Origin: Clostridiales bacterium
Lineage (GTDB): Bacteria; Bacillota; Clostridia; Peptostreptococcales; Anaerovoracaceae
Reading direction: 5' to 3'
Length of the DNA: 45,479 bases
Assembly (NCBI GenBank): GCA_022773945.1
Contig: JALFNS010000049.1
Location: 1 to 45,479 of the forward strand
Shown: in pieces, positions 1 through 45,479 of the stretch
How positions within the stretch are numbered: the first letter of the stretch is position 1
Layout of the letters: each line of letters opens with the position of its first letter
The notes under the pieces: model-generated
Databases searched by the model: none
Seen by the model: only the letters and a program-made list of their open reading frames with translations
What the model was told of the DNA's origin: nothing
Program-made: the position numbers and the translations under genes

Positions 1-1
1 T

Positions 2-721
2 TTGCATCATAACCAGCGCAAAACCAATTACCACATGCATTTAATATTCTCAGAACGAGAGTATCTGCAGGATCCGGAGATAAAAATCGCATCAAGAAAT
101 ATGTTTTATGATGAGACCGGAAGGCATGTTCGCACCAAAAAAGAGATTCTGGACGACGCCGGCAACATTCGCAGCGGATGCAAAATCATCAAGAAAGGTG
201 AAGTGTACAGCAGAAAATTGTTTGCCAGCAAGAAGAAATTCTTTAAGGAAAGAGGATATTTGAAGGATTTGAAAAACGAATATGTGGCCCTAATCAACTC
301 AATGGTGCGAGATGAAAGTGAAAAACTCAGCGTGTATGACAGCTCGGATATATATCTTCCCACAAAGAAGATTGGGAAGAACAATCCCATGGAATGGGAG
401 ATAAGAGAGAACAACAGAGCTGTAGTTGAATGGAATTATGCTGCTGATTTCGCAGCTCAGCGGATGCCCAGAGAGATTGTGAAGGACATTAAGACAATAG
501 AAATCATAAATCGGATTGCAGAAGAACAGGAAACTGGGACCGAAATAAAGAGTGGATTCAGAAAAATTGTTAGAGGTGCAATTTCGGTACTGAACAGATT
601 TATGCATAGGTGGGGAAGAGTGCCTGAAAGCGAAAGACCGGAACCAAAGTCAGATGGATTTGCAAACATGCTTAATAGCATCAACAGAACCACACATAAG
701 AGTTGTGAAAGAGAACGGTAA
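2..721 (+). CDS. MobA/MobL-family relaxase, C-terminal part (5' end outside window)
   Basis: The open frame enters from the window edge and ends at TAA 719-721, so only the last ~239 residues are seen. The string NYHMHLIFSERE near the start matches the part of MobA/MobL relaxases that follows the metal-binding histidines; in this family the enzyme nicks oriT and covalently holds the transferred strand. The rest is basic and helical (ESEKLSVYDSSDIYLPTKK and onward), as in the C-terminal part of these proteins. The catalytic N-terminus lies outside the window, so activity cannot be judged. The small Cys protein gene at 827 and a ribbon-helix-helix gene follow, which fits a mobilization module. 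Apart from the edge I see no break. Confidence 0.8.
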   Translation: MHHNQRKTNYHMHLIFSEREYLQDPEIKIASRNMFYDETGRHVRTKKEILDDAGNIRSGCKIIKKGEVYSRKLFASKKKFFKERGYLKDLKNEYVALINSMVRDESEKLSVYDSSDIYLPTKKIGKNNPMEWEIRENNRAVVEWNYAADFAAQRMPREIVKDIKTIEIINRIAEEQETGTEIKSGFRKIVRGAISVLNRFMHRWGRVPESERPEPKSDGFANMLNSINRTTHKSCERER

Positions 722-826
722 TAGCATGAGTCCTGTTGCTTAAAAAACAGGGCTTAAACAGAAGAAAATTGCAAAAAACAACCCCTAATCACGGGGTAAA
801 ATCAAAGGTAGAAGGAAGGTGATAGT

Positions 827-1000
827 ATGCCCAGAAGAGGGAAAAAATATACAGAAGAAATGGCATTCTTCATAAACGACAAGAACAGGATTGAATATCA
901 TCCGTTATGTAAGACCTGTGAGAAGGAATGTAAGCAGAGTTATAGAGTGAAGTGGATATACTGTCCGTTTTATAAAGCATCCAATTCACATAAACAATAA
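827..1000 (+). CDS. Small cysteine-rich basic protein (57 aa)
   Basis: ATG at 827 follows a good ribosome site (GAAGGAAGGTG, 811-821) and runs 57 codons to TAA. The product starts MPRRGKKYTEEM and has four cysteines in two pairs (CKTCEKEC, then IYCPFY), which suggests a small zinc-binding protein. It lies just downstream of the MobA/MobL gene and before a terminator-like hairpin, so it is probably the last gene of that mobilization unit. I do not recognise a named family; a DNA- or relaxase-binding helper is a guess from context only. Confidence 0.6.
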   Translation: MPRRGKKYTEEMAFFINDKNRIEYHPLCKTCEKECKQSYRVKWIYCPFYKASNSHKQ

Positions 1001-1003
1001 AAA

Positions 1004-1023
1004 GAACGGCGTATATGCCGTTC
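1004..1023. terminator. Bidirectional terminator between convergent genes
   Basis: GAACGGC (1004-1010) pairs perfectly with GCCGTTC (1017-1023) across a 6-nt loop. It is followed on the + strand by AATTTTTTG and preceded by an A-run, so it can act in both directions. It ends the mobilization genes and overlaps the stop codon of the minus-strand regulator. Confidence 0.7.
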
Positions 1024-1207
1024 AATTTTTGTCTATCTCAGTATTTTCGAGAGCAAAATCTATCATTGCAACTAGTATTTCGTTTCTTGATTTACCAGTT
1101 TCTGCTGATATTTCATCAAGCATTTTGAGCATTTCGTCAGGGATTCTTGCTGATACAACTGACGATTTACTACCATATTTGTTTGGCTTAAGAATCAGCT
1201 TTTCCAT
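1022..1207 (-). CDS. Ribbon-helix-helix (CopG/Arc-like) DNA-binding protein
   Basis: 61 residues. The pattern KSSVVSARIPDEMLKMLDEI (beta strand, then helix) followed by SAETGKSRNEILVAMIDFAL (second helix with the conserved TGKSRNE turn) is a textbook ribbon-helix-helix fold, which dimerises and reads DNA with a two-stranded sheet. I start at the ATG at 1207: it is 6 nt from AGAGGTG, whereas the longer GTG start would lie inside that ribosome site. The gene faces away from the cassette at 1347, and the shared intergenic region holds repeated GTATACAAAAG elements, so an autoregulator and cassette repressor is likely. A MobC-like mobilization accessory role is the alternative. Confidence 0.75.
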   Translation of the reverse strand: MEKLILKPNKYGSKSSVVSARIPDEMLKMLDEISAETGKSRNEILVAMIDFALENTEIDKN

Positions 1208-1233
1208 TAAGTTCACCTCTTCTTAAGTTTACT

Positions 1234-1295
1234 GTATACAAAAGAAAAATAATATATTACAAAAGTATACAAAAGTAATACTCGCGGTGTATAAT
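1234..1295 (+). promoter_or_regulatory. Promoter of the envelope cassette with repeated operator-like elements
   Basis: TATAAT lies at 1290-1295, with a TATACA-like -35 at 1266-1271 (18-nt spacer). GTATACAAAAG occurs exactly twice (1234-1244, 1265-1275), and TATTAC/GTAATA arms bracket the second copy. The repeats overlap the -35, as an RHH operator often does; binding by the adjacent RHH protein is inferred. Confidence 0.5.
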
Positions 1296-1346
1296 ATAAA
1301 ATGTCAGATTAGTTCTACAATGAAGATTTTTAATGTAGGTGATTAA

Positions 1347-1934
1347 ATGGCTGAATATAATTTAATGCCAAATGAATCAATAATTATGAGAAGTACTGGG
1401 ATAAGCAGCGGAGGAGTTATGTCTGGTTATACTGACGAACTGCTACTTACCACAGTAAATATTGTTCACATAAAGCGTGGAACATTTGGCGGCACAAAAG
1501 CAGTAACGCCAATTCCAATTAAGGCGGTAAAAGTTAATGGAGATCGAGCACAAGCCTTTTATGGTCGTAATCCATCAAACAACTCGCTTCAGTTGCAAAT
1601 ATATTTAAAAAATGGGCAGGAGCTAGCATACGGTTTTAATATTGATGGAACTCGTGAGGTTGCAAGGTGGGTTAATGAAATTAATAAACTGGCGACAGGT
1701 GATCCTTATAATGTTGTGTATGATGAATCAAAAATGCAGGGAACTGTTGGAACAGTTGCCGGGATATTAAAAAGTGCATTCGGCATGGACAGTGAACCGC
1801 AATTAGCCCAGAAACTTTCTTCTGGCGCAAAACGTTCTACTCAAAGTTGTATAGGATGTGGAGCTCCGGTTACTGGAGTTGTTGGGCAAATGGTTCGATG
1901 TGAATACTGTGATATGGAACAGATGATTAAGTAG
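1347..1934 (+). CDS. PH-like domain protein with C-terminal zinc ribbon
   Basis: 195 residues, no signal peptide. Residues ~5-115 form a beta-rich stretch (LLLTTVNIVHIKRG, QLQIYLKNGQELAYGFN, then a helix EVARWVNEINKL) that reads like a bacterial PH domain, a membrane-surface or protein-binding module. The C-terminus carries CIGCGAPVTG and CEYCDMEQ, a CxxC..CxxC zinc ribbon. It is the first gene of a four-gene run: the next start is only 10 nt past its stop, with AGGAGG overlapping the gap. Its product probably works with the SPFH and TM2 partners at the membrane. The fold call is from pattern only. Confidence 0.6.
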   Translation: MAEYNLMPNESIIMRSTGISSGGVMSGYTDELLLTTVNIVHIKRGTFGGTKAVTPIPIKAVKVNGDRAQAFYGRNPSNNSLQLQIYLKNGQELAYGFNIDGTREVARWVNEINKLATGDPYNVVYDESKMQGTVGTVAGILKSAFGMDSEPQLAQKLSSGAKRSTQSCIGCGAPVTGVVGQMVRCEYCDMEQMIK

Positions 1935-1944
1935 GAGGTTAAAG

Positions 1945-3060
1945 ATGGGACTAATTAAAGCGTTCTCAGGAGCGTTGACTGGAACATTTGCAGATCAGTG
2001 GAGAGAAATAGTCACGGCAGGTCCTTTTGATGAACAAACTGCGGTTACTCCAGGCTTGATTCAGGTATCAAATAACGGAAAAGGATCCAACATAAATCAT
2101 TCGGCAGGCGTAATAACAAACAATTCGAAAATATTTGTACCGGAAAATACTGCAGCGTTCATTTTTAGTCAGGCAGGAATTGAGGCTGTAATCACACAGC
2201 CGGGAGGATATGTATATCAGAATGGACAGGAAAGTGTATTTGATGGTAACGGCATTCTGTCACCGTTAGCAGGGCAAATAAAAGATCGTTTTAAGTATGG
2301 TGGTCAGCCTTCGGTTCAGACACTTATAGCATTTATAAATTTAAGAGAGATAAGGAACTTAAAATTTGGGACAAGAGGTCCGGTAATGTACAACGATATG
2401 TTTTACGGTACAGACCTTGAGATTCAAGCATATGGAACATATTCGCTTAAAATTGTTGATCCTGTAAAATTTGTTAGAAATTTTGTCCCTGCAAATACAT
2501 TATCATATTCGTTTGGAAGTAAAGAGGCGAGAACTCAACTTATGAGTGAATTCCTTCAATCATTTTTGGTTGCAATTAACAAACTGTCTGGAACGTATAG
2601 AATATCGCAATTGCCGTCTCAGGCAAATGATTTGGCGGAAGCAATATCAACTGATCCCAATAATGCGGGATCTTGGGAAGAAAGATTTGGTTTCAAGATT
2701 GTGCGTGTTGGAATTCAAGATATAGAATTTGCGCCTGAATCAAAGGAATTAGTAAAGCAATACTCATCCAATAAGATGAATCTTAAGGCATATGATGATA
2801 TATCTCAGAAGGCTTCTAATATAGGTGCTCAGCAGAAAATAGCACAAGGAATTCAGGATAATGGCCTAGGAGATGGTGGCGCAGGTCTTGTTTTCGGCAT
2901 GAATATGGCACAAGGATTAACCCCTCAAGCCGGAACGGCTCCGGCAATGAGTTTCGATCAGCAAATAGAAACTGTGAAAAAACTGAAAACACTTCTGGAT
3001 GAAGGAATTCTTTCTCAGGAAGAATTCGATGCAAAAAAGAAGGAAATAATGGGATTGTAA
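1945..3060 (+). CDS. SPFH/YdjI-like protein with C-terminal SHOCT domain
   Basis: 371 residues. The opening MGLIKAFSGALTGTFADQW and the following FIFSQAGIEAVITQPGGY, then residues ~100-260 (GPVMYNDMFYGTDLEIQAYGT, VKFVRNFVP, helices rich in Gln/Ala), match the YdjI type of SPFH protein. In Bacillus subtilis YdjI belongs to the pspA-ydjGHI envelope-stress operon, where YdjGHI helps bring PspA to the membrane. The last ~35 residues (TVKKLKTLLDEGILSQEEFDAKKKEIMG) are a SHOCT motif, a short oligomerisation module that recurs at the N-terminus of the protein encoded at 3482. No PspA gene is present here. Ribosome site AGGAGG at 1934-1939. Confidence 0.75.
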   Translation: MGLIKAFSGALTGTFADQWREIVTAGPFDEQTAVTPGLIQVSNNGKGSNINHSAGVITNNSKIFVPENTAAFIFSQAGIEAVITQPGGYVYQNGQESVFDGNGILSPLAGQIKDRFKYGGQPSVQTLIAFINLREIRNLKFGTRGPVMYNDMFYGTDLEIQAYGTYSLKIVDPVKFVRNFVPANTLSYSFGSKEARTQLMSEFLQSFLVAINKLSGTYRISQLPSQANDLAEAISTDPNNAGSWEERFGFKIVRVGIQDIEFAPESKELVKQYSSNKMNLKAYDDISQKASNIGAQQKIAQGIQDNGLGDGGAGLVFGMNMAQGLTPQAGTAPAMSFDQQIETVKKLKTLLDEGILSQEEFDAKKKEIMGL

Positions 3061-3075
3061 TAGGGAGGAACAGAA

Positions 3076-3444
3076 ATGGATGGAAAGTGTCCAGCATGCG
3101 GAGCAATGCTGATTGATGGGGAATGTGAATATTGTGGTTTTAAGAAAGCTGTTGCAAAAGCCCCTGACGCTCAATATTCCCCTGTTGCTGAAATGCCAAA
3201 CGTAAGGGTGTATGGCAACGTGAAAATCAGTCCAAAAGACTGGTTAATAACTCTACTGTTAGCTATTTTCCTTGGCTGGCTGGGGGTTCATAAATTCTAT
3301 GAAGGCAAAATTGGCATGGGAATAGTGTATCTGCTAACATGTGGAGTCTTTTGCATCGGTTGGGTAATTGATATAGTGAAAATCCTGCTCAATAAGGAAA
3401 AGGATAAAAATGGCTTAATCATTCATAGAGAATTAAGTCAGTAA
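3076..3444 (+). CDS. Zinc ribbon-TM2 domain membrane protein
   Basis: 122 residues. A zinc ribbon opens the protein (CPACGAMLIDGECEYCG, residues ~5-21). After a linker there are two hydrophobic segments: WLITLLLAIFLGWLGVHKFY, whose GxxGxHxFY is the TM2 signature, and GMGIVYLLTCGVFCIGWVID. The zinc ribbon is probably cytoplasmic and the TM2 hairpin anchors it, like the zinc-ribbon membrane partner YdjG in B. subtilis. The gene starts 15 nt after the SPFH gene with GGGAGG before its ATG, so co-transcription is likely. Confidence 0.75.
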   Translation: MDGKCPACGAMLIDGECEYCGFKKAVAKAPDAQYSPVAEMPNVRVYGNVKISPKDWLITLLLAIFLGWLGVHKFYEGKIGMGIVYLLTCGVFCIGWVIDIVKILLNKEKDKNGLIIHRELSQ

Positions 3445-3481
3445 TAACAGTTGGTACATCTTTGTTACAGGAGGAAAAGTT

Positions 3482-4480
3482 ATGGCGAATGAACAGATTT
3501 TACAAAAGCTTAAAGATGCTTTGGACGCTGGCGTTTTAACTGAAGAAGAGTACAACAAAAAGGTTGCTGATATTGCAGGTAATGAAGCAAAAACTGTTCA
3601 AGAGCAACCGCAGGAAGAAGTGACTAGTAAAGAGATTCCAGAAAATGAAATTCCTAAAGATGATGGCGTTGTATACTTTGATGCAAATGAAAAAGTTAAA
3701 AGCACAAGCGGCACAAGTGAAGGATATGAATACTATCAGAATCCTTCCGTAAATGTTGGCAAAAAACCAAAGAAGAAAAAGAAAAAATGGATAATTATCG
3801 GTGCTATCGTTCTTATTGTTATTCTGTTAGGGGCAATAGGAAGCTGTGGCGGCGGAGAAGAAACGTATGATTGGCCTGCGGATAATGAAATAGCTCAAAT
3901 GCTGCCTACTCCTGAAGGCGAAATTACGTATATTTCTGTTGACGATGAAAAAGGAATGGAAAACCTTAATGCTGACGTTACTGTTGATGGAGGAGAAGCA
4001 TGTAAGGCCTACATTGAAGCATGTAAGGAAAAAGGATTCACTGAAAATAAGGACTCGTCAAGTTCAGACGGCGACTATGAGTACACGGCAGAAAATAAAG
4101 ACGGTTGGTTATTGAATGTTTATAATTTCGGGGATGATATGTCAATCTATTTATACTCGGCCGAATACAACGAATGGTTGAATTCCGATGATGAGGAGGA
4201 AACTACTGAAGCTGAAGAAGAAACCTCTGCTGATTTCAAGGAAACCATGGACGAGTATGAAGCATTTATGGATGATTACATTGCATTTATGGAAAAATAC
4301 AATGATAGCGATGATACGTCTGCAATGCTGTCTGACTATGCAGATATGATGACGCAGTACGGTGAATTTGCAGAAAAGATTGATGCAATTGATGAGGATT
4401 CACTTTCTGATTCAGACTATGATTATTACATTGAAGTAACAACGCGCGTGGCAAAAAAATTAGCAAAGGCATCGCTGTAA
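3482..4480 (+). CDS. SHOCT-transmembrane protein with acidic DUF6591-like extracellular part
   Basis: 332 residues. An N-terminal SHOCT motif (ILQKLKDALDAGVLTEEEY, residues ~5-23) is followed by an acidic linker, a lysine cluster KPKKKKKKW, and one membrane segment (IIIGAIVLIVILLGAIGSC, ~105-123). The rest is outside the cell: a globular part (ETYDWPADNEIAQMLPTPEG through IYLYSAEYNEWL) that resembles DUF6591, then an Asp/Glu-rich helical tail with DEYEAFMDDYIAFMEKY repeats. Sharing SHOCT with the SPFH protein two genes upstream suggests the two assemble through it. Last gene of the cassette; a terminator follows at 4585. Confidence 0.7.
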   Translation: MANEQILQKLKDALDAGVLTEEEYNKKVADIAGNEAKTVQEQPQEEVTSKEIPENEIPKDDGVVYFDANEKVKSTSGTSEGYEYYQNPSVNVGKKPKKKKKKWIIIGAIVLIVILLGAIGSCGGGEETYDWPADNEIAQMLPTPEGEITYISVDDEKGMENLNADVTVDGGEACKAYIEACKEKGFTENKDSSSSDGDYEYTAENKDGWLLNVYNFGDDMSIYLYSAEYNEWLNSDDEEETTEAEEETSADFKETMDEYEAFMDDYIAFMEKYNDSDDTSAMLSDYADMMTQYGEFAEKIDAIDEDSLSDSDYDYYIEVTTRVAKKLAKASL

Positions 4481-4584
4481 AAATGCGGCATTAGGAAGTT
4501 GATTTTTCAGTCAAAGCGTTACAATATCTTCACAGATATAATTAATACGTTTATTTTGGGCTGGTCGAAAGACCCGGGTCCATC

Positions 4585-4616
4585 ATATGGCGGGTAAGAC
4601 ACCCGCCATATTTTTT
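4585..4616 (+). terminator. Rho-independent terminator after envelope cassette
   Basis: ATATGGCGGGT (4585-4595) pairs over 11 bp with ACCCGCCATAT (4601-4611) across AAGAC, then a T-run to 4616. A strong terminator for the unit 1347-4480. Confidence 0.85.
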
Positions 4617-4800
4617 AGTGGTATAAGGTGAAAGAGTTCCTTAGAGAAGTAGATATTATCTGACGCATTTTTGACGCGCGGAGCACAAAAAAATAGAATC
4701 AAATAGCAAAAACGGTTCAATAACGAACGGCAAAAATACGGAGTTTCAAGGCGATTAGGCCAGGTAAACTTTAGAATAAAGGAGTGGGAGTAAGCTGTAT
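4617..4800. other. Intergenic stretch without recognisable gene
   Basis: AT-rich sequence with no open frame I would defend and no strong hairpin. It includes an A-rich run near 4686 and ends in GGAGTGGGAG (4781-4790), which could serve as ribosome site for the short frame at 4801. Confidence 0.4.
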
Positions 4801-4956
4801 TTGAAATTGAATGATAAAAGGAGAGTCGACTGCGGCTCTCCTTTTTTTAAGGATAAATTAAGCGATTCTTCTTATGTGGCAGGTCATGAGGATGAGAAGA
4901 TTGATAGGTATTACTGTATATCCAAAGAAGAATATGCTAAAATATTGTCAGAATAA
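4801..4956 (+). CDS. Possible 51-aa reading frame upstream of MNT gene, containing a terminator-like hairpin
   Basis: From TTG at 4801 a frame of 51 codons ends at TAA 4954-4956, 15 nt before the MNT start. The last part (YVAGHEDEKIDRYYCISKEEYAKIL) reads like real protein with a plausible helix. However, a GGAGAGTCG/CGGCTCTCC hairpin (4820-4828, 4833-4841) followed by seven T sits inside the frame, so the stretch may instead be a terminator plus the 3' scrap of a lost gene. No similar family is known to me. Confidence 0.3.
   Translation: MKLNDKRRVDCGSPFFKDKLSDSSYVAGHEDEKIDRYYCISKEEYAKILSE
4820..4848 (+). terminator. Terminator-like hairpin
   Basis: GGAGAGTCG (4820-4828) and CGGCTCTCC (4833-4841) form a 9-bp stem (one T-G pair) with loop ACTG, then TTTTTTT (4842-4848). 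Typical intrinsic terminator; it would insulate the MNT gene from upstream reads. Confidence 0.65.
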
Positions 4957-4971
4957 AGAAGGAGGCGGAAC

Positions 4972-5301
4972 ATGAATATTGACAATATGTTACACAGCCT
5001 GATTTCAGGAATTGTAGAAATCTATGGAAATCTGGTTGACAGGATTGTTCTATATGGGTCCGTCGCCAGAGGAACAGAGACAAGCGAGTCTGACGTAGAT
5101 GTCGCTGTACTTATAAAGGCGGGAGCGACGAAGGATATGTATGAAAGGTTGCTTGACCTTGTTGTGGATTTGGAACTGGAAAATGATAAGGTTCTTTCTG
5201 TTGTAAGAATTGATTATGATAAGTTCCAAGAATGGAAGGATGTCATGCCATTCTACAGAAACATCCAGAATGAAGGAGTATTGTTATGGCAGGCAGCATA
5301 A
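4972..5301 (+). CDS. MNT-type minimal nucleotidyltransferase (antitoxin of HEPN/MNT pair)
   Basis: 109 residues. GSVARGTETSESDVDVAVLI (residues ~29-48) is the GSx10DxD active-site motif of the polymerase-beta nucleotidyltransferase fold, with both metal-binding aspartates present. Its length is typical of MNT proteins, which in HEPN/MNT toxin-antitoxin systems inactivate the HEPN RNase by adding AMP to it. A very strong ribosome site (AAGGAGGCGG) precedes the ATG. The frame runs on past its stop into the remains of a HEPN gene, so the antitoxin has outlived its toxin. Confidence 0.85.
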   Translation: MNIDNMLHSLISGIVEIYGNLVDRIVLYGSVARGTETSESDVDVAVLIKAGATKDMYERLLDLVVDLELENDKVLSVVRIDYDKFQEWKDVMPFYRNIQNEGVLLWQAA

Positions 5302-5400
5302 AAGACTAATAAAGAGGAAGCGGAAGAAATTTTACAGAAGGCAAAATTCTTCATTATGGAAGTCGGAGTGTATCTAAAGGATAAAGATGTTTTGAAATGA
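5302..5400 (+). pseudogene. HEPN-domain remnant (N-terminal ~30 codons)
   Basis: Directly after the MNT stop and in the same frame, the sequence reads KTNKEEAEEILQKAKFF, then IMEVGVYLKDKDVLK and a stop. TNKEEAEEILQKAKFF is the kind of opening helix found in HEPN partners of MNT proteins; the expected start ATG reads AAG here and the rest of the ~130-residue domain, including the RNase motif, is gone. Call from pattern and position. Confidence 0.5.
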
Positions 5401-5442
5401 GTTCAAAAGTCATTATGGCTGCTCACGAAGCGAAGTGAAATC

Positions 5443-5688
5443 ATGCATGAGATAAAACCGGAAGAACGCAGAGCTATTGAACCACTGTTCGACGGGATTT
5501 GCTTCTGGAGTGTCACCCGAACAACGCAGAAGAGGTCATGCGCTACTGGATTGTCCAGAGGAATACGACCATGCTGGGATGCAGCCAACGAAATATCTCT
5601 TCACATGGCTCTGAAGCTGGGCTATGAGTATAACGGAGAATACTCAACAGTGCACCTGATAAGACCTGAGGCCGCCGGGACACGATAA
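5443..5688 (+). pseudogene. Broken GNAT acetyltransferase gene
   Basis: The end of this frame, WDAANEISLHMALKLGYEYN followed by GEYSTVHL, is a familiar C-terminus of small GNAT-family N-acetyltransferases. The start (MHEIKPEERRAIEPLFDG) also looks genuine, but between them the reading is nonsense in this frame. A piece reading LLLECHPNNAEEVMRYWIVQ appears in another frame at ~5500-5560, so frameshifts and deletions have joined the two ends. About 81 codons remain against the ~200 or more expected. Not functional. Confidence 0.6.
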
Positions 5689-5701
5689 TATGTAAATATT
5701 T

Positions 5702-5719
5702 ACAAGGAAATAATTGACA
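5702..5719 (+). repeat. 18-bp direct repeat, copy 1
   Basis: The 18-mer starting ACAAGGAAATAA and ending TTGACA is identical to 6560-6577. Copy 1 sits 5' of the GNAT gene pair and includes the -35 of the first promoter. Confidence 0.85.
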
Positions 5720-5768
5720 GTAATTAAATTATATGGTATAAAGGGCATAGATGTTATATGCTCTTTTT
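5714..5768 (+). promoter_or_regulatory. Promoter followed at once by a terminator-like hairpin
   Basis: TTGACA (5714-5719), 17-nt spacer, TATAAA (5737-5742). A GGGCATA/TATGCTC hairpin (5743-5749, 5757-5763; one G-U pair) with five T starts right after the -10, so transcripts from this promoter would stop almost immediately. It may be a decayed promoter, or a terminator for upstream transcription. Confidence 0.45.
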
Positions 5769-5774
5769 CAATTG

Positions 5775-5803
5775 TTGAGCTAAAAGGGGTTGTTTAGTAT
5801 AAT
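5775..5803 (+). promoter_or_regulatory. Promoter of GNAT-small gene pair
   Basis: TTGAGC (5775-5780), 17-nt spacer, perfect TATAAT (5798-5803), 24 nt ahead of the start at 5827. The leader has only a weak ribosome site (AAAGGGAT). Confidence 0.6.
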
Positions 5804-5826
5804 TAATATACAAAGGGATACACAAG

Positions 5827-6381
5827 ATGACACAAGTCGAACAAGGGTGTTTAGACATATGGATTGATAAAATCGTTTCATGTCTGAAAGACACAGAAAC
5901 AGGGGAAATTAAAGATACGGTTGTTTTCAAGATTCAGAGCCGTTCTTATTTGAGAAATTTTCAAGAGAACAATGGTTGGCAGATTAATTGGAACGAAATA
6001 CCAGGAGATGTTGATGTATGTGCTTTGGCATTGGGAGACGGTAACGAAATACAAGGGTTGGTTGGAGTGAAGAATGACAGAAACTCAAAAGCGGCCTATA
6101 TTCACTGGGCATGTACCGCTCCTTGGAATAACAAACATGAATTTGGAAAGCAGAAGTATGAGGGTGTAGGCGGACACTTGTTTGCAATAGCTGCCGATAA
6201 ATCGATTGAGTGGGGATATGATGGTGTTATGCATGGCTTCGCTGCTAGCAGCGAATTAGTGGAACATTACATCAAAACATTTGGAGCGATTCATCTAGGG
6301 TATTTGCACACATATCAGATTATGATTGAAGAAGCTGCTGCAAAGCGTTTATTGGAGGTGTATACATATGAATGGAACTAA
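5827..6381 (+). CDS. GNAT-like acetyltransferase
   Basis: 184 residues, soluble. Residues ~80-160 carry a GNAT-like core: GLVGVKNDRNSKAAYIHWAC (strands 4-5 region), then YEGVGGHLFAIAADKSIEWG, where GVGGHLFA sits where the acetyl-CoA binding Q/RxxGxG/A loop is expected, and YDGVMHGFAASSELVEHYIK. The substrate cannot be read from sequence. Its last 14 nt overlap the start of the 67-codon gene at 6368, so the two are probably translated together; the arrangement recalls two-gene modules in which a GNAT acts with a small partner, but I cannot name such a pair here. Confidence 0.6.
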   Translation: MTQVEQGCLDIWIDKIVSCLKDTETGEIKDTVVFKIQSRSYLRNFQENNGWQINWNEIPGDVDVCALALGDGNEIQGLVGVKNDRNSKAAYIHWACTAPWNNKHEFGKQKYEGVGGHLFAIAADKSIEWGYDGVMHGFAASSELVEHYIKTFGAIHLGYLHTYQIMIEEAAAKRLLEVYTYEWN

Positions 6382-6571
6382 ACCAATGGAGCTACCTAAG
6401 TTTCTGGAGGGAGAACCTCTTCCGGCAGGTTATTATGACGAGCCTGATCCATATGAAAGTGCTCCGTCATGTAATATTGATCTTCCGGCTTTGTCGAAAT
6501 ATGCAAGAAGTATAGATAAGAGAATCACAGACTTAACTAAAGACGAAGTCAGAAGATTCACAAGGAAATAA
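6368..6571 (+). CDS. Small protein overlapping the GNAT gene (67 aa)
   Basis: Start chosen at ATG 6368, 7 nt after a clear GGAGGTG (6354-6360) inside the GNAT gene; a longer frame from 6326 has no ribosome site. The first half is Pro/Glu/Tyr-rich and probably unstructured (PKFLEGEPLPAGYYDEPDPY); the second half (LPALSKYARSIDKRITDLTK) is helical and ends in basic FTRK. Unrecognised family. The 14-nt overlap suggests tight coupling to the GNAT product, as substrate or partner. Confidence 0.55.
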   Translation: MNGTKPMELPKFLEGEPLPAGYYDEPDPYESAPSCNIDLPALSKYARSIDKRITDLTKDEVRRFTRK

Positions 6572-6577
6572 TTGACA
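6560..6577 (+). repeat. 18-bp direct repeat, copy 2
   Basis: Identical to 5702-5719. Here it covers the last codons and stop of the 67-aa gene. Copy 1 therefore looks like the 3' end of a lost second copy of that gene. Confidence 0.85.
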
Positions 6578-6609
6578 ATGATATGAAAAAGGGATTGGAG
6601 GTAACAGTT

Positions 6610-6819
6610 ATGAAACCATCGGAGATTAAGTTCGGGAACATTTACAAGTCGACACTGTCGTCGGATGAGGATGTGTACGCATATGTACGTGGCATCGAGG
6701 GTGGCAAGGTGGGATTCTCTGTTCTTGATGAAGCGACACGCTCACCGGATTTCACCAACTGCGGAGTGTTCTGGGTGAGAGAGAAGGATTTCACAAAAGT
6801 GTTCTCTACCTACAGGTAG
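6610..6819 (+). CDS. Uncharacterised small protein (69 aa)
   Basis: Start at ATG 6610, 8 nt after GGAGG (6597-6601), is preferred to the upstream ATG at 6583, which has no ribosome site. The product (MKPSEIKFGNIYKS, then EDVYAYVRGIEGGKVGFSVL and VFWVREKDFTKVFSTYR) is beta-rich with alternating hydrophobics, as in small SH3- or OB-like folds. No family recognised. It follows the 67-aa gene by 38 nt in the same direction and may be part of that unit. Confidence 0.5.
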   Translation: MKPSEIKFGNIYKSTLSSDEDVYAYVRGIEGGKVGFSVLDEATRSPDFTNCGVFWVREKDFTKVFSTYR

Positions 6820-6848
6820 GGGGGAGGCCATAATATGCGCACAAAAGC

Positions 6849-6878
6849 AGAGCACCTAGGCATTGTCCCGGGTGCTCT
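6849..6878 (-). terminator. Hairpin ending the tetR transcript
   Basis: AGAGCACC (6849-6856) and GGTGCTCT (6871-6878) form an 8-bp stem over the tetR stop codon; on the minus strand it is followed by GCTTTT. A short T-tail makes it a moderate terminator. Confidence 0.5.
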
Positions 6879-7443
6879 TGCTTCTGATAATATTCGGCAG
6901 GGACTCCGACATTATGAAGGTTATGTTCTCCTTGGTGGTGTTGCGGTCGTGATTGTCGCTGTTTTTAATCCACTCGCAGAGGACACCGGCGGTGGCTTCA
7001 GTGTAGAAGGCGCAGAGAAATTCCCGGAAGTCATTCGGCAGTGATGAGCCCAGCTTATTCTCCAGATCCAGAATGAGAGCACGTACCACCTCGATAAAGT
7101 CGTTATAAAAAAACTTTTTGAGAAGGTCCCGGCCGAGAGAGTCCAGGGCGCAGTTCAGAACATTTCTGTTCTCATCCACATAGTCCATGATGAAGTCGAT
7201 GGCGGATTCCATGTCATTCGTCAGATTGAATCTCTTAATAACTCCGACGGATTCTTCGGTAAATGTCCAATGCAGGAGATCGTAGATGTCTCTGAAATGA
7301 TAGTAAAATGTCTTCCTGTTAAGGTTACAGTCCTCTATGAGCTGTTGGACGGTGATTCTGTTGAGAGGCTCGGTTTTCATATGCCTTTTAAGGGAGGCGG
7401 ATAGAGACTTTTTTGTCTTCAGTGATTTTTCTTCGTGTTTCAT
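6856..7443 (-). CDS. TetR/AcrR-family transcriptional regulator
   Basis: 195 residues. The N-terminal helix-turn-helix is typical (TVQQLIEDCNLNRKTFYYHF, residues ~30-49, with the family's TFYYHF end of the recognition helix). The C-terminal ligand domain resembles the DhaS-like TetR subgroup (FLCAFYTEATAGVLCEWIKN). The gene is divergent from the MMPL exporter at 7524, and a 16-bp inverted repeat in the 80-bp gap overlaps its own -35. It is therefore likely to repress both itself and the exporter until an unknown ligand binds. Confidence 0.85.
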   Translation of the reverse strand: MKHEEKSLKTKKSLSASLKRHMKTEPLNRITVQQLIEDCNLNRKTFYYHFRDIYDLLHWTFTEESVGVIKRFNLTNDMESAIDFIMDYVDENRNVLNCALDSLGRDLLKKFFYNDFIEVVRALILDLENKLGSSLPNDFREFLCAFYTEATAGVLCEWIKNSDNHDRNTTKENITFIMSESLPNIIRSKSTRDNA

Positions 7444-7449
7444 GGTAGC

Positions 7450-7478
7450 ATTATATCATTTATTACACAAATGTGTAA
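7450..7478 (-). promoter_or_regulatory. tetR promoter and TetR operator
   Basis: The inverted repeat TTACACA-AA-TGTGTAA spans 7463-7478. On the minus strand TTACAC (7473-7478), a 17-nt spacer and TATAAT (7450-7455) form the tetR promoter, so the operator covers the -35 and part of the spacer. Autorepression is inferred. Confidence 0.65.
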
Positions 7479-7487
7479 CATTGTCCC

Positions 7488-7517
7488 TTTAATTCGGAAA
7501 GAAGCATCTGATAGAAT
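7488..7517 (+). promoter_or_regulatory. Possible MMPL promoter giving a near-leaderless mRNA
   Basis: TAGAAT (7512-7517) lies only 6 nt before the ATG at 7524, with a weak TTTAAT (7488-7493) 18 nt upstream. No Shine-Dalgarno sequence precedes the ATG. If this is the real -10, transcription starts at or next to the start codon. Confidence 0.35.
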
Positions 7518-7523
7518 ATTACC

Positions 7524-10500
7524 ATGAAACGCAAATTTTTCTTAAGAATAACGAAACACAGAATACCGATAATCGTAGTTTTCATTTTTGTGGCTGTAGC
7601 CTGCGGGATAATGAAACCTATGGTGGGTGTGAATTATGATATGAAGGACTACCTGCCTGAGGACAGTCCTTCCACTCGCGCACTGGATATAATGGGGAAC
7701 GAATATGAAGGAGGAGTTCCCAACTGCCGTCTCATGCTGGAGGATATCACGGTGCCTCAGGCGATAGAGTACAAGGAACGAATTGAGAAGGTGGACGGAG
7801 TATCTGCTGTAATGTGGCTGGATGACTACATAAATCCGTACATCCCACGGGAGATGATGGACGGTGAACTGGCAGAGGAATATTATCGTGATGGTAATGC
7901 CCTGCTGCAGATTACTGTTGATAAAGAGAAGATACTGTCCGCTGTGGCCGAGATAGAGAGTATTGCCGGTAATAAAGGAGCGCTGACAGGGGATGCGGTT
8001 TCCACAGCCGTTGCCACAGAGAGTACAGTCAAGGAAATTAAACAGATTACCATTATGGCAATATTGCTGGTGCTGATTATACTGGTGCTGGCTACTGAGT
8101 CATGGGCTGAGCCTTTCATCATACTTATTACCATAGGTGTGGCTGTAGTTATCAATGCAGGTTCGAATCTGATATTCGGCGAAATATCCTTCGTAACCAA
8201 CGCGGCGGGAAGTGTTCTGCAGCTGGCGGTGTCTCTGGACTATGCAGTGTTTATGATACACAGGTACAGGTCGGTGAGCAAGGATTTCGATACACCTGCA
8301 GAGGCAATGGTTGAAGCTCTCTGCAAAGGCACAAGCTCAATACTGTCAAGCGGCCTCACGACAATAATCGGTTTCATGGCACTGGTCCTCATGAGATTTC
8401 TTATAGGTCCCGATCTGGGGTGGGCTCTCGCCAAGGGCGTGGCTATAAGCCTTGTTTCCGTATTCGTCTTCATGCCGGCGGTATATCTGCAGATGAGCAA
8501 GCTCATCGAGAAGACGGAGCACAGAAGACTGATGCCGGATTTTGCCGGCATGGGCAAGGTTGTGAGAAATATTATGATTCCATGCATGGTAGTGTTTGTG
8601 ATAGTTGTGGTTCCGGCATTTATGGCATCGGGGAGCAATTCTTACTATTACGGGTCGGCAGAAATATTCGGAAGTGACACGAAGCTTGGTCAGGATACCG
8701 ACAGGATAGAGAAGGCTTTCGGCGAACGTGACACTTATGCGTTAATGGTGCCTAAGGGCAGCCCGGATAAGGAGAAGGCTCTGTCAGCAGCGATACAGAA
8801 TTTCTCCGGTGTTTCGGGAGTAATGTCGTATGTTGACACTGTGGGAGCCGAGGTTCCTGTGTCATATCTTGATGAAGACAAAGCAGCCCTGTTCAACTCG
8901 GAACATTATACGAGGCTGGTGATCTCGGCTGATATGGGTAACGAAGGAGCTGAAGCCTTTGGTCTGGTTGAAGATATAACAGAAGCGGCTGATGAATATT
9001 ATCCCGGGGAGTATCATCTGGCAGGGATCGGGGTAAGTAACTATGACCTGATGAAGACGATTACTGAGGACATGCTCAAGGTCAACTTGATAGCGATCGC
9101 AGCCGTGTATCTGATTATGATGGTTATGATGAGATCCTTCCTGCTGCCTCTGATTCTCGTCATGAGCATAGAAGGTGCCATATGGATAAATACTGCGATA
9201 CCATTTGTCACGGGAACACCTATATTTTATATAGCATACCTGATAATCAGCACGGTTCAGCTTGGCGCCACGGTTGACTATGCCATTCTCTTCACAGACA
9301 GGTACAGAGATTACAGGGCCGGTCTTGACCGGAAGGAATCAATCTCGCAGACAATTCGTTCAACTGTACCGTCAATTCTGGTGTCGGGAACGGCTCTGAC
9401 AATCGTCGGAACTCTCATCGGGACTGTTTCGTCCCATGGAGTTCTGCAGCAGCTGGGAGTCTTCATAGGAAGAGGAGCGGTATGCTCAATGCTGGTGGTG
9501 TTCTTCGTGCTGCCGGGGTTTCTGTACTTATTCGACAGATTATTTATTAACAGGGGGAGAAACAAGATGAAACGAGCAGTGCCATATATTATGGCTTTGA
9601 TGATGGTTTTCGGACTTTGCGCACCGCAGATTGCCTGTGCAGACAGCATCCCGGAGAAGGAGGAAGTCGTGTACGGGAACATGGATTCCGACGGCGGAGT
9701 GGAGAAAATCTATGCGGTAAACATATTCGAAGACAAAAATGTGACAGACTACGGTGAATACGAGAAGATTACCAACCTGACTACCTCCGACGAAATCGGA
9801 TACAGCGGGAATGAGGTTACCGTGAAGGCCTCGAATACACCCTTTTATTACGAGGGGATCATGAACGACGCAGAGCTTCCGTGGAGCGTGTATATTGGCT
9901 ACAGAATGGACGGTGAAGCCTGCAGTGCCGGGGAACTGCCCGGCAGGAGCGGAGCTCTGGAAATAGATATAGACATCAGCGAGAACAGGAAATGTGACAG
10001 TTTCTTCTATGAGAACTATGCGCTTCAGGTAATAGTGACTCTTGACGGAAACTACTGCAGAGACATTCTTGCCGAAGGGGCAACAATTGCCAATGTGGGA
10101 AGCGACAAACAGCTTACATACACGCTTCTGCCCGGCGAAGGCGGAGAAATGAAAATTACAGCTGACGTTACGGATTTCGAAATGGATGAAATCAAGCTGA
10201 ACGGCGTAAGGCTGAATATGGATATTGATGTGAGTGATGATGAAATAATGTCCGGTGCGGAGGCTCTGGAGAAAGGCAGTGAAGCAATACATGAAGGCGC
10301 GGGTGAAATCAATTCCGGAGCGGAAGCTCTCGCCGGCGGCGCCGCTCAGCTGGAGGACGGGCTGAAAGCTCTTGACGAGGGAGTGAGCTACAGTGCATTC
10401 AGCGCTCTTATGAAAGAGAATGGTGCAGACCCGGGACAGATTCTGCAGGGAAATGCTGCCATGAAGGAACAGGCGGAAGCATTTATTGCCGCATACGGAG

Positions 10501-10880
10501 ATGCTATGACGCCTCAGCAGAAGGCTCTCTGCGAGCAGCTCATAAAACTCCTCGAAGGAAACAGCGGCATGATAAAAGGAATGGAGCAGTATCTTGACGG
10601 AGTTGACAGAAGTATAGACAAGCTGCGTACGGGTGCGGAGGAGCTCTCCTCCGGAACAGAGCAGCTGGCGGGAGGAACAGACGGCCTGCTGGAGGGCACC
10701 GGTGAGTTTAACAGTCGGGTTTCCGGAATAGGTGAGATAATATCAGAAACAATTGAAGAGATGACCTCTGTGTTCAGAAACGACGGCCGGGTCAAATCCT
10801 TCATATCCGATAAGAACACAAACGTTAAATCTGTGCAGTTCGTATTGAAAACATCAGGCATAAGAAAAGCGGAGGATTAG
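7524..10880 (+). CDS. MMPL/RND-family exporter fused to a secreted coiled-coil-like protein
   Basis: 1118 residues. Residues 1-~680 are an MMPL (RND superfamily) transporter: first membrane helix ~10-30, extracellular loop, then helix bundles at ~175-330 with SLDYAVFMIHRYR and a repeat at ~520-670 with ATVDYAILFTDRYRDY, the paired motifs of the two RND halves. Such pumps export lipids or amphiphiles with proton flow. After residue 681 the frame continues into what looks like a separate exported protein: MKRAVPYIMALMMVFG with ACA-D cleavage-like end, a beta-rich part, then Ser/Gly/Ala repeats (GAGEINSGAEALAGGAAQL, ELSSGTEQLAGGTDGLLEG) as in YhgE/Pip-type proteins. An internal GGGGGAG and ATG at 9567 could start that part alone. 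The gene is divergent from the TetR regulator and overlaps the convergent dtxR-like gene by 4 nt. Confidence 0.85.
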   Translation: MKRKFFLRITKHRIPIIVVFIFVAVACGIMKPMVGVNYDMKDYLPEDSPSTRALDIMGNEYEGGVPNCRLMLEDITVPQAIEYKERIEKVDGVSAVMWLDDYINPYIPREMMDGELAEEYYRDGNALLQITVDKEKILSAVAEIESIAGNKGALTGDAVSTAVATESTVKEIKQITIMAILLVLIILVLATESWAEPFIILITIGVAVVINAGSNLIFGEISFVTNAAGSVLQLAVSLDYAVFMIHRYRSVSKDFDTPAEAMVEALCKGTSSILSSGLTTIIGFMALVLMRFLIGPDLGWALAKGVAISLVSVFVFMPAVYLQMSKLIEKTEHRRLMPDFAGMGKVVRNIMIPCMVVFVIVVVPAFMASGSNSYYYGSAEIFGSDTKLGQDTDRIEKAFGERDTYALMVPKGSPDKEKALSAAIQNFSGVSGVMSYVDTVGAEVPVSYLDEDKAALFNSEHYTRLVISADMGNEGAEAFGLVEDITEAADEYYPGEYHLAGIGVSNYDLMKTITEDMLKVNLIAIAAVYLIMMVMMRSFLLPLILVMSIEGAIWINTAIPFVTGTPIFYIAYLIISTVQLGATVDYAILFTDRYRDYRAGLDRKESISQTIRSTVPSILVSGTALTIVGTLIGTVSSHGVLQQLGVFIGRGAVCSMLVVFFVLPGFLYLFDRLFINRGRNKMKRAVPYIMALMMVFGLCAPQIACADSIPEKEEVVYGNMDSDGGVEKIYAVNIFEDKNVTDYGEYEKITNLTTSDEIGYSGNEVTVKASNTPFYYEGIMNDAELPWSVYIGYRMDGEACSAGELPGRSGALEIDIDISENRKCDSFFYENYALQVIVTLDGNYCRDILAEGATIANVGSDKQLTYTLLPGEGGEMKITADVTDFEMDEIKLNGVRLNMDIDVSDDEIMSGAEALEKGSEAIHEGAGEINSGAEALAGGAAQLEDGLKALDEGVSYSAFSALMKENGADPGQILQGNAAMKEQAEAFIAAYGDAMTPQQKALCEQLIKLLEGNSGMIKGMEQYLDGVDRSIDKLRTGAEELSSGTEQLAGGTDGLLEGTGEFNSRVSGIGEIISETIEEMTSVFRNDGRVKSFISDKNTNVKSVQFVLKTSGIRKAED

Positions 10881-11248
10881 TCCCTCCGCTTTTCCCAGTG
10901 ATTCCGCATGGCGCGGAATGATTCGTCGCTGATCACATGCTCTATACGGCAGGCATCTTCATAGGCGGCTTCCCTGGATACGCCAAGCTCCATGAGAATT
11001 TCGGCCAGTACGTTGTGTCGTTCGTACATGGTTTCGGCCACCCTGAGGCCGGATTCCGTAAGCCTGAGAAACCCGTCATCATCCGTTATTACATAACCAT
11101 CCTTCTTGAGAATGGACATTGCACGGCTTACGCTGGGTTTTGAATAGCCCATTCTGTCCCCCACGTCAACAGCCCGCACATCGGGCTTCTCAAGTGAAAG
11201 CATATATATAGTTTCAAGATACATTTCTCCTGATTCCTGCAGACTCAT
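10877..11248 (-). CDS. DtxR/MntR-type metal-dependent regulator
   Basis: 123 residues, near the short MntR form (~140). SGEMYLETIYMLSLEKPDVR and the winged helix VGDRMGYSKPSVSRAMSILK are diagnostic for the DtxR/MntR family. The dimer and metal-binding helices follow: ERHNVLAEILMELGVSREAA, with the usual E-R-H, and EDACRIEHVIS, with E..C..EH ligands. It probably senses Mn or Fe and controls uptake genes outside this window. ATG at 11248 follows GGGAGG. The 3' end overlaps the MMPL gene tail by 4 nt, convergent. Confidence 0.85.
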   Translation of the reverse strand: MSLQESGEMYLETIYMLSLEKPDVRAVDVGDRMGYSKPSVSRAMSILKKDGYVITDDDGFLRLTESGLRVAETMYERHNVLAEILMELGVSREAAYEDACRIEHVISDESFRAMRNHWEKRRD

Positions 11249-11336
11249 AGTAATCCTCCCGTTTTTAAGTCATTACTGACAGAATATCACATTTACGGTG
11301 TATTAAAAAGCACTATATTTACAGCAGTGCCTCTGA

Positions 11337-11342
11337 TATAAT
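11337..11342 (+). promoter_or_regulatory. -10 element ahead of the AGCS symporter gene
   Basis: A perfect TATAAT 31 nt before the start at 11374. TTTACA lies upstream but with too short a spacer (13 nt), so the -35 is uncertain and an activator may be used. Confidence 0.4.
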
Positions 11343-11373
11343 TCAGATGATTATTTTGTTAGGAGGATTTGTT

Positions 11374-12801
11374 ATGGTACATGCGATTGACAATTGTGTG
11401 CTGGCTGTGAGCAATGTGCTCTATCAGCCCTGGTTTGTACCGCTTATTCTGGTGGCGGGAGGCATATTTCTAACCTTCAGGTGCGGATTCCTTCAGGTGG
11501 GAATGTTCAGGGAAGCCTGTAAGGTTATCATGGAGAAGCCCCACGAAGGAGGAGTTTCATCCTTTGGCGCCCTCATGGTGTCCACAGCATCCAGAGTCGG
11601 TACAGGTAATATCATAGGAGTGTCAACTGCGATAATATGCGGAGGTCCGGGAGCTATATTCTGGATGTGGATCACTGCTTTCTTCGGAGGCGCTTCGGCC
11701 TTCGTGGAGTCGACGCTGGCGCAGATTTATAAGAAACGGGATGATGACGGAACATCCAAGGGCGGACCTGCCTACTATATGAAGGAGGCTCTGGGACAGA
11801 GATGGCTGGGAGTTATATTCTCCATCTTCATAATTTTCACTTACATGGTGGGATACAACATGCTGGCTTCCTACAATCTTCAGTCCACCTTCGGTGCGTT
11901 CGATTTCTATGACGAGAAGATGACACCGGTTATCATAGGCATTATTCTGGCGGTTATTTTCGGTGTTATAGTTCTGGGCGGAGCCAAGAGACTCATTCAC
12001 GTAACGGAGGTCCTCGTGCCGGTTATGGGTGTTGCCTACGTGCTGGTATCTCTGATTGTTCTGGTTATTAACATACCTAATCTGGGAAGCATGTTCGGCG
12101 CTATATTCACGAGTGCATTTGACTTCGACGCTATATTCGGAGGCTTCGCGGGATCGTGCATAATGTACGGAATCAAGAGAGGTCTCTATTCCAATGAGGC
12201 AGGTATGGGTTCAGCACCTAATGCTGCAGCCAGAGCTGACGTATCACACCCGGCCAAGCAGGGACTGGTACAGATGCTGTCGGTATTTATCGATACTCTT
12301 CTCATATGTACGGCTACTGCATTCATGTGTCTGTCTTCAGGTGTGGATTCTTCCGCTTACAATCTGCCTGACGGTCCAAATGCGGCAGGTTTCGTGCAGG
12401 ATTCACTGGCTTCCGTATTCGGAGGGTTCGGACCTGCATTTATCGCTATAGCAATGTGCATGTTCGCCTTCACAACCCTGATAGGAAATTATTCATACTG
12501 CGAGAGCTGCTATGAGTTTATTGTGGGCAGAGAAGCCGGCAAGATTGAGCTTGTAGTCATGAGAATAGTGGCGTCTCTGCTGATATTTCTGGGAGCTGTC
12601 GCGTCAGCCTCTCTCGTGTGGGATATTGCCGATATGATGCAGGGACTCATGGTTGTGGCCAATGTGCCTGTGATTGTCATACTCAGCGGCGTGGCCTGCA
12701 GGTGTTTGGCAGACTACAGGATGCAGATGAAGCAGAAGATTAATCCTGTATTTAAGGCGGCTGACATAGGCTTGAAGCAGAAGACAGATTATTGGAACTG
12801 A
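11374..12801 (+). CDS. AGCS-family sodium:alanine/glycine symporter
   Basis: 475 residues with about ten membrane segments. GGVSSFGALMVSTASRVGTG, GPGAIFWMWITAFFGGASAF and GLYSNEAGMGSAPNAAARAD are the conserved AGCS motifs (substrate and sodium site regions). The family imports alanine or glycine with Na+ at the cytoplasmic membrane. I start at ATG 11374, 7 nt after AGGAGG (11361-11366); a frame beginning at 11347 would place that ribosome site inside the coding region. Single-gene unit by spacing: its own -10 is upstream and the pyr promoter follows 41 nt after the stop. No terminator is evident. Confidence 0.9.
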   Translation: MVHAIDNCVLAVSNVLYQPWFVPLILVAGGIFLTFRCGFLQVGMFREACKVIMEKPHEGGVSSFGALMVSTASRVGTGNIIGVSTAIICGGPGAIFWMWITAFFGGASAFVESTLAQIYKKRDDDGTSKGGPAYYMKEALGQRWLGVIFSIFIIFTYMVGYNMLASYNLQSTFGAFDFYDEKMTPVIIGIILAVIFGVIVLGGAKRLIHVTEVLVPVMGVAYVLVSLIVLVINIPNLGSMFGAIFTSAFDFDAIFGGFAGSCIMYGIKRGLYSNEAGMGSAPNAAARADVSHPAKQGLVQMLSVFIDTLLICTATAFMCLSSGVDSSAYNLPDGPNAAGFVQDSLASVFGGFGPAFIAIAMCMFAFTTLIGNYSYCESCYEFIVGREAGKIELVVMRIVASLLIFLGAVASASLVWDIADMMQGLMVVANVPVIVILSGVACRCLADYRMQMKQKINPVFKAADIGLKQKTDYWN

Positions 12802-12842
12802 ATCGGTAAATCATAACATCGCCATAAACCCCAAAAAAACTG

Positions 12843-12871
12843 TTGACAGAGCCTTAGCTTTGTAGTATAAA
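12843..12871 (+). promoter_or_regulatory. Sigma-A promoter of the pyr operon
   Basis: TTGACA (12843-12848), exactly 17 nt, TATAAA (12866-12871). The start of transcription should fall near 12878, leaving a leader of only ~22 nt before pyrC. There is therefore no room for a PyrR-type attenuator in the untranslated leader. Confidence 0.8.
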
Positions 12872-12900
12872 AGAAAGGATGATTTGAGAAAGGAACGAAT

Positions 12901-14814
12901 ATGGCGAGGAACAGATTCAAGAGAATAAAAGAAATCGACAGAGCCTTCGGTTCTGATTTAAATAATTGTTTTATTTTTCCCGGTTTTACAGATGTACACG
13001 TACATTTGAGAGAACCGGGTTTTTTATATAAGGAAACCATTGCCACGGGAACGAAGGCTGCGGCGGCGGGAGGTTTCACGAATATAGTGACCATGCCGAA
13101 TCTGAAGCCGTGTCCCGACAGCTTGGAGAACTTGCAGGTGCAGCTGGATGCCATAGAAGAGAAGGCGATTGTGAATGTGATTCCGACGGCTGCAATAAGC
13201 GTCGGCGAAGAAGGTGAGAAGCTGTCGGATATTGAGAAACTGGCGGGCAGCGTTGTCGGCTTCACAGACGACGGCCGTGGCGTAATGTCGGATGAACTCA
13301 TGAGAGAGGCAATGATCAGAGCAGGTAAAGCAGGCCTTCCGATAATCGCCCACTGTGAGGATGAGAACTATCCGAGAGACAGTCATGAAGCGGAGTACAT
13401 GCAGCTGAAGAGAGACCTGAAACTGGTAAGAGAGACGGGCTGCAGATATCACGCATGTCATATATCCACGAAAGAGTCGGTGGAGCTTATAAGAGAGGCC
13501 AAGAAGGAGGGACTCCCGGTTACCTGCGAGACTGCACCTCACTACCTGGTGCTTGACAGGGAAGCCATAAGGGAAGCGGCGGCGAAGGATGACGGCGGCA
13601 GATTCAAGATGAACCCGCCGATCAAGGAAGCTGAAGACAGAGCTGCCCTTATAGAGGCAATAAAGGACGGGACTGTGGACATGATAGCTACGGATCACGC
13701 TCCTCACAGCCTCGAGGAGAAGAGCAAAGGCTTCGAGGGCAGCGCCTACGGCGTTGTAGGTCTGGAGACAGCCTTCCCGGTGCTCTACACGGAGCTGGTG
13801 CTGAAGGATGTTATAAGTCTTGACCGTCTCATAGAGCTTATGAGCATCAGACCTGCTGAAATATTCGGAATCGGCAAGGTAAGCAGAACATCGGAGGAAG
13901 CTCTCGAATCGGGAGACTACACTGTCTGGAATCTGGAGGATGAATACACCATAGACCCGGAAGACTTCCTTTCCATGGGCAAGAGTTCACCTTTCGAAGG
14001 TATGAGAGTGAAGGGAAGGAGCATGATGACGGCAGTAGAAGGAAAGGCCGTGTGGCAGAGGGACAGACTTCAGCATTCGATGAAGGTTCTGGAAAACAGA
14101 AAGATTTCCGAAGGCTTCTACTTGCTGAAGCTGACCGGTGAGCACGGAATAACGCGCCCGGGACAGTTTATTAATATCAGAGTTCCGGGATTCTACCTGA
14201 GAAGACCTCTGTCAGTATGTGACTATAATGACAGCGAAGTTACGGTCGTATATAAAATAGTGGGAGGCGGTACGGAGAAGCTGAGCTCCCTGATCCCGGG
14301 CGACAGACTTGATGTCCTGTCACCTCTGGGAAACGGCTTTGAGCTGAGAGAAAGGAAGCCTGTTCTCATCGGCGGCGGAGCCGGCGTGGCCACCATGTAC
14401 GGACTTTGCAGGAAACTGGCGGATGCGGGACACAGGCCTGTGGTGATAGGCGGATTCCGCAAGTCGGATGAGATTTTCCTCCGGGAAGAATTCGAGGAGG
14501 CCGGCGGAGAGCTGCATGTGTCCACAGAGGACGGCAGCGAGGGCGAGAAGGGCTTCGTTACGGATGTGATGAAGCGGCTCACAGAAGACGGCATTATAAG
14601 CGGAGACTGCGAGTACTACGTATGCGGGCCGGAAGCCATGCTGAAGGCCGTGGACGGAGCGGTACCTGAAGAAGCCGGGGGACAGTTCAGCTTCGAGGAA
14701 CGCATGGGCTGCGGTTTCGGAGCCTGCATGGGATGCTCCTGCAGAACCAGGTACGGAAACAAGAGGATATGCAGGGAAGGTCCGGTGCTGGACAGAAAGG
14801 AGATAGTATGGTAG
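12901..14814 (+). CDS. pyrC: Dihydroorotase fused to dihydroorotate dehydrogenase electron-transfer subunit (PyrC-PyrK)
   Basis: 637 residues, two enzymes in one chain. Residues ~28-390 are a class I dihydroorotase: PGFTDVHVHLREPGF (metal-binding HxH), FTDDGRG, AHCEDEN, CHISTKES, ETAPHY and ATDHAPHS are all present. It forms dihydroorotate from carbamoyl aspartate. Residues ~395-637 are PyrK: an FAD-binding barrel (RRPLSVCDY), NAD-binding GGGAGVATMYGL, and a [2Fe-2S] site CGFGACMGCSC..C. PyrK passes electrons from PyrD to NAD+. The usual N-terminal beta segment of dihydroorotase is shorter here (MARNRFKRIKEIDRAFG). Start ATG 12901 follows AAAGGA. Its end overlaps pyrD by 7 nt. The fusion puts two pathway neighbours together and guarantees 1:1 synthesis. 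Confidence 0.9.
   Translation: MARNRFKRIKEIDRAFGSDLNNCFIFPGFTDVHVHLREPGFLYKETIATGTKAAAAGGFTNIVTMPNLKPCPDSLENLQVQLDAIEEKAIVNVIPTAAISVGEEGEKLSDIEKLAGSVVGFTDDGRGVMSDELMREAMIRAGKAGLPIIAHCEDENYPRDSHEAEYMQLKRDLKLVRETGCRYHACHISTKESVELIREAKKEGLPVTCETAPHYLVLDREAIREAAAKDDGGRFKMNPPIKEAEDRAALIEAIKDGTVDMIATDHAPHSLEEKSKGFEGSAYGVVGLETAFPVLYTELVLKDVISLDRLIELMSIRPAEIFGIGKVSRTSEEALESGDYTVWNLEDEYTIDPEDFLSMGKSSPFEGMRVKGRSMMTAVEGKAVWQRDRLQHSMKVLENRKISEGFYLLKLTGEHGITRPGQFINIRVPGFYLRRPLSVCDYNDSEVTVVYKIVGGGTEKLSSLIPGDRLDVLSPLGNGFELRERKPVLIGGGAGVATMYGLCRKLADAGHRPVVIGGFRKSDEIFLREEFEEAGGELHVSTEDGSEGEKGFVTDVMKRLTEDGIISGDCEYYVCGPEAMLKAVDGAVPEEAGGQFSFEERMGCGFGACMGCSCRTRYGNKRICREGPVLDRKEIVW
12939..13025 (+). promoter_or_regulatory. 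Attenuator-like RNA structure inside the 5' coding region of pyrC
   Basis: Three parts in order. First, hairpin CAGAGCC-TTC-GGTTCTG (12939-12955). Second, a T-rich tract TGTTTTATTTTT (to 12978). Third, a stem CCCGGTTTT (12979-12987) with AGAACCGGG (13011-13019), nested ATGTAC/GTACAT arms, and six T (13020-13025). The order pause hairpin, U-rich tract, terminator matches the UTP-sensitive pyrBI attenuator of enteric bacteria, but here it lies in codons ~13-42 of the enzyme gene. Codons in the tract are TTT, GGT, TTG and TTA, unlike the TTC/GGC/CTG use of the rest of the gene. Regulatory role inferred. Confidence 0.5.
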
Positions 14815-15722
14815 ACACTAAGGTTGAACTTTGCGGTATAGAGCTGGACAATCCGGTAATGGCCGCCAGCGGAACCTTCGGGTACGGCTATGAGTTTGCC
14901 GAACTGTATGACATAAACTGCCTGGGGACCTTCAGTTTCAAAGGGACTACGGGTGATGCCAGATTCGGCAATCCCACACCGAGAATTGCCGAGTGCAGAG
15001 AAGGAGTTATAAACTCCGTGGGACTGCAGAATCCGGGTGTCGACAAGGTTATCTCCGAGGAGCTGCCGAGACTTGCACGGGTGTTCGACAAGAAGGTTAT
15101 GGCCAATGTGTGCGGCTTCTCACCTGAAGAATATGTCATGGTGACCGAGAAGCTGGATTCCTGCGAGCAGATAGGATGGTTTGAGATAAATGTTTCATGT
15201 CCCAATGTGCACGAAGGGGGCATGGCCTTCGGTACGGATCCGAAGGCGGCAGCTGAGATAGTCAGATGTGTCAGACAGAAGACGAAGAAGCCGGTAATCA
15301 TCAAGCTTTCACCGAACGTGACGGATATTTGCGCGATTGCTGCGGCCTGCGAGGATGCGGGGGCAGACGGAATCTCGCTGATAAATACACTTCTGGGCAT
15401 GAGAATAGACCTGAGAAGCGGCAGGCCGGTGCTGGCAAACAGAATGGGCGGATTCTCCGGACCGGCTGTATTCCCGGTAGCACTGAGAATGGTCTGGCAG
15501 GTCTATGATACGGTGAATATTCCTGTTATAGGAATCGGCGGTGTTTCGGGGCCGGAGGATGTCATAGAGATGATGATGGCGGGAGCTTCCGCAGTACAGA
15601 TAGGTGCGGCCAATATGACGGACCCGTATGTGTGCAGGGACACTGTGGCGGCGCTGCCTGAAACCATGAGAAAGTACGGAATAACAAGTCTTAAGGATAT
15701 AATTGGAGGTGCTCATGAGTAG
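14808..15722 (+). CDS. pyrD: Dihydroorotate dehydrogenase, class 1B catalytic subunit
   Basis: 304 residues. NPVMAASGTFGYGYE, NSVGLQNPGV, EINVSCPNV (with the catalytic Cys typical of class 1), KLSPNV and GIGGVSGPEDV are the conserved FMN-barrel motifs. It oxidises dihydroorotate to orotate; the class 1B form works as a heterotetramer with PyrK, here fused to PyrC just upstream. I place the start at ATG 14808, after AAAGGAG (14796-14802); the upstream extension to 14733 is only the overlap with pyrC-pyrK in another frame. Confidence 0.95.
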   Translation: MVDTKVELCGIELDNPVMAASGTFGYGYEFAELYDINCLGTFSFKGTTGDARFGNPTPRIAECREGVINSVGLQNPGVDKVISEELPRLARVFDKKVMANVCGFSPEEYVMVTEKLDSCEQIGWFEINVSCPNVHEGGMAFGTDPKAAAEIVRCVRQKTKKPVIIKLSPNVTDICAIAAACEDAGADGISLINTLLGMRIDLRSGRPVLANRMGGFSGPAVFPVALRMVWQVYDTVNIPVIGIGGVSGPEDVIEMMMAGASAVQIGAANMTDPYVCRDTVAALPETMRKYGITSLKDIIGGAHE

Positions 15723-16413
15723 AGATGTGATTATCGCCTGCGATTTCGCCGGCAGAGAGGAAACCATGGAGTTTCTGGATCTCTTCGGAGACAGGAAGCT
15801 CTTCGTGAAGATAGGTATGGAGCTGTACTACAGCTGCGGACCGGAGATTGTCAGAGAAATCAAGAGCAGAGGTCACAGGATTTTTCTGGATCTGAAGCTT
15901 CACGACATTCCGAACACGGTGGAGAAGGCGATGAGAGTTCTCTCGCGCATGGATGTGGACATGTGCAACGTTCACGCCGGCGGAGGCAGAACCATGATGG
16001 AAGCCGCTGTCAGAGGACTTACGAGAGAGGACGGCACCAGACCGGTGATTATCGCCGTTACCCAGCTCACATCAACCGATGAGAAGACTATGAGGGAAGA
16101 GCTTCTCATAGACAGACCTCTTGATGAGGTTGTTACGGAGTACGGCAGAATGGCCGCCGATGCGGGAATAGACGGAGTTGTCTGCTCCCCTCTGGAAGCG
16201 GGCAAGATTCACAGCGCATGCGGGGAGAACTTCCTGACGGTTACTCCGGGAGTCAGACTGGCCGGCGATGCGGCAGGAGATCAGAAGAGAGTGACGACCC
16301 CGGCCGTAGCGGCGGAGCTGGGATCGGATTACATAGTGGTGGGACGGAGCATAACAGGCGCCGCAAATCCGCCGGAGGCATACGACAGATGCTGCAGAGA
16401 ATTTATGGGATAA
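15715..16413 (+). CDS. pyrF: Orotidine 5'-phosphate decarboxylase
   Basis: 232 residues. DLKLHDIPNTV (the catalytic D-x-K-x-x-D set) and VVGRSITGAANP (phosphate-binding end of the barrel) identify the enzyme that decarboxylates OMP to UMP. Start ATG 15715 lies 5 nt after GGAGG and overlaps the pyrD stop by 8 nt; the frame could be read from 15703 but that would include the ribosome site. Tight spacing places it firmly in the pyr operon. Confidence 0.95.
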   Translation: MSRDVIIACDFAGREETMEFLDLFGDRKLFVKIGMELYYSCGPEIVREIKSRGHRIFLDLKLHDIPNTVEKAMRVLSRMDVDMCNVHAGGGRTMMEAAVRGLTREDGTRPVIIAVTQLTSTDEKTMREELLIDRPLDEVVTEYGRMAADAGIDGVVCSPLEAGKIHSACGENFLTVTPGVRLAGDAAGDQKRVTTPAVAAELGSDYIVVGRSITGAANPPEAYDRCCREFMG

Positions 16414-16426
16414 GGAGGCAGAAGCA

Positions 16427-17074
16427 ATGAACAGAGATGAAATTAAGAAGAGTGTCGCTGAAGGACTTCTCAAAATTGAAGCCGTTTTCCTGAGGCCTGA
16501 GGAGCCGTTCACATGGGCAAGCGGAATCAAGAGCCCGGTATACTGTGACAACAGACTGATACTTACAAGCCCTCAGGTGAGAAACATGGTTGAGGAAGCT
16601 ATAGCCGAAACGGTGAAAAGAGAGTTTCCCGAAACGGAGCTGCTCATGGGAACAAGCACTGCGGGCATAGCTCACGCGGCCATTGCAGGACACATTACGG
16701 GACTCCCGGCAGGCTACGTGAGATCGGGAAGCAAAGACCACGGCAGGCAGAATAAAATCGAGGGAAGACTGATTCCCGGACAGAAGACGGTTGTTATTGA
16801 AGACCTGATTTCCACGGGAGGAAGTGCCATAGCAGCAGTGGAGACACTGAGAGAAGCAGGCGCAGATGTTCTGGGAATCGTAAGCATATTCACCTACGGT
16901 ATGAAGGAAGGACTGGCTAAACTTGAAGATGCCGGAGTGAGGAACGTGAGCCTGACAGATTTCCCGGCCGTAGTTGAGACCGCTGCAGAATGCGGATACA
17001 TAAACAGAGAAAGAATACCGGCTCTCATGGCTTTCGTGGATAATCCGAGAGACGAGAGCTGGATAGGTAAATAG
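16427..17074 (+). CDS. pyrE: Orotate phosphoribosyltransferase
   Basis: 215 residues. VVIEDLISTGGSAIAAVE is the PRPP-binding motif, and LLMGTSTAGIAHAAIAG and YVRSGSKDHGRQNKIEGRL are the substrate and flexible-loop motifs of OPRTase. It joins orotate to PRPP to give OMP, the substrate of PyrF encoded just upstream. TAAGGAGG and a 13-nt gap connect it to pyrF. Confidence 0.95.
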   Translation: MNRDEIKKSVAEGLLKIEAVFLRPEEPFTWASGIKSPVYCDNRLILTSPQVRNMVEEAIAETVKREFPETELLMGTSTAGIAHAAIAGHITGLPAGYVRSGSKDHGRQNKIEGRLIPGQKTVVIEDLISTGGSAIAAVETLREAGADVLGIVSIFTYGMKEGLAKLEDAGVRNVSLTDFPAVVETAAECGYINRERIPALMAFVDNPRDESWIGK

Positions 17075-17096
17075 ATAATAAGGAGGCAAAAACATA

Positions 17097-18011
17097 ATGA
17101 AACATCTGATTGACATCAACGATCTGTCCACACAGGAAATCGATGAGATGATCGCCGTTGCCGGTGACATAATCGAGCATCCCGAGAAATACTGCGAGAA
17201 GTGCAAAAACAAGAAACTGGCAACTCTCTTTTACGAGCCGTCAACGAGAACAAGACTCAGCTTCGAGGCGGCCATGTACGAGCTGGGAGGAAACGTACTG
17301 GGGTTCTCCGAGGCAACAAGCTCATCCGTAGCCAAGGGAGAAAGCGTATCGGATACTGTCAGAACAGTAGGGGCTTATGCGGATATCATAGCAATGCGTC
17401 ATCCTAAGGAGGGTGCTCCGGTGGCGGCGATAAGAAGAGCTACAGTACCTCTCATCAATGCCGGTGACGGAGGTCACAATCATCCTACACAGACTCTGAC
17501 AGATCTGCTCACAATCTCAAGAGAGAAGGGCAGACTCGACAACATGACCGTAGGACTTTGCGGTGACCTGAAGTTCGGCAGAACCGTGCACTCACTGATT
17601 AACGCAATGTCCAGATACGAAGGCATCAAATTCGTGCTTATCGCGCCTGATGAACTGAGAATACCTGATTACGTGCGTGAGGAGGTTCTCGAGAAGAACG
17701 GAATCGAATACGTGGAAACAACGGATCTGGAAGGCTCCATGCCGCAGCTCGACATCCTCTACATGACCAGAGTGCAGAGGGAGAGATTCTTCAACGAAGA
17801 AGACTACATGAGACTGAAGGACAGCTACATACTGACGCCGGACAAGCTGGAGAACGCCAAGGAGGATCTGTCCATACTCCATCCGCTGCCTAGAGTGAAT
17901 GAGATTTCCGTAGCTGTGGACGATGATCCGAGAGCTGCATATTTCAGACAGGTTGAATACGGTAAATATATAAGAATGGCACTTATACTGAAGCTTCTGG
18001 AGGTGAAATAG
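17097..18011 (+). CDS. pyrB: Aspartate carbamoyltransferase catalytic subunit
   Basis: 304 residues. [20 protein letters not shown] is the carbamoyl-phosphate site, and [17 protein letters not shown] and HPLPRVNEI complete the family pattern. It condenses carbamoyl phosphate with aspartate, the first committed step. AAGGAGG precedes the ATG by ~9 nt. The stop is followed immediately by pyrI, with no gap, so the catalytic and regulatory chains are made together. Confidence 0.95.
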
Positions 18012-18434
18012 ATGATTATAGGTAAGATTAAAGACGGTATAGTACTGGATCATATTCAGGCAGGCAAGGGAATGGATATATACAATCTCCTCAATCTGAG
18101 CAAGCTGGACTGCCAGGTGGCCCTCATCAAGAATGCGGAGAGCAAGAAGATGGGAAAGAAGGATATTCTGAAGATTGACAGACTCATCGACATGAATCTG
18201 GATGTTATCGGATATGTGGATCCCGGCGTGACGGTAAACTACATAGAAGACGGCAAGCTGGTTAAAAGAAAACACCTCGAGCTTCCTGAAGAGATTACCG
18301 GAGTAATCAAGTGCAAGAACCCGAGATGTATTACTACTATCGAGCAGGAGCTTCCTCATGTCTTCAGGCTGGTTGACAGAGAGAAGAAAATCTACAGATG
18401 CATCTACTGTGAGACACAGGGAAGCAATATTTAA
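18012..18434 (+). CDS. pyrI: Aspartate carbamoyltransferase regulatory subunit
   Basis: 140 residues, slightly shorter than the ~153 of E. coli. IKDGIVLDHIQAGKGMDIY and the allosteric domain are followed by a zinc domain with C-x4-C (CKNPRC) and C-x2-C (CIYC). PyrI binds ATP or CTP and brings feedback control to PyrB; presence in this genus means a class B-type holoenzyme. ATG abuts the pyrB stop, and the ribosome site (GGAGG) lies inside the end of pyrB. Last gene of the operon. Confidence 0.95.
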   Translation: MIIGKIKDGIVLDHIQAGKGMDIYNLLNLSKLDCQVALIKNAESKKMGKKDILKIDRLIDMNLDVIGYVDPGVTVNYIEDGKLVKRKHLELPEEITGVIKCKNPRCITTIEQELPHVFRLVDREKKIYRCIYCETQGSNI

Positions 18435-18435
18435 G

Positions 18436-18455
18436 TCATTTAATATATTAAATGA
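18436..18455. repeat. 20-bp perfect AT-rich palindrome between convergent operons
   Basis: TCATTTAATA is followed directly by its exact reverse complement. It begins 1 nt after the pyrI stop and covers the bioY stop. No G/C and no T-run outside the palindrome, so it would be a weak terminator; protein binding is also possible. Confidence 0.6.
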
Positions 18456-18990
18456 AGCGGCGGAGCCTGCTTACCAGAAGGGAGCCTGCGATGATTTTCA
18501 GGGCATCTCCCGGCAGGAACGGAATTACGCACATCACCATTGATGCGCCCAGACCTGTCCCCGTGCTGATCATGAACCAGGCCGTTCCCAGAAGGTAGCA
18601 GGCAGCCAGGCCGCAGACCATTGCCAGAGCAATAGTGAGCAGATTAAAGAGGTATTTCTGGCCTTTTTTTCTGCTCATTTTTTCTGTTATTAATCCGGTT
18701 ACGAAGGCTGCGGCGATATATCCTATTATGTAGCCGCCCGTCGGTCCGGCCAGAACTCCTGCGCCGCCCTGAAATCCCGAAAATACAGGAGCACCTACCG
18801 CGCCGACGAGGGTGTAGACGATCAGGCTTATGCTGCCGTACTTTTTGCCCAGAAGGCCTCCGGCCAGGAATACTGCCAGAGTCGCCAGGTTAACAGGCAC
18901 AGGCGTGAAGCCCAGAGGGATTGAAATCCATGAGCATACCGCAGTGAGTGCGGCGAAGAGGCCGCAGAGCGCCATATATTTTGTCTTCAT
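18448..18990 (-). CDS. bioY: Biotin transporter BioY (ECF S-component)
   Basis: 180 residues, about six membrane helices. SIPLGFTPVPVNLATLAVFL and GPTGGYIIGYIAAAFVTG are BioY signatures, and the protein starts MKTKYMALCGLFAALTAV. BioY binds biotin in the membrane and uses the shared ECF energising module, which is not in this window. It lies 3 nt downstream of birA on the same strand, so the biotin ligase/regulator and the importer form one unit. Confidence 0.93.
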   Translation of the reverse strand: MKTKYMALCGLFAALTAVCSWISIPLGFTPVPVNLATLAVFLAGGLLGKKYGSISLIVYTLVGAVGAPVFSGFQGGAGVLAGPTGGYIIGYIAAAFVTGLITEKMSRKKGQKYLFNLLTIALAMVCGLAACYLLGTAWFMISTGTGLGASMVMCVIPFLPGDALKIIAGSLLVSRLRRFI

Positions 18991-18993
18991 TTA

Positions 18994-20004
18994 TCATTCT
19001 CCTTGTTGTAATCTTACTGATATTTCTCCTGACGTGAGAACCTCACGCGTTCCGTCGGTATACATCACCTCCAGGCCGCCGCTGTCATCTATGGACATGG
19101 CTCTGGCAGGAATACCGTTGATTTCCCGGGAAGGGTCTTTCCTGTAGACTCCCTTGTAGACGGTAATTGTTTTACCGATGACCATGCTGCGTTTCCTGTA
19201 GGCTTCCATGAAGGAAGGCACAGCCTCCCGGGACAGCTCGGCCACATTGTTCAGAGTTCCCTCTATTATGTGTGCGGCCAGATGTGACTGTGAAAACTCC
19301 GTCTCCAGTCTTCCCGCAGTTCCCGAGATTTCCTTAGGAAAATCGGCAGGAGAAGTGTTAAGACCTATTCCTATAATAAGGCTGTCTATCTGCCCCGATT
19401 CGAAATCGGTGGTGGCCTCCGTTAGAATTCCGCATACCTTGCGGCCTTCGCAGTATATGTCATTGACCCACTTGATTTCCGGATTGAGACCGCAGACATC
19501 AGCGACTGCCTCAGCCACGGCTGCAGCCGCAGCCAGAGTAACCAGGGTGGATTTCTCCATGCTGAAGTCCGGCTTCACGATTATACTCATATACAGTCCA
19601 TGGGAAGGGGAGAAGAAGCTTCTGCCCAGTCTTCCTCTGCCTGCCGTCTGCTGGCGGGCTATTATCACATCTCCGTGAGAAGGAGAAGAGCTGTTGTCAA
19701 GAAGGCGGCGACGAGCTTCCAGATTAGTGGAATCCAGGCAGTCATAAACATGGAGATCATTATTTCTTAATTGGGGAGGAAGAATTGACCGGAGGCTGTC
19801 CGGAGTAATCTGCCCCGTATCCTCCTGCATCATGTAACCTCTGTTTCTGACTGCTTCTATTATGTAGCCCTCTTCTCGAAGAGTGTTAATGGATTTCCAT
19901 ACGGCGGCTCTTGAAACATCGAGTCTGTCGGAGAGCTCTTCACCCGACAGAAATGAGCCGCTGTTTTTTCTGAGTGCATCGAGCACCACTTCCTTCACAG
20001 ACAT
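18994..20004 (-). CDS. birA: Bifunctional biotin-protein ligase / biotin repressor BirA
   Basis: 336 residues. An N-terminal winged helix (SGEELSDRLDVSRAAVWKSI, residues ~18-37) shows it is the regulator-type ligase. The catalytic core has GRGRLGRSFFSPSHGLYMSI (biotinyl-AMP loop) and KWVNDIYCEGRKVCGIL, and a C-terminal SH3-like part follows. It charges carboxylases with biotin and as biotinyl-AMP complex represses biotin genes. It is co-transcribed with bioY, which is the expected target. The operator was looked for upstream: only a 12-bp palindrome at 20021 was seen. Confidence 0.93.
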   Translation of the reverse strand: MSVKEVVLDALRKNSGSFLSGEELSDRLDVSRAAVWKSINTLREEGYIIEAVRNRGYMMQEDTGQITPDSLRSILPPQLRNNDLHVYDCLDSTNLEARRRLLDNSSSPSHGDVIIARQQTAGRGRLGRSFFSPSHGLYMSIIVKPDFSMEKSTLVTLAAAAAVAEAVADVCGLNPEIKWVNDIYCEGRKVCGILTEATTDFESGQIDSLIIGIGLNTSPADFPKEISGTAGRLETEFSQSHLAAHIIEGTLNNVAELSREAVPSFMEAYRKRSMVIGKTITVYKGVYRKDPSREINGIPARAMSIDDSGGLEVMYTDGTREVLTSGEISVRLQQGE

Positions 20005-20020
20005 AAGTTACTCCTTTACC

Positions 20021-20067
20021 ATGTTATAACATAGATGAATTGTAAACCTGATACGATTAATTGTCAA
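20021..20067 (-). promoter_or_regulatory. birA-bioY promoter with a small palindrome
   Basis: On the minus strand TTGACA (20062-20067), 17 nt, TACAAT (20039-20044). Between it and the gene lies the perfect palindrome ATGTTATAACAT (20021-20032). This could be the BirA operator, though it does not match the long spaced BirA box known from other Bacillota. Confidence 0.6.
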
Positions 20068-20151
20068 CTGAATATTTTTCTTTCACATAATTTACATAAT
20101 ATTTCACCCTGTGTGTGATAAAATATATGGTTAAAGGGAGGCAAGATTTTA

Positions 20152-21891
20152 ATGAAGACAACAGTTAAATATTACAAAAAGTATATTCCACTGATTGCGC
20201 TGGTTGTTGTTCTCGTATGCGGACAGGCACTTGGAGAGCTGGCGCTGCCTAAGCTCATGTCGGGAATAATAGATAATGGAATAGTGGCTTCGGATATGGC
20301 ATACATAAGGAAGGCAGGACTTATCATGATTGCCGTTGCCGCTGCCACGCTGATTTTCAGTGTTTCGGGAGGAGTTGTCGCCTCGGTTACTGCTGCCAGA
20401 ACGGCCAGAGATCTCAGACACGATCTTTTTCGTAAGGTTACCGGATTCGCTGCAGCAGAGTTTGACAGCTTCTCGACGGCATCACTTATTACCAGAACGA
20501 CCAATGATATTCAGATGATACAGCAGGCTACGGTAATGATGCTGAGAATGCTCCTCTTCGCGCCGATAATGGGTGCGGGGGCTGTTTACATGGCGCTGAA
20601 AACCAGCGTATCTCTGTCATGGACGATTGTGCTGGCGCTCATATGTGTTCTGGGGCTGATGGTGTTCTGCTTCATAGTGGTATTTCCCAGATTCAAGGTT
20701 ATGCAGGAAAAACTGGACAGAATCAACCTCATAATGAAGGAACGCCTGAGCGGCACAATGGTTATAAGGGCGTTCACTACCGAGAAATACGAGGAGGACA
20801 GATTCGATTATGCCAACAAGGACCTTACGAAGCTGTATATATTCGTAAACAAGGCAATGTCATTCATGATGCCGACGATGACATTCATAATGAGTGGTGT
20901 AGGCATACTCATAATATGGGCGGGAGCTCATCTGGTGGACACGGGCAGTCTCATGGTGGGAGACATGCTGGCTTACCTTCAGTATGCAATGCATGTCATA
21001 ATGTCATTCATGTTCGTAACCATGATTTTCGTCATGATACCGAGAGCGGCTGTATCGGCAAGGAGAGTAGGTGAGGTTCTAGACAGGGAGTATTCCATAG
21101 AGGATCCGGCTGATTCGAAGGATGAAGCACCGGGCAAGGGAAGCGTTGAATTCAGAAACGTTACTTTCGCATATTCGGATACGGGTGAGCCTGCAGTGGA
21201 GGACATATCCTTCACTGCTGAACCGGGTAAGACCACGGCAATAATCGGTGGAACCGGCAGCGGCAAATCCACGCTGGTCAACCTCATAGACCGGTTTTAT
21301 GATGTATCTTCGGGAAGCGTGCTTGTTGACGGGACAGATGTCAGAGAGATGACCCAGAAGGACCTGAGAAGCAGGATAGGCCTGGTTCCGCAGAAGGCAA
21401 CTCTTTTCAGCGGAACCATAGAGAGCAACCTGCGTTACGGCAATGAAGACGCGACTGCCGAAGAGCTTGCGGAAGCGGCAGAAATTGCACAGGCCATGGA
21501 TTTTATAGAGAGTAAACCGGAAGGTATGCAGGAGGAGATATCCCAGGGAGGAACCAATGTATCCGGAGGTCAGAAACAGAGGCTCTGCATAGCCAGGGCT
21601 CTGGTGAAGAAGCCTGAGATACTCGTATTTGATGACAGTTTCAGTGCTCTTGATTTCACTACGGACAAGGCTCTGAGAAAAGCCCTTGATGAGAAGGCGG
21701 CAGACTGTACCAGGATAATAGTGGCTCAGAGAATAAACACAATACTCAACGCGGACAGAATTATAGTGCTGGATGAAGGGCATATGGCGGGCTGCGGCAC
21801 TCATGAAGAGCTCATGAGAGACTGCAGGGTATACAGAGAAATTGCACTTTCACAGCTCAGCGAAGAGGAAATTGAGAGGGGGAATGCGTGA
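20152..21891 (+). CDS. ABC exporter half-transporter, degenerate catalytic site (BmrC-like subunit)
   Basis: 579 residues: six membrane helices (residues ~15-300) and a nucleotide-binding domain with Walker A GGTGSGKSTL (~366), signature NVSGGQKQR and Walker B ILVFDDSFSALD. The residue after the Walker B Asp is Asp rather than the catalytic Glu, the hallmark of the inactive-site chain in heterodimeric exporters. Partner encoded next, overlapping by 1 nt (TGATG). ATG 20152 follows AAGGGAGG by 10 nt. Probably exports drugs, peptides or lipids; substrate unknown. Confidence 0.9.
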   Translation: MKTTVKYYKKYIPLIALVVVLVCGQALGELALPKLMSGIIDNGIVASDMAYIRKAGLIMIAVAAATLIFSVSGGVVASVTAARTARDLRHDLFRKVTGFAAAEFDSFSTASLITRTTNDIQMIQQATVMMLRMLLFAPIMGAGAVYMALKTSVSLSWTIVLALICVLGLMVFCFIVVFPRFKVMQEKLDRINLIMKERLSGTMVIRAFTTEKYEEDRFDYANKDLTKLYIFVNKAMSFMMPTMTFIMSGVGILIIWAGAHLVDTGSLMVGDMLAYLQYAMHVIMSFMFVTMIFVMIPRAAVSARRVGEVLDREYSIEDPADSKDEAPGKGSVEFRNVTFAYSDTGEPAVEDISFTAEPGKTTAIIGGTGSGKSTLVNLIDRFYDVSSGSVLVDGTDVREMTQKDLRSRIGLVPQKATLFSGTIESNLRYGNEDATAEELAEAAEIAQAMDFIESKPEGMQEEISQGGTNVSGGQKQRLCIARALVKKPEILVFDDSFSALDFTTDKALRKALDEKAADCTRIIVAQRINTILNADRIIVLDEGHMAGCGTHEELMRDCRVYREIALSQLSEEEIERGNA

Positions 21892-23723
21892 TGGCGGAGA
21901 ACAAACGCAGAAGAGGTCACGGCGGACACGGCAAGGCTGCTAAAATGATGCGGGGAGAAAAGGCCAATGACTTCAAAGGAACAATCATGACGCTTCTGAA
22001 GTATCTCAAGCCCTACAGAATTGCCGTGACAGTCGTGTTTCTGGCGGCTGTTGCCAGTACCGTGTTCACCATAATATCACCTACCGTTCTGGGACATGCC
22101 ACCGATATCGTTGTTAAGGGACTGACCGGCGGCGGAGTGGATTACAAGGCGCTGCTCAATATTCTTATCATGCTTCTGGTGCTCTATCTGGCATCCTGGC
22201 TCTTCGGAACGGCCCAGAGCTGGATAATGTCAATAGTGTCGCAGAAGGTTATCTACACATTGAGAAAGCAGGTGTCCGAGAAACTGGACAGACTGCCTCT
22301 CAAATATTTCGACAGAGTTACTTACGGCGAGGTTCAGAGCCGTATGATAAACGATATTGAGACGGTTAACCAGACACTGACGGCGAATCTGACACAGATG
22401 ATAACATCCATAGTCACTATTGCGGGCATATTTATCATGATGCTGCGGATAAACCTCGTCATGACTCTGGTTGCGATTATGGTTATACCTGTATCTCTGA
22501 TTATTATCAAAACTGTGGTGGGTAAATCACAGAAGCACTTCAGTAATCAGCAGAAGTATCTGGGCCTCGTTAACGGTCACGTGGAGGAGATGTATTCGGG
22601 ACAGAATATAATCAAAGCCTTCAACAGGGAAGACATATCCTGCGAGGAGTTTGACGAATACAACAACAGACTTTGCGAGGCCGCATGGAAATCCCAGTCT
22701 TTCTCGGGAGTTATGATGCCGGCCACCCAGTTTGTGGGCAATCTGGCCTATGTTATGGTGTGCCTGCTGGGAGGCTTCCTGGCTATCAGAGGAAGCATAT
22801 CCATCGGACAGATACAGGCTTTCATACAGTATGTGAGAAACTTCAACCAGCCGGTACAGCAGGTGGCCAATATAGCCAATCAGCTCCAGTCCACGGCGGC
22901 TGCGGCTGAGAGAGTTTTCGAGATTCTTTCAGAAGAGGAAGAGTCCGAAGATGCGGATGAAGATATATTTGCAGAAGAGCCGAGAGGAGAGGTTACTTTC
23001 GAGAATGTAGGCTTCGGCTATGTGGAGAATGAACCGGTTATTGAGAATTTCTCCTTTACTGCAAAGCCGGGACAGCGCGTCGCCATTGTAGGGCCTACAG
23101 GTGCAGGCAAGACGACTGTAGTAAAGCTTCTCATGAGGTTCTATGAACCTGACAGCGGCAGGATTCTCGTTGACGGACGGGATATCAGAACCATGAACAG
23201 GAGGACTCTCAGGAAGTTCTTCGGTATGGTGCTCCAGGATACATGGCTCAACAGCGGCACGGTGAGAGACAATATACGCTACGGCAGAATGGATGCAACA
23301 GATGAAGAGGTTGAAGCGGCGGCAGCGGCAGCCTATGTGGATCATTTTATCAGAACTCAGGAGAAGGGCTATGATATGGTGATAAACGAGGAGGCATCCA
23401 ACATATCTGCAGGGCAGAAGCAGCTGCTTACAATAGCCAGAGCAATTCTGGCCGATGCGCCTATTCTCATTCTTGATGAGGCCACGAGTTCTGTGGATAC
23501 GAGAACTGAGCGCATGATACAGGATGCCATGGACAATCTCATGGCTGACAGAACATGCTTCATAATAGCTCATCGCTTATCAACGATTAAGGATGCGGAT
23601 CACATTCTCGTGATGGAGCATGGAGATATAGTGGAACAGGGAAGCCACGAGGAACTTCTCGAGAAGGGCGGCGTTTACAGCAGGTTGTACAACAGCCAGT
23701 TTGCCGATAATCCACAGGAATGA
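21891..23723 (+). CDS. ABC exporter half-transporter, catalytically complete subunit (BmrD-like)
   Basis: 610 residues. A basic N-terminal tail (KRRRGHGGHGKAAK), six membrane helices, and an ATP-binding domain with Walker A GPTGAGKTTV (~400), signature NISAGQKQL, Walker B ILILDEATSSVD and the H-loop AHRLST. Catalytic Glu is present. With the upstream chain it forms one consensus and one degenerate ATP site. The signature is NISAGQ instead of LSGGQ, which belongs to the composite site of the other chain and fits asymmetric pumps. I start at the ATG in the TGATG overlap. A two-component system follows within 17 nt and may control or be cued by the exporter. Confidence 0.9.
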   Translation: MAENKRRRGHGGHGKAAKMMRGEKANDFKGTIMTLLKYLKPYRIAVTVVFLAAVASTVFTIISPTVLGHATDIVVKGLTGGGVDYKALLNILIMLLVLYLASWLFGTAQSWIMSIVSQKVIYTLRKQVSEKLDRLPLKYFDRVTYGEVQSRMINDIETVNQTLTANLTQMITSIVTIAGIFIMMLRINLVMTLVAIMVIPVSLIIIKTVVGKSQKHFSNQQKYLGLVNGHVEEMYSGQNIIKAFNREDISCEEFDEYNNRLCEAAWKSQSFSGVMMPATQFVGNLAYVMVCLLGGFLAIRGSISIGQIQAFIQYVRNFNQPVQQVANIANQLQSTAAAAERVFEILSEEEESEDADEDIFAEEPRGEVTFENVGFGYVENEPVIENFSFTAKPGQRVAIVGPTGAGKTTVVKLLMRFYEPDSGRILVDGRDIRTMNRRTLRKFFGMVLQDTWLNSGTVRDNIRYGRMDATDEEVEAAAAAAYVDHFIRTQEKGYDMVINEEASNISAGQKQLLTIARAILADAPILILDEATSSVDTRTERMIQDAMDNLMADRTCFIIAHRLSTIKDADHILVMEHGDIVEQGSHEELLEKGGVYSRLYNSQFADNPQE

Positions 23724-23740
23724 ATGTGAGGTGAAGAGGT

Positions 23741-24406
23741 GTGAGACTGCTCATAGTCGAGGATCAGCAGGATCTTAACGAGATTATAGTCAGGAAGCTG
23801 ACCCGTGAGGGATACAGTGTGGACAGCTGCACAGACGGGCTCGAGGCCTGCGAATACATTGAAAGCACCGATTATGACGGCATTGTCATGGATATAATGC
23901 TTCCGGGCAAGACGGGACTGGGAATCCTGCGGGAGATGAGAGCCGGAGGCAACCGGACGCCCGTGCTTTTGCTCACGGCCATGGGCGATGTTGAGGATCG
24001 CGTTGCCGGTCTCGATGCGGGAGCCGATGACTATCTGGTCAAACCTTTTGATTTCAGCGAGCTTACGGCCAGAATCCGCGCCATGACCAGAAGGAGCGCA
24101 GGCACGGCGGACAATGTGCTGAGGTCCGGAGATCTCTTTATGGACAGAGCGGCTCATCGCGTCACCCGCGGAGACAGAGAAATCAGCCTGACGGCCAAGG
24201 AATTCGAGATTCTGGAGTATCTCATGCAGAATCCGGGAATAGTTCTCACAAGAGACAAGCTTTCGTCCCATGTGTGGAATTACGATTACGATGGAGGCTC
24301 CAATGTTATAGATGTATACGTTCATCATCTCAGGAAGAAAATTGACGGAGATTTCGAAGATAAAAAAATAGTCACCGTCAAGGGTGTGGGTTACAAGCTG
24401 GTATGA
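23741..24406 (+). CDS. OmpR/PhoB-family response regulator
   Basis: 221 residues. Receiver domain with phospho-acceptor Asp51 in DGIVMDIMLPGKTG, the T (LLLTAMG) and K (VKPFDF) switch residues, then a winged-helix DNA-binding domain (VLTRDKLSSHVWNYDYDGGS through DVYVHHLRKKI). GTG start at 23741 after GAGGTG (23728-23733). It overlaps the kinase gene by 4 nt (ATGA). OmpR-type regulators bind tandem direct repeats; four ~11-nt-phased repeats precede the PepSY gene at 26178. Confidence 0.95.
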   Translation: MRLLIVEDQQDLNEIIVRKLTREGYSVDSCTDGLEACEYIESTDYDGIVMDIMLPGKTGLGILREMRAGGNRTPVLLLTAMGDVEDRVAGLDAGADDYLVKPFDFSELTARIRAMTRRSAGTADNVLRSGDLFMDRAAHRVTRGDREISLTAKEFEILEYLMQNPGIVLTRDKLSSHVWNYDYDGGSNVIDVYVHHLRKKIDGDFEDKKIVTVKGVGYKLV

Positions 24407-25758
24407 GAAAGATATCCTTTGTGAACAGGCTTACCGTCTGGTACAGCATCATACTTATCATCATAGCCGTCGGGTCCATGGCTCTTCTGTGGGAAATGGG
24501 CAAGCAGAGAGTGGAGGACACTTCGCTTACGGCCCTCGTTGAACAGGTTTCCGAAATGGAGAACCGCCTGACGGAGGCCGGCGGAGATTTCGAGTACAGC
24601 AAAGGCCTCAGGTTCTACAGTGACGATGTGTATATCAGTATCTATGATGAAGACGGCACGCTCATAGAGGGCAGATGGCCTGCGGGCGTCAGCACGAAAC
24701 CGGATTTCACCGACAGAGAGAAAAAAACGGTTTCGGACAGTTCGGGAGATGACTGGTATATATACGACAGCCTTTGCAAGGTGGACGGCAGGACTGTCTG
24801 GATAAGGGGAATCACTGAGGGCAGATACGGACGCATCCTCTCCGGATTCATGTGGCCCACGGCTGTTCTTTCACTTCTGGGACTGTTGCTGGCTGCTATA
24901 GTGATAGGAAGGATTATAGCCGTCAGGTCGCTGCAGCCGGTGAGAAATATAATATCCACGGTCGAGGGAATTCGAAACAGCGGAGATCTTTCACGGCGTG
25001 TTGAATACGAAGGCAAGGATGATCTGGGGCAGCTGGCGGAGAACTTCAACAGGCTCTTTGACAAGGTCGAGGTCATGGTGGACAAGGAGAAACAGTTTAC
25101 AGCCGATGTTTCCCATGAACTCAAGACTCCTCTGGCGGTAATAACCTCTCAGAGCGAGTATGCTCTTGAAGATTCGGAGTACGCCGGCAAGGCGCTGAAG
25201 ACCATAAACAGTGAAGCGAAGCGTATGGACCGTATGATAGGAAGCCTGCGTATGCTGGCGGGAAGCGATTCGGGCAATATGACGCTGGCGGCTGAACCTG
25301 TGGATCTGAGCGAGCTGTGTACCAGTATAGCAGACAGTCAGAAACTCATAGGCCAATCTCTGAACATCACCGTTGAAGAGGAAATAGAAGAGAATATTAT
25401 CGCAAATGCCGACACTACGCTGGTAATAAGGAGCATACTGAATCTTATTGACAATGCCTTCAAATACGCGGGTGAAGGAAGCACAGTCGTCCTGGGCCTT
25501 CATGGCGAAGGGAATGAAGCGGTATGCACTGTTTCGGACAATGGCCCCGGAATCCGGGAGGAAAATCTGGATAAAATATGGGACAGATTCTACAGAGAGG
25601 ACAAATCCCGCAGCAGCAGGGATTCCTGGGGACTGGGGCTCTCAATGGTCAGGGCGATAGTCGAAGCCCACGGAGGTAGCGTTTCCGTGGAATCGAGCGA
25701 GAATAAGGGATGCAGCTTCATCATAAGGCTGCCTAAAGAGGAGAAAACCTATGATTAA
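24403..25758 (+). CDS. Sensor histidine kinase
   Basis: 451 residues. Two membrane helices (~10-30 and ~146-170) flank an extracellular sensor of ~115 residues. Then come a HAMP linker (RSLQPVRNIISTVEGI), dimerisation helix with His238 in FTADVSHELKTPLAVI, and the ATP-binding domain with N (LIDNAFKYA), G1 (DNGPGIREENL) and G2 (SWGLGLSMVRAIV) boxes. It is the cognate kinase of the regulator just upstream. Overlap of 8 nt with the following PepSY lipoprotein gene suggests that the lipoprotein modulates sensing. Confidence 0.95.
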   Translation: MRKISFVNRLTVWYSIILIIIAVGSMALLWEMGKQRVEDTSLTALVEQVSEMENRLTEAGGDFEYSKGLRFYSDDVYISIYDEDGTLIEGRWPAGVSTKPDFTDREKKTVSDSSGDDWYIYDSLCKVDGRTVWIRGITEGRYGRILSGFMWPTAVLSLLGLLLAAIVIGRIIAVRSLQPVRNIISTVEGIRNSGDLSRRVEYEGKDDLGQLAENFNRLFDKVEVMVDKEKQFTADVSHELKTPLAVITSQSEYALEDSEYAGKALKTINSEAKRMDRMIGSLRMLAGSDSGNMTLAAEPVDLSELCTSIADSQKLIGQSLNITVEEEIEENIIANADTTLVIRSILNLIDNAFKYAGEGSTVVLGLHGEGNEAVCTVSDNGPGIREENLDKIWDRFYREDKSRSSRDSWGLGLSMVRAIVEAHGGSVSVESSENKGCSFIIRLPKEEKTYD

Positions 25759-26089
25759 AAAATTCACAGCTTTTGCAGCGGGAATTATCATGATGTTTTC
25801 GCTGGTCGCATGTTCATCGGGCGCCGATGAAGGTCAGACTCAGATCGAGACCGGTGCCTCCGTCGAAACGACTGCTGCTCCGGAAGACATAGGAGAAGCA
25901 AAAGCCAGAGCCATCGCACTGGAACGCGTGCCGGGAGCAACGGATAACGATATAATTTCTTTTGAGAAGGATATTGACGACGGGTATGCTGAATATGAAG
26001 GCGAGATATTCTATGACGGAACAGAATACGAATTTGAGATATCCGCTTCCGACGGAAGCATACTCAGCTGGGAGATAGACAGGGACTGA
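25751..26089 (+). CDS. PepSY-domain lipoprotein
   Basis: 112 residues. A lipoprotein signal (KKFTAFAAGIIMMFSLVAC, lipobox LVAC, Cys ~21) anchors a single PepSY domain (GEAKARAIALERVPGATDND through YEFEISASDGSILSWEIDRD). PepSY domains inhibit proteases or modulate membrane sensors. The gene overlaps the kinase gene by 8 nt, so the two are translated together and the product is a likely extracytoplasmic cofactor of the kinase. Confidence 0.85.
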   Translation: MIKKFTAFAAGIIMMFSLVACSSGADEGQTQIETGASVETTAAPEDIGEAKARAIALERVPGATDNDIISFEKDIDDGYAEYEGEIFYDGTEYEFEISASDGSILSWEIDRD

Positions 26090-26145
26090 TTTTAATCTGA
26101 TTTTAATTTTGCACTAATTCTGCTTTAATCTCGCGTGGTTATAAT
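26087..26145 (+). promoter_or_regulatory. Response-regulator-type promoter with phased direct repeats
   Basis: Four repeats start at 26087 (TGATTTTAATC), 26098 (TGATTTTAATT), 26110 (TGCACTAATTC) and 26121 (TGCTTTAATCT), spaced 11, 12 and 11 nt. A perfect TATAAT follows at 26140-26145, with no good -35. This is the layout of a PhoB-class activated promoter, with repeats replacing the -35. The adjacent OmpR-type regulator is the obvious candidate. Confidence 0.6.
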
Positions 26146-26177
26146 GTAGTCACAATAAGAGATAAGGAGGCAGAAAG

Positions 26178-26795
26178 ATGAAAATAAAAAAGAGAATACC
26201 TGTTATATTCGTGACAGCGGCAATGATGATAATGACCGCAGCCGTACCGGCCAGCGCAGCATCACCGAAGAATGAGAGCGTTAAGTATGAAGGCAAGGGC
26301 AAGGTTGAGGTAGAATTCAGATCCAAGGTTAAGTACAGGAATGCGTCCGTAACGGTTAAGGACACCTCAGGCAAGAAGTACTCCGCTTACATAGTGGACA
26401 GAGACAGCGACGATCTGGATTTCAGAATCAGGAACTACAAGGCAGGCAAAACCTACAAGTTCACCATCAAGGGGGTTAAGAAGAGAGGAACTTCCAAATA
26501 CGGCAGCGTTACGGGCACAGTGAAAATACCTGCACCGGCTGCATCATCGGAAGTAACGTCAACTAAGGCTTATGAAGCCGCAGTGCTCGATGCAGTTTCC
26601 GTATACGGCATGGATGCAGCTTCGGTAACGCTCCTGAAGAGTCACCTTGACCGTGACGACGGTGTACGTCTCTACGAAATCGAATTCACAGGCTATGTAG
26701 GCAGCACGCTCATGGAGTTCGAATACGAAGTCAGCGTCTCCACAGGCAAAATCCTGGACAGAGACTGTGAAGTGTATGATCCGTATGATGACTGA
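26178..26795 (+). CDS. Secreted PepSY-domain protein
   Basis: 205 residues. Signal peptide (KKRIPVIFVTAAMMIMTAAV, cleavage after ASA). The middle (~30-115) is lysine-rich and beta-like (VKYEGKGKVEVEFRSKVKYR, KTYKFTIKGVKKRGTSKYG), probably an Ig-like fold. The C-terminal ~75 residues form a PepSY domain (AYEAAVLDAVSVYGMDAASV through FEYEVSVSTGKILDRD). AAGGAGG precedes the ATG. It has its own repeat-bearing promoter and so looks like an output of the two-component system whose operon encodes another PepSY protein. Confidence 0.75.
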   Translation: MKIKKRIPVIFVTAAMMIMTAAVPASAASPKNESVKYEGKGKVEVEFRSKVKYRNASVTVKDTSGKKYSAYIVDRDSDDLDFRIRNYKAGKTYKFTIKGVKKRGTSKYGSVTGTVKIPAPAASSEVTSTKAYEAAVLDAVSVYGMDAASVTLLKSHLDRDDGVRLYEIEFTGYVGSTLMEFEYEVSVSTGKILDRDCEVYDPYDD

Positions 26796-26802
26796 TGCGA
26801 CG

Positions 26803-26847
26803 GATGTGCGTTTAGAATTAATTCTGATATGTAATTCAACGCACATC
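26803..26847 (+). terminator. Long-stem hairpin downstream of the PepSY gene
   Basis: GATGTGCGTT (26803-26812) pairs over 10 bp with AACGCACATC (26838-26847), with an inner GAATTAATTC palindrome. No T-run follows directly, so it is a weak terminator candidate or an mRNA 3'-end stabiliser. Confidence 0.45.
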
Positions 26848-27242
26848 ATTTAGACAGTAATCAGGAAACCCTTTAATTTTTGGATTTTTTTATCAGAATG
26901 ATTTAGTGCAATAACCGGCGAGAGCAATATTATGCTGTTTAAACATATGAAGGAAAGGGTATCCACTACTATTTCATTACAATCAAAGAAATTTCATATA
27001 CATTTAATAACGTATAGATTCCGGGCACACAGAAACACAGTGTCAGCGGCGTTTTCGCAGTGACAGTTACAACCATATGCGAGACGAGACAAGAAAATAG
27101 CAAATCTCAGGCGCTTGTTTGAGAGAGTGAAACTCTCGAGTTCGCCTGAGATTCTATTTTCGTCGAGTGAGCATTTATGGTTGTCTGTCACGAGGACTTA
27201 GCCGATGCACTGTGTTTCTGTGTGTCTGGAAATACTAAACGT

Positions 27243-29064
27243 GCTAGCGTAAAATGTTTGTAGGCTGAAATAAAAGAAAAAGAAAAGAGAGCATCCTTTT
27301 GTGATAGTATTTAGTTACGACAAAAAACACTAAAAGGAGGATGTTCTCTATGTACAAAAGTATACACCAGTTCTGTGAAAACGGCATCATAAATTTGGAT
27401 AATATATGCGCCGGATTTTTCGAAGACCCTGAAAACATCGCTGGATTCGTCAATGGAGTGAAGGATGAAGTGCTAAAGTTCGCCTGCGAATATATCTCAG
27501 ATGCCTTTGAGGAGATGGATGTGAGGATACGTCAGAGCCCACTTCGGGCAAACGACTGGGTCATAGTCAGAAGAGATACTAAACCCCTGCTGACATCCAT
27601 CGGTGAGATCCGATTTCAGAAGACATTGTACAAACACAGACGGACGAAGGAGCGAACATATCTGCTCGACCGGATGCTCGGGATAGAAGAAGGCGCGCGT
27701 ATGACGGAGGATGCCGAAGCGCAGATGCTGGAAGAGGCCGTACAAACTTCCTACCGTAAAGGCGGTGAAGCGGCCAGTATCCTGGGAGATGTGAGCAAAG
27801 GGACAGTCAAGAACCGGCTCCACAAACTGGAGATTTCGAAAGCGGAGATACCGGAGGAAAAGAAGCAGGTGGAGTATCTGTACATCGACGCGGATGAAGA
27901 TCACGTTCCACTGCAGTTCTTCAAAAAGAAGGGTGACATAAAGCCGGATAGCAAAGGACGAAAGTACAATAACGTGCAGGTCAAACTGGTATATGTGTAT
28001 GAAGGAATCGAGCCGGAAAGTCCGGGAAGTGACCGATACCGGCTAATCAATCCGCACTACTTCAGCGGAGTGTATGAGGGCAAAGAAAACGAAACTCTGT
28101 GGAATGAAGTCGCAGAATATATTGAAGGGCATTACGACCTGGAAAATGTCCGGAAAATCTATCTGAATGCAGACGGAGGGGGCTGGATCAAGGGAATCCA
28201 CCGGAACGGACTTCCAATCACCGAAGTGCTGGACGAATATCATCTGAACAAATACCTGACAAAGATGACCAGTCATCTTTATGACAGTGCAGATGATGGT
28301 AAGCAAATACTAAGAAACTCAATTCGAGATGATACGAAGACAGGATTCAAAGCCGTTGTAGAACAGATTCGAAGTTATGCCGGGGATGAGGATTTGAAAC
28401 GGATCAAAGAAGGCGAAAACTACATTACAGGGAACTGGATGGCAGCGAAGATCCGGATGCAGAAGAAAACAGGCGTAATCGGAAGCAGCACGGAAGGACA
28501 CATCAGCCATGTGCTTGCAAGCCGCATGAGCAGCCGGCCTCTTGGCTGGTGTAAAACAGGAGCCGACCGGATGGGCAAGCTTCGTGCATACTACTGGAAT
28601 GGTGGCAATATGCTTGATCTGGTCCGATACCAGAAGCACTGGCGGGAAGAAAAGAGAACAGAAAAGAAAGTATACTTGTCAGAAATACTGCGAAGCTTTG
28701 AACGGCAGCACGCACCGAATGGAAAGTACTATGACAAACTGCAGCACTCGATACCGGCACAGACCCGAAAAACACTGGCTATCCGTGGGAACCTTCTTCT
28801 CCAGTGAGTAAGGAGCGAGTGCAGCTGCCACGCGCCCAAAGATGGATGCTGCGCAGCCGGCGGCCATCCCAAAAGGCCGACGTAAGCAGCAGTCCAATAT
28901 TTAAAGGCGCCCCCGCAGTTTGAAAACCTGCTCATTCAGCTGCACGAGCAGTAGGAAAACAGAAAACACGCGCGCCATAAAAGAAAAGATATTCGACCTG
29001 CATGAACGTACTATGCAGAAGGAACGACTCGAGAACTTTTAACCTACAGAAACTTGACGCGGCC
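27243..29064 (+). mobile_element. ISLre2-like insertion sequence
   Basis: About 1822 bp. It is flanked by an exact 9-bp duplication ACTAAACGT (27234-27242 and 29065-29073). The ends are imperfect inverted repeats: GCTAGCGTAAAATGTTTGT at the left, and GGCCGCGTCAAGTTTCTGT reading in from the right, both followed by AGG(C/T)T. It carries one transposase gene of the UPF0236/ISLre2 type. The 9-bp target duplication fits what I recall of this family. GC-rich tail (28808-29040) is non-coding IS sequence. Confidence 0.8.
27350..28807 (+). CDS. ISLre2-family (UPF0236) transposase
   Basis: 485 residues, full family length. YRKGGEAASILGDVSKGTVK (HTH region), VEYLYIDADEDHVPLQF (the first acidic catalytic residues in D-x-D-E), YLNADGGGWIKGI (second Asp) and the C-terminal block GHISHVLASRMSSRPLGWCK with GADRMGKLR are diagnostic for this transposase family. 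I start at ATG 27350, 9 nt after AAGGAGG; the ATG at 27341 touches the ribosome site. The frame is uninterrupted, so the element may still be active. Confidence 0.9.
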   Translation: MYKSIHQFCENGIINLDNICAGFFEDPENIAGFVNGVKDEVLKFACEYISDAFEEMDVRIRQSPLRANDWVIVRRDTKPLLTSIGEIRFQKTLYKHRRTKERTYLLDRMLGIEEGARMTEDAEAQMLEEAVQTSYRKGGEAASILGDVSKGTVKNRLHKLEISKAEIPEEKKQVEYLYIDADEDHVPLQFFKKKGDIKPDSKGRKYNNVQVKLVYVYEGIEPESPGSDRYRLINPHYFSGVYEGKENETLWNEVAEYIEGHYDLENVRKIYLNADGGGWIKGIHRNGLPITEVLDEYHLNKYLTKMTSHLYDSADDGKQILRNSIRDDTKTGFKAVVEQIRSYAGDEDLKRIKEGENYITGNWMAAKIRMQKKTGVIGSSTEGHISHVLASRMSSRPLGWCKTGADRMGKLRAYYWNGGNMLDLVRYQKHWREEKRTEKKVYLSEILRSFERQHAPNGKYYDKLQHSIPAQTRKTLAIRGNLLLQ

Positions 29065-29081
29065 ACTAAACGTTATATGAA

Positions 29082-29110
29082 TTGCCGTTTCGTCAAACTT
29101 GTGCTATAAT
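29082..29110 (+). promoter_or_regulatory. prfA promoter
   Basis: TTGCCG (29082-29087), 17 nt, perfect TATAAT (29105-29110). The -35 starts only 9 nt after the IS target duplication and 1 nt after the palindrome end, so any upstream control element has been replaced by the IS. Confidence 0.7.
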
Positions 29111-29146
29111 TTTAAGTTGGATAAGAACGAAATTAAGGAGTGTAAA

Positions 29147-30208
29147 ATGTTTGACAAACTTGACTTCATAACCGGGAAATACGACGAGCTTTCACAGAAG
29201 GTTGCGGACCCCGATGTTATAAGCAATCAGCCTGTGTGGCAGAAATACATGAAGGAAATGGGCGAGATGGAGCCCATAGTCAGGAAATACACGGAATACA
29301 AGAAAACCAAGCAGGATTTGGCGGATACGAAGGAGCTCCTGGAGGAAGGCGACGAGGAAATGAGAGAACTCGCCAAAATGGAAATGGGCGAGCTGGAAGA
29401 AAATCTGGAGAAGTGCCAGGAGGAGCTGAAGGTTCTGCTTCTGCCTAAGGACCCTAATGATGAGAAGAACGTTATTCTCGAGATACGTGCCGGAACGGGC
29501 GGAGATGAGGCTGCGCTTTTCGGAGCCGACCTTCTGAGAATGTACACCAGATACGCCGAGAGAAACCGCTGGAAGACAGAGATAATCGAGATGAACGATA
29601 CGGGCATAGGCGGTGTGAAGGAAGCGGTTATGCTCATAAAGGGCAAAGGCGCATATTCGCGGCTTAAGTTCGAGAGCGGAGCACACAGGGTTCAGCGTGT
29701 TCCGGAAACCGAGTCCAGCGGCAGAGTTCATACTTCGGCGGCAACAGTGGCTGTGCTTCCGGAAGTTGATGATGTCGAGGTAAACCTGAATCCCAATGAT
29801 GTGAGAGTCGACGTGTACAGAGCTTCCGGCAACGGCGGTCAGTGCGTAAACACCACGGACTCGGCCGTACGACTGACACATGAGCCGACGGGACTTGTGG
29901 TTACATGTCAGGACGAGAAGTCGCAGATAAAGAACAAGGAAAAGGCGTTCAAAGTCCTCAAAGCCCGCCTCTATGACCTGGAGATGCAGAAGCAGCAGGA
30001 GGAGATAGCCGGACAGAGAAAGAGCCAGGTGGGTACAGGAGACAGAAGTGAGAGAATAAGAACCTACAACTTCCCTCAGGGCAGAGTATCCGACCACAGA
30101 ATAGGACTTACGCTCTACAAGCTGGACAGCTTCCTTGACGGAGATATTGATGAGATAGTGGACGGACTGATTACTAACGACCAGGCCGAGAAAATGAAGA
30201 ATTTTTAA
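29147..30208 (+). CDS. prfA: Peptide chain release factor 1
   Basis: 353 residues, normal RF1 length. [20 protein letters not shown] and [20 protein letters not shown] hold the GGQ motif that triggers peptide release, and QKSQ-like ...[20 protein letters not shown] and [12 protein letters not shown] complete the pattern. It ends translation at UAA and UAG. I start at ATG 29147, 6 nt after AAGGAG; the longer frame from 29099 would include the -10 element. The usual neighbour prmC (release-factor methylase) is absent; a Sua5-type gene follows after 16 nt. Confidence 0.95.
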
Positions 30209-30224
30209 GGGATGAGAGCTTGAT

Positions 30225-31229
30225 ATGAAGACGAAAATACTGGAAAACACTAAAGCAGATATTGATAAGGCCGCCGGCATTCTGCGAAAGGGCGGACTTG
30301 TGGCTTTCCCGACAGAGACGGTATACGGACTGGGAGCAAATGCCTTCGATGAGGATGCGGTTGGCAGAGTATATGAAGCCAAGGGAAGACCAAGTGACAA
30401 TCCCATGATAGTACATATATCCAGAGCCAGCGATATAGGACAGCTCACCAGAATGCTAAGTCCGGATATCGTTACTCTCATAGAGAATTTCTGGCCCGGA
30501 CCTCTGACTCTGGTTGTGAAGAAGAGACCTGAGGTTCCTTACAGAACCACGGGCGGGCTGGACACCGTGGCTGTGAGAATGCCGGACAATGAGACTGCAC
30601 TTAATCTCATATCAACGGCCCTGTGTCCGGTAGCTGCGCCGAGCGCTAACCTGAGCGGAAGCCCGAGTCCGACGAGAGCGCAGGATGTCATTGACGACCT
30701 TGACGGCAGAGTGGATGCCATCATCAGAGGTGAGGACTGCAGAGTGGGAATTGAATCAACCGTCGTTGACATGACGGGCGATGTTCCGACAATACTCAGA
30801 CCGGGAATAATTACTGCGGACAATCTGGAAGCCGCACTGGGCAAGAAAGTGGTGTATGACAAAGGCCTTTCGCCGGAGGAAGGGGCACCGGGAGAGGATT
30901 ACAAGCCTAAATCGCCGGGCATGAAGTACAAGCATTATGCTCCGAAGGCTGAAATGATAGTGGTTGAGGGTGAGAGATCCAAAGTTAAGAGTGAGATTGA
31001 AAGACTCAAGACTCTTAACGAGAAGCTGGGCAACAATGTGGGAGTTATTCTCTTTGAGGAGAAGGCCTTCATTGAAGCGGCACACGACTTTTTCGCGCGT
31101 CTCAGAGACCTGGACAGAGAAGGTGTGGACCTTATACTCGCCGGGGCTCTCAGCGACACGGACGGAGTGGGATTCGCCGTAATGAACAGAATGCTCAAAT
31201 CTGCAGGATACAATATAGTCAGAGTATAA
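30225..31229 (+). CDS. L-threonylcarbamoyladenylate synthase, long Sua5 type
   Basis: 334 residues. The YrdC/TsaC domain (residues ~12-200) has GLVAFPTETVYGLGANAF and EAKGRPSDNPMIVHIS (the KxR and SxN ATP-binding motif). A linker (PGMKYKHYAPKAEM) leads to a C-terminal Sua5 domain. The enzyme makes threonylcarbamoyl-AMP for the t6A37 modification of ANN-reading tRNAs. ATG at 30225 after AGGGATGAGAG. It lies between prfA and rpiB in a translation-flavoured run. Confidence 0.92.
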   Translation: MKTKILENTKADIDKAAGILRKGGLVAFPTETVYGLGANAFDEDAVGRVYEAKGRPSDNPMIVHISRASDIGQLTRMLSPDIVTLIENFWPGPLTLVVKKRPEVPYRTTGGLDTVAVRMPDNETALNLISTALCPVAAPSANLSGSPSPTRAQDVIDDLDGRVDAIIRGEDCRVGIESTVVDMTGDVPTILRPGIITADNLEAALGKKVVYDKGLSPEEGAPGEDYKPKSPGMKYKHYAPKAEMIVVEGERSKVKSEIERLKTLNEKLGNNVGVILFEEKAFIEAAHDFFARLRDLDREGVDLILAGALSDTDGVGFAVMNRMLKSAGYNIVRV

Positions 31230-31246
31230 CGAAGGAGACCGGTTAG

Positions 31247-31681
31247 ATGATAATAGCAATTGCCAGTGACCATGGCGGTTACGCCCTCAAGGAAAAAATC
31301 AAGGAATATCTCAGAGAAAGAGAAGATGTTAAAATAGTCGATCTGGGAACGAACAGCGAAGAGTCTGTCGATTACCCCGTATACGGCAAAGCCTGCGGTG
31401 AGGCAGTCGCATCGGGTAAGGCTGACAGAGGCATAGTGGTATGCGGAACGGGGATAGGAATTTCCATCGCGGCCAATAAGGTCAAAGGCATCAGATGCGG
31501 CCTTTGCACCAGCGTTGAGATGGCCCGCCTCACCCGTCAGCACAACAATGCCAACATGCTCGCACTGGGCGGTAGAACCACCGACGAGGAACTGGCAATC
31601 CGTATAACGGAGACCTGGCTGGATACTGAGTTCGAAGGCGGCCGACACAAGCGCCGTACAGATATGTTGGATAATATGTAG
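31247..31681 (+). CDS. rpiB: Ribose-5-phosphate isomerase B
   Basis: 144 residues. IAIASDHGGYALKEKIKEYL, DLGTNSEESVDYPVYGK, GIVVCGTGIGISIAANK (with the catalytic Cys) and RLTRQHNNANMLALGGR are RpiB signatures. It interconverts ribose 5-phosphate and ribulose 5-phosphate, feeding PRPP for Upp next door. GAAGGAG precedes the ATG. Followed by upp after 27 nt. Confidence 0.95.
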   Translation: MIIAIASDHGGYALKEKIKEYLREREDVKIVDLGTNSEESVDYPVYGKACGEAVASGKADRGIVVCGTGIGISIAANKVKGIRCGLCTSVEMARLTRQHNNANMLALGGRTTDEELAIRITETWLDTEFEGGRHKRRTDMLDNM

Positions 31682-31708
31682 TGGGTAACATAAGAAAGGC
31701 AGGACAAA

Positions 31709-32338
31709 ATGAGCAAGGTTTATGTATTCGATCATCCGTTAATTCAGCACAAGGTTGCGATGATTCGCGACAAGAACACAACCACCAAGGATTTCAGACA
31801 GCTGGTCAAGGAAATCGCCATGCTTATGACTTTTGAGTCGACAAGAGATCTGAAGCTGGAGGACAAGACAATCGAAACGCCTATATGCGAGACGACTGTC
31901 AAGATGCTCAGCGGCGAGGATGTGGCCGTGGTACCTATTCTCAGAGCCGGACTCGGCATGGTTGACGGAGTTCTGGAGCTGATACCGAACGCCAAGGTTG
32001 GTCATATCGGACTCTACAGAGACCCGGTGACTCACGAACCTCACGAGTACTACTGCAAAATGCCTGAAGACATTGACAAGAGGAGAATCTTCGTTACGGA
32101 CCCTATGTTGGCAACAGGCGGAAGTGCAGTGGCAGCCATAGACTTCGTCAAGGAGAGAGGCGGCAAGGATATCGTGTTCATGTGCCTCATAGCAGCTCCG
32201 GAAGGCATAGCCGTGCTCCAGGAGAAACACCCTGACGTTGACATCTATATCGCAGCCAAGGATGAATGTCTCAACGAGAATGCATATATAGTTCCGGGAC
32301 TGGGAGATGCCGGCGACAGAATATTTGGAACCAAATAG
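31709..32338 (+). CDS. upp: Uracil phosphoribosyltransferase
   Basis: 209 residues. [20 protein letters not shown] at the start, [17 protein letters not shown] and [20 protein letters not shown] (PRPP loop) identify Upp, which salvages uracil to UMP. The biosynthetic pyr operon lies ~13 kb upstream, so both routes to UMP are encoded in the window. The stop codon TAG forms part of the AGGAGG ribosome site for tyrS. Confidence 0.96.
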
Positions 32339-32348
32339 GAGGAAGTTG

Positions 32349-33680
32349 ATGAAATATGACTTTATACCTGACAATGTAAGTGAACATGACAACGTGTATG
32401 ACGTGCTCAAGGAGAGAGGCTTCATTGAGCAGTCTACAGACGAGGAGAAGGTGAGAGAGCTTCTGAAGAACGAGAAGGTCAAGTTCTACATAGGCTTCGA
32501 CCCTACCGCAGACTGTCTTCACGTGGGTCACTTCATGCAGGTTATAATAATGATGTACATGCAGAAGTTCGGCCATACACCTGTTGTTCTCATAGGCGGA
32601 GGAACGGGAATGGTGGGTGATCCGTCGGGAAGATCGGACATGCGTCAGATGATGACCGTGGAGACCATAGAACACAACTGCGAACAGTTCAAAAAGCTCT
32701 TCGAGCAGTTCCTGGACTTCGATGAGGAATGGGAGTACGTGGGCAACGAAGGTGTTTATACACCGGGACACGAGACGAAGACTCCTGAACCGGGCAAGGC
32801 CGTAGCCGTTAACAACGCGCGCTGGCTGAGACCGCTCAACTATATAGATTTTCTCAGAGAGATAGGTTCCCTTTTCAATGTGAACACCATGCTCAGAGCG
32901 GAGTGCTTCAAGCAGAGAATGGACAGAGAAGGCGGACTCACCATGTTCGAGCTCAACTACATGCTTATGCAGAGCTACGACTTCATGGTAATGGCCAGAG
33001 ACTTCGACGTTAAGATTGAATTCGGCGGCAATGACCAGTGGTCGAACATAATAGGCGGAGTTGATCTCACGAGGAAGGTTACAGGCAAGGAAGTATACGG
33101 CATGACCTTCTCCCTCCTGACAAACAGCGAAGGCAAGAAAATGGGCAAAACCCAGAAGGGTGCACTCTGGCTCAATGCTGAAAAGACGTCTCCGTACGAG
33201 TTCTATCAGTACTGGAGAAACGTAGGCGATGCTGACGTGAACAAGTGCCTGAGAATGCTCACCTTCCTGCCTATGGATGAAGTCAACAGGCTTTCGTCCC
33301 TCGAAGGACAGGAAATAAACAAGGCCAAGGAAGTCCTCGCATACGAGGTTACCAGACTGGTGCACGGTGATGAGGAAGCTGCAAAGGCTCAGGAGGCATC
33401 AAGAGCAGCCTTCGGAGGAGGCGGCGGCGGTCTCGACAATCTGCCGGTGGTTGAATTCCCTGCAGACAAACTGGAGCTGGGAGTTGTATCCTTCATCAAG
33501 GAGCTGGGACTTGTTCCGAGCAACAGAGAGGGATTCATGACCATCGAGCAGGGTGGACTGAAGATAGACGGCGAGAAGGTTACTGATAAGAAATTCGCAG
33601 TGACTCCGGAAATCTTCAAGGACGGTAAGATTCTGGTTGAAAAAGGAAAGAAGAAAAAGATCCTGGTGAAGCTTATATGA
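32349..33680 (+). CDS. tyrS: Tyrosyl-tRNA synthetase
   Basis: 443 residues. [13 protein letters not shown] holds the HIGH motif (HVGH, ~58), [12 protein letters not shown] binds tyrosine, KMGKT (~264) is the KMSKS-like loop, and an S4 domain ends the protein ([18 protein letters not shown]). I start at ATG 32349, 6 nt after AGGAGG; the longer frame from 32307 is upp overlap. The stop overlaps the next gene by 4 nt (ATGA). No T-box is seen ahead of it, as it is embedded in an operon. Confidence 0.96.
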
Positions 33681-34348
33681 ATGCACTGAATTTAAGTGAA
33701 AGAAGGCATGAGCGGTTATACAGCGGACTGGCGGATACGTTAAGTCCGCGGCAGTATAATCTGGTAATCGGAGGATGCATTTTTTACGGATTTCTGGCGA
33801 ATGCGATAATAGTACTGCTTTTCGGGGATATGTTCGCTACGATGAATCCGGTTGCGTTTATCCTGGGATATATTGTATGCTGCATTGCAGGGGTGATACT
33901 TACGGTTTCACACAATCCCGGCATCAGTTTTCTGGGGTATACTTTAGTGGTTGTTCCTGTCGGTGCAGTGCTTTCGGTCTGTCTGCCGGGATACAGCGGC
34001 TTTGATATTCTGATGGCTGTTGTGGTTACTGGTCTGGTGGTGGTGATCATGACCGGATTGTCCGCGGCATATCCGGCTGTTTTCGCGAGGATGGGAAGAA
34101 CGTTGTTTATCTCCCTGCTGCTGGGGCTGGTGATGGAGATGCTGGCAGTATTCTTACTGGGATACCGGGGCAATATGTTCAACTGGTTGTTTGTGGTGCT
34201 TTTCTCTCTGTATATCGGATATGACTGGTGCAAGGCGCAAGCTTTTCCGAAAACGCTGGATAACGCTATCGATTCAGCTTGTGACTTATATCTGGATATT
34301 ATCAATTTGTTTATAAGGCTGCTTGCAATATTCGGCGACAGAGACTGA
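33677..34348 (+). CDS. Bax inhibitor-1-like membrane protein
   Basis: 223 residues with seven likely membrane segments between ~30 and 215. The C-terminus [22 protein letters not shown] closely follows the BI-1/YccA family end, where D and the D-x-Y-L-D region belong to the proposed pH/calcium site. In bacteria these proteins act as calcium leak channels or modulate FtsH; the role here is not known. Start overlaps tyrS by 4 nt, so it is coupled to it. The C-terminal block is followed by GDRD and stop. Confidence 0.75.
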
Positions 34349-34387
34349 TGTTTTTTGTATATTGAGTCAAAGATAATGAGAATTTCT

Positions 34388-34416
34388 TTGACATTGTGCA
34401 TATGAACGTGTAGAAT
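34388..34416 (+). promoter_or_regulatory. Promoter of rplM-rpsI
   Basis: TTGACA (34388-34393), 17 nt, TAGAAT (34411-34416). Strong sigma-A promoter; it leaves an untranslated leader of ~180 nt. Confidence 0.8.
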
Positions 34417-34422
34417 AGTTTT

Positions 34423-34601
34423 GTGTCACGGTTTGTGACATGATTTTTCGTGTGAGCAGGAGAAATCCGTAAGCGAGCACGGCAGAAGTTAATTTTGTTC
34501 GCCGAAAAAGCTTTTGCACGGTCAGTAAGACCGGCGAAAACCGAGTAGGCAGAGCCGAAAACGTTGGATTAGCCAACCGAGTAGGTAGAAAGGATGATGA
34601 A
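34423..34601 (+). ncRNA. Structured 5' leader of rplM-rpsI (candidate L13 autoregulatory leader)
   Basis: Several stems can form. TTCGCCG (34498-34504) pairs with CGGCGAA (34532-34538), but the inner hairpin CGGTC-AGTAA-GACCG (34519-34533) competes with it. GTTGG-ATTAG-CCAAC lies at 34563-34577. The 13-mer CCGAGTAGG(C/T)AGA occurs twice (34541-34553, 34577-34589), the second just before the ribosome site AAAGGATG. L13 leaders are known in Bacillota; I cannot confirm a match to that family. Confidence 0.5.
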
Positions 34602-35030
34602 ATGAGTTCATTTATCGCTAAGCCGGCAGAGGTTGAACGTAAGTGGTACGTGATCGATGCTGACGGCAAGAACCTGGGAAGAATGGCATCTCAGATTGCC
34701 GCTATCCTCAGAGGCAAGAACAAGCCGACTTACACACCGCACGTTGACTGCGGAGACTACGTTATCGTAATCAACGCTGAGAAGGTTGCTGTAACAGGCA
34801 AGAAGAGAAAAGAGAAGATCTACAAGAGACACACGGGATATCCGGGCGGACTCAGAGAGATGACTTTCGAGCAGATGATGGAAAAGCACCCTACAGAAGT
34901 TGTAAGACACGCTGTTAAGGGAATGATGCCTAACGGCAAGCTTGGAAGACAGATGTACAAGAAGTTAAAGGTTTACGCAGGACCGGAGCACGAGCACGCA
35001 GCTCAGAAGCCGGAAGTTCTGGATATTTAG
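34602..35030 (+). CDS. rplM: 50S ribosomal protein L13
   Basis: 142 residues, standard length. [38 protein letters not shown] and [20 protein letters not shown] are L13 hallmarks. It is an early assembly protein of the large subunit. The gene is followed by rpsI after 20 nt, the conserved bacterial pair, and preceded by a long structured leader that probably mediates feedback. Confidence 0.97.
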
Positions 35031-35050
35031 TGGAAGGGAGGAATTAAACG

Positions 35051-35446
35051 ATGGCAAAAGTACAGTACTACGGAACAGGTAGAAGAAAATCATCAGTTGC
35101 TAGAGTTAGATTAATCCCTGGCTCAGGTAATATCACAGTAAACAAGAAGCCTCTCGACGAGTATTTCTCACTGGATATCGTAAGAAGAGAAGCTAAGAGA
35201 CCTTTTGAGATCGCAGGCTGCGAAGGCAAGTTCGATGTAATCGCTACAATTACAGGCGGCGGATACACAGGACAGGCCGGAGCTCTGAGACACGGTATTT
35301 CAAGAGCTCTCTGTGAAGCAGACAGAGAAGCGTACAGACCGGCACTCAAGGCAGCAGGTTTCCTGACAAGAGACTCCCGTATGAAGGAAAGAAAGAAGTA
35401 CGGACTCAAGAAAGCTAGAAGAGCAAGCCAGTTCTCAAAGAGATAA
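35051..35446 (+). CDS. rpsI: 30S ribosomal protein S9
   Basis: 131 residues. [39 protein letters not shown] and the C-terminal [17 protein letters not shown], whose last Arg reaches the P-site tRNA, identify S9. Ribosome site GGGAGG. The mobilizable element begins 102 nt downstream of its stop; rpsI 3' regions are used as integration sites by such elements in Bacillota. The protein end is intact here. Confidence 0.97.
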
Positions 35447-35547
35447 AAAACTGGAGCAGGCTTTTCAACGAAATCCTTATATTTCAAGGGTTTTCGTCGT
35501 TGTGGAAAGTGGTGTGATGGTGCGAATCCATGGTGGTTTGCAACATA

Positions 35548-35569
35548 TTTGCAACACGTTTGCAACAAA
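35548..35569 (+). repeat. Left attachment-site repeat (attL)
   Basis: TTTGCAACACGTTTGCAACA + AA. Two further TTTGCAACA units lie in or just before it (35538-35546), a typical tandem core region for tyrosine recombinases. Confidence 0.65.
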
Positions 35570-35583
35570 CTATCTTTAAAATT

Positions 35584-35627
35584 AGGACACTTTTTAGTTG
35601 TTATGTACTAAAGAAGTGTCCTTTTTT
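35584..35627. terminator. Terminator between rpsI and the integrase gene
   Basis: AGGACACTT (35584-35592) pairs with AAGTGTCCT (35614-35622), with inner TTTAGT/ACTAAA extending the stem, then TTTTTT. Ends + strand transcripts and abuts the integrase stop on the other strand. Confidence 0.8.
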
Positions 35628-36727
35628 TATGCCGTTTTTTTCGGCGTTTCGTTTTCAATTGGTATATCCTCCAGCGTTTTGTTAATAGCGTCAATAAGAA
35701 TTGACATATCAAGGTGTGTATAAACTTTTTCTGTCAGTGTCATTGCACCTGAGTGTCCTACGATTTTTTTTATGGTAGTTTCCTGTACCTTTGCTTCTGA
35801 CAGCATGGAAATCGTGGTATGTCTGGTACAGTGTGGTGTTCTTTCGATTCCAAGCTGCTCCATCAATGGGGTCCAGTAGACACGATAGTAATTATCATAC
35901 TTGAACCCTTTACCTTTTTCGTTGTGAAGAAGATATTCGCATTCCGGGCAGGAATCGTACCAGCTCTGATAGAAAGGCAACATCTTATCTGCGATAGGCA
36001 CTTTTCTTATTCCGTTCTCTGTCTTGCTGTCAATGACATCAAAGTATTGTTCGTCAAGGTGTACGTTTTCCTTTTTTAGACTAAGGAATTCTGATATACG
36101 CAGACCGTTATACAGGAGCATGAGAATGATTTGATAGTACTTGTCATCTTTCATTTCCCATATCTTTGCAATTTCATCTTTGGTGAATTTCTCACGGTCA
36201 TACTTATTAGGATTTCGGTCCTTATACTGTGCGATATCCACGAAAGAAGAGTAGTCCTTGTTACAGATATCGTTCTTGATCGCAAACTTATAGAGCTGAT
36301 TGAACAGTACTTTGATTTTCTTCAATGTCGGATAGTTCTTATCACACTCATCAATAACCATCTGAAGGTCTGCAAGTTTCAAATCCTTAAATACGCGATC
36401 ATAAAGCTTTTCGCAGCTCTTATAGGATGCTATATAACCATTAATTCCGCTTTGTGAAATTGTTGGAAACTTTTTTGATGACCATTCTTCATATACTTGT
36501 GCGAATGTCATCTTTGATGCGGCTAAATCATATGGGCTGCTGTTGTATTCAGCAAGGAGCTGATAGCCTTCTGCTCTTGTCTTGGTATACCCTATGGTAA
36601 TGGTGTCAGGTGCGACTTTACCGGTTTCTTCATTGATATGATATCCCAATGTTTTTCTGACAATAAAAGGTTTTCTTCTTTTTCCGCCAAGTTTTGATAC
36701 ACTTCCGTAACCGTTCGGTAATTTCAT
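35627..36727 (-). CDS. Tyrosine-recombinase integrase of the IME
   Basis: 366 residues. A short N-terminal DNA-binding part (GYGSVSKLGGKRRKPFIVRK) and core-binding helices are followed by the catalytic domain with Arg210 (LLYNGLRISEFLSL), His299-x-x-Arg302 (PHCTRHTTISML), His325 (VGHSGAMT) and Tyr336 (KVYTHLD). It should cut and join the attL/attR repeats. Ribosome site AAAGGAGG precedes the start. The stop lies ~58 nt from the attL repeat. Confidence 0.93.
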   Translation of the reverse strand: MKLPNGYGSVSKLGGKRRKPFIVRKTLGYHINEETGKVAPDTITIGYTKTRAEGYQLLAEYNSSPYDLAASKMTFAQVYEEWSSKKFPTISQSGINGYIASYKSCEKLYDRVFKDLKLADLQMVIDECDKNYPTLKKIKVLFNQLYKFAIKNDICNKDYSSFVDIAQYKDRNPNKYDREKFTKDEIAKIWEMKDDKYYQIILMLLYNGLRISEFLSLKKENVHLDEQYFDVIDSKTENGIRKVPIADKMLPFYQSWYDSCPECEYLLHNEKGKGFKYDNYYRVYWTPLMEQLGIERTPHCTRHTTISMLSEAKVQETTIKKIVGHSGAMTLTEKVYTHLDMSILIDAINKTLEDIPIENETPKKTA

Positions 36728-36752
36728 TGTTTTGTCCTCCTTTATGGCTGGA

Positions 36753-37355
36753 CTACTTATTACCGTACCGCTCGTTCATAATTTCCTGAAATCTTCTGAT
36801 GCGTTCCTCATCCGATATTTCTTCTATTTCCTTTTCTTCCAGTGGAACAGATGAATGGTAAGCCAGTGTTTTGTCCTGCCATTCTAAGAATTCATCAAAA
36901 CGTGTCTGATAAACTCTGAAAGACTCTCTCTGTTTTTCTAACTGTTCAAGGAAAAGGCAGATGTCCTGGTTTAATGGCGCTTCTTTATCTTTCCCATTGA
37001 AATTTACTGAACATTGCCAACCGTCATAGTTGGGAGGTCTCTTTATTTCGATTTCAAAGTTAAGGTCCTTTACTCTGTCTAACTTAAAAAAGAACTGTAA
37101 GATGTCCGATAAGTTGGATAGAGGTTTTTTGTTTGTGTCATACCCCATGAGATAGGATGACTCACATTCCAGAACTCTTGCAATCTCATTGGTCATAGCA
37201 ACGGAAAGTTCAATTTCTCCGCTTTCGTATTTCTGTACAGTGCGGAGAGATTTCCCCAAGAGGTTTGCAAGCTCTGTCTGATTAAGTCCTTTGGCTTTTC
37301 GTGCAGTACGGATTCTGAGTCCGATTTTGTTGTTTTGTACGTTTTCATTACTCAT
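36753..37355 (-). CDS. Xre-family helix-turn-helix regulator
   Basis: 200 residues. Residues ~12-65 form a Cro/C1-type HTH (GLRIRTARKAKGLNQTELAN, LLGKSLRTVQKYESGEIELS). The long C-terminal part is acidic and helical (QLEKQRESFRVYQTRFDEFL, EIEEISDEERIRRFQEIM). Start at 37355, 6 nt after GAGGTG. Divergent from the replication/mobilization genes and upstream of int on the same strand, it probably acts as the element's lysogeny-type switch, binding the AAGTGCATA/AAGTGCGTA repeats in the intergenic gap. Confidence 0.85.
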   Translation of the reverse strand: MSNENVQNNKIGLRIRTARKAKGLNQTELANLLGKSLRTVQKYESGEIELSVAMTNEIARVLECESSYLMGYDTNKKPLSNLSDILQFFFKLDRVKDLNFEIEIKRPPNYDGWQCSVNFNGKDKEAPLNQDICLFLEQLEKQRESFRVYQTRFDEFLEWQDKTLAYHSSVPLEEKEIEEISDEERIRRFQEIMNERYGNK

Positions 37356-37400
37356 AATTTTCACCTCGTGCTAATCATAACATACCTAAATACGAATTAC

Positions 37401-37480
37401 AAGTGCATATTTTTCCGACATGCGTCTTGACATGTGAACTGATTATGCATATAATGAATGCGAACCAAAAGTGCGTATAA
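37401..37480 (+). promoter_or_regulatory. Divergent control region of the IME
   Basis: Promoter TTGACA (37427-37432), 17 nt, TATAAT (37450-37455) drives the + strand genes. Similar sequences AAGTGCATAT (37401-37410) and AAGTGCGTATAA (37469-37480) flank it, with ATTATGCATATAAT across the -10; these are likely operator sites for the Xre protein. Confidence 0.6.
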
Positions 37481-37501
37481 TACTAAAAGGGGGCGAGAAA
37501 T

Positions 37502-37555
37502 ATGAAATTAAACGTACTAAAAATGCAGATGTTGATGGCAGAGAAGAAATTGTGA
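37502..37555 (+). CDS. 17-codon minigene resembling the start of an Xre-type protein
   Basis: ATG at 37502 follows GGGGGCGAG and encodes MKLNVLKMQMLMAEKKL before TGA at 37553. The sequence is the kind of N-terminus that opens small Xre regulators, so this may be a truncated gene or a leader peptide. AAGGAGG for the next gene overlaps its stop. Confidence 0.3.
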   Translation: MKLNVLKMQMLMAEKKL

Positions 37556-37568
37556 AGGAGGGATATCA

Positions 37569-37814
37569 GTGAAAGATAAAGTATATGTAGATTTACCGCC
37601 ATTTACCGGGAGAAATGTACCGATTGCAGAAATCGCAAAGGCAATGGGGAAGGATGCGCAGTATATCAGGGTAGCAATTCAAAAGGGCTTGCTGAAATTC
37701 GGAGTTGCAATGAAGATGGATAATTCCAGTGAGTTCAGCTACTATTGCTCGGATCGAAAAGTGTGGGAAGAGACTGGATATTTCAGAGATGTAACAGAGG
37801 CGAAAGTGGGGTGA
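37569..37814 (+). CDS. Small HTH-like protein of the IME (possible excisionase)
   Basis: 81 residues. VPIAEIAKAMGKDAQYIRVA is a likely helix-turn-helix, followed by a beta wing (LLKFGVAMKMDNSSEFSYYC). Proteins of this type are common next to Rep and Mob genes in Clostridia elements and are often taken as excisionases or DNA-binding accessory factors. GTG start 7 nt after AAGGAGG. Stop overlaps the next possible start (TGATG). Confidence 0.6.
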   Translation: MKDKVYVDLPPFTGRNVPIAEIAKAMGKDAQYIRVAIQKGLLKFGVAMKMDNSSEFSYYCSDRKVWEETGYFRDVTEAKVG

Positions 37815-37819
37815 TGTTT

Positions 37820-38782
37820 ATGGATAATGAGAAATTAAAACTTATTAACATGGAAGATGTACAGGTAGAGGAAGTCAAGTGGCTCCTCTACCCACTTATC
37901 CCATTCGGGAAGATTACAATTTTGCAGGGAGACCCGGGAGAAGGTAAAACTACTGTAATGCTGCATATTATCGCGCGGTTGACAAAAGGAGAACCTTTGG
38001 CGTTCTGCGAAGATGATGCAGAATATGAACCTATGAATGTAATATATCAGACAGCTGAAGATGGACTTGGAGATACCATTAAACCAAGATTGCTTGATGC
38101 AGGAGCAGACTGTTCTAAAGTTATGGTAATTGATGATAGTGACGAACCATTAACTATTAGTGATGACCGACTGGAAATGGCAATTGAGGTGTCAGGGGCA
38201 AAGCTGGTGGTACTGGATCCATTGCAGGGATATCTTGGTGCAGGAGTGGATATGCATCGTGCCAACGAAATCAGACCACTGATGCACAGATTATCGGTGT
38301 TGGCAGAGAAGTATCAGTGTGCAGTAGTCTTGATTGGGCATATGAATAAAAACAGTATGAGCAAGGCGGGATATCGTGCATTGGGTTCAATTGACATTCC
38401 GGCTGCTGCAAGAAGTGTTATTGTCTGTGGGCGAATGAAAGATGATCCTGAAATGCGAGTGCTTTGTCAGATAAAAAATTCTCTGGCTCCGGAAGCTCAG
38501 GCAATTGCTTTCAGATTAGACAGGGAAACAGGGTTTCGGTGGATAGGAGAAGTTGATGTCACTGTCGATGAGTTAATATCTGGTGAATGTAAAACCAGTA
38601 GATTTCAAGAGGCAGAAACTTTCTTGCAGGAAACACTTCAGGACGGAGAACTTTCGGCAACAGAGATTTACAGCCTGGCAGAAAAAGAAGGCATTAAACA
38701 GAAAACTCTTCGTAATGCAAAAAACAAGATGGGCGTTACTGTAGAAAAGAAAAATAACAAATGGTACTGGAAGATTGTATGA
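37820..38782 (+). CDS. RepA-like RecA-fold ATPase
   Basis: 320 residues. Walker A GDPGEGKTTVML (~36), Walker B LVVLDPLQGYLG (~130) and AVVLIGHMNKNS after it are typical of the AAA_25/RepA helicase-like group used by plasmids and IMEs for replication. The C-terminal ~70 residues form a winged-helix (ETFLQETLQDGELSATEIY, KTLRNAKNKMGVTVEKKNN). I choose ATG 37820, ~6 nt after GGGGTG; ATG 37814 overlaps the upstream stop and is too close to the ribosome site. Likely allows autonomous replication of the excised circle. Confidence 0.8.
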   Translation: MDNEKLKLINMEDVQVEEVKWLLYPLIPFGKITILQGDPGEGKTTVMLHIIARLTKGEPLAFCEDDAEYEPMNVIYQTAEDGLGDTIKPRLLDAGADCSKVMVIDDSDEPLTISDDRLEMAIEVSGAKLVVLDPLQGYLGAGVDMHRANEIRPLMHRLSVLAEKYQCAVVLIGHMNKNSMSKAGYRALGSIDIPAAARSVIVCGRMKDDPEMRVLCQIKNSLAPEAQAIAFRLDRETGFRWIGEVDVTVDELISGECKTSRFQEAETFLQETLQDGELSATEIYSLAEKEGIKQKTLRNAKNKMGVTVEKKNNKWYWKIV

Positions 38783-38789
38783 AGAAAGC

Positions 38790-38837
38790 AAGGTGGCAAG
38801 ATGCCCATGCTTATAAGGAGGGGAATCTTGCCATCTT
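38790..38837 (+). repeat. 13-bp stem hairpin with a ribosome-site-like loop
   Basis: AAGGTGGCAAGAT (38790-38802) and ATCTTGCCATCTT (38825-38837) pair with one G-U. The 22-nt loop contains AAGGAGG (38816-38822). It sits between the rep gene and the 72-aa gene; a regulatory element, phage-like single-strand origin or protein site are all possible. Confidence 0.6.
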
Positions 38838-38862
38838 GAATCGTGGAAAGGAGATTTGAAAT

Positions 38863-39081
38863 ATGGGAAATAATGTGCAGATTAGCAAAAGTTTATTTAA
38901 TGCTTTATATCGCTATCATGTATGCAACGACACCGGTGATGCAGTATATATCAAAGCTGAACTTGAAGAAAAAATGAATCGTCATATTGGAAGAATCATG
39001 TATGGGCAAGCAAAGACCGGCACAACAGAAGAAATACGAAATACGGCAATGATGGCGTATAAGAGCTTACAGAAACGATGA
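38863..39081 (+). CDS. Small IME protein (72 aa)
   Basis: 72 residues, helical: VQISKSLFNALYRYHVCNDT, YIKAELEEKMNRHIGRIMYG, IRNTAMMAYKSLQKR. AAGGAG precedes the ATG. Small helical proteins in this position are common in Clostridia IMEs between Rep and the relaxase, but no function is known to me. It might be a relaxosome helper, since the candidate oriT starts 22 nt past its stop. Confidence 0.55.
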   Translation: MGNNVQISKSLFNALYRYHVCNDTGDAVYIKAELEEKMNRHIGRIMYGQAKTGTTEEIRNTAMMAYKSLQKR

Positions 39082-39102
39082 CGTTTCTGTATATCAAGTA
39101 AG

Positions 39103-39229
39103 GGGATGGATATGTCTATCCCTCGGAGAGCGCAAAACCTGCCTGCAGGTTGCATTTTTGATGGGGAACCTGTCAAAAGTGCTTTTGCGTTACTCTTGAC
39201 AAGAGTAACAGAACCCCGGCTTACGCCGG
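39103..39229 (+). other. Candidate origin of transfer (oriT) region
   Basis: Four hairpins in 127 nt directly before the relaxase gene: GGGATGGA/TCTATCCC (39103-39122), AACCTG-CCTG-CAGGTT (39136-39151), GTTACTCTT-GAC-AAGAGTAAC (39189-39209, perfect 9 bp), CCGGC-TTAC-GCCGG (39216-39229). MobV relaxases nick next to such structures just upstream of their own gene. The exact nick site is not identified. Confidence 0.5.
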
Positions 39230-39251
39230 ATAACGAAAGGAAGTGATTTAT

Positions 39252-40412
39252 ATGCAAAGAACCATAAGTGCCATGGTCGGCAAAGGCTCCGTAAATCACA
39301 ACAGTAGGAAATTCAAAGCAGAAAATGTGAACGGAGAACGGAGCCATTTGAACATTGACTACTGTAATGAAAATATAAAAGATATATACCATCAGCTGTT
39401 TGATGAAGCCTTGAAAAAGTATAATGCCAAGCAAACTCGAAATGATCGGAAGATAGATGACTACTATGAAAAAATCAGAAGCTCAAAGCAGGAGAAACCT
39501 TTCCATGAATTGATCTTACAGATTGGTGACAGGGAGACTATGAACTCAGAAAGTGAAAATGGAGAGATGGCAAAACAAATACTTGATGAATACTTCCAAG
39601 ACTTTCAAGAACGTAATCCACAGTTAAGGGTATTCTCTGCTCATCTGCATATGGATGAAGCTACACCGCATTTGCATATTGACTTTGTGCCGTTTACGAC
39701 AGGAAGTAAACGCGGACTGGAAACAAGAGTGTCTCTAAAACAGGCACTATCAATGCAAGGCTTTAAGGGTGGCAGCAGAGGAAGTACAGAATGGTCACAG
39801 TGGGTACAAGCGGAAAAGGAACAGTTAGCAGCGGTTATGGAACGTCATGGTATCCAGTGGGAGCAGAAAGGTACTCACGAGCAGCATTTGTCGGTTTTAG
39901 ACTATAAGAAGCAGGAAAGAGAAATAGAAGTGGAGCAGCTAGACTCAAAGATTGAGCAAAAAAAGACTGAGTATAATGTGTTATCAAAGCGGATAGAAAA
40001 CTATGATGAGGGGCTTGAAGAACTTACCGTTCTTGAAAAGGAGCTTGTTTCAGGAGAAAAATATATGCTGCCGGAACCTCAAGGGTTTATGACAGTGAAA
40101 ACATATAGAACTAAGATTGCAGAACCGTTAGTAGAGAAATTGAAATCAATGCTGAAGACGGTTTTGGTTCGTGCATTTGAAGGCTGGGACAACTATTACA
40201 GGCTGAACATGAAGAACGGTAGTCTTTATCAGGAGAACCAAGAACTGAACAGAGCTAATAAAGAACTTACTGAGGAAAATGCAAGACTGAGATCCGAAAA
40301 TAAGGATTACAGTCTATTGCGAAAGGTGTTTGGACGTAAGCAGATAGATGATTTAGTGGAACAGGCAAAACATGTGAAGGGTATTAAACGAGATAATACA
40401 CGATTAAGATAG
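39252..40412 (+). CDS. MobV-family (Pre/Mob) relaxase
   Basis: 386 residues. The metal-binding motif HMDEATPHLHIDFVP (~133-147) matches the MobV H-x-D-E-x-T-P-H-x-H pattern, and the N-terminal NGERSHLNIDYCNEN holds the R/N residues of motif I. Motif III-like elements are followed by a long coiled coil (KQEREIEVEQLDSKIEQKK, NQELNRANKELTEENARLRS). It would nick oriT for transfer by a helper conjugation system. I start at ATG 39252 after AAAGGAAG; the GTG at 39243 overlaps that site. Length is typical. Confidence 0.9.
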   Translation: MQRTISAMVGKGSVNHNSRKFKAENVNGERSHLNIDYCNENIKDIYHQLFDEALKKYNAKQTRNDRKIDDYYEKIRSSKQEKPFHELILQIGDRETMNSESENGEMAKQILDEYFQDFQERNPQLRVFSAHLHMDEATPHLHIDFVPFTTGSKRGLETRVSLKQALSMQGFKGGSRGSTEWSQWVQAEKEQLAAVMERHGIQWEQKGTHEQHLSVLDYKKQEREIEVEQLDSKIEQKKTEYNVLSKRIENYDEGLEELTVLEKELVSGEKYMLPEPQGFMTVKTYRTKIAEPLVEKLKSMLKTVLVRAFEGWDNYYRLNMKNGSLYQENQELNRANKELTEENARLRSENKDYSLLRKVFGRKQIDDLVEQAKHVKGIKRDNTRLR

Positions 40413-40453
40413 TTTCGTAATAAACTGATGTTAGAAAGATAGACAATATGTAT

Positions 40454-40494
40454 GAAGCGAGCTGCTGTGTAGTCAGTTGCCCGCTTCTTTTTTT
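40454..40494 (+). terminator. Terminator after the relaxase gene
   Basis: GAAGCG (40454-40459) with CGCTTC (40482-40487) closes a larger stem with inner GCTG/CAGT-like pairs, followed by seven T. Ends the rep-mob transcript. Confidence 0.7.
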
Positions 40495-40537
40495 ATGAGA
40501 GGCTCTCCGGAGCCTCAAAGAACATGAGGAGGCTGCG

Positions 40538-40633
40538 ATGAAAAGAAAATTTCGCCCTAATATTTCGATGGTACCAGCAGTATTACCCGAATTTTTTCGT
40601 CACATTACCCCTTGGGCTAATTCAAAAAACTGA
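40538..40633 (+). CDS. Possible 31-aa peptide gene
   Basis: ATG at 40538 follows GAGGAGG (40526-40532) and encodes 31 residues (MKRKFRPNISMVPAVLPEFF and onward) to TGA. Could be a small peptide or the start of a lost gene. No relative known to me. Confidence 0.3.
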   Translation: MKRKFRPNISMVPAVLPEFFRHITPWANSKN

Positions 40634-40649
40634 GGATGTATTATATAAT
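40621..40649 (+). promoter_or_regulatory. Promoter ahead of the cargo genes
   Basis: TTCAAA (40621-40626), 17 nt, TATAAT (40644-40649), 90 nt before the start at 40740. Confidence 0.5.
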
Positions 40650-40739
40650 GAACATACAGGTTAAAGGGTTAAGATTGAGCATTTGACATTATAAGGAATG
40701 CCTTAGGTTTGTTGTAAAGAAATAAAGGAGGAGAATCTC

Positions 40740-41297
40740 ATGAAAGGAACAAAGAGAAAGCACCGGCTGCTCAGCATACTGCTTAGCCTAATGCTTGTGG
40801 CAGGAATGATGCCGGCTATGGGTACGATAGTGTTTGCGGTGACGCCGGGCATCAATCTTACAGCTTCCACAGCGAACAGTTCCGGTGCCGGCTGGAGCTA
40901 TGAAAAAGACACCAAAACTCTGACTCTGAGTGGCTATGACGGTGACTATATCAAGGCTTCCGGTATAGATGAATTGAATTTGGTGCTGAAAATTACTGCA
41001 ACCGAAGACCAAATGGCCATTATTATGGATCAGCTGGAAATGCTGGGTGTTGACGTGGAAGAACTAGAAGACGGCATGCCGAAAGCCATGGAAGAGCTGA
41101 CCGTGCCAGACTTTGACTCCTTTGTTGTCTTTGATATCGAAACCACAGGAACAAATGGTGCAGCCAGCGGCGACGGAGAAGCGAAAATCACGGAGATTGG
41201 TGCGGTAAGGGTTGTGAACGGTGAGGTCGTGGAAAAGTTCGACGAATCTTTCGGCGGTCATCGATGCTTTGTAAGGAGGACGGTGGTGATGGAATGA
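40740..41297 (+). CDS. Chimeric ORF: secreted-protein N-terminus joined to a DEDDh exonuclease fragment
   Basis: 185 residues. Residues 1-~82 start a surface protein: signal peptide (RLLSILLSLMLVAGMMPAMG, cleavage near VFA), then a segment like the repeat in the 1293-aa protein downstream (WSYEKDTKTLTLSGYDGDYI against AAYDPDTGILTLQNYNGGSI). At ~83 the text changes to a DnaQ-type exonuclease (TVPDFDSFVVFDIETTGTNG, DGEAKITEIGAVRVVNGEVV), cut off after the first motif (DIE). The last ~16 residues are out-of-frame junk. A cytoplasmic nuclease piece cannot work behind a signal peptide, so this is a fusion scar, not a working enzyme. Strong ribosome site AAAGGAGGAG remains. Confidence 0.7.
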   Translation: MKGTKRKHRLLSILLSLMLVAGMMPAMGTIVFAVTPGINLTASTANSSGAGWSYEKDTKTLTLSGYDGDYIKASGIDELNLVLKITATEDQMAIIMDQLEMLGVDVEELEDGMPKAMEELTVPDFDSFVVFDIETTGTNGAASGDGEAKITEIGAVRVVNGEVVEKFDESFGGHRCFVRRTVVME

Positions 41298-41440
41298 TAT
41301 GATTGTATTTGACGCTTCTTCGTTCTCCGAACGGATGGGCAATGGCGGACGCTCTCTTTGCCGTGTGGGAGAGCCGGTAAAGGGATTCACACGGTCAAAT
41401 CACCCGGCAAAATGCCGGAAAGAAAAAAGGAGGAATTATT
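41298..41440 (+). pseudogene. Gene debris upstream of the surface-protein gene
   Basis: One frame reads SPNGWAMADALFAVWESR to a stop (about 41320-41376), which looks like a genuine protein C-terminus of an unknown gene whose body is missing. A small hairpin CCGGCA-AAA-TGCCGG (41404-41418) precedes the ribosome site for the next gene. Confidence 0.35.
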
Positions 41441-44400
41441 TTGAAAGCAAAAACAAAACTCACAAAACTGTGGAGCTTCCTGCTCGCCCTTGTGATGCTG
41501 CTCTCGTTGCTCCCCACCACGGCGCTGGCGGCAGGCAGTTACCCCGCTGCTGCGGCAGTTTTAGTTGACGGCGGCAAGAATTTTGGCAGGTCGGGGAAAC
41601 TGTATTATAAAAACAACGATCCAGCGGACAACTTCACCGGCACCGCAACAGATTACAACGCCGCGTATGATCCGGATACCGGCATCCTGACGCTGCAAAA
41701 TTACAACGGCGGGAGCATCATAGCAGGCGGAGCCACCACAGCGAACATCACCATTAAACTGCTTGGTAACAACACCGTCACCGGCTCTGTCATCAGTGAT
41801 ATGGGCGGCGATATAACCATTACTTCGGAAAGCGGCGGCACGCTCTCTATTACCCAAACAATGACTTCCTCCGGTAATGCCGCAATCGGCATCGAGACCG
41901 GTTTGTCTGGCAGCATTCAAACCGGCAATGTGACGATCACGGGCAGTGCCGATGTGAAGATCGAGGTGACACACAACGGCACGAACGGCTACGAGGACGC
42001 CTACGGCATTTTCGCAAAGGAAAACATCACCATCTCCGACAATGCCTCCGTGTACATCACCTGCGCTACGCCGCAGAATACTTATAGTAACAGCTACTGC
42101 AATGGTCTGCGTGCAGACAAAAATGTAACCGTCAACACCGACGGCACGATCAAGATCGATGTGACCACCGCCGGTGCGGATAGCACACAGAGCTTTGGCA
42201 TTTATCCTATGGGAAATGCAGCCTTGACCAAGGTCGGCGAGATGGTGGTCCAGTGGAAGAAGCACAGTACCAATTCCAATTATCCCGGCGGCGCCGTTTG
42301 GGGAGGAGCAAGCTTCAACACCGGCACCCACGCGGTCAATGTGGATGAGACCAACTGCTACGCCTCCTACCGCTTCGGCACGCCCCGCAAGGTGACGGCC
42401 CAGAACGGCCAACTCACCGGCCCCGGCGTCAAGTACGCAAATGACAACGGATATTTCCTTGCGGGTGACAAGGTGAACATCACGCCCGACACCAAGAAAG
42501 GTAGGAGTGGGGAGGAAATTCCATTCAAGGAGTGGACTTCTTCGGATGTGACGCTCGACAAATCGGCTACCACGGCGAGCAACTCCTTCATCGTTCCCGG
42601 CAAGGATGTCACCGTGACGGCGAAGCACAGTCCCTTTGTCGGAACGCCGACCTTCACGCCCACCGGCACGATCGGCACCGAAGGAACACTCACCTTCAAA
42701 ACGGTGGTAAAGGCGGATGAAACATATGAGGGTTTCAGACTGGTGAAGGAGGGGAATGAGAACAATGAGAGTAGTTACATCTCTATCAGATCAGATACGA
42801 CCTCCACATCCAGCCCGTATGAGTACAGCTATGAAACAAGACGCCTCCCCGGTGTAAATCAAGTTGATGAGGGCAATTACTATGTCGTAGCGTATCTGGC
42901 AAATCACTATTATCTGGGCGAGAAGGTCACGGTGAACTACACCGCCGCGCCCACAGTCACCTATCCGGATCACGTCAGGGTGTACAACGCAAACAAGAAA
43001 CTTATCAGCCTCGGCGACGGAGAATGCCTTACTGCAAATGATGCTGGCAGCGCAAGCAGCTATACCGGCGGCTCTTCCTATGTCGCCCGCTACGAGAAGT
43101 CCAGCGGTATGCTGTACCTCAAGGACTACCATGGCGTTGCGGCAGATGACATGATTTTTGCGGACGGCGACCTGAACATTGAGGTTGTGAGTAACAGCAG
43201 CTTTACCACAAGCACGACAGCTACCGGTAATCTGTACGGCATACGGGCCGACAGCGGCAAGCTGAACATCTCCGGCTCCGGCAAGCTGACTGTGACTGCG
43301 AAGGGTCGTGGTAATGTCTATGGCATTTCCGCAAAAGAGGGCGTCACAATCTCCGCACCGCTGGCTGTGACAGTCGAGAAAAATAATGTAGCAGAGAACG
43401 GTCCGGTGTACGGCATTTATGCGCAGAGCGGTGCGATCTCTCTCGACGGCAACGATATGATCGTTACCGCAACAGGCGGAACGGAGAATGCCTACGGTGT
43501 TTACAATGCTGCGGACACATCTACTACAATTACAGACAACGGCAACATCGGCATCAGCGGGACGCTGACCGTGAACCTGAGCAACGGTAGCTACAATAGA
43601 GGTATTAACTCGCAAGGCGGCGTCATCACGCTGGATGGCGCAACGGTGAAGATCCCCGGCAGTTATTATTACGGCATCTTCAATGACAACGGAAATGTTG
43701 TCATCAAGAGCAACTCTGATGTGGACATCTCGTCCGATATTTCAAGCAACAATGGTATCTGTACAGATACTGGCGGCGATCTGACCATTGAGAACAGCAC
43801 CGTCAAGGTAAGCGCAAATGGTTTTGCGGCAGAGATCAAAGGAAATGTGTCGGTCAAGGATTCAACGGTCGAGCTGACGAGAACAAGTAGCTATTACGAA
43901 GTTATTAGGACAGGTAATAGCAGCGCAGCGAATACGATCGACCTTTCCGGCACTGGCTCGGTGACGCTCACCGCGTCGGGCGAGCAAACAAACTACGCCA
44001 TGATCACTGGCAAGGTGACTCTCGGCCCCAACACGAAATACGCAATTGGCAAGCCTGACGGCAACAGCTATGACGGCGCATACGACGCAGCCAGCGACAA
44101 AACCGTCCTCAAGTTCGTGCATGAATCTGCGGCGCCCACGACCTACACGGTGAGCTTTGACGCGAACGGCGGCAGCGGCACAATGCCAGATGTAACCGAT
44201 ATTTCCGGCGAATATACGCTCCCTACAAACGGCTTCACTGCTCCCGATGGCAAGCAGTTCAAGGCTTGGAGAGTTGGCGGTGTTGAAAAGGCGGTTGGCG
44301 ACAAGATTACCGTTACTGCTAACACTACCGTAACCGCAGTTTGGGAAGCTGTTGAGTACAATGTAACCGTGACAGACGGTACAGCTAAGGATGGTGCAGG

Positions 44401-45322
44401 CAATGAGGTCTCAACCAATGATTCCAATCGTTCAGTAGCAGCGGGAACAGAGATAACTATCACAGCGAATGCGGCTCCTGAAGACTACGCCTTTGATAAA
44501 TGGGAAGTGGTAAGAGGTAATGTTACATTCGCAGATGCAACCAGCCAGGTCACCACTTTCAATATGCCGGGAGAGAATGTTGAGGTAAAAGCAACGTATA
44601 AGCATATCAATCATACCTATGGTGGCTGGGAATCAGATGGCACAAATCACTGGAAAGAATGTACCTGTGGTTACAAGACAGAACCTGAGGAACATAGCTA
44701 CAATTCTGTAGTTACCGCAAAGGCAACGACAAGGAAAAATGGAACTGTTGAGAAAGAATGTTCAGTTTGTGGATACAGGACAACTGATACTATCTACTAT
44801 CCAAAGACCATCAAGCTGCAGGCAACTAACTACACATACAATGGCAAAGTGAATAAGCCATCTGTAAGCATCATCGATGCCAACGGAAATACAGTTTCAT
44901 CTGCCAATTACAATGTATCCTACGCAACCGGACGTAAGAATGTAGGCAGATACAAGGTAACTGTTACCTTCAAGGGCGATAAGTACAGCGGATCAACGTA
45001 TACTTACTTCAACATCAACCCTAAGGGAACTTCCATCTCCAAGGTAACGGGAGCTAAGAAAGCATTCACTGTTAAGTGGAAGAAGCAGTCATCTAAGATG
45101 GCAACATCTACTATCACAGGATATCAGATCAGATACAGCACATCATCGAAGATGACAAGTGCCAAGACAAAGACCGTTAAGGGCTACAAGAGCACAAGCA
45201 AGAAGATTACCAAGCTTTCAGCAAAGAAGAAGTACTACTTACAGGTAAGAACCTACAAGACAGTAAGTGGAAAGACATATTATTCTTCATGGAGCGGTGT
45301 TAAATCAGTTAAAACCAAGTAG
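41441..45322 (+). CDS. Large secreted modular surface protein (cargo)
   Basis: 1293 residues, starting at TTG 41441, 7 nt after AAGGAGG. Order: signal peptide (LWSFLLALVMLLSLLPTTAL, ALAA cleavage); two long beta-helix-like stretches of the carbohydrate-binding type (~50-200 and ~520-870, with DPDTGILTLQNYNG and SSGMLYLKDYHG motifs and repeated VYGI/YGIYA turns); an InlB-type repeat (~899-970, VSFDANGGSGTMPDVTDISG, ending in VTAVWE); a divergent InlB-like domain (~971-1054); a Cys-bearing segment with CTCG and CSVCG (~1055-1120); an Ig/MBG-like domain; and a C-terminal FN3-like domain rich in Lys/Ser (~1190-1293). No LPxTG motif. It probably binds glycans or host surfaces. Codon use shifts from GC-rich to AT-rich near 44220-44350, so the gene looks assembled from two sources. 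Confidence 0.75.
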   Translation: MKAKTKLTKLWSFLLALVMLLSLLPTTALAAGSYPAAAAVLVDGGKNFGRSGKLYYKNNDPADNFTGTATDYNAAYDPDTGILTLQNYNGGSIIAGGATTANITIKLLGNNTVTGSVISDMGGDITITSESGGTLSITQTMTSSGNAAIGIETGLSGSIQTGNVTITGSADVKIEVTHNGTNGYEDAYGIFAKENITISDNASVYITCATPQNTYSNSYCNGLRADKNVTVNTDGTIKIDVTTAGADSTQSFGIYPMGNAALTKVGEMVVQWKKHSTNSNYPGGAVWGGASFNTGTHAVNVDETNCYASYRFGTPRKVTAQNGQLTGPGVKYANDNGYFLAGDKVNITPDTKKGRSGEEIPFKEWTSSDVTLDKSATTASNSFIVPGKDVTVTAKHSPFVGTPTFTPTGTIGTEGTLTFKTVVKADETYEGFRLVKEGNENNESSYISIRSDTTSTSSPYEYSYETRRLPGVNQVDEGNYYVVAYLANHYYLGEKVTVNYTAAPTVTYPDHVRVYNANKKLISLGDGECLTANDAGSASSYTGGSSYVARYEKSSGMLYLKDYHGVAADDMIFADGDLNIEVVSNSSFTTSTTATGNLYGIRADSGKLNISGSGKLTVTAKGRGNVYGISAKEGVTISAPLAVTVEKNNVAENGPVYGIYAQSGAISLDGNDMIVTATGGTENAYGVYNAADTSTTITDNGNIGISGTLTVNLSNGSYNRGINSQGGVITLDGATVKIPGSYYYGIFNDNGNVVIKSNSDVDISSDISSNNGICTDTGGDLTIENSTVKVSANGFAAEIKGNVSVKDSTVELTRTSSYYEVIRTGNSSAANTIDLSGTGSVTLTASGEQTNYAMITGKVTLGPNTKYAIGKPDGNSYDGAYDAASDKTVLKFVHESAAPTTYTVSFDANGGSGTMPDVTDISGEYTLPTNGFTAPDGKQFKAWRVGGVEKAVGDKITVTANTTVTAVWEAVEYNVTVTDGTAKDGAGNEVSTNDSNRSVAAGTEITITANAAPEDYAFDKWEVVRGNVTFADATSQVTTFNMPGENVEVKATYKHINHTYGGWESDGTNHWKECTCGYKTEPEEHSYNSVVTAKATTRKNGTVEKECSVCGYRTTDTIYYPKTIKLQATNYTYNGKVNKPSVSIIDANGNTVSSANYNVSYATGRKNVGRYKVTVTFKGDKYSGSTYTYFNINPKGTSISKVTGAKKAFTVKWKKQSSKMATSTITGYQIRYSTSSKMTSAKTKTVKGYKSTSKKITKLSAKKKYYLQVRTYKTVSGKTYYSSWSGVKSVKTK

Positions 45323-45429
45323 CTCTAATTAATGTTTGGCAATACAAAGTAATTGGAGTATTCTTTACTGCGAGTGTTTTCGTTTGCCGAGTGGGAGCAA
45401 CAGAATTAGTTTTAAGGTGAATAAGAGTA
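45323..45429. other. Short intergenic stretch at the right end of the IME
   Basis: AT-rich, no strong hairpin with a T-run was found after the surface-protein stop. AAGGTG (45415-45420) may serve the short frame starting at 45430. Confidence 0.4.
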
Positions 45430-45479
45430 ATGAAACGTACACAGTTTGCAACACGTCTGCAACAAAGCGAAGCAAAATG
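45430..45479 (+). CDS. Start of an ORF that runs off the window and covers the right att repeat
   Basis: ATG at 45430 reads MKRTQFATRLQQSEAKM to the window edge, with AAGGTG 9 nt upstream. The att repeat forms codons 6-13. Too little is seen to name it. Confidence 0.35.
   Translation, partial: MKRTQFATRLQQSEAK
45445..45466 (+). repeat. Right attachment-site repeat (attR)
   Basis: Identical to 35548-35569 in 21 of 22 positions (C for T at the 13th). It marks the likely right boundary of the element. Confidence 0.6.

Follow-up and report, generated by a model that had tools for sequence, protein, structure and literature searches.

The attenuator of the enterobacterial pyrBI operon, which responds to UTP, carries a U-rich tract upstream of its terminator, and attenuators of this type need an upstream pause hairpin. 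The rph-pyrE attenuator of Escherichia coli has its UTP-sensitive terminator ahead of pyrE, at the end of rph, an enzyme gene whose translation runs up to it. PyrR attenuation (RF00515), a terminator-based system acting on the same pathway, is found in Bacillus and many Clostridia. The pyrBI terminator lies inside a 135-bp leader gene, and reporters in E. coli indicate that terminators can be functional within the initial 100 bp of a coding sequence, those further in being repressed by ribosomes (PMC4824070, part of the paper). A survey, in the portion available, places the sensing system between the promoter and the first start codon (PMC2965389).

Here we describe a terminator-like hairpin inside the start of a pyrC gene in a stretch of Clostridiales DNA of 45,479 nucleotides, the whole of which is called the window. 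On balance, the first ~42 codons of this gene may well act as a ribosome-gated attenuator, probably one that senses UTP, with the N-terminus of the enzyme serving as leader peptide. The locus resembles enterobacterial pyrBI (pyrL) in its U-rich coding tract, in an in-frame terminator near the transcript start and in the pyr operon that would be controlled; it differs in that pyrBI has a separate leader peptide, whereas here the pyrC frame itself (open from 12901 to 14814) is used and codons of an active-site motif form the stem. The response of pyrBI is to UTP, and the pyrC element is likened to it from sequence alone. As in rph-pyrE, an enzyme gene would be translated up to a terminator, but the pyrC terminator lies within the gene under control, near its start codon. 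The pathway and the use of a terminator are shared with PyrR attenuation, from which the locus departs in that its genus has neither a PyrR above cut-off nor a match to RF00515, and in that the terminator is in coding sequence, not in a leader. The coding-region terminators of the E. coli reporters, as presented in part of PMC4824070, are artificial constructs, whereas the pyrC element is natural and conserved. Among the literature matches listed (titles and abstract starts), none describes an in-gene pyrC attenuator, and the portion of PMC3766115 available makes no mention of pyrC.

The pyrC frame heads an operon of the order pyrCK-D-F-E-B-I (Table 1). Amidohydro_1 and DHODB_Fe-S_bind score above their Pfam cut-offs, TIGR00857 above its own cut-off and NF000799 below its own; PyrC and PyrK are joined in a single protein of 637 aa. 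The promoter boxes score 11 of 12, and their spacing predicts a transcript start near 12878-12879. The untranslated leader of ~22 nt proposed in the first-pass annotation is plausible because of this promoter position, and short leaders before the pyrC start recur in the genus. Among 30 genus loci, 28 have enough upstream sequence, and 20 of these show a promoter site that matches at 10 or more of 12 positions, in most cases TTGACA-17/18-TATAAA or CATAAT, and ends 14-76 nt 5' of the chosen start codon; start codons were assigned from a simple SD score, wrongly in some loci (L034, L044, L152 and L212 among them). The carbamoyl-phosphate synthase small subunit (TIGR01368) was not found in the genome of the window (G000, 98.6% complete) or in G027, and is present in G030 and G022 of the same genus; carA, with no match in G000, was dropped as a further example.

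Table 1. Features of the pyrC start and the operon that it heads (positions in the window)
Feature	Position	Strand	Basis
Promoter: TTGACA (12843-12848), 17-nt spacer, TATAAA (12866-12871)	12843..12871	+	sequence, by eye
Short leader with SD-like AAAGGA (12889-12894), beginning AUG AUU UGA	12879..12900	+	sequence
pyrC-pyrK fusion gene (dihydroorotase and DHODB electron-transfer subunit), first gene of the operon	12901..14814	+	Pfam, TIGR00857
Small hairpin, named pause hairpin in the first-pass annotation; present, not conserved	12939..12955	+	
U-rich coding tract just 5' of the terminator, candidate UTP-sensitive pausing zone	12956..12978	+	
Type A in-gene terminator hairpin; outer stem 12979-12987/13011-13019, inner stem 12989-12996/13001-13008	12979..13019	+	
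Terminator T6 run, within codons G-F-L after the REP motif	13020..13025	+	sequence
pyrD (start inferred), pyrF, pyrE, pyrB, pyrI, downstream operon genes	14808..18434	+	

The hairpin begins 78 nt into pyrC and abuts six T. Its outer stem joins CCCGGTTTT to AGAACCGGG in 9 pairs, one of them G-U, and because the 8-pair inner stem adds to these, the hairpin comes to 17 pairs. The predicted folding energy is -21.3 kcal/mol against a shuffle mean of -7.1 (z -6.07; 0 of 200 shuffles as low). A d'Aubenton-Carafa-type terminator scan of both strands of the window returned 8 sites with d>5 and dG <= -8, of which, by a hand-picked list of 34 likely genes, that of pyrC is the only one lying in a gene on the sense strand. 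The second in-gene site, at 18636-18677 on the + strand, is antisense to the convergent bioY, is strong, and is perhaps the end of the pyr operon. A generic scan of positions 12001-15000 listed neither the pyrC terminator nor the promoter, because it limits loops to 8 nt and demands T at the last -10 position.

The small hairpin, T-rich tract, stem and T run that the first-pass annotation had placed in this order all lie where it put them, and the inner stem is what it overlooked. The codon shift that it reported also holds: TTT and TTC number 4 and 2 in the first 42 codons versus 2 and 17 in the rest of the gene, TTA and TTG 2 and 1 versus 0 and 3 of 48 leucine codons, and CCC 1 of 2 proline codons versus 1 of 25. 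Judged by sequence and folding, an intrinsic terminator in the translated frame near the transcript start, as in pyrBI, is thus predicted here. The presence of a terminator-like structure, and selection on that structure, are well supported by the comparisons below, and the hairpin and T run would be expected to terminate transcription in the cell.

These comparisons drew on 253 pyrC loci, of which 247 had a readable motif (L101, L103, L177, L178, L179 and L183 were dropped for lack of it), giving 213 distinct stretches. They were sorted into loci with the hairpin of the window (type A), loci with a second kind of hairpin (type B) and loci with none; the initial sort of 130, 15 and 68 became 124, 14 and 75 after the rules were tightened by hand. 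The genus set comprises 30 strong pyrC loci, with 11 of 37 genus genomes, some of them incomplete, left out for lack of a strong pyrC match, and among the named relatives found through the pyrC protein are three species of Mogibacterium and many assemblies from gut metagenomes. A further set of 129 loci was chosen by protein signature, not by fold.

In a recoding test, the protein was held fixed, the codons were redrawn 200 times and the terminator scores were compared. All 30 genus loci carry the type A terminator, and in 28 of them at most 2 of 200 recodings score as high. The same mark is reached by 108 of the 124 type A loci (89 of these 108 at 0 of 200) and by 109 of the 129 protein-chosen loci, namely the 108 of type A and L106, which has another hairpin; the 16 type A loci that fall short include L011 and L025 of the genus, in which an A interrupts the T run. 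Type B is quoted from the initial sort, by position and T tail, because the tightened type B rule used the recoding test itself (with L218 left out by name), and there all 15 loci stand at 0 of 200. Only three of the 68 loci initially sorted as having none reach 2 of 200 or fewer: L035, whose hairpin precedes the start codon, L106 and L137.

The pairing itself has been maintained through sequence change, so that relatives do show the conserved stem with compensatory changes for which the first-pass annotation proposed to look. In the 129 loci the covariation figures, which are not probabilities because shuffling ignores kinship, are 113 Watson-Crick combinations of the two Pro wobbles versus 98.1 expected (maximum 107 of 2000 shuffles; C-G 106, G-C 6, A-T 1), 89 paired combinations of the second base of the residue before Asp with the Leu/Phe wobble versus 57.3 (maximum 75), and 119 for the Gly-Glu wobbles versus 110.7 (maximum 117), with no covariation for the Phe-Arg wobble pair (68 versus 65.9). 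Both sides have changed in 71 cells across all 110 distinct stems versus 27.3 when shuffled, and 84.1% of cells pair versus at most 50.3% in slid versions, one of which (+1) has 60 doubly changed cells. Synonymous identity in the genus, over ungapped codon columns (L022 is shifted by one codon downstream), is 0.74 in the stem region (18 codons) versus 0.43 downstream (89 codons); CCC, GAT, CCG and TTT codons are invariant across the 30 sequences, as is TAT across the 29 with Tyr. Six type A loci with PSF for PGF (L044, L104, L105, L108, L115 and L118) keep a stem in a shifted register, for which 0 or 1 of 200 recodings is as strong.

On a midpoint-rooted dihydroorotase tree of 163 of 185 rows, with the genus of the window thinned to 8, most of the N-terminus left out and some long branches, a single clade of 105 rows (support 99/90) holds all 85 type A rows, all 9 of type B and 11 of neither type. 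The type A rows in it represent at least 16 family-level groups, and descent of type A within one dihydroorotase gene clade is well supported by this tree. Mogibacterium-type lineages carry the type B hairpin instead of A: AGAGTTATC-n6-GATAACTCT, then TTTATTTT or a near variant, ending 51 nt upstream of the type A stem end, with the downstream T run absent. Type B requires four label changes on the tree, three of them forced by well-supported branches, and may have arisen repeatedly or been exchanged. Two other loci bear hairpins of their own. In L106 a third in-gene position is occupied, by a hairpin and T run ending 46 nt before the DVHVH codons (0 of 200 recodings), in a genome with a PyrR motif at the ribosome site; in L218, whose dihydroorotase is outside the clade, a hairpin at the type B position has another sequence (0 of 200 recodings as strong).

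The protein also differs with the hairpin. After REPG, all 124 type A loci have Phe and then S, L, F, C or V. The second of these positions is Glu in most loci lacking a terminator (56 of 75), and Glu or Gly in 10 of 14 type B loci. The codons of the type A T run vary (TCT 38, TTT 23, TCA 22 and TTA 17 of 124), and the structure model places residues 39-42, among them those encoded by the T run, in its least confident loop. Because the residue choice after REPG differs with the T run, the protein choice appears to follow the RNA.

Upstream of the type A stem, the coding sequence is enriched in T. In the 33 nt before the stem, the T fraction in the genus is 0.497 versus a synonymous expectation of 0.351 (mean z 3.30, n=30), so that the T-rich synonymous codons pointed out in the first-pass annotation do appear selected. 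The 94 type A loci outside the genus have a z of 2.13, and since PyrR-bearing and other PyrR-lacking loci among type A have the same T (0.415, with 0.330 expected, and 0.418, with 0.342 expected), the U tract does not track PyrR absence. No enrichment is seen in the 75 loci without a terminator (0.294 versus 0.282, z 0.26) or in three control windows of the same genes (z -0.20 to 0.21), and enrichment of A before the stem is small (z 0.74 in the genus, 0.00 elsewhere). T rises towards the stem position, to 0.66 in the last 10 nt, less steeply in loci without a terminator (0.41). Upstream of type B hairpins it is 0.256 versus 0.212 expected (z 1.15, n=9). A U-rich tract of the pyrBI kind is thus found just upstream of type A and is weak or absent upstream of type B, where the low T argues against the same pausing step. 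Selection on the type A tract, for T above all, is well supported by these comparisons, and the enrichment would fit UTP-sensitive pausing.

The pause hairpin fares differently. The small hairpin of the window, CAGAGCC-TTC-GGTTCTG with 7 pairs (one G-U), exists as the first-pass annotation had it, but it is not a conserved pause hairpin of the kind pyrBI-type attenuators have: in 28 genus loci the coding stretch 5' of the stem folds no better than synonymous recodings (mean z +0.12). The NusG pause motif TTNTTT (PMC12288461, part of the paper) was rejected as the main driver; it occurs in 9 of 30 genus loci versus 1.8 expected, and is not specific because loci without a terminator also exceed expectation (8 of 69 versus 1.1). 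By the medians, neither arm has a complement that could act as antiterminator in excess of what synonymous recoding predicts (null counts of 79.5 and 59 of 100 in 28 loci), with single loci low in the 3' arm test (L032, 2 of 100; L023, 6 of 100).

How such an element might work follows the pyrBI scheme in outline. Polymerase would leave the strong promoter ~22 nt 5' of the start codon, cross the U-rich coding tract and then meet an intrinsic terminator made of the PGF...REPGF active-site-motif codons. With plentiful UTP it would outpace the first ribosome, the hairpin would form and transcription would stop near 13025, leaving pyrCK-D-F-E-B-I off; with scarce UTP it would slow in the U tract, the ribosome on the PyrC N-terminus would catch up, and by covering the hairpin would let the operon be read. 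The conserved terminator, U tract, short leader and lack of PyrR agree with the pyrBI-like UTP attenuator of the first-pass annotation, whose pause hairpin does not hold. Because no alternative antiterminator was found, the ribosome is left as the likeliest one, as we infer; UTP acting through pausing is the weakest and less certain step. For Bacillus subtilis, a review (PMC7858274, in part) reports that transcription outruns translation, which makes ribosome gating in Clostridia uncertain.

The genus lacks the regulator that might otherwise be expected. PyrR is absent above the family cut-off from all 37 genus genomes, many of them incomplete, and the best score in the genome of the window is 20 bits against a cut-off of 138, which extends to the whole genome and to 36 others the earlier remark that no pyrR lies in the window. 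In the same order, 23 of 24 further genomes have PyrR above cut-off, as have 80 of 296 in the family and 113 of 196 in the class. RF00515 has no match in G000, in any genome of the same genus or in window positions 12001-18600, and matches in 48 of 296 family genomes, only 4 above the gathering score; TCCNGNGAGG is absent within 500 nt upstream in the 30 genus loci (67 nt for L004, 155 nt for L009). Neither the protein nor the upstream RNA element of a PyrR attenuator was thus detected in the genus of the window.

Outside the genus, type A also occurs in 38 PyrR-bearing loci, so that the in-gene terminator is not simply a substitute for PyrR, and PyrR loss is ruled out as its origin. Types A and B together are commoner without PyrR (78 of 95 versus 38 of 90; raw Fisher p 2.5e-8, uncorrected for kinship), and 17 loci of PyrR-lacking genomes have neither. 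A PyrR hairpin motif, found by regular expression, lies upstream of pyrC in 34 of the 38 PyrR-bearing versus 2 of the 67 PyrR-lacking type A loci, and 24 of these 34 motif loci also have a leader terminator (d >=8). In L038, L041, L042, L111, L122 and L155 (type A) and in L106, the end of the motif and the chosen start codon are 19-24 nt apart. The motif there sits at the ribosome site and a leader terminator would not fit, so that a translation block would leave only in-gene terminators, and PyrR in these seven loci may act by blocking translation and so exposing them.

PyrR-lacking relatives also differ in how their transcripts begin. An RRTTT start, scored 5-9 nt after the -10 box of sites with at least 10 of 12 matches, occurs at 12 of 26 promoters of PyrR-lacking type A loci outside the genus versus 7 of 199 background sites, many of which are probably chance matches, the relatives not being independent. 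Such starts resemble the initial U run of E. coli carAB and pyrBI; in carAB it serves UTP-dependent stuttering, a process discovered at pyrBI, codBA and upp (PMC6245113, part of the paper). In the genus of the window, 0 of 20 promoters have an RRTTT start, the mark sought for UTP-dependent reiterative initiation.

The signal could lie elsewhere than in UTP pausing. The in-gene terminator might be gated by general ribosome loading, through initiation or stringent status, with PyrR over the ribosome site as a further input in some PyrR-bearing relatives; the PyrR motif placed 19-24 nt before the start in seven loci, with no room for a leader terminator, and the scant U tract upstream of type B are what this account explains. 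Set against it are the T enrichment before type A stems and the U-run starts of PyrR-lacking relatives, which point to UTP, and we regard general loading as unlikely, though far from negligible. A stem acting in mRNA stability or processing, ribosome pausing or frameshifting, and not in termination, is compatible with the sequence, and some genus members do have a slippery T TTT TTA string. The T run persists although the codons that make it vary, no fixed slippery string being preserved, and slippery-site frameshifting was rejected; that retention and the residue choice that differs with the T run make the stability and pausing roles improbable as well.

An inverted repeat just 3' of a promoter might also be a DNA operator for a transcription factor, but a T run 3' of the repeat on the sense strand, pairing that survives sequence changes, and a sequence-unrelated type B hairpin that likewise ends in T-rich DNA leave this very improbable. 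Hardly credible is a functionless by-product of the PGF...REPGF protein motif and codon bias, the refutation that the first-pass annotation had itself foreseen for its PGF...EPGF motif. Some stem pairing does come free because the P-G codons CCNGGN are self-complementary, and the Pro-Pro wobbles exceed expectation in control loci too (Watson-Crick 29 versus 18.4, maximum 31). The control loci show no excess at the pair before Asp (39 versus 37.7), and the recodings, the covariation and the codon constraint all speak against a by-product, which is answered above all by the shifted-register stems of the PSF loci and by the separately placed hairpin of the Mogibacterium-type lineages.

A ribosome-gated attenuator in the pyrC start would be a candidate control element for pyrimidine synthesis in PyrR-less Clostridia, one in which the start of the enzyme's own gene may replace a separate regulatory leader and RNA regulation would have shaped the active-site motif and amino acids of the enzyme. 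The locus suggests that coding sequence may hide attenuators missed by leader-only searches, and it offers a natural, widespread case on which early gating of transcription by ribosomes could be tested in Firmicutes genes. A wider reading, which we advance tentatively and at a little under even chances, is of a whole clade of clostridial dihydroorotase genes whose active-site-motif codons serve as a ribosome-gated terminator, with the protein bent to the RNA and inputs that differ by lineage. Glu after REPGF would have given way to Leu, Ser or Phe for the U run, and the residue would be mostly Glu or Gly again where the hairpin is elsewhere; the input would be UTP, via U-tract pausing or initiation stuttering, or PyrR over the ribosome site. 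If true, this would be a natural case of control by transcription-translation coupling in Firmicutes.

Transcripts of the genus appear to start in a manner of their own. An RGATG start is found at 14 of 20 genus promoters versus 3 of the same 199 background sites. At window positions 12877-12887 and at other genus promoters, an AUG lies at or near +1, in several cases as a start-stop or tiny frame, for example ATGATTTGA (window), ATGTAA, ATGTGA and ATGTTTTAA. The pyrC leaders of L006, L007 and L033 carry a 5' hairpin, GTAAGGATG...CATCCTTAC or a close variant.
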